Positions 1 to 64,000 of a DNA stretch of 64,000 nt are shown piece after piece; position 1 is the first letter of the stretch; the number at the start of each line of letters is the position of its first letter. The stretch lies in assembly GCA_963931925.1 (NCBI GenBank), contig OZ007567.1:82221186-82285185 (forward strand), given 5' to 3'. Under the pieces are notes generated by a model. The model searched no databases. It was given only the letters and a program-made list of their open reading frames with translations, and had not been told where the DNA came from. This stretch comes from Onchidella celtica (Eukaryota > Mollusca > Gastropoda > Systellommatophora > Onchidiidae). The position numbers and the translations under genes are program-made.

Positions 1-239
1 CACGCAATGTGCACGTCCTTGGGTTTTCCCCGAAAAACCAAATACACTGCTCCAGACGTTACCCCATTGTTACTAAAGTCAATATAGGTGAGCAGAAGCT
101 CGGGGGGGGGGGGGGGGGAGGCAGAGCACTAGGATAACAGTTTTAAGAGAAAATAAGTATTAGGCGGACGAAGGTTGTAGTGCCTAGTAAGTGCTCAAGA
201 AAGCAAAGCGGGAGTGAAAGAAGGAAGAAAGAAAAATGA

Positions 240-333
240 TCAAGATGGGACTAGAACCCGCGACCTCTGCTACGGCACCCGTCGCCTTGCCAAGAAGAAA
301 ACAGATCGCTTAACCGCACGGCCACTCCGTCTC
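240..333 (-). repeat. tRNA-like SINE head, left arm
   Basis: Mirror copy of the plus-strand head at 519-612. Read on the minus strand it has an A box (TGGCCGTGCGG) and a B box (GGTTCTAGTCC). It is part of the palindrome and is not proposed as a working tRNA gene. Confidence 0.6.
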
Positions 334-518
334 TCAAAAAAGAGACGATCGTGGCCGAACTGTTTCACGGTGTTGCCACTCCGTCTCTCAAAAAAGAGAC
401 GATCGTGGCCGAACTGTTTCACGGTGTCTCAAAAAAGAGACGATCGTGGCCGAACTGTTTCACGGTGTTACACCGTACACACCGTGAAACAGTTCGGCCA
501 CGATCGTCTCTTTTTTGA

Positions 519-612
519 GAGACGGAGTGGCCGTGCGGTTAAGCGATCTGTTTTCTTCTTGGCAAGGCGACGGGTGCCGTAGCAGAGGTCGCGGGTTCTA
601 GTCCCATCTTGA
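519..612 (+). repeat. tRNA-like SINE head, right arm
   Basis: The A box TGGCCGTGCGG lies at 528-538 and the B box GGTTCTAGTCC at 594-604. The wide spacing suits a class II tRNA (Leu or Ser type) with a long variable arm. The acceptor ends (AGACGG and CCATCT) pair with one mismatch. About 100 bp of non-tRNA body follows and ends in TTAAAA. No clear anticodon stem can be assigned, so it is best read as a SINE head. Confidence 0.6.
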
Positions 613-724
613 TCATTTTTCTTTCTTCCTTCTTTCACTCCCGCTTTGCTTTCTTGAGCACTTACTAGGCACTACAACCTTCGTCCGCCTAATACTTATT
701 TTCTCTTAAAACCCATTGTTACTA

Positions 725-2656
725 GTCCTTGAACGCATCTTTGTCGCTCTTTCACGTTCATTGGTGGTTCATTAAATTTGCGTCATAAACAAATACTTTT
801 AAAAAATACTGTACCACTTTGCGGTTTTGGTGTGAAATTAATGTAGAGTTAAAGGGGCGACTCCAGACTGAAACAAGCTTGTCTGATCAGCTTGGGCGTG
901 TCAAAACAGTCTTGAGTGGGCTAGCGGTAAGAGAGACCACGCTCACAAAGTCAAGACAGCCGCCAAACAGAATTGACTTGGTGCAACAGCGCGTATTGAA
1001 AAAACAGAAAAAGGAAGGTGGTGGTCATGGTGTGGGGTATTCTACAGAGATACGACACTCCAATGTAATGTTACTGATTATGGAAATCATAGAAAAAATG
1101 TCTAGTGCCTGGAGACTATTAAAAAGATATGGTAATAAATTTACCACCGTTTTACAGTAAACTAATGATTTCACAATGTCTTACGCCAATTTCGTGGCGA
1201 AAAAAAAAAAGAAAAAAACTTTTATGATGTCAAGTGAAGCCTGTCTCGTCTCGTACAATATGAAACTATAATCACTACTGCCCCGCCCCCCTAATTTAAC
1301 TTCTGCTCCAATACCGCAACAGCCAGCACGTATTACTACCCTGTCCTGTCCATGATGTCATACTATACCCTAACATGCCCCAGCCCCCATAATCCAGCCC
1401 CGCCTGGATTCAGTGCCAGCTGTACAGCAGCCCTCAAGTTTACTTAGCTTCACGTTAATCCAAAATAACCGCATTAATGTTGGTTCAAATCTCCCGTGTC
1501 GCCAACATGTCACTCAACAAACCCAATCCAATCCAATCCAGCAATAGGAAACGGGAGCCCCTCGATCCCCTTGCCCCCAAGGGCACCAAACCAAAAACAC
1601 TGGACTTATTTTTAGGCAAATACTACACAGTGTTGGTGAAATCTTGCGCAATGGGCGATTGCTGAAGTTAATCGACGTGTTGTTTTGGTTTTGTGAACGA
1701 AAAATGAGATTGTTTTCGAAAGCTAAAATTAATCGGTAAGCGTATTCATATTTCAATTATCTCCATTGAGACTGCTTACTGCCCTCAGTTATAGCACCAG
1801 CCAGCACCGTCTCACGGCCGCTGCATAAGAATTATGGCTAAAATAATTGTTTTCCTTCCTCTCTCGTCATGCACTTTAGATAATGAAAACAATAATTCAC
1901 CGATGCAAGTCAAGGCGAGGCTAGCATCGGGTTTATTATGACCTGCCATGGAATTTCAGGTACAGAGTAATGTTCCTGGTGGGCTTTTCACTCTCCACCA
2001 TGGCGTATGTTCCGCAGTTGCGCAAATTGTATCGCATTCCGAGAACGATTAGAACAAGAAAAGAACAATGACAAAAACAATGAAGACAACAAAGAGAAAA
2101 ATTTACAAAAAGAGTTACAACTAATAAAAACTTGTGTGCATCTTGTTGTTGTTACGCGAGTCATGGTGACACGGGATGATGCCCGGGCTTGTAGGCATTG
2201 TTAACTCTACTGATACCAGGATGGAGTTACCAGAGATCCTCTCCTAAAATACAGGGTCCCTGGAACTACGGTTATCTGGCAAGGGATTTTGAGCTGGAAG
2301 TGTTATATATATATTTCGTGTTTGGAGGTTGCGTTAACATGACGTGGATCTATGCAAATAAGAGATATCTGGGAAAGCCGAATCCATTGTCCCTTATACT
2401 TTGGTTTTGGAGAGTTGTGAATGGTAGTACCAGGGTCAAGAGAACAACATTAATAACGATTTGCTACCAACCGTTGTTGTTGTGCTGTTGTTGCAGGTTC
2501 TGCTGTAGTGGGCATGTTGAGGTGACAAAATATTCACTAAAATTGATCCCAATGTTGATTTGTCACATCAACATGGTGTTGTAATTCTGGCAACACCGGG
2601 TCCTATCTTCGGTCATGGTACTGCATTTATGTTCACATAGGCAATTATACAATAAC
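725..2656. other. No recognisable gene
   Basis: Mixed-composition sequence. The open frames are short (113 codons at most), show no family resemblance and lack splice context. I see no repeat structure. Confidence 0.5.
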
Positions 2657-2728
2657 GGGGTGGCAGTGTGGTAATAATGAGTGAAATATCAGTCCCCTCT
2701 GGGGACTGGGAGATTCGCGTCCAGGAGA
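2657..2728 (+). repeat. Possible tRNA-like relic
   Basis: An A-box-like TGGCAGTGTGG near the start and a B-box-like GATTCGCGTCC near the end, about 50 bp apart, resemble an eroded tRNA-derived SINE head. The stems do not pair convincingly, so this is only a suggestion. Confidence 0.25.
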
Positions 2729-5640
2729 AGTATAATTCTATGATCTACTGAAGGCTATCCAAAAACAGTGCAAAATAACGTCCTTTTTATCAGACTGTCT
2801 GTGAACTGCACTTCGATGAAAACTAGGACAATAATGGGCCTCGGGTAGACATTTGATCGCCACGCTAAGCGATTTACGTCCAGTCGTGTCGTGTTCGTCT
2901 TTCGTTAATAACCTTGGTCTGTGAAAGAACCTCTCCTCAGATAAATAACTATTGCTTTCTCTAAAACGCGAAAAAGGGAAATAACATTTTTTTAAAGTAT
3001 ATAGTCTATGCACTGAACGGAAAAACCTGTTTAACTACCGGTCTTCTGTTTCTGTGACATTCACTCTACCGCCGACAGGATAATGTTGTTTTTGACTTCC
3101 CTGGGTGTTGTGAATACAAGGATTATAGAAATCTGATGAGATACCGTAGGTGTTTTGCTTATTTCTATTAATCTCTTATCAGCACTCCATTCCCTTACAT
3201 TGCACGGCAAAGATGGGGAAAAAACCATTGACGCAATCCAACACTATACAGAGCAGACATTGTATAGATTCAATACTGAAAGAGTGGTTGACAATCAAGT
3301 TTCACTCGATCCGATCTTGCTGGATCTACCCCCCCCCCCTCAAAAGTTTTTCTTATCGTTGCACCCTACATTATCAGCAGGGCTTCTCGTCACTGGGGCT
3401 TCAGCGTATGCGTCTGTCTGTCAACAACTTTATGAAATACTCCAGAGATCTGGCAAGGCACTGACACGTTCTGGCGTCAGGCCAAAATCTCTTCTACTTG
3501 TTTTTGTTAGCCTTGGAAGGCAGCAGAAAGCCCTAAAACTAACATAGTACACAGACGGACCACAACACGAGGCAAGGAGATCAGCCCCCCCAAACCGCAG
3601 TCAGACTGGCCGAGCAGGATCTCCACTGACTTACAACTACTTTTACAACCAGGGATTCTCAGCCCGTTGCGCTCTATGCCCCAAATGTCCTTCTTAAGCC
3701 GTAAACCCGGCAAACAACTCAAACAAAATAATGTCCAGGAAAAGCAATTGGACTTATACAAGGTCGCTTATCTCGCGTGCTGACGTATTGATGATATCCA
3801 TGGTTTTGAGAGACCACTTCTTATCTTTACTCATGATGAGATCTATATTTTCACAGCGTGGCGTATCAGTGTCGCTAACAGTTTTGAAATTATAAGCAAG
3901 CACGTTTTTGCGACATGCTTGTCTGTACCATTCTCACCAAAACTTTGAAATGAATACTCTCCTGCAAAATGTGAAAATTATTGATATACTAATGTGTCAG
4001 ATGTACGGCGAATAGTGCACCTCTTATCGACAATTCGGAGAATGTTAAATAATCCTCCTTCAAAACTTCCTTTTACCATGAAATGCTCTAAGCAAAACTG
4101 AACGCAAACCTTGAAAGCAAAATGTCAGTCCCCTTATCGGTACAGAAATGTGGATCTACAATCTACAGTTTCCCTACACCCTTATAACTAAATATATCTT
4201 ACCTACTCAGTCCTGAGACAGTTTGTATATATATATAAAGGTAAGATTCCACGCATAGCCAGACCATTCACCTTATACAGCAGACATATTGTAGCATTCA
4301 GACATATAATCCCCTCATTAATTCAGAATAGTTAATGTTTTCTGGCAATCGGGGACAAAGAATCGCTTTCGTTTCTGTCTATCTGCACGAAAATTTGAAT
4401 GAACTGGCACTGTTTTTGTTTCTTTATTTAGGTTTTTCTTTATTTTGTTTTGAACAAAGTGGGAGGGAGGCGGTGGTCCTGAGTGTTCCTTTACCGTATA
4501 ATGCTATTTTAAAGGCATGTATTGAATCATAAATACTTCGCTTCCCGGGGTTTTGGATCTAGCTAACAAAAAGAAAAATCAGCGACCTATTCAAGACATG
4601 CCAGTCGCATCCCTGGTCTGCTTGGGAATATCTTATCCCTATTCGTAATTTCCTGTGTCTGCCACGAGAACATCTCCCCGAGGGAGCTCAGACCATTGTC
4701 TACACGCTCGCGTTCAGAATCTGAAATGGCAACAGAGCTCCTCAGGATTCTCTGACACCGCAGTATGATCTACATCTGGAAGTGAGCTGCGATGATTATG
4801 AACCCGAGGGTATATCACCCCCCCCCCCCCCAAATCCCTTTCCCCAAAACCGCTCCTTTTTCTTTCTCTTAGCTTTAAAGTAGTGGGCAATGAAGATAGG
4901 ATAATTCTAGTCAGAAAGGGCACACTTCATGTTATCAAACTCTAAACAGATGAAAGTGTGGCAAACAGCACTTTCATTTTGCAAAGCACGGCACCAAAAT
5001 AAAACCATAGGTTTGTGTAATTCACGGCATCAACTTTAACCGAATCATATTTCACTACAAGGGGAAAAAAAAGAGCTAAGACATTATTTCAACCTTGCGA
5101 CCAACGAATCATTTTACCCGCATGATTATTTATCATAGGTTAACGCCACTGAGGAATCAACATTGTGGTATTTTTGGTAACTGGAACTACAGTTGAAGAA
5201 CCGCTGGTAACCTACCATACAAACATTGAGACTCAATGTGGACTGGAGCCGTCACCATTGACACAGACCTGAACTACGACCAATAGCAATTCTAGAGTTC
5301 GGGACTAAAGCGTTCTATTGAAGCCTAAAGGAACAAACAGAAACTCCCGTAAATCACAAATCGGCCTAACGACATGCCGGCTATCTACGCCTCACTGGGC
5401 GCCACCAAGCCAGAAATCTCACACTGAATCTCGGGGAAATTATTAGAACCCGCGCTGGGAAATGACGGGCGATCCAGTAAAAGTATCTTAGGCTTGAACA
5501 GCAGAAAGTGTCAGTCAAGTCAGAAAAAAAACCTAAGCACCTTTGTTAATTTGGGTCAATTATTCATTCAACAAAAGATAATTATCATCCCTTACAAAAC
5601 ACACCGGCAAGACAGGCGGACAAAAAATAAATGAAAAATT
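2729..5640. other. No recognisable gene
   Basis: Only short C runs (near 3330 and 4818), a TA-rich patch near 4228 and chance open frames. The overlapping frames at 3150-3547 lack an ATG where they begin and resemble nothing I know. Confidence 0.5.
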
Positions 5641-5858
<218 letters not shown>

Positions 5859-7724
5859 GATAGATAAGCATGCATTGCGGAACCATCAACCTTCAGGGAT
5901 GCCAAATGATTTTTGCAAAAAAAAAACAACAACTGAGAAATGAACGTGTCATCGTGTTTGCACCAAAACAAACGTTTTTTAAACAGTTTTTAAATATTCA
6001 CTAGCACACAAAATACAATTAAATACACAGGAAATCTGATAACGAAAAAAACGGAAAAGATCGTGACTGACAGAAAAACCGGGGAAAAAAACCCGGACCT
6101 CTGGGCATCCCTGAATTGTCCTTACACGGCAAATCCAAGTGCTTGAAAAACCATTGTCACGAGTTTTATCAATTTGAAGACGGTTGTATGGAAGTATGGT
6201 CAAGATAAGAACTAAAACCATGGCGACTCTACCTGCCTGTTGACACGTCCTGCATGAAGCTTTTTCTGGAGGGTGCCCTCTCTGGGTGCTTACAGCACGA
6301 CAGGTCCCTGGCTTAACAGGGCCGTTGCCAGAGTCTCACGATGGCTATGAAAGACAAGAAGGAAGCAGACCACAGAGCAATCTTTCAAATGATAAGAAAT
6401 CGCTGGCAAATCAAAATTACGCCAGGAAATTTCAAGTTTTCAGGTTATTGTTCAAATCGTCGTTTCATTCATAAAGTCCCTGATCAGCCGCTTCAACGTT
6501 AATACGTGACATCATGACTGCCACTTTCTGTCTTTCCAGCCTAAGACATTTTTTACTGGATTGCCCGTCTAATAATAGATTCATGACACAAGATGATGAA
6601 TGTGGTATTTCACATGATTTTTTAATGGGATTTTTGACAAACTTCAGGGCCTCTGATTACATGTAAATGTCTATGTCAGGCGGCCAAAATCGCGAAGGCG
6701 CTGAAAAACAAAGAGATCCATTTTCTAAGACATCTCCGGGGTACATACACGACAGAGGGCCCCAGTTCAGGACTTGGCATGGGTTGACCAACAACATAAC
6801 AGAGCTCTTCCACTGTCCCAGCATCAGCCGCATAGATGTCTTGTGCGTCCATCCAAGGGTGGGGCAAACATCCATTACAAAGAGCGTGCCTGTGGTCACT
6901 CGACACCGTGACTCAAGCGTCAGCATTTACGAATACTGTATACTTTGTGGGCACTTATGTACACTATAAGAGATATACGCACCCATTTCTGTAGATAATG
7001 TACTTAATTTAGTCATTGTTATCACTGCCATTGACGTCAACGTGATAATTATACACAGTATACAATTACTCAGGTGTCGGTGACACAAGGAGTGGCATTC
7101 AACAACTGTCACAGAAATCAGCAAACACTAAGCTTGATGTACCCGAGTATGTATGTCTGAGTGTGAGTGCTCATGCGTGCGAACGTTCTGACGTGAGCGC
7201 CTGAATGAAACAATGTGAAAACCATGCAAGACAACCTGGATGCTATTTTCTGTAAACATAATTTTAATTCACTTAGCAAACAAAACCCAGCCACTGATTA
7301 TATGGCTTGCATCACTAATCTTGTCCCGTGCCATCTACCTTCTCTCTCCCTCTCCCATAATGAAGGAGACACATGCACAGACAGGTAAGGAGTTCGTTGG
7401 GGGGGGGGGCTCAGATCTGATAAACTGACAGGTGAGAGATAGTAGGAAGGTAGCACGTGAGCTTAAGTGCAATCAAAGACCAGTACACATGTCAGTCAGT
7501 CCTACTTGACCCTGTCATGAGCAAATATGACCCCACTATGGTGTGCTAGGTGTGAACTTGACTCAGCTCTCATCTTTCAGATAGTCTTCCCTCAGGATCA
7601 GATATCTGAATGAAATAACACAGTCTCTCTTATTATCAGCTTGGTCTTGATCACCTTGAGAACCCGCAATATTCACTACAAACTCAGCCAGGACCCCGAA
7701 GGACACCAGAACTGACTGCTGACC
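5859..7724. other. No recognisable gene
   Basis: Nothing supported. Overlapping open frames on both strands at 6657-6969 are short and unrecognised. There is a G run near 7400. Confidence 0.5.
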
Positions 7725-7955
7725 TACGCCCTGTGAGACAGTGCAGTACTAACAGCACGCTAATCTATGCCCCTTTAAGGTAGTATCAACAGAATACTAA
7801 ATTATGCCGCACGACACAGTGTTTTTAGAATGCTAACTCATGCCTAGTATGCCTAGTGTCTCGCACCAATAGAATACTAATCCCTACTCTTTGGAGCACT
7901 ACCAGCAGAATGCAAATGTACGCCTTGAGAGGCATCACTAACTGAATGATAATGT
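7725..7955 (+). repeat. Degenerate tandem repeat, unit about 40 bp
   Basis: About six diverged copies of a unit with the core CAGAATACTAAT followed by TATGCC and a T-rich spacer (for example near 7800, 7830, 7870 and 7905). The copies differ widely, so the array looks old. Boundaries are approximate. Confidence 0.45.
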
Positions 7956-9311
7956 GGAGCTGTGTCACCGAAAACAATTAGACGAAAGAAAGAAAAAACT
8001 CATCGAAAGACTATTACAAATAAAGCTGTGTAAACCAGGACAACAAGTGCAAGAATTGTGTGATGGATCAGTGGAGCTGACCAATATGGTAGGGAATGAG
8101 ATGAACTGCTCGCGGTTCCCGGACGATATAAACGACGAGAAAGAACCAATGACCCTGTAATGAGTGGAATTAAGAGACCGTCACACAAAAGCCAAGGTGC
8201 AGCTGCTGTTGTGGGGGTAGGGTGGAGTGAGGTTCGGAAATGCATTTGCATTAAATGTGCCTGAATGTTTTCTTCCAGAATGTTTAACCTTTTACACAAC
8301 CGGTCCTTTCGGGCGTTCACACGATATCCTTGTCTATCAGCCCCAGTATGTCAGAACAAACATGGCCTATACCTTAAACAAATAAAGGAAAAAAATAAAG
8401 AAAAAGTCTTTTCATTGTGAGCAGACAACGCATTCAGCAAAAGATGCCACATAAGCCAGTCCCCAGGGTTTATCAAAGAGCATCCTTCCTACGTTACGCC
8501 CGCTCTATCATGTACAATATGGCACGACTAATGGATAAAACCTGGCCACTGTCACGCGACACAAAAGCTTGCCTCATCCGAGGTCAATGAGGCTCATATT
8601 ATGATATGCCGGAGAGCACGTCAGTCCACCAAACAATGGTCCTGATTAATTTTGTAATCTGGAAGTTTTACTGATGGGCAAAGGCCACCATGTAGACGTT
8701 TATAAACAATGGAATAGCCATTTACCTTTCAAACATATGATACGCCCAGGAGGTAAGTAAAACAATGACACCATAATAAAACACGATGTTACCGTAGACC
8801 CTGCATGCCACAATGCCCTGTGCTTTCCTCAGAAATAAAGAGTGTGTTAAAATCTGTTAGTCTGGTTTATAAAATTGACGAACTGAACATTTTATATACA
8901 CACATTCATTCCCCGACATTTGACTTGAGCTGCTTTTCAGGTGAAATTATTATCATCACTTTCGTCATCATCGTCTTGGTCGTGGACAGAGCAGTACAAT
9001 AAAGCAGGATATAATTTTCAAGACCAGCAAGTGTCGCGGAACTTGGAATTAGACAGTTAGATCTCCCAAGCTGCGATACATTATGAGCAATGTGTGTCTG
9101 CTCAGACAACAATGCATTTGCTTGTTAAGGTCAAAAGCCAGATGGGAGTACCTCGATTGCGCCTGGCGTCTCGTGGGGCAAAACAGATTAGAAAATAACA
9201 TTGCATGTAATCGGTTACGTGTGTGTGCGTTTCAATGCAGCGAATAGAAACAAAACAAAAATGATTACGAAATTTTGTGTGTGTGTGTGTGTGGGGGGGG
9301 GGGTGGAAAAG
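7956..9311. other. No recognisable gene
   Basis: A 68-codon plus-strand frame at 7954-8160 has no ATG at its start and no recognisable domain. Otherwise nothing, apart from a short GT run and a G run near 9280-9303. Confidence 0.45.
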
Positions 9312-9493
9312 TCAAAAAGAAAAACGAGAAATAAGACCAGGAAACGGGATAACTGTAAAGGGCAAGACGAATCTGTATATATTGTAAATATTTTAGTAAT
9401 GCTACGTTCAATAGCATTACTAAAATATTTACAATGTACAGGTTCGTCTTGCCCTTTACAGTTGTCTTGTTTCTTGTGTTTCTTTTTTACTTT
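9312..9493. mobile_element. Small fold-back (MITE-like) element
   Basis: The core arms 9351-9403 and 9412-9462 are reverse complements with about 49 of 53 positions matching and an 8-nt loop. Weaker complementarity continues outward through purine-rich sequence on the left and pyrimidine-rich sequence on the right, to about 9312 and 9493. There is no coding capacity. I could not settle a target-site duplication, so the superfamily is unknown. Confidence 0.65.
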
Positions 9494-10399
9494 GTGGCTA
9501 AAGGATAATATGGAGCAACAAACAGAATATTCAGCAAAAATAATAACTTACAAAAATACTGACTAAACATTTCAACATTCTGTAAAAAATAAAAATGTAA
9601 TGAAATGAAACGACAGCAAACGAAGACAAAACAAACAGAAAAAAACATAACATTTTGTTGTGATATCGTGGGTCAGAAAATGGATACATTCTGTTCTCAT
9701 TAATGAATTCAACAACGTAAGGCAAAGAATGGCTACATGACCAACAACATTCACATAAAGATAAGAATGTACTCTAATCACCATCAGTGGGCAAGGATAT
9801 GGGTCAGGCATGCAAGGTTGGAAAACTGAGCACGTACATTGTCGTGGCGTAATAAGTACAAGGTCCACTACAATTGTCCCGGATAATTAACCCTTTTAAG
9901 GCTTGTCCTCTTTTCTTCTTATTTTTTTTCAATGTCAGTGTTAAATTATCTGAACTAGAGTCTAGATCTTTTAGTACTAAGTTCAAGGCGTACCTGACAA
10001 ACCTCACTTAGACTATAATTATCTTGTGTGTTGGATTCGACGGAACCAGACCAGAGACTCCAATTTCCTGTCACAACTGATTATCTGGGGTAGATTAAAC
10101 CTCGTTATCATATTAGAGTTAGTGAGGCATCACGAGTATGTTTCTGTTGTCACTTCATTCCTACGGTCGTCGTGAATTCTGGTGAATTATATACTATCCG
10201 GGGGATGGAAGGGACAACATTACATGACTGTGACTTTCATTTAGGGACTTGTGCTTTTTTTTTTTTTTTTCAAATGTGTGCACAGTCATGTCTGCCTCTT
10301 TAAGCAAAATGACATGGCTCAACTTATGTTCATCAACTAATTAACGAGTAATTACATCAGGTAATGGGTACCCATCTCTCTTTTTTTTTTTTAAGGGCA
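9494..10399. other. No recognisable gene
   Basis: AT-rich, with T runs near 10255 and 10380. No supported feature. Confidence 0.5.
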
Positions 10400-10643
<244 letters not shown>

Positions 10644-11690
10644 TGTAAAATATATTAAAAGTTTACATGAGTTATGAGAATCATTACACACTGCATAGTA
10701 TACACAAGGGAAAAGATAACATTAGAAAAAGAATGAAGGAACGTGCATGGATAAAGAAAGACAGATGGGTGATTTAGACATAATCAGGGTCACATCTTCT
10801 GGAAGGTCACAGCATATCTTAGAAACCAGTTGGCCCATGCGCAAAGAACAACACTGAATTTATGTGGTTGGAGGGCAAAATCCTCTGGCAGCTGTTTGCG
10901 TCAAATTTCATCACGCAAATAAATGAGGTGAGCAAGAAGTCGGTTACTGGCTCTTATTCAGGTTATGCTCATTAATGCAGGCAATTGTGGGGAAAACAAT
11001 CATGTCAGCGCGCACACCAAATGCCGGGGCAGGTGAGCAATTATCCTTACCTCTCCTTCTTCCTCTCTCTCCTAGTTCTTTTTCTCGCCTCATCCCAACT
11101 CCTCTCCTTCTATCTCACTTCTTTCTCCCCTAAAGCATGTTCTCCCCCCCCCCCCACTCCTTTTCTCCCTCTCTATTACATCACCAATTTCTCCTTCTAC
11201 TTCTCCGCCTCATTATCCTTCCATCATTCCCTAGAACTCTTTTCTCCGCTATCTCCCTCTCTCTCCGCATTGCACTTAAAATCACATTTGCAATCTTCTT
11301 TAGATTAACGGGATAGGGCAGGAAATCTGGCACGAAAACCCAATTTAAAGGGGCCTTAGCTGTTTTTCCGTAACACTTTCAAAAGGAAACTGTTTTCATT
11401 TATGAAGGGTACTCGACCCAGCAGAGTATAATTCTGTTTTCCGACAGACACGATGAAGATAAATCACGGCATCTAAGAGTGGAGGCTGCCAGAGTGAAAA
11501 ACAAATAAATGTTGTTGTTGATGTCAGCGGACATAGTCGGCGCTGGCGGAGGGGAGAGAGGAGGGGCGCTACACAAACCTCTGGAACTGCTGAGAACTAA
11601 CAATGGTCCATTGGGGGGAAAAAATTGGGGATCCTCTATTGAAGTTTGCGCTGAGCTCCACCATTACCATTCCTGTTATGCCATCAAAGG
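10644..11690. other. No gene; pyrimidine-rich tract at 11039-11290
   Basis: About 250 bp at 11039-11290 are strongly C/T-rich on the plus strand without a fixed period. Nothing else is supported. Confidence 0.5.
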
Positions 11691-12085
11691 TAGCTCTAAT
11701 TGTTCTTACGTAGAGTGGCTCTAATTGTTCTTACGTAGAGTGGCTCTAATTGTTCTTACGTAGAGTGGCTCTAATTGTTCTTACGTAGAGTGGCTCTAAT
11801 TGTTCTTACGTAGAGTGGCTCTAATTGTTCTTACGTAGAGTGGCTCTAATTGTTCTTACGTAGAGTGGCTCTAATTGTTCTTACGTAGAGTGGCTCTAAT
11901 TGTTCTTACCGAGAGTGGCTCTAATTGTTCTTACCGAGAGTGGCTCTAATTGTTCTTGCGTAGAGTGGCTCTAATTGTTCTTACGTAGAGTGGCTCTAAT
12001 TGTTCTTACGTAGAGTGGCTCTAATTGTTCTTACGTAGAGTGGCTCTAATTGTTCTTACCGAGAGTGGCTCTAATTGTTCTTACC
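11691..12085 (+). repeat. 25-bp minisatellite, about 16 copies
   Basis: Head-to-tail copies of a 25-bp unit containing GTGGCTCTAATTGTTCTTAC, ending mostly CGTAGA. A minority end CCGAGA: two adjacent copies near 11910-11940 and one near 12060. One copy near 11957 reads TTGCGTAGA. Otherwise the units are nearly identical, so the array is young or homogenised. The variants are clustered, as expected from unequal exchange or block duplication. Confidence 0.95.
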
Positions 12086-14506
12086 TACAAAATAAAACAA
12101 AATTTTTAATGCTAGGCATGAACACCGAACATGACAATCAACAGAACGAGTAAACTTAACGCGGCGGTCGGGAACAGAATATACCACGACTCGGTTCACT
12201 GGATCGACCAATAGTCCAGTGCTTAGATCACAATGGATTTAGCACAACTGGAATTGAAAAAATAATGTAGCTGTATTCCCAACAAAATTAACCGAAAGCG
12301 CCAGATGAATTAACAGTGGCGGTTGCTAAAGTGACAGGAAATAAGCAAGTGGGAGGGGGTACATCTTTTCATCCCCATAAAACTATGTCAGGCCAAGATA
12401 CCATAGTTCAAGAGATGAACCATAAAAACAACAATGGAAAAAAAAACAAGAAACAAATTACCGATATTTCACAAGGCATTGTTATTCTTGCATCAGTTAT
12501 GATGAAAACAAACCACGAAATGTACCTTTGCAGAGAAACATATTGGCCCAAACCCACCGACCTGAATATCAAACTCTATGGTGCTCTGCCAGAACTGCAG
12601 AAAAACGTAGATTTTCTTAAAAGAACAAACCTGCAGATTTAGATTGGTGAACGAAAGAAGAAGTATCTTTGCGGAAAAATACAGAAAAAGAGCTCCGACG
12701 TCAGAAAGAGTTTTAAAAAAGTGGCCTCCAAGCAAAACAAATCTGGTCCCATCGTGTTAGTTGCCAATAAAATACATGTGCGTTCGCTGGCCTGACATTT
12801 ATGGTCACAAGTACCTTCCTCTTTATTTGTGCAGCCACGGGAGATTTATTGTTTATTTTACTGTTGTGCGTGGCGCTGCATATCTATTCCCGTGTTGCTT
12901 TTGCCACTGTCAGGCGCTTCTTTCAGACTCGGATTATAGTTTACGAACTTTTTCTCCCCGCGCATGATTTTTCAGTTAAACTGTGTGCAAAAACCCTCAA
13001 TAAATCTTGTACACAAATCTTCCCCAGACTATCTGAGAAAATTTAAAGTCCTGCTGAATGGCAAACAAATCAAACGTTTTCTGAGATGTCCCTTCTCTCG
13101 CTTACCCCAGACGCATTACAATCGATTGTGCAGCCAAGAAAAGTATATTTTGATGCATGTCCTCAGACCACAGCTCATTCAAATTCGCTGCTTCTGTTGA
13201 AATGAGTGATTATATCTTTCTTGGGGGAACATGGGAACATGCCGCCAAAGGCGTTTATTCAGTATTTCTGCCTGCCGGTTTGTGAACCATAAAAGATAAC
13301 ATTTTTCATATTCTGGATTCATCCGCGAGCACATATCCTGAGGCAACTAAGACTTGTGGAAAGCGTAAAACGTCTTTATACCCAGAGAAGCTGTCAAATC
13401 TGTTCAGTTTCACAAGGTTATCCTTTAAAACAGTCTTTCTGTTGCTATTCTAAAGGGGGCAACCCGGAAGGGGAATGTATGTATGTAGGGGGGGAGGGGG
13501 GAAGAAGAGGCTGCCATTTCTTCACATACAAAGAACAAAAAGCGAAAATGAAATCATCAACCTATGACAACAGCACCCGATTTTACGTATTTAATAAAAG
13601 ATGTTTTTGATTCACTTTCAGTTTCACTGTTTCTGATCAAAAGTTTTGAGTGAAATTGACAAGAAACAAAACATCACCAGAATTTCGCTGGTTCAATGTG
13701 ACAAATCAACATCTATAAAAACAACAACAACCACAACAACAAAAACTTGCATTATTCCCCCTGTGAACGTGCGGGCTGTGACAGGACCTAGAGAGGTGAC
13801 AAGTTGAGGCAGAAAAAGTTACGTTGCGGGAGGCTATCTGAAAAGTTGTGCAAGTCAGGCTAGGCTATGAGTCATACGGGGTCATATCTACACAAACGTA
13901 CAAGGCTGCACATTGTCCTCGTGTCTCCCAGCCCCCCCCCCTCCCCGATTTCCCCCACTCCTGTTGCCGTCTGACAAGAGTAATGGAAGAGGACGGGGAG
14001 GGAAAGCTGTTAGCACGGGAACGGGTCCCTTTTGAAAGCAGGTCATGACGGGGTCCTAGCGACGCTTACGCTGGTGAAACATCCAGGCCTACAGATAAAA
14101 GTTATGAACAGTTAACCACCAAGGATTAGTGGTACATGAGTTGAACATAGACGAGCACGCGTGTTACATACACTGTGGTAGTGGTAATCTCTCTCTCTCT
14201 CTCTTTCCCTCTCAACATCACCAAATGAATAAAAGGAAAAGGTGCCAGACAGCAACATCAACAACTCTGACGATAATCTCCTGAATCCCCTTTTGTTCTT
14301 TACATAAAACCTGATCCACTGGTAGAACCAAGTAAAAGCAAAGCCTGGCTTATATAAGGGAAGCACAGACCACTGGACAATCACATAAGTTGCGTGGCAA
14401 AGACGGACTTGAAAAGTTGATGGCAAACAGGCAAGACAGACTCAAACAGCACAACAACAACAAAAATCGGATAGATGGAGACACAGACAGGCAGACAGAG
14501 AAACAG
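12086..14506. other. No recognisable gene
   Basis: Only short open frames, a G run near 13490, a C run near 13935 and a short CT run near 14190. No splice-consistent coding found. Confidence 0.5.
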
Positions 14507-14509
14507 ATC

Positions 14510-14556
<47 letters not shown>
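14507..14556 (+). repeat. (GATA)n microsatellite
   Basis: About 12 GATA units preceded by a short GACA-like lead-in, the same composite style as 5641-5858. Confidence 0.9.
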
Positions 14557-15696
14557 GTGTGGAGGACGGCGACAGAAGGATGATAAAACGTACACCCGGA
14601 GTATTTTTTCATCAACAGCCTAGTGCCAGCACTACAGTACAGCAGTAGTAGCCTACACCACCGACAGCTTGCCCCACCTGGTGTAAGACCAAGTAGCAAC
14701 ATCGACTACAAAGAAAAGGTGAGAGAAATCTAAGCCTTCAGAAACCAGGACATAGCAGGACACGGCGGTCGGCCGAGGCCGCTGGTCTTACAAATCTTAA
14801 AGCTCAAAGAGAGGGGGGAAAGGCGTCCAAGGGCCCTTTTCTTTTTTCATTTGAAATCCCATCTGACTCGCAACACCTGCCGTTTAAAACGCCTCTAACT
14901 ACTACATTTGACATCGCAAGGCGTCGATGCTGACCTGATCCTGTTCAGAAAAGGACAAATATTGTGACCGTGGTCACTTTCCTAATGCCCCAGGTGTCGG
15001 TGGTCACTGGTGATGTGCGTCAACAGGTGTTGCGATTATAGATGAGATGTACCTACCCGTTTCGCCCCCCCCCCCCCCATGAACGTTTGCTTACTTCATT
15101 CAATAACCCAAGTGCCTGTTCTTGTCAGTGGGGCGCCATTCATAGCCGTGGAAGCATTTTATTGCACAACAGTGCAATACCCTACATTGTGTACGTTAAT
15201 GCTTATGTCGAGCGTATTTTATAGAAGCGGTGTCGTTTCCGGCAAATATAAAGTGCCTGTCCTAGACAGGAAATTATCTTATATGAATAAAGTTTGGTTA
15301 AAAGATAATAAACCTGAGAATATTTTTTTTTTCCTTTTCTTTCTTCCCGAAGAGTCTATGCCGTTGCTGACATATAGAAGCATTATTTGTCCTTGGTGCA
15401 ATTTTTTGTGTGTGTTCTTGTCTTCTATTCTGCGTCTCCTTGGTGTGTGTGTGCACTGTTGCCAGGATAAAGACACCTCGTTTTTAAATGCACGCTCATT
15501 TGAGTTTGTCAACTCGGACGTAGAGCTGTCTGAATGGGCTTCCAGAGCTCTGACCTCGGATTTGCTGACTCTGAAATCTTTCTCTAGACAGAAAAAAAAA
15601 AAGGGAAGGGGGGGGGGGAGCAGAAGAGATGATCATATTCACGGTACGGGCTTTGGTGTTTGTTTTTCCTTCTTTATTTTGGACCAGTTGCGCTTT
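14557..15696. other. No recognisable gene
   Basis: Contains a 246-codon open frame that starts at an ATG (15079) and runs on to 15819, into the next fold-back element. It crosses homopolymers and shows no domain, so I treat it as chance. Confidence 0.5.
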
Positions 15697-15880
15697 CTAA
15701 GGGGTAATCCAGACCAGGGCTGGAGTAAGCCCCACACTGGTGGCTCACCACCTATTTATCATGCATCACACTATAACACTTCTAACTGCCCATATCGCCG
15801 GGGTGTGGGCTGTGAATAGTGTTTTAGTGTGGTGCATAATAATTTGGTGGTGAGCCACCAGTGTGGGGCTTACCCCTAAG
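15697..15880. mobile_element. Fold-back MITE, 184 bp
   Basis: A perfect 27-bp inverted repeat lies at 15726-15752 and 15846-15872 (core CCACACTGGTGGCTCACC). Complementarity continues inward, where ATGCATCACACTATAACACT pairs with a diverged partner. It also continues outward, with CTAAGGGGTAA at 15697-15707 matching TTACCCCTAAG at 15870-15880. About 20 bp of extra sequence interrupts only the left arm. Non-coding; superfamily not assigned. Confidence 0.8.
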
Positions 15881-18710
15881 GCTATAGCAGTAAAATGTAT
15901 CTCAACTTGATGCAAATTGACTGAATATATTCAAAGGTCATGATGACCCCGATGCTGATGATGACAACGATAAAAAGACAGGATGTTCGTGTAATATCTA
16001 CCTTTGGTTTGAAAATAAAATAAGAGTCAAGTTACGGTTTAACTGATTCTCTTTTTCATGGCTGACTGTGGAACATTCACAGCAAACATCTGGCATTAAT
16101 GTTCAAGAGAAATACAATTCTTTCCTGAAGCTGGGCCACATTTGGATACCATGTGTGGGTGTGATTAGGAAATCAGCTTTTATGTGCATGCTGACTTCAC
16201 AAAAGATAAACAATCTCGTTAAATCATTTGATTGCAATATCCTGCTTGGATTCTGACACGTTGGGAATGGCTCTATCCTGCAAAGTGAAAGAACATGTCT
16301 TCCCCCCCCCCCTTTTTTTTGGACCAGTCACTGGTAACTGAGCGACTACTGATATGAAGAATTTATCTCTAGCTTCTCTTTCATCTTTCCAGCTTGATCT
16401 TTCGTTTCCCAGAAATGAAATGCCGAAAGTTTTACATTCTTTATGAAAATAATCGTAAACAAATGATATCCAAATATGGTCAGGCTTATGAAAGGGATTG
16501 TCTTTCCTTTTATAATATCTGTCAGATGCTCTGTGAATGTTAGCCAGCCTGTAAACGGAGAACCAGATGACAGGCAGATATTTATTTATTTATTTACTGA
16601 AGGGTGTTTAAAATACCATATCAATGTGAGTTCACTAATCACTGTTGATCAGTATACGAAAGGGTTGTCACTTTTCACGCTGCATCAGCGTTAGAAACTA
16701 GAAACCAGGAGCATTGTTTTCACATATTGTGAAAGTCAATATGATTTGAGCTGAACCACAGAACAGATTCGAGTATCTGTGAGAATATTCCAGCCCCGCC
16801 CGTTTAGAAGAAAAAGAAGAAATTGCTTTGTAGTGATCGTGTACGCCAGGACAAACTTCAGCTTGCATGCAGCTGGTAAATCGTGGGCAGTGCAGAACTG
16901 TGCCAAAGTCTAATGCGATTAAGGGATTTTTTTTTCCACATGCGCTAGATGATATTCAGCAACATGTTTTATGTGATTCAACGTGTTTTAACTGGCTAAA
17001 GCATAATCATACAACTAGACAATGTAGAATAGAAGTAATATTTCAAGACTTTTATGGGAACAATTGCTCTATTATATAATTCAGGAGACAGAACTGAGAA
17101 ATTCAAACAGTATTACATTCTAATGTGTGTGATATCAAACTGTGACTCCTAGGAGGTGCAGAGTGTGGTGCTACTGGTAAACTATAGCACAAAAAGACCT
17201 GCATGAAACTAGGAAGCTAAATTATAGCGACAGCAAGGGAATAGAGATACAAAGTAGGCATTTCGAATTCACAAATGTCCGGGAAGAGGCAATCAGTGAT
17301 TTGCGTATGCACGGCCGTCCTTCGAACTCTGCATTGATTCTCTGAATTCCCGGAGACAGTGCATGAGGCGCTATCTGCTGGGACAAATTGGGAATAGAGT
17401 GGTTTGGACTGCGTGTTTTTGGATTTCTGCAAGTAAAATGAGGAAGAAGATGGCACTGCTGAGAAACTAATTGAAGCTGCTGATTGTGAGACTGCAGCCG
17501 TGCAAACTAATGATTCTCACCAACCATACTGAATGAACTCAGAAGAGATCTCACCCTACTTAGATACAAGGTCAGTATAGTAATCAATACTGTTTCTTCT
17601 CTGTGATCAGATATTCTCAGACAACTTCTAGAATGTCGAAGTCCTCCACCACGGTTCTTTAACTATTAGGATAAAACAGTGTTCCACCTCTGCACTAAAT
17701 TGGTAACATATTTCAGCCTGCTTCACCGCCTTTGTGAAATTTTGCTCAGTCAAATCTGGACAAAGCTTAATCGAGGACATCAGCATTCCCTGACATTTGC
17801 CGGAAGTCGGGGTGGTCAAAGAGCTGAGATGTTAACATGATCTGAGCAACCACTGACAATTTAAAAAAGGGTCCCTGTTTCGCAGAAATTCTTGCGAGGA
17901 ACCTCCGCTACTGCACTGAATTTGGACTCATAATACGGTCAACAACGCACACATTCTCGTTTTCCAAGGAATATAATTTGGGGGTGGGGGGGGGGGGGGG
18001 GCTATGCCTCGACCATCATTTAAATTAACAAGCGGAACAATAGTTCACGCATCAACTGTTTCACAACAGTTGGAATCTGTAAATACAAAAATACAACTTA
18101 GGAAATGCAAGCACTCTGCGCAACAGTTTCATAAAATCTGTGTCGGCCTGTACAATTATTGGTTTGTCTGTTAGTTTGTATGCGTGTTTGTACAGTTGTG
18201 GCAAGGCGACAGACAATTACAACAAATGGGCGGATTCGTTTCATCCCTCTCCTCAAATCTTCCCTCTTAACTTAATTTTTAATTGAGACAAACACGGCAG
18301 TGAGCATCATGAGAGAAAAACACAGCTGTGAACGTCATGGCTGAGTTTCCATTAATCTTGGCCTGTCCAAATTTGTCCTGAACTGACAAAAAGAGGGCTG
18401 ATTACAGTACAGTAAAACTTTCACACAGCAGATGGGCATTTGTTAGCCATAAAACTGACCTGGATAGCGCTGCATGGGCCGACAAACCCAGCACATAATT
18501 TGACTGCATCATTAACTTCCCAGTGTTAAGACTGAACAACACAAGAAAATATTAACTCTTTGTACTTTCATGTGTCCAAACAAAGCTGGCGCTGGATTTA
18601 ATGCTATGTGAAGAAAGGGTCACGAAAGAAGAAAAGACCGTAGCAGAATATGTTGAGTAATGGTTGGTCGTATAATAAACGCTACAGTTTGACTGCAGAA
18701 GGACAACAAA
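15881..18710. other. No recognisable gene
   Basis: Short open frames only. There is a C/T homopolymer pair near 16305 and a G run near 17985. Confidence 0.5.
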
Positions 18711-18715
18711 CGAAT

Positions 18716-19106
18716 CAGGGTTCATACAAAGTCTTAAAAACTAATTTTAAGGCCTTTTTAAGGACTTCCTAAGGACTCACAGTAAACAAATTAAGGACCT
18801 CCGTGCCAGTGACCAAGAAATATTACAGCCATACAAGTGGCGTGCAGCACTCATAGAAACGGAACGTTTCTGCATCCAGAGTTCTAACATAGTAAATTCA
18901 CTCTGAAAAGTTCAGTTATTTCAAAGTACCAATTATCCACAGTGTGCAATTGGAAGATTTGAATCTCAATTAATGTTTCAACTGGAACAAAAATTTTAAG
19001 AACTTTTTGAGGACTTTGGCATCATTTTCAGAATTTAATGACTTTTTGAGTAGTTATTTTTTCTTTTATGAACTTTAAGGACTTTTAAGGACATGTGTGA
19101 ACCCTG
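18716..19106. mobile_element. Non-autonomous TIR transposon (hAT-like ends)
   Basis: The ends are CAGGGTTCATACA on the left and the reverse complement of CAGGGTTCACACA on the right, with further matching around CTTAAAA. Immediately outside lie 5-bp direct repeats, CGAAT, at 18711-18715 and 19107-19111. The interior has no ORF but repeats the word TTAAGGAC or AAGGACTT many times near both ends. CAGGG termini are typical of hAT elements, which usually duplicate 8 bp, so the 5-bp duplication leaves the superfamily open. Confidence 0.75.
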
Positions 19107-19111
19107 CGAAT

Positions 19112-22100
19112 GTAGCTAAATATTAGCACCGGAAACATAAATTACATCAGACCCCTCTGTCTGGTTTGACAAAGGTAACGTTCATTCCATACAATATATT
19201 ATACGAAGGCAATGCTGAGATGTGTAAAGGACGCGAATGTTAAAGGCCCCGAAATATCAAAACTCTGACATTCGTGAATGATTTAAAAAAAAAAAAATCA
19301 GTACGCATTTCCTGTTGCACCCTAAAGTTTTGCTTTTCGCAGATTGTCTGATTCTTCAACGTCTCTTCTTACGGCTACCAGCACGTATTTCCTGCTCCAC
19401 GTCCTACGGTTTAGTGGTACCAGCTGCTCAACAGATTTCAGACTTACGGAAGTAATTTAACCATTTGACTACCACTACAGTAGTTGTTGGTTACAGATCA
19501 AATGGCTGGCTGTATGTACTCACAAGGGTCCCACGAAATAATACTGTCCTTATTTCACAGCTATTTAAAGAAAAAAAAAAAAAATCATGAAATCGAAGCG
19601 TATTTGACATATTACTCTACGCGACATTTTACTGATTTCGAAGTTTTGCCTCTCTCACTCCTAATGTTCTTTTGTATGGTAAGTGTCATTCCAATCAGTT
19701 AAAACCTTTTCGAGGCATGTATTTATGATATACTGTTGAATGCGTTTTAGCCGTTTTTGGCGACCTACTTTATATCCTCATTTTCTCGAAATGTCAAAAA
19801 TGCACATACAACAATATGGAAAATACCCAACGAAATGTAACTTCCTCCCCTCCCCCCCCCCCCCCCTCCCTAACAAAGTCTGAAAAATGGACAAACTGTT
19901 GCGTTCATTTTGTTTAAGGTGATAGACGGAAACATTGATAGCAATAAGTGTCTCACAAACTGCAAAAACCAGGTTCCGCCAATTTCCTGTGGTAAACATC
20001 CTCTTTACTTCTTCAAATAATGCTTTTGCAAATAGGAGGTCGTCAGTCTATCCTGGTGTTGTCCGGCGTGGATAGATACAAAGTTTTTTTGGCGTAAGTA
20101 ACCGTAGGCTGACACAAACACAAACACGAAGGTGTGAAATAGTGAGCAGAAAAGTGTTCCTGTAAAAATGTTGCAGTTTCCTGTCAGTGACGCTCAACTC
20201 GCCTTGACACGGCCTGTGTAAATGCAACAAACAAAAACAAGTGTCGACCCTGCCATTTGATACACACTGCCATTTACACAGTTGCAAAAAATCTGTCGGC
20301 GTCACTAAACTTCAAATATTTTACATCATGTCTTACACTGCAAATATTTCACACCCGTTCTCTCCCGCCTAACTGGCGAGTCGGGAAGTTTCCTTGTAGG
20401 GGCAAATATGCTTGCCTAGGCTCTTGACAAATGAAAGGCCTGCTGAGTGCCCTTGGGCGGAGATTGAAACCACAGCCCACTCTAAGAAGTTACTGTTTGC
20501 TCTTGGCCATGCTTTGTTTACCTGTTAATCATTTCATAATGACTGGCCCCAGCAAATGCATGGTCATCTTGTCAAGGTTGCCAATACACAATCCCTGTCC
20601 CCAATAAACGTGTGTTGGAACAGCATGATCGCCTTGTGGAGCTCTAACCTTTAACAGTTTTCAGCTAGAATCCCTTAAACATGTTTGAAAGGTAAACATT
20701 CTCCCCGTGAGCTCTGCTGGGGGAATTCGAAATTAAATTTCTACTTGAGTAAACTGAATTCTGCCTTTTGTGCAGAACTTACGTTGTGACAAACGCACAC
20801 ACATACCAAAAACGCTTGCACACCCCCCCCCCCTCCCCCCCCCCTTTTTTTTTACGCCTGTTTTTTTTTTCCTTTTTTCCCCCCGTACAATGAACACGTC
20901 CCCTGTTCACTTTAACGCACTCTACAAGGTCGCGCTGTTGATTTTGAAGATCTGTCGTTAAAACTTGATCAAAGAATGAAAAACAAAAATGCCTGGATAG
21001 CGAATTAAATTAATCATAATTATTGTGTTTCCATATAATAATATTTTACTTTCAAGCATCGTGAACTGTCTGAATCTCCCACTGAAGCTGCCATTGTCTG
21101 TTATTCTAGATTTGTGACAACTCATCATGCTAACTGAAACAGTCTCACACAGTTACCAATAACAGCGTTAAGATGTAAAATAATAAGGACCATTATGACT
21201 TAAGATGTCAGATTCCTGCAACATGCATATTCCCTACATGAAAAACGACGTCAGGTTCTAATTCACGATATGGTTAAAATAGCGGGATTACCTGGGCATA
21301 TCTTTCACAAATAACATCATTTTGCTTTAATAATATACAGAACCCAAACTCAAAGTCAAACAGTGCACGAATTAAAGGATTGCCACTGCCTTTGAAGCAG
21401 AGTAAGAATTTGAAATGACATTAACCACACCACTTTAACGACCTGACAGAACAAGAACCAAATTGCAAGTGCGTCAAACTTGTTTTCCGAAACTTTCGTC
21501 TTCCGTCAGAACGTTACGAAACGCAATCTGGCATCCCAGGAGAAAACTATTAGACTGAAACACTTGAGTATAAACTCACGCGAGCAGCAGGCTCACACGT
21601 GGACAAATTCTATCAGTTCTGCGCCCAAGAAACTGATTAAAGCAAATTCGGAAAAGGACAAACACAATTATCAGCTAATTTCCCGGAACAGGCGGGGATA
21701 CCCACAGCTTGGGTTCCTGGCGTTTGAATGGCTTGCGGGTGTAGAAGAGATTTCTGCGGCATGCAGGCAGGGTTACAACTATATTAGCGTGAGTGCTAAA
21801 CGAAACAGACAGATCAATACGCCCCGCTGATACGTCTGATTCTATTCCCCACGCGAGTTTAAGTGCCTGGACTTAAGTAGGGAGACCTTTCGACGGCGAG
21901 CTGGCCGTGGACCTGAAGGAGACCTCTTGTTGTCCCTGGCCCATACTTAAGCGTCAAACAGTAAAAAAAAAAAATGATTTGCCTTTTTAAAAAAAAAAAA
22001 AAATCTCTCTTCCTGGCCACGATGGCCTTTCAAAGCCTGAGGTCAAACCACAAAAAGGGTCAAAAGAAGTCTGACCTAATTTCGGATATTTTCTGGACTT

Positions 22101-23770
22101 AACGTATCCAATTTCCACTTGGAAAGGTCTCCAAACCAATGGTTCTGCCTCGCACTTATCGGACACGGATTGAAACAGATTACATTTATTTCATTCCCCG
22201 GACCACGAAAATAGCCTCATTTGCCTCTACCAATACAATGACACTTGACCGAAAGAAACAGGTCATGTTAACATTTCAAGCAAACATTATTAGAATTTCT
22301 TATCTGTTTATATGTTCCAGGCAGTTGATGGTGGGCGTGTGTGTTTCTACGTGGGAAAAGAAACTGTTATGTAGAAGAGATAATTATGAGGTATCACAGT
22401 AACAAAGAGGTATCCCACACTCATTAAGCTTATATCGCTAAGAACATCGTTGAAATAAGAGATTTCTACCGTCTTGCCCTTAAAAAATAATACACAGAAC
22501 AACAATCATTAATAAAAATAACAAAAAGTTTCAAGGAAGGCAATTATACCCCTTTTCTTCCACGTACTGGCAAATTTCTCAACTCACGCTGTACAATATA
22601 ATTATCACAATAATGCTAATTTTCTCCATGTCCCTACAATTTTTCCTCTAAAGATTTTATGCCCGTAATTCTAGCATGCCTGCATCACTCTGCACTGTGC
22701 CAAGCATTAGCAATACAATCATGCGACGAAATATCATCTCAGTGTGGAACTCTCTATCAAATAAACATACAATAACATATACCCACAACATACTGGAATG
22801 GACCGAATTTCTCCCTCTATCTCTCAGCTATATTTTGCCCATTTTCCTTTTCTGCACACATTACCCTTTTGCATCTCCCCTCATTCATAAAAATTATCTA
22901 TGTTTTATCCACAGACTTCACTTGCCAGATTGCCCGGTCATTTTCCAAGACATGCAAGAATATTTCTAAACAAAAGAAACAGAAAGAGCCTCAGATTGTT
23001 TATCTGCCAATGTCATCATTGCTCATGCATCTGCCGTGCACAATCTCTGCCAGAGAATCACACAAGCTTGCAACCAGCCAAACAATGATAAAAACAGAAA
23101 CAAACGAAACGAAGTACAGAAGAAAAACAGAAATTCGTAGCCAAATGCCTGGAAGGGGGAAAGCCATTCATGTGTTTCTATTCCTGGGTAGTATGAGAGC
23201 TCACGAAGGAAATACAATCTCTGGTTTAACCGCTATACACGTGTGTGCCTTATTGTGTGAGTTACAACTGGAAATACCTGCGTTTTCGTTTATAATTACA
23301 GATACAATTCAAAGCTCACTGGGAGAGAAAGGTATGTGTGTCAATAGGGGGCGGGGAGGGGAATCCAGACTTGCCAAGTACTACCAATTTAGAGGAAAAT
23401 AACATTCTGCATGCAAGACTTACACCTAATACTGGTTTGTTCACACATCTATTTCCATCCTTGGACAAAACACTGGGGTTACTAGATTTATCAAGTTTTA
23501 CTTATTGAGGGATAAATAACATTACAATTTGTGATCCTTAACTTTTGTGTTCTTTGTTCAAACACATATTCACTCGTGGTCCAAAGGTTTGTTATTGGCT
23601 TACATAATATATATGAGAAATATCTGAAAATACCAGACTCAACAAGTTACATCGGTCCTACGTGTCAACCCTGATCAGGGGGATGAAGATAGATTACGAT
23701 ATAAAAGCATTTGCCTGAAATACCCCTGGCACTCTCATCTTCACACAAACACCCAGATATCAATACTCAC
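19112..23770. other. No recognised exon; downstream flank of the semaphorin gene
   Basis: If the minus-strand semaphorin gene continues, its next exons should lie here or further left. I looked for the conserved sema sequence after the KGK motif (Cys, Asn-Tyr-Ile, then Cys-Gly-Thr-Asn-Ala) and did not find it. The stretch has homopolymers (C near 19853, C/T near 20825-20880) and open frames that mostly lack an ATG. Confidence 0.4.
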
Positions 23771-23827
23771 CTTTCCTTTCATTTTGCAAGTGGAGGACGA
23801 CAGCTCATCCGGTTCCCATTCCAATTT
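23771..23827 (-). CDS. Semaphorin, sema-domain exon 3 of the visible set
   Basis: A 57-bp exon flanked on the minus strand by an acceptor (TTTTTTCAG) and a GTGAGT donor. It is open in phase 0 and encodes KLEWEPDELSSSTCKMKGK. This matches the part of the sema domain where a Trp-containing strand is followed by a conserved Cys and a Lys-Gly-Lys turn. The exon in front ends in phase 0, so the join is seamless. The next conserved piece (Cys, Asn-Tyr-Ile) should follow but was not found in the window. See the entry at 24728-24824 for the gene as a whole. Confidence 0.8.
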
Positions 23828-24383
23828 CTGAAAAAACAAAAATGACAGATCCATTACAATCCATCAGCCCATGAAATATGTATCCTAAACTCAGGTGGAA
23901 ATAAAAGCTCAAATAAAAACACTGATTCAAAGGCTTTCTAATAATAAGACACCAATAAACACATTCCTGAAAAAAATGTTCAAAATTTTTCTACTTTGTT
24001 CATTGACACGACAGCAATTGTTCTCATGATCCGCCCCGTTGCTCTTGAGATGATGAAACGCTTCACATCCATAAAAGCGTTCACAACTACACAGTCATCT
24101 CAGTTCTCAACACCAAGTCTCTCTATCCCTCTCTCTCTCTCTCTCTCTCTCTTCTTACTCTTTCTCCATGCGCTATTCCCTCTGATGTTTACCACCCAAA
24201 GCAATCACGAGAGAAGAAAACATTAAGCTGTGACGGAAAACATGGCTGCCATCAGAGAGAGGGAGAGAGACAGAAAGAGTGAGAGACAGAAAGAAATAGA
24301 GACACAGACGGACAGACACAGACAGAGGGAGACACACAAAAAGTGTGAGAAAATGTAGGTAAGACAACAAAACCATAACTTAC

Positions 24384-24429
24384 CGATATTTCACTGACAT
24401 CTGTTAATGACATATAGTGCACTCGATTT
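24384..24429 (-). CDS. Semaphorin, sema-domain exon 2 of the visible set
   Basis: A 46-bp exon between a TTTTCAG acceptor and a GTAAGT donor. It starts with one base that completes an Arg codon from the preceding exon, then encodes NRVHYMSLTDVSEIS and ends in phase 0. Together with its neighbour it rebuilds the diagnostic semaphorin string VGARN-x-V-x-x-(M/L)-SL-x-D. The 556-bp intron that follows contains a (TC)n run at 24128-24153 and a GA-rich tract at 24255-24300, which are complementary to each other. Confidence 0.8.
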
Positions 24430-24727
24430 CTGAAAAGAAATACAAGAGTAATAAGTGACAGCATGTCATTTGGGTATACTTCTCAAACAACGATCTACTT
24501 TGCACGTCAATTACATTATGTAATTACAGTAAGTTAGAGAAAATTTACACAAAATTGTCACTCATTTACACCGGTAAAAACTCTTTAGAATCGGGATCGA
24601 GCAATAGACTGACCAAACAACTTCGTCCTGTATCGGTGACAGACCAGCAAAATATCTCTCGGGCAGGCAAACAGCAATAACATGACAATAAAAGAAGTAT
24701 GACTATCTATTATAAGGAAACACACAC

Positions 24728-24824
24728 CTTGCTCCAACAAATGCTTTGTCCCCTTCCACCAACAGTAACTTGAAGTTGTCCGCTTCTTCAGTAGACCCTT
24801 CGAAAACTTTCTCCAGTATTGATT
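24728..24824 (-). CDS. Semaphorin, sema-domain exon 1 of the visible set
   Basis: Semaphorins are secreted or membrane-bound guidance cues that bind plexins through a seven-bladed sema propeller. This 97-bp exon (acceptor TTCCCAG, donor GTGTGT) encodes SILEKVFEGSTEEADNF followed by KLLLVEGDKAFVGA and two bases of an Arg codon. The pattern F-x-G, D-x-F, LLL-x-x-GD, VGARN is the N-terminal sema signature. The three exons join in phases 2, 0 and 0 into 66 residues without a stop. Intron 1 is 298 bp and intron 2 is 556 bp. The piece is too short to assign a class; Sema1, Sema5 and Sema6 types are all possible. Signal peptide, the rest of the propeller and C-terminal domains are not seen. The pieces are too short to show up as ORFs, so the gene is easily missed. 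Confidence 0.82.
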
Positions 24825-25445
24825 CTGGGAAGAAAAAAAACAACAACAAAAGAACATAAAACACCTTATAAAAAATGCTGAAATATAATATTGCAGAGAA
24901 AAGTTGAAATCTGAAAGCATTCAGGGTAACCTAGACAGAAATTCTATCAGCTGAACCACAATCAACAGGTGAAAATATGAGTAAAAACATAGTAAAACAT
25001 CTATAAGTGTCTTGTCCTGAACACCTTGTTTTACAGAAGAAAAATAAAAATGGAGAAAGACGGCCAAAGAAATACGATTTGATTCACTACTACACGACAG
25101 ACGTGTCATTCCGATAATACTTTGTGTTTTTGTTCCCGGCTCATTATTTTGTGTGTACATTTCTGATATTGATCGATATTAACCTTTGATGTTGCAATGA
25201 CAAGACTCAGTAAAGACACGTGAGCAAAATCAGTGTCGTAGTCTTACAATATTCCTGACATCGTTGTTTTCTCGCATTATGATCTTTAACAACGCGATGA
25301 CGAATGGCGACTAGAAGATTCAGTGCCCCCAAACTGGCGATAAATTTTATCTACCGTATCTAACTAATCTTCCCGTCGAACAATTCCTGAAACGATCCAA
25401 ATCATAACAAAGAAACAATTTTTTAGAAAGAGTTGTGTTCCTCAC

Positions 25446-25519
25446 TCCGTAATTTCAAGAAAACAGATGGAGAAGCATGTAGAGAGACATAAAAGAGAGT
25501 GAGAAAATGAGACGTGCGA
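25446..25519 (-). CDS. Candidate upstream semaphorin exon
   Basis: A 74-bp stretch with a good acceptor (CTCATTTCACAG) and a plausible GTGAGG donor. It is open in one frame whose final single base would complete the first codon of the exon at 24728-24824. The encoded peptide ends SPSVFLKLR. Phase and position fit an N-terminal exon, but the sequence is CT-rich and has no diagnostic residue, so it may be chance. Confidence 0.25.
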
Positions 25520-26751
25520 CTGTGAAATGAGAGTAGTAAAAATAAACAAGCCGAGATGGAAGACAATCGTGAATTTCCAGGAAGATGCCAGAGGCTCATG
25601 TTTAAATGCTTGGCTTATAACTGGTGTTTTCCAAGAGCACCCAAGACCCATTCAATCAACCGTTTTGGAATGAAAACTATTTCCCCATGTCATATGAGAG
25701 CTTCTGGGTGGGCACCAAGGGACAGAATTTCTGCTCCCAACATGATGAGACTGAGCAAATATATAACCACGCTAGTCGCCAGAACTCCCATGGAAAATTA
25801 ATGAAACAAACCTAATATTTACTCTCTAATACTCATATTAATCAAAACCAATGAAAGCCAACCTTTGAGGTCCAGCCTATCAGAAGAAAAGGAAAGCTCT
25901 GTTCTATCTATGCCACACCATTCAATCTCCCAAACCTTGCCTACTATTAAATAGTCTATGACAGATCGAACTGGCGGATATTCTGGCATCTGGCTACACC
26001 AGACACTTCCGACGACCTATTTACATTTTATACGACAAAACAATGCGAACTCCGTGAGTAAATGCCATGTAACCAAGAGTTGGAATATCAGTAGATTTCT
26101 CTGTAACGATATCCAAAACTGCATGTGTTCATTATCATTATTACCTATACTATTATTATTATTTTAGTCGAGAATGGACGGACTGAAACACACTTTTGTT
26201 GTAATTGTTGCTGCTTTCTGAAAACTGTCCTCAGAATTGAAAACAGCAACAAAACTAAAACTGGACCAAAAATACATAAAACCCAGACCTTTATTCTTCG
26301 ATTCGCTCGTCTGGCCAGCATTTACCATGATGAATTGAAGCAATATATGTGATTTAATGATACGGTACAAAACCAGCAATATGGTACTGAAACTTATCTT
26401 CTTCATTTTGTGACCCTCGAATGAGAAACGAAAAGGCTACTCAGCAGCAATTAGATGGTAGTCTACTCAATTCTTCCACTCAGATGTCGAGAGACGAGAC
26501 CACAAAAGGGAAAATCTTCTTAAAGCAATTGGTCCCTCGAACCATTCATAGTCCTGAGTGGATGAGCTTCTGTGAGCAATTGACATAGGAAAACACTGAG
26601 GTGTTTACTCAAGACTGATTGCGTCCCTTTGTGTCTTAATTCTCCACAGTTTCAGCCTGGGCGGCAACTGACAAGGGAGATTATTGTCAGTGCTCTTTGA
26701 GTCCTGTCAAACAACTCTATACTGGTTCCCCCTTTTTGTCCCGGTCTTAAT
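25520..26751. other. No recognisable gene
   Basis: Probably the 5' side of the semaphorin gene (an intron or upstream flank). No exon supported. Confidence 0.4.
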
Positions 26752-27110
26752 ATTAGTTGTTTTCTTTCTCCTTTCTGTCGTTAGATCGAAGTCTGGAAAG
26801 TGGTAGAATCTTTAGAAATAAAACTATAAAACCAAAAATCTGTCTACAAATACTTTCCTATCCTCTTTCTCACTCAATTCACTTAAAAACAGCTCCACAT
26901 TTTTTTTTAAAAACTGTTCTTTCATTGGATATTAGTTGTGTTCTAATCTCTTTTCTGCTTCAAATTTGAAAACTGGAAACTGGTAGGATCTCTGGAAATA
27001 AAACTCTGCAACAGAAACTTTTCTTTGTCTTCGCGAAGTAATCCATTAATTTCCCGTTTCATCTCCCCCCCCCCCCCCTCTCATTATTACATTATTTCCC
27101 CAGCTGGTTT
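26752..27110 (+). repeat. Diverged tandem duplication, period 179 bp
   Basis: ATTAGTTGT at 26752 and again at 26931 begin matching stretches that share CTGGAAA, TGGTAG-ATCT and GGAAATAAAACT or AGAAATAAAACT at the same offsets. Identity is moderate, so the duplication is old. The end of the second copy is approximate. Confidence 0.6.
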
Positions 27111-30526
<3,416 letters not shown>

Positions 30527-30532
30527 AGAGAA

Positions 30533-30738
30533 CAGGGACGGGAACTATTGACTGAAAATTTCCCGAACTTATAACAAAAAGCCCCACCGATGCCAACCGT
30601 AATACCAACAGGCCTACACAAAGACCATAATTTTATATCATATACTCGACAACAAACAAAACAGATCTAGTGTTTACCAAGGAAACGAGACATTAAAAAT
30701 CCGGAGATCAGGAAATTTACTGAGAATTCCCGTCCCTG
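30533..30738. mobile_element. Short non-autonomous element with CAGGGACGGGAA ends
   Basis: Both termini begin CAGGGACGGGAA when read inward (30533 rightward, 30738 leftward), and similarity continues through an AAATTTCC block. AGAGAA lies directly outside both ends (30527-30532 and 30739-30744). At 206 bp with no ORF it is a MITE. The CAGGG start suggests hAT, but the duplication I can see is 6 bp rather than the usual 8. Confidence 0.7.
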
Positions 30739-30744
30739 AGAGAA

Positions 30745-33700
30745 TTTAATTTAAACTCCTCCTCTATGCCAAAGATGCGTGAGCATTTGGCGTTTCTCCA
30801 GACGTTGCAGGATCGGCAAGCTAAAAATGATTTTTGTGATAAACTTATCTTACAAGACTACGCGCTCAGGTACGACTTCAGGCAATTTTACACTGAATTT
30901 CTGACTCAAACGTTTTCATCAGCCTAGAGTATAAAAATGAATTATGGATTGCCCTTGCGGACTACATAATTTTACAGGGGGAAAAAACAGCCCAGTAACC
31001 ATGAAAACGCGTCTGTCATTAGGTCACTGCCCAGGGCGGTCAAATGGACATTATAAATGCAGGTCATAAAGACCAAATCTGACAATAGCACGTGAATACC
31101 CAGGGCAATGCCACCTGCAGATGTCGTATACACAACAGGCTTTTAGTGTCCATCCATGAAATAATGGTCTATTTATGGGTGTCAGCTGCTGAGATTTATC
31201 TAAAGGTGGGGATTTGGGGGGGGGGGGGGGTCCAGTAACATCTACAATCTATATCAGTGGTTTGAAATTCAGTTCACCAGAAGGGCTAAATATCACAGGT
31301 AGGTCAGAGCAACATGACCAGGAAAGAAAAACATCGACCGACAGCTTCACATCTGCACTTGATAATCTGACTCCTGTCTTCAAATTCGTTCTATTTATTG
31401 ATTGTCACTTTAAATTCTGTCACTCAAAGTCTACAAAAATGCAGTTCTTGTGCTCTCAGCCTTAACTGCGTTGCATTGTGTGTGTGTGTGTGTGGGGGGG
31501 GCGGGGGGGGGAAGAGTCTCATGCCATGCCACTAGTGGAAGTTTGGTAGGCAATGGGAGAGAGGGAAATTATTCCTTTGTGTTCATTAGAGTAGCGATGG
31601 AGATCAAATACATTCATGCCCCGAGTCACAAAGTGATGCACGGGCGTATACAGCGAGGACGTGATGTGGGTACCTCAACACTGCATATTACTTTGATCAG
31701 AGTAAATTTTGCGAGCAAATCTAATCATGAACGCCCCTTGTCATGAACCAATCAAATTATGGCGCCACTTGTCAGCCGCACTTGAAAGTTGACCAGCGAA
31801 GCCCCCGAGTCCGGGAAACGCGTCTTCCTCCCCTGTTTGCCTATTACAGCACTACTTCCTCTCTGGGAACAACCGTTTCCTCCATCATAATGATGCTCTC
31901 TTGACGAATTACCCAGCAATTTTACGGTATTCAGGAACCAACCCCTCATATTCAAGATTATTTGCTTGGCTAGCGATGGAATATTAATCAAATCGACCAT
32001 GCATGATCTGCGCGTATACATTCTGAACAGACTACCACCTGATTACAATCTGTAGGTACAAATTGCAATCGATGGCGGCATCAGCAAATCTGGCACCCGT
32101 AAACACGATTTCCCTTTACAAGCAAGCCATTCGGGCGCGGGATCTGCTTGAAATATTGCCGTCAATAGGTTTCCGGTGTACTGACTACAAAATAATACAA
32201 CGAAATAGGTCGCAGTTAAGTGCAAAATCTGACTAGAACACGTTTTATGGCTCGGCTGTCTCTTATATTCACATATGTCAGTCAGATGTCCCATCTGGAC
32301 CAACTTTGACCTTTGATTTTGGTTGTTTCTGCCACGCTACATAAGAAATCGCGGGAATGTGCAGGACGTGTTTTCTATAGTCTCTCCTCAGCTTCCTCCT
32401 TCTACCAGTGTCATGTGAATCAGACTAAGGCATGCCCAGACCAAACATTCATCTCATGGGTGGTGTGTTTCCACATGTGGCGATTCAATGAACATTCGGG
32501 AGGTTTGGTTTATCTCTGAACAGTCATTTCCTGCGGGGAAAGTATTGCTTGCAGACCAATTGCTGTCTACTTTTCGCAAACACAGCATAATGTGTGGTGA
32601 CTTCGGGTATGCCAAATTAGACCGTGATACTGCTGGCAATACAAGAAACACTATCGCAGTTACAGGTAACTCGCCTGTAAAAGAAAACTATCTCCAGGTC
32701 TGACAACACTGGATAAACATTAATTATTTTCTTCTCACGTCTTGTGGATGTTATAACGGAGGAATGCCAGAACTTTTAGAGTCCTTTTTCAAAATATTGT
32801 GAGTAAAGCAAAATAAAAAAAATAATATAATATATAAAGTTGGGACACGTTCCTGCGCTGGTGCAGGGGATAAATTGAAGTATTTCGCTGCCAATATCTC
32901 AAATGGCCATTGGATAACCCGAAACAAAGTAGGCCTGAGCATGCGATGAGATGTACATGTACTGTCTCTCCGACGGTAGCCAAAACACAGTCACATTGAG
33001 CCATACCATTAGCATCCATTCAGAACTCTATTATATGTAAATGTCAAGTCAGCCCGGTCAATTTCACAGCCCCGATCGCGCAGGTCAAGGCCAGTTTGAC
33101 AGTTTCTTCCCCCGTCATGCCACACCTCTGATGCTGGTATTCATGGCAGAAACCCTGACTAATTATTACTCTTTTTTAACGGAATGGACAATTCAAGCGC
33201 CATTTCTGTCACATAGTCGTTTCGGCATAGGCGCATATCCTAGACCACAGATGGAGGTCTACAGGAGCGAATGAAACTGCCAGATCACGTCTATCGATGC
33301 TCCAACGAATTTTTGCCCAAATGACTTCTTTGCCAAGAGAATAAATAAAACTGCAGAATAAAAAAAAAGAACTGCATACGCGCTGATTCGCATGTTACAC
33401 ACACGCCAAGACGCTGGGAAAAGGTTTACTAACTCTACCAGATGTTGAAGGCCCGTCAAACAATCCTTGAAACCGACTTGGCATGACGCAAGAAAGTGTT
33501 GCTCAACGTGTTAAACATTGAGCTTTGACAAGGTGTATGTGTATTTTCCACTGACGCACAAGGTGGTGCCTTAACCGCGGTGAAAACTAAAGCGATCTGC
33601 CCTACAATGTTAAAAAAGAAAAAGATCAGGCATTACATTTATTGACATGTTAAACAGAAAAAAATCAAACAAAGGTCAATCTCTGACGTAGACGTGTCTG

Positions 33701-33915
33701 TCGGCGTGCCCTCTGTCACTGTTAAAAGTAGACGCCCATGAAACGAACAATTCTGACCGAAAAACAGAAAGTCCCGGGTGTTTTGGAGGGGGGGGGGGAT
33801 ATTAGAGAAAGGGATACATAGAATACTGTGGAACGAGGATTTAAGGATTGTCCATAATTGTATACCAGAGTTTCACAGCGGAATGTGAACAGAACGTCTC
33901 TTATCTCATTCACAG
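30745..33915. other. No recognised gene
   Basis: Contains G runs (31216-31230, 31495-31510, near 33790), a GT run near 31480 and short open frames. Any exons upstream of the Ig-like exon at 33916 would lie here but none was identified. Confidence 0.4.
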
Positions 33916-34184
33916 GAGGGCCTCCCCGTCTCTATACTTTGCATGGAACTAACATGACCTTGCATTTCTCTTGGTCACTGGACCGAAGCGGATCTGCTGC
34001 GTCACATGATTATGGTGTCTTTCACAACACTAGGAAGACAAAGCTTCATATTTCACCATCAGACACCGCTACATCTTACATACAGCTAATGGCCTACTGG
34101 GTTGCAAAATTTTGTCCCGTCATTACATATGAAAACGTCACTTTTTGTGTCTTCCGTACGCTGAAATTTGAGGACTGCTCGTAG
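33916..34184 (+). pseudogene. Ig-like domain exon, probably degraded
   Basis: After an acceptor (TTATCTCATTCACAG) the sequence opens with two bases of a split codon, so the exon starts in phase 1, as Ig-domain exons typically do. The frame reads GGPPRLYTLHGTNMTLHFSW, then a Ser/Asp-rich turn, and near the end ENVTFCVFRTLKFEDCS before a stop. This resembles a V-set-like fold: Pro-rich start, G-T-N-x-T-L strand, Trp, and a late strand before Asp-Cys. The expected Tyr-x-Cys after that Asp is replaced by a TAG, and no donor is evident, so I read a decayed or terminal exon. N-glycosylation sequons (NMT, NVT) suit an extracellular protein. A chance frame is possible, but the combined signals argue against it. 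Confidence 0.4.
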
Positions 34185-34367
34185 CACACACCAAAAAAAA
34201 AGAGAACATGATCATGTCACGCGCGGCAGAGAGTTGGCTGTATTCATAAAGTGAAGTGCATAAATTATCTATTATGGATGTTTATTATCCATGATACATT
34301 AAATTACAAAAAATGGAGGGGGGAAGAGAGGGGGATTTTTTCGTTGGAATTGGATAAGTGTGTGGGC

Positions 34368-34369
<2 letters not shown>

Positions 34370-34461
<92 letters not shown>
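34370..34461 (+). repeat. (GA)n array, about 92 bp
   Basis: Pure GA dinucleotides, with repeat-translation frames on both strands. Confidence 0.97.
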
Positions 34462-34463
<2 letters not shown>

Positions 34464-37400
34464 ACTGAGTACATGCCAGCCCACGAACTCAAATCCCTTG
34501 CCTTGAAACCGTCTCTCAACCCCTAGTCTGAATGAAGCCAGTGATGTATCGTGCCACCAGCGAACCTTGCTGACCTTCGGTGCACGCACGCAAATAAGGG
34601 CATCAACTCAGCCTCACGTTATGGTCGCCCCAGTTTTCCCGTAACAGCCACACTGACCCCACGGAACATCGCGACATGGGCAAAATCATAACAAAAGGCC
34701 CCAATACTTGAACAAAACTCAAGACATTATGGCAGTTCAGTTGAGCGCTTGGCACGAAGCACCAAACTGAGCCCTGCGACAGACAGATCAAGGTGGCCAA
34801 AGATTAGGACCAAGGAGAAAACTGAGTCAACAATCACTGACAGGCGATTTGATTAAATTTCATACATTATTTGGATGTCTGCTTGTTGATTTACCTTACT
34901 CCAATTTTCAACTTCCTCGAGATAAACTGATAACAATGTTATCACCATCTATCTTTCTTCGCTTTTGGATACTTTCCAAATTCACCTTGCTCGGGGAGTT
35001 CTGAGTTACACTGCACTGAATATTTCGCGCACCTCCGACAATCTTTCATTGAGGCCAGTGAAATGAAGGGATATCTGAGAACTAGAATTGTCATTTTCCG
35101 ACTTCCCTCCCACTGTCGTGACTAGAGTATTGGTGGTCCCTCCATCAAAATTTGTAAATGATGATTTTTAAGCTCTCATGTCTAAAAGTAGCCCCTCCCA
35201 GGTCACTTTAAAAACATGAGAAATCCTAGAATGCACAATCCAAACTACATCATTAAATTCAGGGTGCCCACGTTTTTTCTTCTTCACTTTCGCTAAATAT
35301 GGAGTTGGTATTACTTTCGGCTCTCGTCACCTAATTAACTGGCAATTCACAATAAAAATAATGTTTCTCGCGGGCGAGATGGAAGAGAAATGATAATTTA
35401 GGGCGCTAAGGAGCGTTAGGGCCAGTTACATGTACTTCCATTTCAGTGTAAAAGCCGTCTGCAACGCTTCGGGTCCCTTCAAGATAATCCACCTCTACTG
35501 ATCACGTGACCTTTAGAAAAAAAAAGTCAGAAAAAATATTTCACGGTGGTGGGTCATGCCCCTTAGCTTTTCCCACATTCACTATCCGAGATAAGCCTAC
35601 CAAGATTTACACTTGAAACTGTTTGGTTAGGAGCCTCCAGAAATGTCCTGATAGGTTCAGGACAGTCTTAAGTTACAACTCAAACAAAAGGATCGGCTAT
35701 CATGATAACTGGGTCAGATAGTCTCAAGCACCGTTTTGCGAGAGTAGTGCAAATACCGCGATCATGTTTTCTTCTCAAACTTCTCATAATGAAAAATTGC
35801 GGACAGCTAGATCACCAGCTACTGATAATGGGACTTTCTGGCTGGAACGGCTATATGGCAACAAATTCGACTAAAGTACTGGTAACACTACTGCAAAACT
35901 ACCTTGCCATTCTTGCTTAGAGAACTCACTAAGTCATCCATTTATTCCGAGAACATTTGTGATATTTTAAAGGGGAACTGAGGGGTGTAGAAAAGTGTCA
36001 TGGCCTTTTTTCAGAGACTCCGTTTATGGACATTGTCTCCTCGAGGAAAGACTTGAGGCTGCCTCTACTCCCTGTGCCTGAAAGCGCCAATTGCAGACAT
36101 GCAGCTTATTCGGTAGCATTTTGGTCGATGTATCACATGCGCAACAGGTCAGCATTTCTGTCAAGCTTTGGGAGACGGCCCCATTTCCAGAGCCATAAGC
36201 TATCATGCCCATTCGTTGAGGATGTTCACCGCATAATTGCTAGCAGTTTCAGTAACACCTTTACCAAATGTCTTCTCCGTGTTACATAATCATGTTTCCA
36301 GGAGACGATTTCCATTCGCCGCAAACTGATCTTACTATCTGAATCTGTATACGATCTGCTCTATTAAACAATCCCATCACTATGATATATTTAGTTTACA
36401 ACAAGAAGAAGAAAAAAGATTCTCTGTTTGTATGTCTAATGTTCAGAGAGCTAAGTTGTTGCCCATGTGATCGTTTCCTGGGTTCCACGTATTTTGTCAA
36501 GTGTGTTCAACCTGAGAAATAATCAATCTCCGATACGGAAATTGGGAGCGCAACTGGAAATGACATCTGACACTGCCTTCATCGGCTTCATTTCCTTGGG
36601 GGAGTTGGGAGGCTGATTTTGTGGGGGGTAAAATATAAAGTCACATTGACGAGTGATATGCGACTGATGAAGGAGAACTCTCCATTCCTGGTGTCTGGCC
36701 ATTTATTAATTCTCTCCCTCCTCACCCTCAACAGTCCTCCTCTTACTTCCCCCTCCCAAATTCTGACCATTCCTCCTCTTTCCTGCCTCCCACTCAGAGC
36801 CCCCCCCCCCTCCCCCGGGACGGCCGGCCAGGGGTGTCAATTCCACAACTTCTTCATGTTCACCAGATCCTTCAAGCCAGCTTCCTCCACCCCAATCACC
36901 ACCCCTCTCCCCCTGCTCACACCACGGACGGTGTTTGAGATGCAAACACGGACGACAGCACTTCATTTGAGCGCCGACTCGGGCCTCCATCGGCTCACAT
37001 GTTTGCTCGGAACTGGCCCCTTGGGCACATGCGCATTTGTCTAGTTTGGACAGATTCTAGGTACACAAAGACGGTTATGTTTCCTATGGGCTTTGTCCAG
37101 GTGAAAATATTAGAGCCCTCCGTAAACACTAGAAATACTAATGGTCTTCACATACGCCTCATAACTTCGCCACAGCTGTTAAGTGACTTATCAGATCCGC
37201 CAGTTGACACCCTGTTCCACTGTGGGTGGATCATTAATACCAAACCACCTATTGACATCAATTACCAAACCATCTATTGACAGGTTGATTACCACGTATC
37301 ACGCTTGTGGTTTACGACAGCCTTACACATCTGCGTTTGGCTGTTGGTTATATATATATAGGCAAAGTGCCAAAATGGCTTTTACCGGTGAAATCATTTA

Positions 37401-37780
37401 CATTCTACTAACCGCCATCAATAATTAAGTATCCTATTACCACCATCACCCAGCAGACCCTTCGGAGTCTGCATTCGTAATATCAGAGTACTGTCACTTT
37501 CATAACATAACAAAGACCAATCAATTAACACCGTTTTTAGAAAGCTGTTATGACGCATAAAACAACAAACATTTAGAATGAAGCAGTTAAAAGACCTATC
37601 TCTTTGAAGCTTTTGATATCACATACATTCAGTAGACACATAAGCATATATACCGCAGTTTCCCTGTCAAAATATCCCAGCTGTTCGTTCATCTTTCATT
37701 TCCTATGACTTTACAACCAGCTCATATTCATAATGTCCAATTGTTTCTTTAATTTGAGTTAAAACCTCGCGCTTTTCTTC
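34462..37780. other. No recognisable gene
   Basis: Pyrimidine-rich between 36710 and 36910, with a C run near 36800. The long plus-strand frame there does not begin with an ATG and shows no domain. Confidence 0.5.
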
Positions 37781-37869
<89 letters not shown>

Positions 37870-37880
37870 TATTATTATTA
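37781..37880 (+). repeat. (ATCT)n followed by (ATT)n
   Basis: About 12 ATCT units to 37829, then about 16 ATT units with one interruption. The ATCT block is a GATA array read on the other strand. Confidence 0.93.
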
Positions 37881-39175
37881 GTACAGGCGCATATGTCCCC
37901 AAATAAATACTAAAAGAGTTCTCGTGCCACGTAAGCTTCAGTGCATTGACAGGAAACTCAAGCGCATATGAAAAGCAAAAGCATTTCTGTATAGCAGCAC
38001 AACATACTGTCATATGTGTATAAATATTAGATCTCCATCTATAAGCACATTTTAATTCCTGAACTATTCTTGGTGCAAATCTGAACTCCTTACATTAAAG
38101 TGAACGGCGCAGAAAAGCCGTGGGGATTTGCGGAGCCGAAAACACGTAGCCCGTCGGCCTAAAACTGGATTCGAGACATGAACAGGTATTGAGATTCAGG
38201 TCAATCGTGCTATTCTGCCATGTTGTCGCTGAGACAAAAAGCGTCCGCACGTGTTCACACTTCAGCTAACTGGGCACATAAAGGACCTTTGGCAAGTCTA
38301 TTGAATCCCCGATTCTGTGTACTACGTTGAAACCATTCAATGCATTGTTTGGGAAGCCGTAAATGAAGACTTATATGATAAATACTCAAGCATAACGCTC
38401 TCTACATAATATGATAAGATGATTCTTACGATTCAAAAAAAAAAAAAAAACTTATTCAACATGAGTCGCAGATTTAATTAAGGTTTTTTTTTTCTTGTTT
38501 TTTTTTTTTTTTTTGGCAACCTAAGTCAACAAGAGTGAAAAGAATCTTAAACAAATTTGTTTTAAAAAAAAAACTATCCTGGCTAACGCGTCGAACTGAA
38601 TGGACAACACAGAATATTCACATTCTATTATAGAACGTATCTTTCAGCTGAGCATGGCTACGAGCTCTGTTGCCATTTCACAATTCGCTACGTGTCCAAG
38701 ACATTGGACATTAGCACGCTGTGTGTCTTAGAGACATCAATACCTGACGTGATTAGTAAAAAGGGTTTTCTTTCAATGCCCTGGGACTCCAAATAATATA
38801 ACGGTGATCCAATTAAAATTTCACGCCTCGTTTATTTTGTTTTCATACCTGAAGATCGTCACTCGAGTAAATAAGTAAGCTTGGTGGAAGAGCGCAAGAG
38901 GAGATAGGCACAACTGTGAATAAAAACAAACTGTGCCGTTAAAAAAAAAGGACACATACAGCGTTTTCTGAAGCGTTCAAATCTCTATCGCCAGTGCCCT
39001 CTTAAAATAACAATTGATATGTATTTGAGAAGCAACAAAATGCAGTATTGTTCTTTTCATTATTGTGCATAGGCACCTGTTTGTAACAGTTGAATTCTTT
39101 GCATGATGATTCATCTGAGGAAACAAATTAACTATCATTACGTGCAGCTGACGGCTAATTTCTAATCCCACTCCC
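37881..39175. other. No recognisable gene
   Basis: A- and T-run-rich (38435-38570). No supported feature. Confidence 0.5.
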
Positions 39176-39415
39176 GACGGCGGCTTAGACATTCAACAGA
39201 AATCGTATTAACCTTGTCACATTCAGAATATGAAACAAATAGTATGGAGGGGACAAAAGAGAAGTAGAAGTAACAGTGATTCCAGCTCGTATTTAGTTGG
39301 ACGGCGGCTTATACATTCAACAGATATTGTATTAACCTGATCACTTCGAGAATGTGAAACAAATAGCAAAGAAACAACAAGAGGTAGAAATCACAGTGAT
39401 TCCAACTTGAATTTT
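39176..39415 (+). repeat. Two-copy tandem repeat, period 124 bp
   Basis: GACGGCGGCTTAGACATTCA at 39176 recurs with one change at 39300. The copies continue in parallel (TTCAACAGA, GTATTAACCT, GTGAAACAAATAG, CACAGTGATTCCA) to about 39415. The identity suggests a fairly recent duplication. Confidence 0.8.
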
Positions 39416-40243
39416 TACTTGAAACAGTCAACAAGATGCTTTAGGTCTCGACACTGGATGTGCAAAATAACTCTGACAGGAGCTATTCCTACAGGTGACA
39501 TGCTGGGAGGGACCAAGTTCAGTGGCTGTCTGAATTTATTCAGGTTTAATACTACAGACACAGACAGCACTGTCACCATCGGTATGAAGGCAGGGGCGGC
39601 AACATGCAACAGCTTGGTCTATTCAGGGCTTCAACTATTCCTGTGCATGTATTTTTTTTCTTTTTTGTCCGTGTTCTTTTTTTTCATTTCTGCACCGCCT
39701 GAAAGCCGCACCAGTTCTGTTTGCCCAAGGCAAAATACTGCACCGCGTCTCTCAGTTCGTCAATGCCAGTCTCTGTTCACCACGTGCAATCCACACATTC
39801 CATTTGCAAACGTTCCTCTTCACGAGAATAAAACCCTTTAGAAACAAAAATCTCTCAACGGAAAAAAAGGGGGAAAAATAATATCAAAAAGAAAAAAATT
39901 CCGAAGTTTCGCCTCACAGAAAGAGGCCAATTCTATAATACCGGAAAGCGGGAAAAACGCACATTCAGAAAGGCATCTAAATGATTCCCCGTCCGTTGAC
40001 AACTCTTGTGCACAATCTGAGGGCTCAAAGCGACAAAAACAAAATATAAAAAAATGGAAAAACAGATGCTATCCTATGTTTGTCCTTCATTAATGGAATC
40101 TTTCGCTTATCAAGCTTGAGAGGCGAGATCATTCGGCCCGTATATTCCTCCCTCTCTTTCACCTCTTGCCTCTTTCGTATCCTTCTCTTCCTGCATTCAG
40201 ACAAAAATCTGTGGCTTCACTAGACTCTTATTCCTCCACATCA
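39416..40243. other. No recognisable gene
   Basis: A 144-codon plus-strand frame at 39407-39841 lacks an ATG at its start and shows no domain. T-rich near 39650-39690. Confidence 0.45.
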
Positions 40244-40702
40244 TTTGTATTTGTATTTGTATTTGTATAACTCTTTAATCCCATTTGGGAAATTTTGCCT
40301 TTGTGCCATTGCACCCCAGTTACAACTGGAGCAGGCACGTCGTCGCCATAGTGCAGCGCCGGTCGGCGTTTTTTTTTTTTTTTTTGGTGGTGGGGGGATG
40401 AGGGGGAGTGGGTGGTAGGGATGAATTTTATTTAATTTTGCCCGGGCAGCGGCCTGTTCGGCCTGCTCTTTCCGATTTCCAACTGCCAAGGTATCTTTAA
40501 CGTGCGCAACGTGCACACGGGCCCTCCGAATTTTTTCGTCCTTATCCGAGAAGACTAGGTACTCGATCCTACCCCTCAATAGGATCAGGGACATGAAAAT
40601 ATGAGAAAAATCCCAAACTTCCAACATGCCTGCACCGGCCGGGTTTAGAACCCGGGACTCTTGGCATGAGAGGCGAGCACCTTGCCTCTAGACCACCTTG
40701 TC
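40244..40702 (-). mobile_element. tRNA-derived SINE, about 460 bp
   Basis: Read on the minus strand, the head (about 40634-40702) has an A box (TGGTCTAGAGG) and a B box (GGTTCTAAACC) like a tRNA, next to the CCCGGG stem. A body of about 350 bp follows, including the motif CACGTTAAAGATACCTTGGC and an internal A run. The element ends in tandem CAAATA repeats at 40244-40268. Internal pol III boxes plus a short-repeat tail define a SINE. No clear target-site duplication was found. Its B box is imperfect, so it is probably not recent. The minus-strand 128-codon frame inside is not a gene. Confidence 0.75.
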
Positions 40703-42089
40703 AAAACAAAACGAAAATGGAAAAGGGAGTTGGGGGGGGGGGGGTGCGTGTAAAGCAATATATATAATGAATAAAATTTAAAAAGTTCTTGCTCATTATA
40801 TCCACCCCAAATCTCAGACAAAATAGACAGAATAGACCGCATACAGAAAACACACTGAGTCGGTTATATCGGTTAGTGGATGGCGACTGTAGGCAAGTTG
40901 ACGGGCTAGTGAAGCTGGTACAATAAGCTCTGACGGCCCCCAGTCTTGCTCCCAGTATTCCCTTACCTGCCCCCGTGGATTCCCCTTCGCCTGCCGGGCC
41001 CAGATTCAGTGGACCATTGTTTGTGTCTGGCCGCAGGGGGCCATGCTACCCTTTTCAAACTCCTGTCGTCGCCCACTAAATCACTAAGGTAAAAAAAAGA
41101 CCAGGGAAAGGGGGAGGGAAGGACGAACCCCCCCCCCCCGCCCATTACATCTACTCGACACTCTTCAAGCAGAATTGTGACCTGGTTTGGGCAATGGCCC
41201 TCTACAAAACGAAGAGGATCTTCATCCTTCATAAGCTCCACACGGGTGCTCAACGTCACGCCTACCCTTGGGTGGATAAATACAAAATCTTCACGACGAG
41301 TTTACGCTTCGCCATCTCCGTGGTGTCTTCAGGATGTACGACAGGATGTCATCGCTATTAACAATTCTGAGCTTTAAACAAACCTGTTCCGCCGCGTCTT
41401 CTTCACAGGCTACTTCTTTGTTGTCCTCATTAAAAAAGGAAAATCGTTTAAGAATGATACAAACAACTGATACGGACATAGATTATTACTTTTATGCTTC
41501 GCAGGTATGAGTTGACCTAGATAGCCCTCTACAAACATCCCTGTCGAAAAATTTCATCGCGTCCTAATGCCCTGGTCTTGATAAGCTTATGTATACAAGT
41601 CAGTGTCGCCGTGCAGTCCGCAATATTTGGTAGAGTTAAGAAGGAAAAAAACTTCTGATACTAGCGTTATTTACGGGTAAAGAAAGATATGAACTTAAAT
41701 ATTATGTAAGTATTTGGTTGATATATAGCCTAATTAAACGTCTCAGCAGTCACAGGTGTCATGCAACAGGTCAGCTTTCACTCATGGCTGTTCACATTTT
41801 ATACTGTACAACAGGGTCTTCCTCAGCCTTTCTTCGCCGCTGACAACGAGAGATACTGACGGTGTCATCCCAAAAATAAAATTAAAGTAGAAAAATTTCA
41901 ATTTCGGGCTGTGTGGGCAAAGAACAGATAAGGGGAAAAACTGGACAAGGCAAAAAAAACAAGAAACGAAACTGAGATCAGTAGGGGAACTGAAACATTG
42001 TTGGTTTTTTTTCGTGACGTGGCGAAACCGGAATTCCGGTTATACTAGAGTATTATTGCCTGGGCTCAATGTGTCTTCTCTTTCTTTTT
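40703..42089. other. No recognisable gene
   Basis: G run at about 40731-40743 and C run near 41137. The 98-codon minus-strand frame at 40963-41259 has no recognisable domain. Confidence 0.45.
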
Positions 42090-42415
42090 TTATGCACACA
42101 CACACAAAGAGAGGGGGGGGGGGAAGAAAGGACAAAGAGAGAGAGAGAGGGGGGGGGAAGAGAGAGAGAGAGAGAGAGAGAGAGAAAACACCTTTTTCAT
42201 ATAATGGTATTTACATGGGCATATAATTACACAGAGCATCAGTGTTGGAAGAGAATTTATTAAATTATTCATTATATCCGACCCCCCCCCCCCCAACACA
42301 CACATAAACCTTTGTCCAGTTGACGAAGTCTGTAAAAAATTTACTTCTTGACTCTGAAGTTGGGAAGGGGTTGAGGGTTGAGGGGGGGGGGGGGATGAGA
42401 GAGAGAGAGAGAGAA
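42090..42415. repeat. Cluster of CA, G, GA and C runs
   Basis: A CA run, a G run, two GA arrays (to about 42185), a C run followed by CA (42281-42304), then a G run and another GA array (42383-42414). CA-G on the left and C-CA on the right make the outer parts partly self-complementary. Confidence 0.8.
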
Positions 42416-44749
42416 AACAAACACGTTACTTCAACAACCAAAAACGTTCACCATAAACGTTCTGCCTCTGTCACAGAAACATTCCACATATGACAAGCAA
42501 CTGACGTCTCGGCAGTGTCTTTCTCTACAGCGTGTACTAGGTCTGACAACGCGTTCTATTCAGATGAGTGGATGTTTATGAACAGGAGATGTTACTGGCT
42601 CTATATAATACACATTTCTCTCTTGTCTGTCGGTCACAGCCTAATGGGCAACAGCCATTTCTTTCTCCCACATCTTAAAAGCATGCAGTTCAGACATACA
42701 TATAGACAGTTCACTGACTTTGTCGATGGTTCACCGCCCCCGTCCCCCCCTAACAAAATAACCTCATCCACAAAATAACTACATATTCCCAATATTATTT
42801 TATCCCGGGTACTATTTTGACGCCGAAAAAGACGCGGACGAAAAATCAACAATTCCTTGGCTCTGACATGTTTCATTAACATTCAAGTCTCTGAAATGAT
42901 TTATCTTTCCGGATCTAAATTAGTTTTCTGAATTCTATGACGTAGAGACAACAGGAATACACAGAGACCTCCATAAAACATAACCCAAGTATCCCCATAT
43001 CTCCAACTTGTCTCGTCAGTATGATCTTAACGTTATCATCATGAGAAATTATGTAAATACCAAGAAAAGGGAGCGCCAAGCTGCGTGTAAGCGAACCGAT
43101 TTTTGCTAGTAATCAATTAAGTTATCATGTGAAGTCACTTTTACCAAGTCATATGAAAGTTGATTATTATTGCTAAAAGTCGATTTTTTTTCGTCACCAC
43201 AGGCCTTTTCTTAAATGAATGCTTCTTTCCTTTTTCTTCTGAAAGATTTCTGAAACAAAGAAAACACAGCTGATGATCCCCACTAGAATCTTGGCTGCCA
43301 ACATGTTTACTACCGATGGCAGTTTCATTCGATATGATAAATCTGGCAGTCAGATACGGAGAAAGATATGTTTACGAGACAGTCTTGACAGAAATGACGC
43401 CGCTGACGTCGTAGCGCGCAGAGCCTAAAAGCACACACACACACACACAATCATTCTCGTCAAAATCCGGCTCTCCGTGAACAGGACGGCCGAGTGTCAC
43501 GCGGAACAGAAAGGAACTTTACATAATGATCACCTCCACTACACAAGTATGACATCTCCTTTTCTTCCACGTTGGAAACATCTTCCCCATGAATGGGCGC
43601 AGCCAAGCAAGAAATCTGCGGCATACCGTTGGGGTAGCAATTTTGTGGGGAGTTGCAACACCAAACAACAGCTCATGTATACCACATCAGTAAATGTCTG
43701 AGCCATTACCTCGTCCTTTAATGCATACACAATGCACCTCTACAAGCGGCAGTTATAGTGAGGATTACAGAGACAAAGCATTATCTACGTTCCACAATTT
43801 TACGTCCCGAGTGGCCAAAATCTTTTCGCAAACAGAATTATTTAACAGTAAAGAAGTTCAATATCTCAGGATCTCAGCATTTCCTAATGGTATACATTTG
43901 CGTATCTGACAGGCAACTTTGGTCAACATGACGTCTGCAACAGTTCGCCTTCAATTTCAATAGTTTCAGGAGACCGTTAATTTGAATTTGCGATGAAACT
44001 TCATTCATACAATGTGTGCTGCTGAAACTGCGACGGTGTTTCCTTGACATAAAGTTGTATTCATTATATTATTATATTCCGAATAACTAGCATACACATA
44101 ATCTTGTATTTAAAAAAAGGCGTCACGTATTTTCATTCCAATTCATAAAATGCTCATAGACTTTCTTTCAAACTTAGCCTATCCCTGTTAGCTCGCAATC
44201 TGCTGCTAGTCCGGACAATGACGTTTTCAGAATTCTCACTGCTGAGAGTTTTGTTGTGTTTTTTTTTCTTTGCAACCAAAAGGCATCGATTCAAATCATC
44301 ACACCTTAAAGTTTTGAATGGCTGAAGGACAATTACGGACCATTAACATTTTGGTTCGTCACGGGTGCGCTTCCCTACCACACCGCGCTGATTTCTTAGC
44401 CATCTCAACGAACCGTCAACTCGTAACTGATTAGAAATTAATGACATGAGCCATCAATGAAGATAGCGACAGGCACACGTTTCTCTATCAGCGCGATTAG
44501 TTGCTGGCAGTGCAAAAACTGCCTGGCACATTTTTTCCTTGGGTACTGCGCAGAACTGAATGAATGTAGTAAACGCGATTACAAATTATTGCGTTTGGTG
44601 CCATTCGGAAGTTGCCATTTTCTAAAAGTACAAAAAAAAATTCGATTGAATCGCCGCACCTATTTAATGTGCCACACTGGAGCTGAGCACATCATGCCCA
44701 GTAGGCGGACGACATACAGTCTGACATGCAGAAAGGCAGCTAGAAGGAC
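42416..44749. other. No recognisable gene
   Basis: Only a short CA run at about 43433-43449 and unrecognised short open frames. Confidence 0.5.
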
Positions 44750-44814
44750 GGACAGACAGACAGACAAAACTGGTAGACAGACAGACAGATAAACTGGTAA
44801 GCAGACAGACAGAC

Positions 44815-44852
<38 letters not shown>

Positions 44853-44965
44853 GGATAGATGGATAGATGGATGGATGGATGGATGGATGGATGGATGGAT
44901 GGATGGATGGATGGATGGATGGATGGACGGGCGGACGTACGGATGGATGGATGGTTGGTTGGATA
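44750..44965 (+). repeat. Composite GACA, GATA, GATG microsatellite
   Basis: GACA-rich to about 44815, GATA to about 44850, then about 20 units of GATG with a few variants. A third locus with the GACA-to-GATA order seen at 5641 and 14507. Confidence 0.92.
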
Positions 44966-46446
44966 GATATATAAAAGACATACATGTGGAATGCAGACGC
45001 CTCATAACTCTGTGCCAGCTCTAGTACATTTAATACTCGCCTGTCGACACAAAACTTGCATGACTCACCACACAACTATCGAAATAATTTTTTCCCAGCC
45101 TGATGTGTCAAAGTCAATACATGTATGAGAACTGGGGCGTTCGAAATCAAACAATATATTTCAAAAGGTTCAATGTGAATGCATCTTAAAAGAAAAGAGA
45201 GAGATGTTTGCTTCTTTCGCAATACAGGGACACGCCTACACGGCATCATTTTACTACAAAATGAAAAAAAAAAAAATGAATCGTGGATATACAGCAGTAA
45301 ATGGGAAACTATAGAGATATAAACCCTGAAATAATCAATATGTCGCCTATTGGCAATGTACCTTCCCATCAAAGATCGACATCTCCCATGCCTTTAAGTA
45401 TATCTGGACTATTTGGGCGAAGATCATATATATTGACAGATCTATGATCTCTTTATTATAGCGCCTCTCTGATGCATCACATATAAAGTAATACATGTAC
45501 GTTTGATGTAATTTCAGTTAGTAACTTTCTGAAACTATGAAATATACATTTTTTTTTCATAATATTATACTTCACACGTTCTCTTCCACGTTCAATCATC
45601 CTTGTTCCACATCGTGACCTTTGCTCTCATTTGTCCCAACTCCACTTTCTGCACAACTAAGAAATTTGACGTTAACCATTTGCGGCTTTAATTATTCTGA
45701 TAAGGAGTTGGACTAAATTGGAACCGTGAAACAGCTCTGTAAGTGCCACAATGCATCTTAAACAAGTGTCAAACTGTGCATTTGTTACACCTCTTGTAAT
45801 ACAAAAAAACCTTCAGTTTTTGAGAAAATGGAGATAGAACAAACAAGAACTAAAGTCGCCAAATCTCAGGCTATCTCGCACCCTCTCCTCTCCTCTCACT
45901 AGCTTCCTATATGAAACTCTTGCTTTTTTTTTCTCTCTCGTTTTTCTTTGTCTTTTTCCCCCCATTTTCAATGTTTGGATGATCACGCCTTGATTAAATG
46001 AATATAATTAAACACATTCTTTTCCCTCTCAATTATTGCCTCTGTTTCACACTCTCTAGTTTGCCCGATTGTTTGTTAATTTCTTCTGTTTTCTTTTCCA
46101 ACCAAAAAAAACGCAAACCTTTGGCACGTTCTCCGGCCGATTACCTTGAGGAGGGAAAAACATTAAACAACAGCGGGGAAAAGATGTCCCTGACAAAAAT
46201 TAGCTTTCGAAACAAAGAGTAGCAAACACATTGCCGCCCACTTCCCCAAAGCAAAAAAAAATTAAATTAATTTCCAGTTTCTGTTATCATTTTTTTTTCA
46301 TGAAAGTTGCTTGTGAATCACAAACATTTTTTTTTTTTTAGCTTAATATGGTGTGTTGGTGCCGAAGTTTATGTCTCCTTGACCAAATGAAAAACTATTT
46401 GACAACTTAAAATGTATAATCTACTGTGATGACAAAATAGAGATAC
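44966..46446. other. No recognisable gene
   Basis: AT-rich with T and A homopolymers. No supported exon. Confidence 0.5.
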
Positions 46447-46448
46447 TA

Positions 46449-46691
46449 AACTCAGCACAGTAAGTCAAGGAACAAAATTTCAAAGAACACAATTTATTCA
46501 TTTTTTCTACAATCTGTCTTTGACACCATAGATTACATCTGTGTAATTTGAATTCTAAACAAGGTCGCGATTTTGTTTTAACAAGAGTTCATGACAGTTT
46601 GGTTGATTACACACAACGGGTTTGCGAGATACTGAAGTTTTATTTTGACATGTGAAAATGTAAGTTGTTCCTTGACTTATTTTGCCGAGTT
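46449..46691. mobile_element. Tc1/mariner-like MITE, 243 bp
   Basis: The termini share 23 of 26 bases when read inward: AACTCAGCACAGTAAGTCAA on the left and AACTCGGCAAAATAAGTCAA on the right, each followed by GGAACA. TA lies directly outside both ends (46447-46448 and 46692-46693), which is the Tc1/mariner target duplication. There is no ORF, so it would depend on a transposase from elsewhere. Confidence 0.8.
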
Positions 46692-46827
46692 TATTATTAC
46701 AATTAATTATTATATCTCTATGGATGACACAAGTTCACACCATCTCACGCAAAGCAACTTCGCGCGAGTAAATAATAAAAAATCTATCTTTATACCAAGA
46801 ACAAATTAACTCTCACACACATTCACG

Positions 46828-46828
<1 letters not shown>

Positions 46829-46908
<80 letters not shown>
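46829..46908 (+). repeat. (GA)n array, about 80 bp
   Basis: Pure GA dinucleotides. Confidence 0.97.
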
Positions 46909-46909
<1 letters not shown>

Positions 46910-47849
46910 TGTAAGCTTGCAATAAGGCTTGGTATCACTTTGGGGGCGGGGGTGTAAATCTATTATTTATTCATTTTTGGTGCTAAAATAGGGCTTTGCA
47001 AACTAGTTTTGCATGTCACACTTCACCTACAGAATACAAGGCTGAGGTCTAGACTTAATGCAATTTGATTGCGTGTCCCCGGATAACCTCCTCTACTACA
47101 AACAACCTGGAACAACAGTGAGAAACGTGCCCAGTGAGCACACTGTCCAAAAAGGATTTATTACCGGTCAGACTATTGGAAGTGTTCGGTAAGTCAATTG
47201 GTGTGGGAGTGCCGGTGTTCCTGCGTGAAACAACCGGTGGAAATAGCTCTGGACTGATTTATAACAGTGGCATGACGGGCTTCGGCAGGACGTTGCATAG
47301 GTCATCAGCGGTGTTTTATCTACGCTTACGCAATTAATGTCTTAACAATAGCCGTCCTTTTCAAACAGAAATCGCACCCCGCGAGAAAATGGCGTCAGAA
47401 ACTACAATTTCAGGTGTTCTTACATTACGAAATCAAATCTAAAACAGACAGACAAACAAACAAAATTTACGTGCTGACAATCTAAAAATCAATTCACAAT
47501 AACAAATTATAGCCGGCAGAATCACCCACGCATGCGGCTCAAATTAATCTGCATCAGGAAGGCGTAGATCTACACCTACAGGAGCATTTTAATTCTCAAT
47601 TGATCAGAGTCTCGCTCTCGCTCTCTCTCTCTCTAATTTCATATGTTCGTACTTTACGAAATGAAATTTAAAACCATCAAAACATTTAACGTGAGACAAT
47701 CTAGAAATCTATTCACAATAACCAAATCTAGTCGTCAATAGACCCATGCAGGCGACCCAATTTCATCTCTATTCAAAAGGTGTACACCCACAAGAGCAAT
47801 TTAACTCTCTCTCTCGCTCTCTCTCTCTCTTTCATTTCAGGTGTTCTTA

Positions 47850-47894
47850 GGGTGACGTCGGACTAGTCACACATCACACATAACTCATCACACA
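47850..47894 (+). repeat. Left terminal inverted repeat of the Harbinger element
   Basis: 45 bp. It matches the right end over its first 32 bp without change; the right end then has 7 extra bases (one more CACACAT unit) before matching resumes to the end of the repeat. Confidence 0.92.
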
Positions 47895-48028
47895 GCACAC
47901 AGGGGGTGTCTGATTGGTCATACACACACATCACACACATCACACACGTGCATACATTCTACGCTTTTGCAGCTCAGAACAAGTCTGGTTTGAATGTTGT
48001 GCATGTGTTCTATCTTTCCTCTCGCAAA

Positions 48029-50189
48029 ATGATGTTTTTATTAATCGATCCCCTGATCATTGATCCTGTGATTCTGCATGCTTCGCATCAAAGAAAAAGA
48101 ATGTGGTGTAGACTTATATACAGTGCCCGCCGGACTGAGAGTGAATATACAACTCTGTTCCCTAAGCTATTACATGACCCCGAGAAATTCCAGAATTATG
48201 CTCGGATGTCTCAGCCAAGCTTCCATGAGCTGCATGATCTCATAAAGGACTACATTCAACCAGGATTCACAAACTTCAGAGACTCAATTTCAACTGAGGA
48301 ACGTTTATTAATGACTCTCAGGTAAGAAAAAAAAAGCTCAAACAAATGAAATAATATTACTTTATTGTGTAACAAAAAAGAACATGTCAAATTAAAGAAA
48401 AACAAAAAACAAATGCTAAATACACGAAAGAGATTCAAAACCGTTTACTAATGTATTATACATGCATTTTTGCAGATGCCCGAAGGATGGACCACTCTTC
48501 GCAATTACGCAAACAATCATCGTGATCGCCTGAAGATGCCGTCTGGAAGCGCTGCTTCATCAACTACGTCTGGAGGAAAAAGGAAAAAGTCAGAGTGGCA
48601 ATATGCTGCGGAAAGCAGTTCTCCTGCCTCATTGGGACACTCGAGAGATGGAGTCCAATATCGTAAGTCCCTCGGTGGCAGAAAAGGACCTGCTTCTTCG
48701 GGCAAATAGTGACATTTAATGGCAGCTATTGAAATGTTCTGGGATTGCTGAAATACTGTAAATGAACAACCACAAACACCAAGCACAAGCATGTCTGCTT
48801 CTTGGGTGCAGAAGACATGCTTGTGCTTGGTGTTTGTGGTTGTTCATTTACAGTATTCTCAGCAATCCCAGAACATTCAATAGCTGCCATTAAAATGTCA
48901 CTATTTGCCGAAGAAGCAGGTCCTTTTCTGCCACCAGAGGACTTACGCATATTGGACTCCATCTCTCGATGTTGTCCCAAATGAGGCAGGAGGAACTGCA
49001 TTTCCGCAGCATATTGCCACTCTGACTTTTTCCTTTTTCCTCCAGACGTAGTTGATGAAGCAGCGCTTCCAGACGGCATCTTCAGGCGATCACGATGATT
49101 GTTTGCGTAATTGCGAAGAGTGGTCCATTCCTTCCGGGCATCTGCAAAAAAATGCATGTATAATACATTAGTAAACGGTTTTGAATCTCTTTCAGGTTGC
49201 GTATTTGAGCATTTGTTTTTTGTTTTTGTTTTTTTCATTTCAGACACCTGGCGTCTGGGACAAGTTTTCAACACATTGGCTACAACTACCGAGTGTCCCA
49301 TAACCACACTGGGTTCATCGTTGAGGAAACCTGCAGAGCAATCTGGGAAAGACTAAAACCATTATGCCTGCCAATTCCAGATCGGGACACTTGGGAGCGA
49401 ATTGCTGATGACTACTACCGGCTTTGGAATTTTCCAAACTGTGTCGGTTCTATCGACGGGACACACCAGGAGATTCAATGCCCTAAACATGCGGGGTCAT
49501 TGTACTTCAATTATAAAGATTATCATTCTCTTGTCTTTCAAGCGGTGGCAGATGCCAACTACAACTTTGTTGTGCTCGATATTGGTGATTACGGGCGTAA
49601 CAGTGATGGCTCTGTTTTAAGAGAATCTGCTTTTGGTCAGGATTTCGAGAACAACCGTTTGGATCTACCACCACCAAAACCACTTCCAAATACGGACCAA
49701 GAGCTTCCCTTCGTATTTTTGGCTGATGAAGCTTACCCGCTGCGTGAAAATCTTCTCACTCCCTACGCACGGCGGTCACTGTCCAATCCAAGTCGAATTT
49801 TTGCGAAAAAAAAATTTGAAGTACTGCAGCGACCAATTCGCTGTTCAGTTGAGCGGGCAACTATCATTATACAAGCTTCATATGCCCTACACAATTTTGT
49901 TAGACAACGTGAAGGTTCACCACTGCAAGCAAACACAGAAAATGCTGTCAACAATAACATCACCAGTCTTGGGCCTATTGTCCACAGTGGAAGGCACTCT
50001 CTTCGGGCTAAAGAAGTTCGTGACGGGTTCCGAAACTACTTCGTGTCTAGTGAAGGCAGTGTCCCTTGGGTTACAGCAAAGTACGCTGTTCAAACAGATC
50101 AAGGACTTTTATTTAGTTGCTTTTTTTTAATATTCACATTAAAAGCTTTCTTGTATTTTCTTTTTCAACCATCAAGCATCAATGTTTGA
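48029..50189 (+). CDS. Harbinger transposase, two exons, DDE_Tnp_4 type
   Basis: Exon 1 runs 48029-48321 and exon 2 runs 49244-50189, joined through a GTAAG donor and a TTTTTTTCATTTCAG acceptor to give about 412 residues, normal for the family. The join restores the conserved string TLR-HLASG. Exon 1 has the family N terminus (PEKFQNYARMSQPSFHELHD, then ISTEERL). Exon 2 carries the nuclease: GSIDGTH with the first catalytic Asp (residue about 169 of the joined protein), DIGDYGRNSDG, and FLADEAYPL with the second Asp. The step SNPSRIF to AKKKFEVLQRPI skips about 18 residues that relatives have there (Asn-Tyr-Arg-Leu-Ser-Arg and the Val-Glu-Asn-Ala-Phe-Gly helix). The third acidic residue is therefore missing, in frame. 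The true stop may have lain nearer VPW; the last 30 residues are low complexity. The ATG at 48029 is chosen because the frame further upstream runs into the terminal repeat without an ATG. The protein would cut and join transposon ends in the nucleus if whole. Confidence 0.88.
48397..49235. repeat. Inverted duplication of the MADF exon inside the transposase intron
   Basis: The left arm (about 48397-48796) and right arm (48813 to about 49235) are reverse complements separated by 16 nt. Each carries the MADF second exon with its splice acceptor: sense on the plus strand in the left arm, on the minus strand in the right. The right copy keeps an open frame. The left is broken by many single-base insertions and deletions (I count about a dozen differences, most of them indels) and is a pseudo-copy. 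The arms span nearly the whole transposase intron. Confidence 0.88.
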
Positions 50190-50397
50190 TTTGATTTGAT
50201 TAAACAGATCGAATTAAAAACTCACCGAAATCTGGAATGCCAATTTCATTGTTGATTTCAGTCCACGTTTTGTCCTTTAAAACTCTGTTTTTGTAGTCAA
50301 CATGTCCAGGATCGTATAAGGCTGGATGTTGCCTAACTATGCCAATGAGGATGACTTTAATGTCCTCTTGACTCGAAGTGCTGCTTTGGTCAGACAT
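48726..50397 (-). CDS. Harbinger MADF-domain DNA-binding protein, two exons
   Basis: Second protein of Harbinger elements, thought to bind the ends and bring the transposase into the nucleus. Exon 1 is 50397-50226 and exon 2 is 49141-48726, joined with a GTGAGT donor and a TTTTTTTGCAG acceptor in matching phase (1 + 2) to give 195 residues. The join rebuilds a MADF domain: VRQHPALYDPGHVDYKN (residues about 21-37), KTWTEINNEIGIPDF, then DARKEWTTLRNYANNHRDRL. A Ser/Gly/Lys-rich stretch and KKSEWQYAAEMQFLLPHLGQ follow. The intron (50225-49142) contains the whole second transposase exon on the other strand, and MADF exon 2 lies inside the transposase intron. The last ~25 residues read across the centre of the inverted duplication, so the native C terminus was probably replaced. 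AATAAA on the minus strand at about 48361-48366 could serve as its poly(A) signal. Confidence 0.85.
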
Positions 50398-50535
50398 GGT
50401 CCTTCTGCGAAGCCAAATGTGATCACACAACAACAAAAAAATGAACATGCTCATTCATGTGTGTGATGAGTTATGTGTGATGTGTGATGTGTGATCAGTC
50501 CGACTCGCACATGTCGTTACCGTGTGTTTATTTCG

Positions 50536-50587
50536 TGTGTGATGAGTTATGTGTGATGTGTGATGTGTGACTAGTCCGACGTCACCC
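50536..50587 (-). repeat. Right terminal inverted repeat of the Harbinger element
   Basis: 52 bp, reverse complement of the left end apart from the extra CACACAT unit. A second, slightly diverged copy of this end lies just inside at 50457-50510 (reads GAGTCGGACTGATCACACAT on the minus strand), so the right end is a tandem terminus. Confidence 0.9.
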
Positions 50588-50692
50588 TTACATTACGAAA
50601 TCAACCATCTCAAATTCATCTCTATCAAAAAGGCGTACACCTACAAGGGCAATTACTTTTCAGTTTCTCTTTCTCCCTCTCTCTCTCTTGCA

Positions 50693-52252
50693 GCCCCCCA
50701 CAAACTGATAAGCTAACATGTTAACAAGCTCTCTAAGAACACAAGAGCGCCCGCCCCCTCCCTCCCCCCATTAGCCTGTAGGAGATCTGAGGACCTTGGT
50801 GGAGAGGGCCGGTCTCCAAACTCGAGGAATCACGTATGATCAACAAAGGACCGTACTCATTACAAGTACAACCTGCCGTTTCATCTGTTATTGAGTGGAA
50901 ACTGCCTGCAAGATCGAACTGATGAACGTGACGTACCGCCTTGAGACTCTGAACTTCAAGCACTAGTGGACGTGTTTATTTGTTTGTTATTCCAATTCCC
51001 ACACTTTTTTGTTGTTGTTTTTTAGATTTCGTGGAGATAACAGCAGAGTCCATCATCAGAAAATAGTGAACTAACCAGCGTGAAGCTCATCTTCTCTCTT
51101 GTTTCATTGTGCCAAGCAATTCTCATTTCATTACCCCAAGCAATTCTCCTTTAAATGCAGGGAAATAAAGGAAGAAAACAAAAATGTAATTTACTACAAT
51201 ATCAATGCCCGCAATACCAACGCCTTTTTGCTGCCCACCTCTCCACTTGACTTTCTTCACAGCTTTCTTTGCTTTTTTCTCTTTGTTTTTCACATTTTAA
51301 TAACCTACAATACCGTAGACATAAAAACATTATTTTGTGTCTGCAGGGTTATCCCAGCTGTCTGTGTGTCTTTTCCATTAACTTGAAAATTGATTTCTGT
51401 CTCAGCTGGAAACACAATCATATACTCTTCTCCTATTTCTTCCATCAGGAATAAAATTCCCGGACGCACTCACCTACGCCCCCGTGTGCACACACAGGCA
51501 AGCGAGAGAAAAGCTCACGGCCCAGGCCGGATGCCGCTGTCAATGAAACTGATCCACCAGCGACCGTTTTTGTCTTGGCCGCAGCCTATGCATTGAACAA
51601 ACTCACGCACATGATGGTCGCCATTGATTAATGGTGCTCGCATTCTGATAGATTAACTGTCTATTACCCAAATAGGTCTGTTGTGTTTTGTTTTTTCCTC
51701 TTTAATTCTGTTTTGCTTCGGTTCCCTTTCACTGAGTGTGAAGCATCGTGATGGATGGCAGAGATATTCAAAGGTATTAGTGCAATGAACAAGCAAGAAA
51801 CCTCAAAAGAGATTGCGACCAGGTAAATCAGCTCAAATATCGCATCAATGTAAAGTATCAAGGCCTCAAGTGGATTGTTTAAGGTTTAGGTTAAAAAAGC
51901 GGGGGGGGGGGGCGTCAGCATAACAACGACTAGAATTTACTCACGGGGTTTACCAATGAAATATGGCTGCTTATGTATCAGAAAGCACACATGTTACAGA
52001 TACGGACAAAAAGCTATATATATATAAATATGCAATTACATGAAATATAAAAATTCTCTCAAAATTGGTAAAACAGTGCCAGTAAGAAAAGATTTTTTTC
52101 TCCGGTCCCTCGATAAAAAATGTTTGTCTGCATACAAGGCATCTGATGCAGATGCAGATTGCCGAGTACGAGAGAGTGCGGGGGGAAAAGAGAGAGAGAG
52201 ACAGAAAGAGAGAGAGAGAGATGCAAAGAACATAATATAATTTTTAAAATGT
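50693..52252. other. No recognisable gene
   Basis: A G run near 51901, a TA patch near 52016-52027 and a GA-rich tract at 52186-52222. No supported exon. Confidence 0.5.
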
Positions 52253-52256
52253 TTAA

Positions 52257-52476
52257 CTCTTTGGGTGCCAGTCACCGATATATCGGTTCTTTTGCCCACC
52301 ACGTTTATGCCAGTCTCCGATGTATTGATGCACAAGAATGCTAGGCTATTTTGTGTCGGGGAAAAAAAAAGAAAGTCGACTTCTATTAAGAGTTGTTGCT
52401 GTAGTTAGTCCTTCATTTCCCCCAGTAGTTTCTTCCTGTATAAGCAAACATGGAAAAATTCACGGCACACAAAGAG
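52257..52476. mobile_element. piggyBac-like MITE, 220 bp
   Basis: TTAA flanks both ends (52253-52256 and 52477-52480), as in piggyBac insertions. The termini read CTCTTTGGGTGCC on the left and CTCTTTGTGTGCC inward from the right. There is no ORF. A palindrome, ACCGATATATCGGT, sits just inside the left end at about 52275. Similar CYCTTTG-TGCC ends are common in piggyBac relatives. Confidence 0.78.
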
Positions 52477-52480
52477 TTAA

Positions 52481-54196
52481 GAAAAGAAAAAGACAAAACT
52501 TTTCCATTCCCAGTTAGACGATCAAATTTCACATTTCACCAGATTTTTGTCTGAAAACCGGGTTTTAACAAAAAAAATCGACGTTTGACCGGTAAGATTC
52601 AATGTGCATGTAAATTATAGTGAGGCAATTCATACTGAGCGAGCTTTTCAACGGTTGAAAGCATGATGCAGTGAGATTTCTGCCAATAGTCCTGTCTTTA
52701 CCCCTTTCCCCAGCATTTTAGAACAATCACGTCTTAAAAATACTGTATATATTTTTGATTCCACAGCAGTCACCTCAGTAACTCATTAAGTCATTCGGGC
52801 CAGCCAGACTTGGAAGGAAAGGAACAAGTACATGCCAAGTTTCTGTACTGACCTCACTACACCTTCCCCCCTCCTTTCCCCGAGTAATAACATTAATAAT
52901 CATCAAAATAGACGCCACAATCCTCCCCTATGAATCCAAGTGCCCCACACATTACGTTGGTCTAAGCACTGCTCGGCGTGAGAATAGAGGGAGATAAAAA
53001 GCATCCACTGTGAGCGTGGGCAGAAAGAGGGAGCTAAGTATGGCACTGAAACGTTAAGTGAAGTTAAGTGGAAAAGTCAACCAGGCAAACATCCACACTG
53101 TGTTATTCAAATGGTAATGCATTGCCAGCATTTCTCTAACTTCTGGAATCAAATCCAAAATGGGATTTCGAAAAAAAAAAAAAATCATTTGATGATAAAC
53201 ACGTGAGAGGAGAGAACATTTTTGTCTGTCTGCCAATCTAATTTTTAAAAAATTCTCCCTCCAGTTTCTAATTCTAATTCAACGCCCTCTGCAACTTCTT
53301 CTTCTCCTCTCTCTCTCTCTCTCTCCAAGTTGCGACAAAAGGTAAATACAGCACGGTAAATACAATTATATTCGGATGTAATAATAAATTCACTGGAATG
53401 TAAATATTCGACAACTCAAAAATTGGTTTGAAACAAATTTTCAGAATGCAACCTATTTTCACGAGCCCATCTGTTCCTTTTAAACTGTTCCCCTACCCCT
53501 ACCAAAAAAAGATGAAGAGACCTCTGGTATTCCCGAGACATTGGCCAGCAAGTGCAAATTAATGGCAAAGTTTTTTTTTTTTTTTTTTTAATTTCTCTCT
53601 CTCTCTCTCTCTCTCTCTTCTACGACATCATCGATTGAGAAGCTGAAAGTTTCATCTACAGCTCAGGTGCCTGGAGATGAGAGCCTCCAGTTCAGGTTTA
53701 AGTGCTTGAGTCAGTAAAAGGCCAACTTTGTGAACATCTCAAAATAAGTCTGATTTTATGGGTTGCAGAAGAAAAACGGCAATTCTTTTTTTGTTCACGT
53801 CAACAGTACCCGGTACCCGTAGTTCTGCTTTGAGCATTTATGTGTTGTTATTATGGTGAATGACATGAAAAATAATGTTATCTGTAAAGGATTGGAAGCA
53901 TGTTTGATCGGGATCAAGTAATCTATGCATGATAGGATACAGTGAATAAATACGTCGAGATTTTAGATGATTGAACGCTAATAAAAAGGAAATATTATGC
54001 AGAGAAATGTGGACGGGACGGGGGGAGTGCTTTACTAACGAAAATAAACAGTGCACAACATGATAGAGAAAATAATTTTGACAGAAACTGAAACTAAGAA
54101 CACAGATGATCAAAGCCTACATCACAACACAGTAAACAGTAGTATAGCAACATCAATGCCCCGATCGCTTCAACGGGTCTTCTGAAATATATTTTT
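52481..54196. other. No recognisable gene
   Basis: A T run at about 53572-53589 followed by a CT array (53596-53618), and a shorter CT array near 53310. No supported exon. Confidence 0.5.
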
Positions 54197-54262
54197 CTTA
54201 ACAAATATATATATGGCCTTTAGCGTCTTTACAGACGGTCTTAGCAGCTAGAATATTCACTT

Positions 54263-57200
54263 TCACTTTGACTGACAGCTTCTCTCGTGGCTTATTCTAC
54301 CAATGTTTGACCCGAGAGTGCGATGGCAGTGATTGCAGGTCAGTCTTTTGGGTTCACTTTGGCGAGTGTTTTCATTCCGCCTCTGTCGTTTTGTCAGGTA
54401 TGTTTCTTTTGCCTTGAAGTCTATTGCGAGCGTGTCACTGCGCAATTTTTGTCTCCATCTGCTTCGATCATTTGCAAGGTTCTCCCATTCATTGGGGTCG
54501 ATGTTGAATGCTTTCATCGTGACCTTGCAAGTGTCTTTGAATCGCAGATGTGGCCTACCTCTGGGTCGGTTGCCAGTAGCAAGTTCCCCGTAGAGAATTT
54601 GTCTGGGGATGCGATCATTTTCCATACGGTGGAGATGTCCAAGCCACCGCAGTCTTTTTTTGCCTAGGAGAGCCTGAGTTGATGGAATGTTGGCTCGGCT
54701 CAGAACTTCGATATTTGAGATCCTGTCTTGCCACTTGATCTTGAGAATTTTGCGTAGGCAGCGCAGGTGGAAGGAGTTGAGGGATCTTTCATGTTTGGAG
54801 TAGGTGGTCCATGTCTCTGAACCATACAGCAGGGTGCTTAGGACGCAAGTTTGGTACACGAGTACCTTTGTTTTGATGGTCAGCTTGCTATTGTTCCACA
54901 CCCTTTTTGAGAGTTTGCCAAAAGCTGTGGCCGCCTTTCCTATTCTGGCATTTATTTCAGTTGTTATGTCTGTGCTACCACTGATGGTTGAGCCTAGGTA
55001 GCAGAATTTTCCCACTTGCTCCAGAGGAGAGCCATTCAGCATGATTGGGTTGGGGTTTCTCAAGCCTTGTGTCAAAACTACAGTTTTTGAGACACTGATC
55101 TTTAGCATGAATTTGTCACAGGCTTTGGCAAGGCTATTGATGAGAGCCTGGAGCGTGGTTTCATCGTGGGCCACGATTGCAGCATCATCTGCGAAGAGGA
55201 GCTCTTGTAACATAATATGCTCTGTACGAGATTTTGCTTTTAGTCTGGCAACATTAAAAATGGAGCCGTCCACTCTGGTGTTAATAAGTACTCCACCTGA
55301 ACATTGACCAAAGGCATTCTTGAGTAGGGCTGCAAAATATATACCAAATAAGGTAGGAGCAAGAACACATCCCTGCTTCACACCGCTGTTTACAGCAAAT
55401 GAATTGGATGTGCAGCCCTCAAAGTTGACACATGCCCTCATGTCAGTGTGGAAGGATGCAATAAGTTTTAGCAATGTTGGTGGACAGCCTATGGATTTAA
55501 GGACTGCATACAGGCCAGATCGGCTTACGGTGTCGAAAGCCTTTGTTAGGTCCACAAAGCATGTTATAAGCGGCCTGTTTTGTTCTTTACATTTTTCTTG
55601 GATTTGCCGAAGTGCAAATATCATGTCAATAGTTGATCGTTTGCTTCGAAAGCCACATTGTGTTTCTGGTAAGACTTTTTCCGCCAGTTGTTGAAGGCGG
55701 CAGAGGATGACGCGAGCAAAAGCCTTTCCAGTAATGCTGAGGAGGGATATGCCTCGATAGTTGTTGCAGTCGCCTTTGTCTCCTTTGTTCTTGTAAAGTG
55801 TGACAATTTTGGCGTCTCTCATATCATGTGGTATCACGCCTTCTTTCCAACACTGCAGTAACAGATTATACAGGTGTGGTAATAGTGGGCCTTTTAGGTC
55901 TTTTAATACCTCTGCAGGAATGTTGTCACTTCCTGTGGCTTTTCCAGCAGACAGGTGGTCGATTGCATTGGAAAGCTCGACTAAGGAAGGTTCAGCGTCA
56001 AGTTCGGCCATTATTGGCAGTTTTTGGAGGTGTTCCTCAAAATCTGGTGGAATATTTTTCTCAGTTGAATACAACAGAGAGTAATGCTCTACCCACCTAT
56101 TCAGTTGTTCATTTTTATCTGTGATGGGTTCACCATTTACAGACTTAAGTGGGGCGCTTTTGGTGATGATTGGCCCAAGAGCTACTTTCATCTGACTAAA
56201 GGCGGTTTTCATATCTCCCTTTTCATTTGCCTCTTGTATGCTGTTACACAAGTCTGTCCAGTATTTGTTGGCGCAACGTCTTACCTCCAGCTGAAGTTTA
56301 GCTTTTGCATTTTTCAAACAAGTTTTTGTACTCTGATTGCAATTTTTGTTATACTCATTGAAAGCAGATTTCTTTTGCTCAATGAGAGGTAGGAGAATTT
56401 CGCTGTTCTGGGCTACCCAGTCGTTGTTTGAAACTTTATGCTGTCCAAAAGACTTGATGGCACAGTCATGAATTTTTGAACTGAGAGTGTTCCATGTTTC
56501 ATCTACCGAGTCACATTGGGTGACATTATCCATGCTTTCAGCAATTAACTTTTCAAATGACTTTCTATTTGATTCATCTCTGATTGCTGTTACATTGATC
56601 TTAGGGATTGAAGGGGCTTTTGATCTGTATATTTTCTTGGCCGAAATTTTGATTTTGCTGACTACCAGTGCATGGTCGGTGTCACAGTCAGCACTGTGGA
56701 GGGAACGAGTTATTTTTATACAGCCCAAACTCTTCCTCCTTGAGAGAATAAGATCTAATTGATGCCAATGGCCAGACCTGGGATGGCGCCATGATGTTCT
56801 TTGGCATCTCTTAAGGTCAAAGTACGTGTTTGTAACACATAATGAGTTTACGGAGCATAGCTCCAGAAGGCGCTGCCCGTTTTCGTTGATGTTGCCAATG
56901 CCGAAGTGCCCAATGCACTTTGGCCATGCGGAGTGATCTGCTCCCACTCGAGCGTTAAAGTCACCCAGAATTAGCAGGCCTTCGGTGAGAGGGATGTTGT
57001 GGAGAGTCCTCTGCAATGCCTCGTAGAAAATGTCTTTGGTTTCGTCAGAGGAGGTAAGTGTTGGGGCATAGACACAGATAATGTTGGTAAAACCAGACCG
57101 GGTGTTCAGTCTGAGTGTCATGATGCGTTCTGACACTCCAATTGGAGTTGCGATCGAATTGATAAGGGAGTTTTTTACGGCGAAGCCCACGCCGTGGATT

Positions 57201-57394
57201 CTCGGCTGTTCGCTGCTAAGGCCCTGCCAGAAGAAGGTGTAGTTTTCTTCTTTGACTGACCCGGAGTCGGGAAGTCGAGTTTCTTGAAGGGCAGCGATGT
57301 CGATGTTTAGTAGCTGAAGTTCTCGATCAATAATTTGGGATTTCCTGATGGAGTCAATATTAGTGAGATCTTGCTGTTGCAAGCCTGGGCGCAT
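54263..57394 (-). CDS. LINE ORF: AP-type endonuclease plus reverse transcriptase
   Basis: A protein of 1043 residues that nicks target DNA and copies its own RNA at the nick. The endonuclease domain covers about residues 1-250: LQETRL (Glu38), ILGDFNARVG (144-147 GDFN), Asp214 in HWHQLDLIL, and SADCDTDH (234-241). The reverse transcriptase lies at about 485-790: CFVDLTKAFD (motif A, Asp615), GVKQGCVLAP (671-680) and ELLFADDAAI (FADD 734-737). A C-terminal zinc knuckle has the form C-x2-C-x12-H-x4-C at about 1018-1040. All catalytic residues I can check are present and there is no internal stop. The open frame continues 28 codons upstream of this ATG, to 57478. That extension contains GTWNVRT, normally the first strand of the endonuclease, so the ATG at 57394 is probably not the native start. 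No upstream ATG is in frame. Confidence 0.93.
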   Translation of the reverse strand: MRPGLQQQDLTNIDSIRKSQIIDRELQLLNIDIAALQETRLPDSGSVKEENYTFFWQGLSSEQPRIHGVGFAVKNSLINSIATPIGVSERIMTLRLNTRSGFTNIICVYAPTLTSSDETKDIFYEALQRTLHNIPLTEGLLILGDFNARVGADHSAWPKCIGHFGIGNINENGQRLLELCSVNSLCVTNTYFDLKRCQRTSWRHPRSGHWHQLDLILSRRKSLGCIKITRSLHSADCDTDHALVVSKIKISAKKIYRSKAPSIPKINVTAIRDESNRKSFEKLIAESMDNVTQCDSVDETWNTLSSKIHDCAIKSFGQHKVSNNDWVAQNSEILLPLIEQKKSAFNEYNKNCNQSTKTCLKNAKAKLQLEVRRCANKYWTDLCNSIQEANEKGDMKTAFSQMKVALGPIITKSAPLKSVNGEPITDKNEQLNRWVEHYSLLYSTEKNIPPDFEEHLQKLPIMAELDAEPSLVELSNAIDHLSAGKATGSDNIPAEVLKDLKGPLLPHLYNLLLQCWKEGVIPHDMRDAKIVTLYKNKGDKGDCNNYRGISLLSITGKAFARVILCRLQQLAEKVLPETQCGFRSKRSTIDMIFALRQIQEKCKEQNRPLITCFVDLTKAFDTVSRSGLYAVLKSIGCPPTLLKLIASFHTDMRACVNFEGCTSNSFAVNSGVKQGCVLAPTLFGIYFAALLKNAFGQCSGGVLINTRVDGSIFNVARLKAKSRTEHIMLQELLFADDAAIVAHDETTLQALINSLAKACDKFMLKISVSKTVVLTQGLRNPNPIMLNGSPLEQVGKFCYLGSTISGSTDITTEINARIGKAATAFGKLSKRVWNNSKLTIKTKVLVYQTCVLSTLLYGSETWTTYSKHERSLNSFHLRCLRKILKIKWQDRISNIEVLSRANIPSTQALLGKKRLRWLGHLHRMENDRIPRQILYGELATGNRPRGRPHLRFKDTCKVTMKAFNIDPNEWENLANDRSRWRQKLRSDTLAIDFKAKETYLTKRQRRNENTRQSEPKRLTCNHCHRTLGSNIGRISHERSCQSK

Positions 57395-58155
57395 TGTTCT
57401 GACGTTCCAGGTACCAAGTTTTAGTATTTTTCTGTTTTTGCCAGGTGCACACTTTACGTCAGCTTTTTGACTTTTGGTCTAGCTCCAACCACCTTATGAA
57501 GCAGGCTGACGTGGCGGAACAACACCCAACTGCCTGGGGGCTGCCCAGGTTACGGCGGGCGGTAGTTGATCAATGCAGCTGAAAAGCCGCTCCCACCGAC
57601 AGAGGGGACCCCTGGCGCTCATCCGTACGCCAAATGGATTGAGCTTATCACCGGTAACTGCCACCTCCCGTGTTGTGCCCATCCGTAACGGATGGCTGGA
57701 GTGTCCTCTCCAAATCGGAAATGGGTGGGCTTATAGAGGAGAGACAGACGCTTGCCAAGCCCGAGCAAACGCCTCCTCGTTTTGCTGCCTTGCCTGGGCT
57801 ATTTTTAAGAGATGGTGCTTTGCCCAGAGGCACCACCCCTCTCTCTGCCATTCTAGTTAAACCCAAGGGAGAGACCAGGTCAATACATTTGGAACTAGTC
57901 CGGCTGCAGGAGATGCTGGAAGCCAGTTTGATGCAGTTCTCCCTGACAACCACCTTCGGGTCTCCACTCCTGATTTTCTGTCTGGGTTTACTCCCATAGC
58001 CTTTGCTATCATAGCAACACACAAGGCAGTGTGGTATTTGTATTCAGGGTTACCTTCCCCTAGTCTTCCTCTCTCCCGAGATGACCCACAAGACAGTGGG
58101 GGTGACAGTAGCAGGCTGTATTGTGTACTGTCGTACAATAGCAGAAAACTCTGGC
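57395..58155 (-). other. LINE 5' untranslated/leader region
   Basis: GC-richer than its surroundings. It contains several short minus-strand frames (for example 124 codons at 57648-58022 and 62 codons from an ATG at 57682 to a stop at 57494). None resembles a known ORF1 with coiled-coil or RRM domains. The 62-codon frame ends about 100 nt before the main ORF's ATG, which would suit reinitiation. Presumably holds the internal promoter. Confidence 0.7.
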
Positions 58156-58166
58156 CTTAACAAATA

Positions 58167-59573
58167 CCATCATAGATAACTTGGTGGCTTAAATCTGTCA
58201 ACGCTTAACATGAAAGCCTTATACAGTAAGAATGCAGAGCAACGACGGCCCGGCTGTTTCGGCAATGATGCGGATCCCCCGGGTGTGTTCTGAAAAATGA
58301 CTGAAATATAATACATGTACAGGATCTTTGTTTCTCCTTTTATACAACCCCAATAACGATCACAGCTGCAGAACTATTGATGGAAAAATGTGGAAGAGGG
58401 AGGAGGAGGGGGCGGTCAAAACAAAGGCGTAGTTGCTTATGTCACCTGGACCGGACAAGACTTGAAAGTCTTGCAAATTAAAAAGAAAAACAACTCCAAA
58501 AAGATTAACCGCAGAGCGTGCTCGTCTTAAATAATACACACGATTATTGAACTTATCATCAAAGCGAGGAATATGATAAGTGATGGATGAACACAATTAA
58601 TCCACACTACAACAGGATTTGTTTATCGACATGAGTCCCTTGATCCTGCCGCTCGTTTAAACATCTTGCATTGATCGCTGGCTTGGAACCGCAAAGGAGA
58701 TAGTAATCTCTCACCTAGAGACATTTGTGTGGACACGTTTCATCAATACATCTTTCTATCACCTCTCTTTTGTTTCTTTTCTATACAGGTCGCCGCGGCT
58801 GTCTGGTTAATCAAAACTTGGTCTTTTTTAATAAGGAAATGACAGGTAATTTATTCACTTCGGTGACCATAGTAGCGAAACCTTCCAAAGAAAAAAGACG
58901 TTAGGCTAGGGGGAGAGGATAAACACACTTCGGGTATTTGATAAACATTCAGTTGGGTGAATTTGGAATGTGCAATATTTGTTTCGGGAAAGAGGAGGAC
59001 ACAGTGTAGTAACATTGATAAAACAAGCCATCAGTGAGGCAAGACGTGGGCGTTGTCGTCCTGACTACCAATGTGTAAACCAAATTACAGCCAACAAAGA
59101 CTTTCTAGTCACCAGTGTGAATGGGATCAAATCTAGCAGTGTTGAAAACATTGGTTTCGCGTGCTGTAAACAAAGTATAACAAATCTGTGGTCACCCTCG
59201 TCTTTTCACGGCTCCCTGTGTCAAGAAACCAAATCTCCCTTAATCTCATTAACTCTGTGAATAATGATAGGCATAATACACTGGTCAAACAGGCTAGCCC
59301 AGAGGCGGCTGGTCGTTAATCTCCCAGGTGCTAGTGACCACACCATGAGTAACATTGCCTCATGTTCGGAAGATCTATCATCTGGGCCTTGTACTGCATT
59401 TGTACAGCAGGCGCACCACGGGGCATTTGACAAGCTGCCGAGCTGGCCACTTGGAAGACCAAGAAACAAGTTGCGCAGACTTACCGACTCTGATAAGTGA
59501 GCACAACACTGTGTAAAGTGTTATTAGCATTTCGCCTGCTCCTTCTGCTCATGTCTACTACGAGTCACAGACC
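58167..59573. other. No recognisable gene
   Basis: Overlapping open frames on both strands at 58970-59500 have no domain I recognise. Confidence 0.45.
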
Positions 59574-59606
59574 GTGGCCTTCGTAACTACAAGTTACGAA
59601 GGCCAC
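59574..59606. repeat. Perfect 15-bp hairpin
   Basis: GTGGCCTTCGTAACT, a 3-nt loop, then its exact reverse complement. It would form a very stable stem-loop in DNA or RNA. It has no T run and no gene context to suggest a specific role. Confidence 0.85.
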
Positions 59607-60610
59607 GCACAGACTACATGTACTACCTTATCCAGTCTGCGTGTATCCGGGACGTCTTCTGTGAGCTTCTCTCTCCAATTCACTTTGCATTATTAACTTT
59701 TAGATTATTTGTATGGATGAAATGCAGACGGTGAAAAATTATTCAGTTTCTATACATATCTCAGCGTACTGGTACATAATTTTGCTAGCTATGTAGATCT
59801 TTGCATCTTTGTGGACTGTAAAACAGACCTCTCCACGAACTTTCCATTGTGGAATTATTGTAACAGGTAGCTACTTTTTCCACGTCTTTAGGACAATAAA
59901 CGAATATAACATAAGACAATCATTTGCTATTTGCTCTCAGGATCATGTGTAAGTACTTCACACCATCTAAATTTCAACATAATTATATTGTTTAAGAAGG
60001 TCATCAAAACTTTGCGTATCCCTTTTGAGTTACAATGGGCATGCTGTTTTCTTTGTTTAAAATCGCACTGCAAACCTAATCATCATTGGCTGTTCCTACT
60101 AAACATGAAATCCACATTCGGTGACAGTTAAAGATGACCATAAAACCCGAGACAAATCAGATCATCTAGACAGATAATAGGATTGGTGGCTTGCGATGGA
60201 AATAAATGGACAGGGCTATATAAAGGTGAAACATGATGCTGCAGGGTAAATGTAGATCTGGTTTTTGTGGAAAAACATCCGTTTATAAATACACGTAAAG
60301 AGAAATACATCAAGTCTACTCGCTTGCCCTGAGGCCCCCTCCCTCCCTCCCTCCCCTCCAACTTTGTAAGTACCTCACCTGCCACAGACATTATACAGGT
60401 GTGCATGGGTCCAGCTGAGCCCCAGGCCAACGGGTAACCGTCACGATAACCTTTGTTTTATAAGTTTACTATAGTAGAAGGCTCCACATGACCAGTTATT
60501 TTAACAACCCTGGGGCATTACTGGAAATTATTGGGATTTCTCATTGCAGTCTGAGACAAAAGGCTGAGCTTGGCAGCAGTAACCAGTCCATTACAAAGGG
60601 AAAACTTTGC
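59607..60610. other. No recognisable gene
   Basis: Nothing supported beyond a (CCCT)-like run near 60335-60358. Confidence 0.5.
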
Positions 60611-60681
60611 GTGAATATTATGACCGACGGAAAATCTACGATAATTTAGCTTGTATGAATAGCACTATTCATAATATTCAC
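60611..60681. repeat. Small inverted repeat
   Basis: GTGAATATTATGA at 60611-60623 is complementary to TCATAATATTCAC at 60669-60681. The inner side has a second hairpin, ATGAATA-GCAC-TATTCAT (60655-60672), that competes for the same right arm. Confidence 0.7.
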
Positions 60682-60930
60682 AGGGCCTGACTATTGGACA
60701 GAATCATATACACACACGAAAATGAAGAGAAAGAGAGAGAAATGACACTGCGTGACGTAATAGCTAGGCGTCCGTTTGTCCAAAGTCAACACATCCACAA
60801 AGGTAGGATGGAGAGGCCCGGTGACGTTTCTTGGATTTGGTCACACCATATAAACAATACCATAAATTAGGACGGACTGCCATGTTGAGCAGGCTGGAAG
60901 GGTTGACGTAAAAAAGAAGCGGGCAGTACT

Positions 60931-61567
60931 TGGGGGTGTGGGGGAGGGGCGTCGGTGTATGGGGTGTGGGTGTGGGGGAGGGGCGTCGGTGTATGGGGTG
61001 GGGGTGTGGGGGAGGGGCGTCGGTGTATGGGGTGTGGGTGTGGGGGAGGGGCGTCGGTGTATGGGGTGTGGGTGTGGGGGAGGGGCGTCGGTGTATGGGG
61101 TGTGGGGGAGGGGCGTCGGTGTATGGGGTGGGGGTGTGGGGGAGGGGCGTCGGTGTATGGGGTGTGGGGGAGGGGCGTCGGTGTATGGGGTGGGGGTGTG
61201 GGGGAGGGGCGTCGGTGTATGGGGTGGGGGTGTGGGGGAGGGTCGTCGGTGTATGGGGTGGGGGGTGGGGGAGGGGCGTCGGTGTATGGGGTGGGGGTGT
61301 GGGAGAGGGGCGTCGGTGTATGGGGTGGGGGGGTGGGGGGGTCGTCGGTGTATGGGGTGGGGGTGGGGGGGAGGGGCGTCGGTGTATGGGGTGGGGGTGT
61401 GGGGGAGGGTCGTCGGTGTATGGGGTGGGGGGGGGGCGTCGGTGTATGGGGTGGGGGTGTGGGGGAGGGGCGTCGGTGTATGGGGTGGGGGTATGGGGGA
61501 GGGGCGTCGGTGTATGGGGTGGGGGTGGGGGGGGGGCGTCGGTGTATGGGGTGGGGGGTGGGGGGGG
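60931..61567 (+). repeat. G-rich minisatellite, 19 units of about 28-34 bp
   Basis: Nineteen occurrences of GTCGGTGTATGGGG, each followed by GTG and long G tracts and then AGGGGC. Length classes differ mainly by loss or gain of a 6-bp GTGGGT block. The plus strand carries four or more G tracts per unit, the pattern for G-quadruplexes. The unit contains no stop in any plus frame or in two minus frames, so five overlapping long frames exist (up to 276 codons). The minus-strand frames would encode Pro/His/Thr repeats such as PIHRRPSPTP. None begins with an ATG in unique sequence, and I do not call a gene. Confidence 0.93.
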
Positions 61568-64000
61568 CACGTGAACAAAGGCAAAGGTGGACACAGGGGG
61601 GACTGGACAGAATGGGCTTTGTAACGTTTAAGGATAAGAGAATTATTATTTAATCAAATAAATGTACTCCAGTAAATCTGGCAATAAAATCATCACAAAA
61701 AAATTGCCTTTTTTTTTTCTTTCCTTCTTTCTGTTCCAGGCGTGGACTAGATCGGGCAAAATAAAGTCTGTGTCGTGTTCATTCCATTTCAAGAGAAGAC
61801 ATTTAATCATGACGAGACTGGTCAGGAATTTCTATTAACCCTTAGTTTATGGTCAGAGAAGGTCAGAGGACCCCCGGCAGAACAGACTGCAGATTTTCAT
61901 GGCTCTATAAAACACAAACAGTTAAGACGCGAATAAAACAATAAACCTCAGATGTCAGCCATTTTAGCGCCCTGACTCGAGTCAAGCTGAGCCTCTAACT
62001 GATATTTGCTCCTACGCTTTAGGATCTCTAATTAAATGTAATGTCGCTGAAGAAGCTCAGTCAAAGGCGTTTTATTTTTGAGAGACTCGTCACACATTAA
62101 CAGAGTTAGTCTCGCGTGATACGGCAAAAGCATCACAAAGTAAGGGTTTCCTAGGGAGTGGACAAAAAAACCAACACAAATCTAGTCTTTCATGATGATA
62201 TATGCAAATGTTGAGGACAAACGCAATTGCATTTAATTGGTTTCCTCTGGTAATGTGTGGGTCAGTCTTGATTTGCTTCTCAGAAGGTCAAGTTTCAAAG
62301 CATGTGAAATGTTGCACATTATGCGGTAGTATGTTAATAAACGTTCCAACTTTTAATAAAAATTACCCCCATTCGGTGCAAAATGAACTCGCGCTTGAAT
62401 AGAAATTTTTACAACACAAATGGCATAATTTGTTTCTTATCTTGCGGTATCTAAACATTCGGAAACAATCACGATCCGTATCAACTGATACGAGGTAACT
62501 GTCGGATTTTTAATGATATTACAATACAATCCCTTCCCTTTTGTAAACATAGAATGAAAAAAAAAAAATACTGTTTTGGCGTTTTCACTGCTCTCATTAT
62601 CTGAGCTAAATTAGAATAATCAAGTCGGGCATTGCTTTTACCGATTATCAGAAACATTCTCAAAACAATTCTGTGATTTCCCTAAATGAGGCGGTAAAAT
62701 CTAAACTAGCTCTTGTTTGTAAAAGCTAAAGAAGGTAGCCCCCCACTGAGTTGGTGACACGTTTGCCGCAAGCAACCAATGCTAACACTGGCCTCGACCT
62801 CTGTTGACACTTCGGCTTTATGTCCCCCTGGCCACACTATGACGAGAGTCGATTCTAATATAAGACAGGGGGTCCCGCGTGATTAAAACACAGAGGGGGT
62901 AGAATACTCAATGTTTTTGTTACCATTTTCCGGAACCAATAGCGGCTTCACTCCCAGAACCAAATCTGATCCCTGTCTTGCCCCTTTGGCCTTTACTCTT
63001 GTCAGGAGCCCCCGAGATGGGGCTCGATGATTGAGGGCTAATGACAATAATCATTAGAGTGTCACAAAATCTCTGTGCACACACAGCTGTGCCAGTATTA
63101 TTGTCCGCAACAGGCTCGTCTACCTGAGGCGCCTCTTGCGAGATCAGATTTTGGCAATCTCCTAAATCGGGCTCACAGCTGGGTACTGCTACAGAAACCG
63201 TATTTCTCTGACATTTTTCAAACACTGGATGCTTAACTGCTCGTAACGCGAGGTATAGATTTCAGGAAAATCACCATTTCGTGGGAAGAAAAACAACAAC
63301 AACGCGAACCAAGCACCGAGCAAGTATGTCCTAATACACCTATTATGATGACTAGGTGTAAAATGTTGATCAACACTGAATACACATGTTCATTCCTACT
63401 TCTAACCGAAGTAGGGAGACGAGGTAGGGAGAAGATGCCAAGTGGTTGCTCTTATCTCTCAACTTTTCTAATTTCGTCTTCAAGCGATAGAATACTCGCC
63501 GACTGATTGCAGAACAGATCTAGCATACTCTATTAAATTTTCTGAAATCTCATGATGGCAGTGATAAAACGCAGGCAAGTACTTCAATTCAATATCAACT
63601 CTCAAGGTATTTCTGTCAGCTTTCATGTAAATATTTATATTACAACATCACAGCCCTGAATACCAGAAAAGATAACTATGGCATGCTGATGACGCCTTGG
63701 AGATTGCATCGCCCTTTTCCTGGACTGTAATTACTGTATTTAATGAAATGTCAAACAATTTCACACTGGAAGTCTACCAGATCAGTGACGTAACCATTAT
63801 TGTCTGTATCTGCAAATTTTCGAAATTTCTTATTGTATTTGGACCAAATACCATAGTTCTTTCTATAGCAGGATTTCAAAGAGACAATTATACAATTTTA
63901 GTTTTACCCCCATACCCTGTTATTTCAGTTGGTGGATCATGCAGTTATCTAAATACTGTCAAAATATCCCAAACGGTCTTTGTTTTGCCAGTGAACAGAA
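61568..64000. other. No recognisable gene
   Basis: Short unrecognised open frames, including a 101-codon minus-strand frame at 62920-63225. No repeat structure of note. Confidence 0.45.

Follow-up and report, generated by a model that had tools for sequence, protein, structure and literature searches.

Introduction

Two-gene PIF/Harbinger elements have in common a DDE_Tnp_4 transposase, a MADF protein, terminal inverted repeats (TIRs) and a TTA or TAA target-site duplication, according to the available text of PMC4482050. Both the transposase and the MADF/Myb-like protein are reported to be needed for transposition of the rice and zebrafish elements (PMC9710019, in the available excerpts), and in fish Harbingers the transposase and its Myb-like partner are reported to be kept together with rare exchange between sublineages, a pairing which the accessible part of PMC9179366 accounts for by protein co-evolution. 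The insect genes APLG and APM, as presented in the excerpts of PMC9710019, are co-domesticated and likewise comprise a transposase gene and a MADF gene from one PIF insertion, while the cockroach transposase-derived gene BPLG2 has two exons with an intron of approx. 900–1500 bp in all species but one. Nested or embedded antiparallel genes, in which exons likewise lie inside the intron of another gene on the opposite strand, are described from animals in the portion of PMC2330155 available.

The element reported here differs from each of these. Published two-gene elements are given as two ORFs with no mention of reciprocal nesting in the text available, and the insect APLG and APM genes are adjacent, with 97 and 179 bp between them (PMC9710019, excerpts), whereas here the exons of the two genes are interlocked. 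In contrast to the genes of PMC2330155, as far as its available text goes, the nesting is reciprocal and both genes belong to one mobile element. Such an interlock is not described in the available text of five papers on two-gene Harbingers or overlapping genes (PMC4482050, PMC9179366, PMC9710019, PMC2330155, PMC11893794), and it may stand as an unremarked drawing in Kapitonov and Jurka 2004, Sinzelle 2008 or Repbase.

Results

Within the window, by which we mean the whole stretch of 64,000 nucleotides of Onchidella celtica DNA that was analysed, a PIF/Harbinger element of 2.74 kb was delimited, with ends at 47850 and 50587, a TTA target-site duplication and TIRs of approx. 50 bp. The parts of the element are as follows.

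47847–47849: target-site duplication TTA, left; the repeat at about 47411–47440 carries an image of the empty site
47850–47901, plus strand: left TIR
48029–48321, plus strand: transposase exon 1, ending in phase 2 with a GTAAG donor
48322–49243, plus strand: transposase intron, with MADF exon 2 within it on the opposite strand
48361–48366, minus strand: poly(A)-like hexamer for the MADF transcript, in the transposase intron; possibly a chance occurrence
48394–48803, plus strand: palindrome arm 1, in which part of MADF exon 2 is repeated in inverted form with its frame broken; probably unpolished sequence or an artefact
48806–49141, minus strand: MADF exon 2, coding for the domain's second half; frame continues into the palindrome to about 48726
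49244–50091, plus strand: transposase exon 2 (DDE_Tnp_4); frame open to 50188
50138–50143, plus strand: poly(A)-like hexamer for the transposase transcript, in the MADF intron; possibly a chance occurrence
50226–50397, minus strand: MADF exon 1, carrying the start codon and the domain's first half, with a GTGAG donor in phase 1
50459–50587, minus strand: right subterminal repeat (46-nt unit, two copies) and right TIR
50588–50590: target-site duplication TTA, right

The exon order is thus transposase-1 (plus), MADF-2 (minus), transposase-2 (plus), MADF-1 (minus), with no overlap between coding exons. A sequence-only reading of this DNA had given each gene a single intron with canonical splice sites and matching phases and had placed the second exon of each gene within the intron of the other; the joins, phases and strands were all confirmed. 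The transposase join (48029–48321 to 49244 onward) is in phase 2 with GTAAG...CAG borders, and the MADF join on the minus strand (50397–50226 to 49141 downward) is in phase 1 with GTGAG...CAG borders. The MADF join restores the full domain (Pfam positions 1–84 of 84, E 2.8e-18), which neither piece completes alone (E 2.3e-9 and 0.0019 when unspliced). The same reading had assigned both genes to one Harbinger, and the traits of that superfamily are present: a DDE_Tnp_4 transposase, a MADF (Myb/SANT) second gene, TIRs whose arms (47849–47901 and 50536–50588) are 91% complementary over 53 nt, and a 3-bp TWA duplication, here TTA. An HTH_Tnp_4 match in the transposase was below the Pfam cut-off, both in the window (E 7.8e-4) and in sister copy L008 (E 2.8e-4). 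A diverged direct-repeat block surrounds the insertion (47400–47850 and 50587–50690), and its neighbouring unit at about 47411–47440 runs continuously across the site that matches the insertion and so shows the target site unbroken.

A DNA search of the host's own genome (1.14 Gb) returned seven rows, which represent the window itself and five other copies, one of them in two rows. The order of alternating plus- and minus-strand exons is identical in all five sister copies (L008–L012); copies with the genes side by side, in which case the window copy would be the rearranged one, had been named beforehand as evidence that would count against the nesting, and the sisters instead agree with it. 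Transposase exon 2 is 94% identical to the window in L008 and L009 and 81–83% identical in L010–L012. Target-site duplications read by eye were TTA in L008 and L011 and TAA in L012; no right end was readable in L009 and neither end in L010, also by eye. MADF exon 1 is only partly kept in L009, and L012 has an insertion within transposase exon 1. The MADF tail of L008–L012 terminates in a Gln/Gly-rich tandem repeat of approx. nine residues, and the number of repeats varies among copies.

The window copy is defective and does not have both genes intact, while the frames of both genes are open in another copy of the host genome. Its transposase covers positions 1–103 of 158 of the DDE_Tnp_4 profile, compared with 1–158 of 158 for L008, because a stretch of approx. 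17 residues that is present in the sister copies is absent; this stretch includes the residue which we take to be the third catalytic acid of the family. The window transposase frame also reads beyond the point at which its relatives stop. A palindrome lies in the transposase intron (arms 48394–48803 and 48806–49231, approx. 410 bp each) and therefore mirrors MADF exon 2 on the plus strand, in a frame-broken second image. None of the five sister copies has this palindrome; in place of arm 1 they carry unique sequence coding for the MADF C-terminus, a tail with a BESS motif in L008, which the palindrome replaces in the window copy, where the MADF frame terminates in palindrome sequence. Aligned with arm 2 over 400 bases, arm 1 shows one substitution and 18 gap openings, and aligned with sister L009 two substitutions and 18 gap openings, whereas arm 2 and the flanking segments showed at most two gap openings per segment against L008 and L009, a comparison that excluded the missing transposase stretch and in which the L009 alignment of the last segment, just 16 bases long, is uninformative. 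As indels far exceed substitutions in arm 1, an origin as unpolished long-read sequence is suggested, and the arm is likely to be that or an assembly artefact.

Comparison of the copies pointed to purifying selection on both genes between the two subfamilies, with dN/dS of 0.230–0.282 for the transposase and 0.184–0.288 for MADF (nine comparisons each). Between L008 and L010, changes at the first, second and third codon positions numbered 28, 17 and 64 in transposase exon 2 and 30, 24 and 65 in MADF exon 2, so that each gene has its third-position excess in its own reading frame. Within subfamilies, where there are few changes, dN/dS ranged from 0.38 to 3.8 for the transposase and from 0.88 to 1.3 for MADF, with two values undefined, a pattern which is as expected for copies following insertion.

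To place the window element among its relatives, a transposase search of the host genome was used in which 150 of 990 candidates were scored. We took 45 loci of other families, 24 by score (L029–L052) and 21 by hand, the latter mostly for diversity and, for L073 and L074, for long open frames; together with the five sister copies and not counting the window, this gave a set of 50. All four parts were found in the interlocked order in 31 of the 50. Five loci (L038, L044, L058, L066, L067) have both transposase exons with MADF exon 2 between them, and no MADF exon 1 was found there. In ten others (L030, L035, L036, L049, L052, L060, L061, L063, L068, L074) an antisense MADF exon 2 immediately precedes transposase exon 2. 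As no transposase exon 1 was found in these ten, nesting there is only likely; L049 likewise had no detectable MADF exon 1. In two loci (L064, L069) the nested exon is the C-terminal one of MADF, and the core of the gene follows downstream. None of the 50 contradicted the interlock (L050 and L070 were not classed), and since the retrieved stretches are short, the parts not found may sit outside them. The same order, whole or partial, was thus present in 43 of the 45 loci of other families, and the nesting reaches further than the sequence-only reading had guessed.

These loci are diverse. Forty-eight of the 50 fell into eleven families at 60% amino-acid single linkage, one family holding 28 loci, and mean transposase identity among 20 non-redundant loci was approx. 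50%; a transposase tree of these 20 left 6 of 17 inner branches open. Splice sites were scored by eye, and as many loci are near-identical copies the number of distinct contexts is given with each count: transposase donors were GT in 36 of 36 scored loci (16 contexts) and transposase acceptors were conserved in 43 of 44 (25 contexts; exception L054), while 34 of 36 MADF donors were a GT where expected (21 contexts; those of L053 and L056 were displaced) and MADF acceptors were conserved in 40 of 41 (22 contexts; exception L047).

In L064 and L069 MADF is partitioned differently: the C-terminal exon alone is nested, the core exon being situated downstream from transposase exon 2. A reading of these two loci as side-by-side genes was rejected, the MADF C-terminal exon being inside their transposase intron. 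A profile built from L064 and L069 matched frames within transposase introns at two other loci, namely MADF exon 2 of L067 (E 2.8e-6) and of L071 (E 5.5e-4); a Pfam search with the L069 C-terminal exon frame gave no match.

A query spanning the intron site was also run against the host genome, with 150 of 1230 candidates scored and counted by eye. In 18 of the 150 scored rows the transposase was contiguous across the intron site, 15 of them stop-free; one further row, reading through two stops, was left out of the 18. Nearly all other scored rows begin within approx. 15 residues of the intron site. Two of the contiguous loci, L075 and L076, have one open frame spanning the site, and no convincing MADF match was found in approx. 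1.3 kb upstream and 1–1.7 kb downstream of them (a 10-residue MADF match in L076, E 0.049, was not counted). A long open frame also runs on the minus strand of L076 (2458–3999), antisense to the end of the contiguous transposase and beyond. With contiguous transposases in the same genome, the interlock belongs to an intron-bearing lineage, of which distantly related families share it.

Outside the host, a search of viral contigs found no relative and a search of genome contigs found one, L072 (JAHZIU010000197.1), whose transposase is contiguous across the intron site. No MADF profile match below E 0.05 was obtained for L072, on a contig that ends within the transposase and leaves the downstream side unseen. 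This Harbinger-like transposase sits on a contig filed in a Betaproteobacteria bin, although the contig is probably of eukaryotic origin.

Discussion

The exon order, the splice sites, the reading frames, the selection between subfamilies and the sharing of the order by divergent families are demonstrated here at the level of sequence comparison. We consider it probable that the window holds a defective copy of a two-gene PIF/Harbinger lineage whose convergent transposase and MADF-BESS genes have interdigitated exons that are kept as a lock. Transcription of the two genes would start from promoters near opposite ends of the element, and each primary transcript would splice over the internal exon of the partner and end in or near the partner's intron, the outcome being two mRNAs with non-overlapping coding exons from one compact element. 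Judged from this anatomy the interlock would be retained, being almost irreversible, and would function as a lock: a break, truncation or crossover by which one gene is separated or swapped would in most cases disrupt the other too, and both proteins would therefore travel and co-evolve as a unit.

Such a physical interlock would offer a second, testable cause for the kept pairing of transposase and Myb-like protein, beside protein co-evolution. Distances for the transposase and MADF exon 2 were congruent over 20 loci (Mantel r 0.688, reached in 0 of 9999 permutations), although the nearest relative was identical for both proteins in only 10 of the 20. This congruence could stem from protein co-evolution alone, as proposed for fish in the available text of PMC9179366, and the side-by-side transposase/MADF pairs of insects (PMC9710019, excerpts) mean that a lock is not required in general. 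The wider proposal, that the interlock is an evolved device, old and widespread in animal Harbingers, which welds the transposase to its obligate partner and explains their rarely broken co-inheritance, is in our opinion doubtful. The element offers a natural case in which convergent genes, each intronic to the other, are under selection. It also calls for caution in annotation, where both genes can be overlooked or split if mobile elements are treated on a single strand or by ORFs.

The strongest competing explanation is that the genes interdigitated once, irreversibly and neutrally, and that the arrangement has no present benefit. The order is common to the sampled intron-bearing families, as descent predicts, and MADF exon 2 is closely spaced from transposase exon 2 (median approx. 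121 bp, 30 loci); against this, intron lengths and the partition of the MADF exons differ among families, so the structure is not rigid. A frozen accident of this kind accounts for the same data nearly as well as the lock, and the data do not separate them; we regard it as a serious possibility, if somewhat less than an even one.

Antisense coupling, in which convergent transcription would make the two genes limit one another and hold both proteins balanced and low, seems unlikely. The sequence-only reading had expected sense and antisense overlap across nearly the whole coding region; this stands for the primary transcripts, which would overlap by nearly 2 kb, but not for the coding exons, which are free of mutual overlap. 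Poly(A)-like hexamers also occur in the partner's intron in six of six copies, window included, though AT-rich DNA commonly contains them, and in L010–L012 the plus-strand hexamer abuts MADF exon 1 beside the MADF donor, so that the end of the transposase RNA could fall within MADF exon 1. Taken together, the non-overlapping coding exons and the hexamers argue mildly against long mature antisense duplexes, and the structural lock is favoured over antisense regulation.

That a local rearrangement or assembly error produced the nesting in the window copy is extremely improbable: the copy does carry a palindrome with indels like those of long reads, but a rearrangement private to it is ruled out by the five palindrome-free sisters of the same order, and 43 of 45 other-family loci have that order in whole or in part. 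We give hardly any credence to the minus-strand MADF pieces being unrelated insertions or decayed pseudo-exons, for although several single copies have stops or gaps, the joined exons form a complete MADF domain, with a BESS motif in L008, and show purifying selection between subfamilies and matching positions across families.

Other features of the window

Elsewhere in the window we observed a 25-bp tandem array of 15.7 copies at 11693–12084 and a G-rich 34-bp minisatellite of 19.4 copies at 60931–61564.
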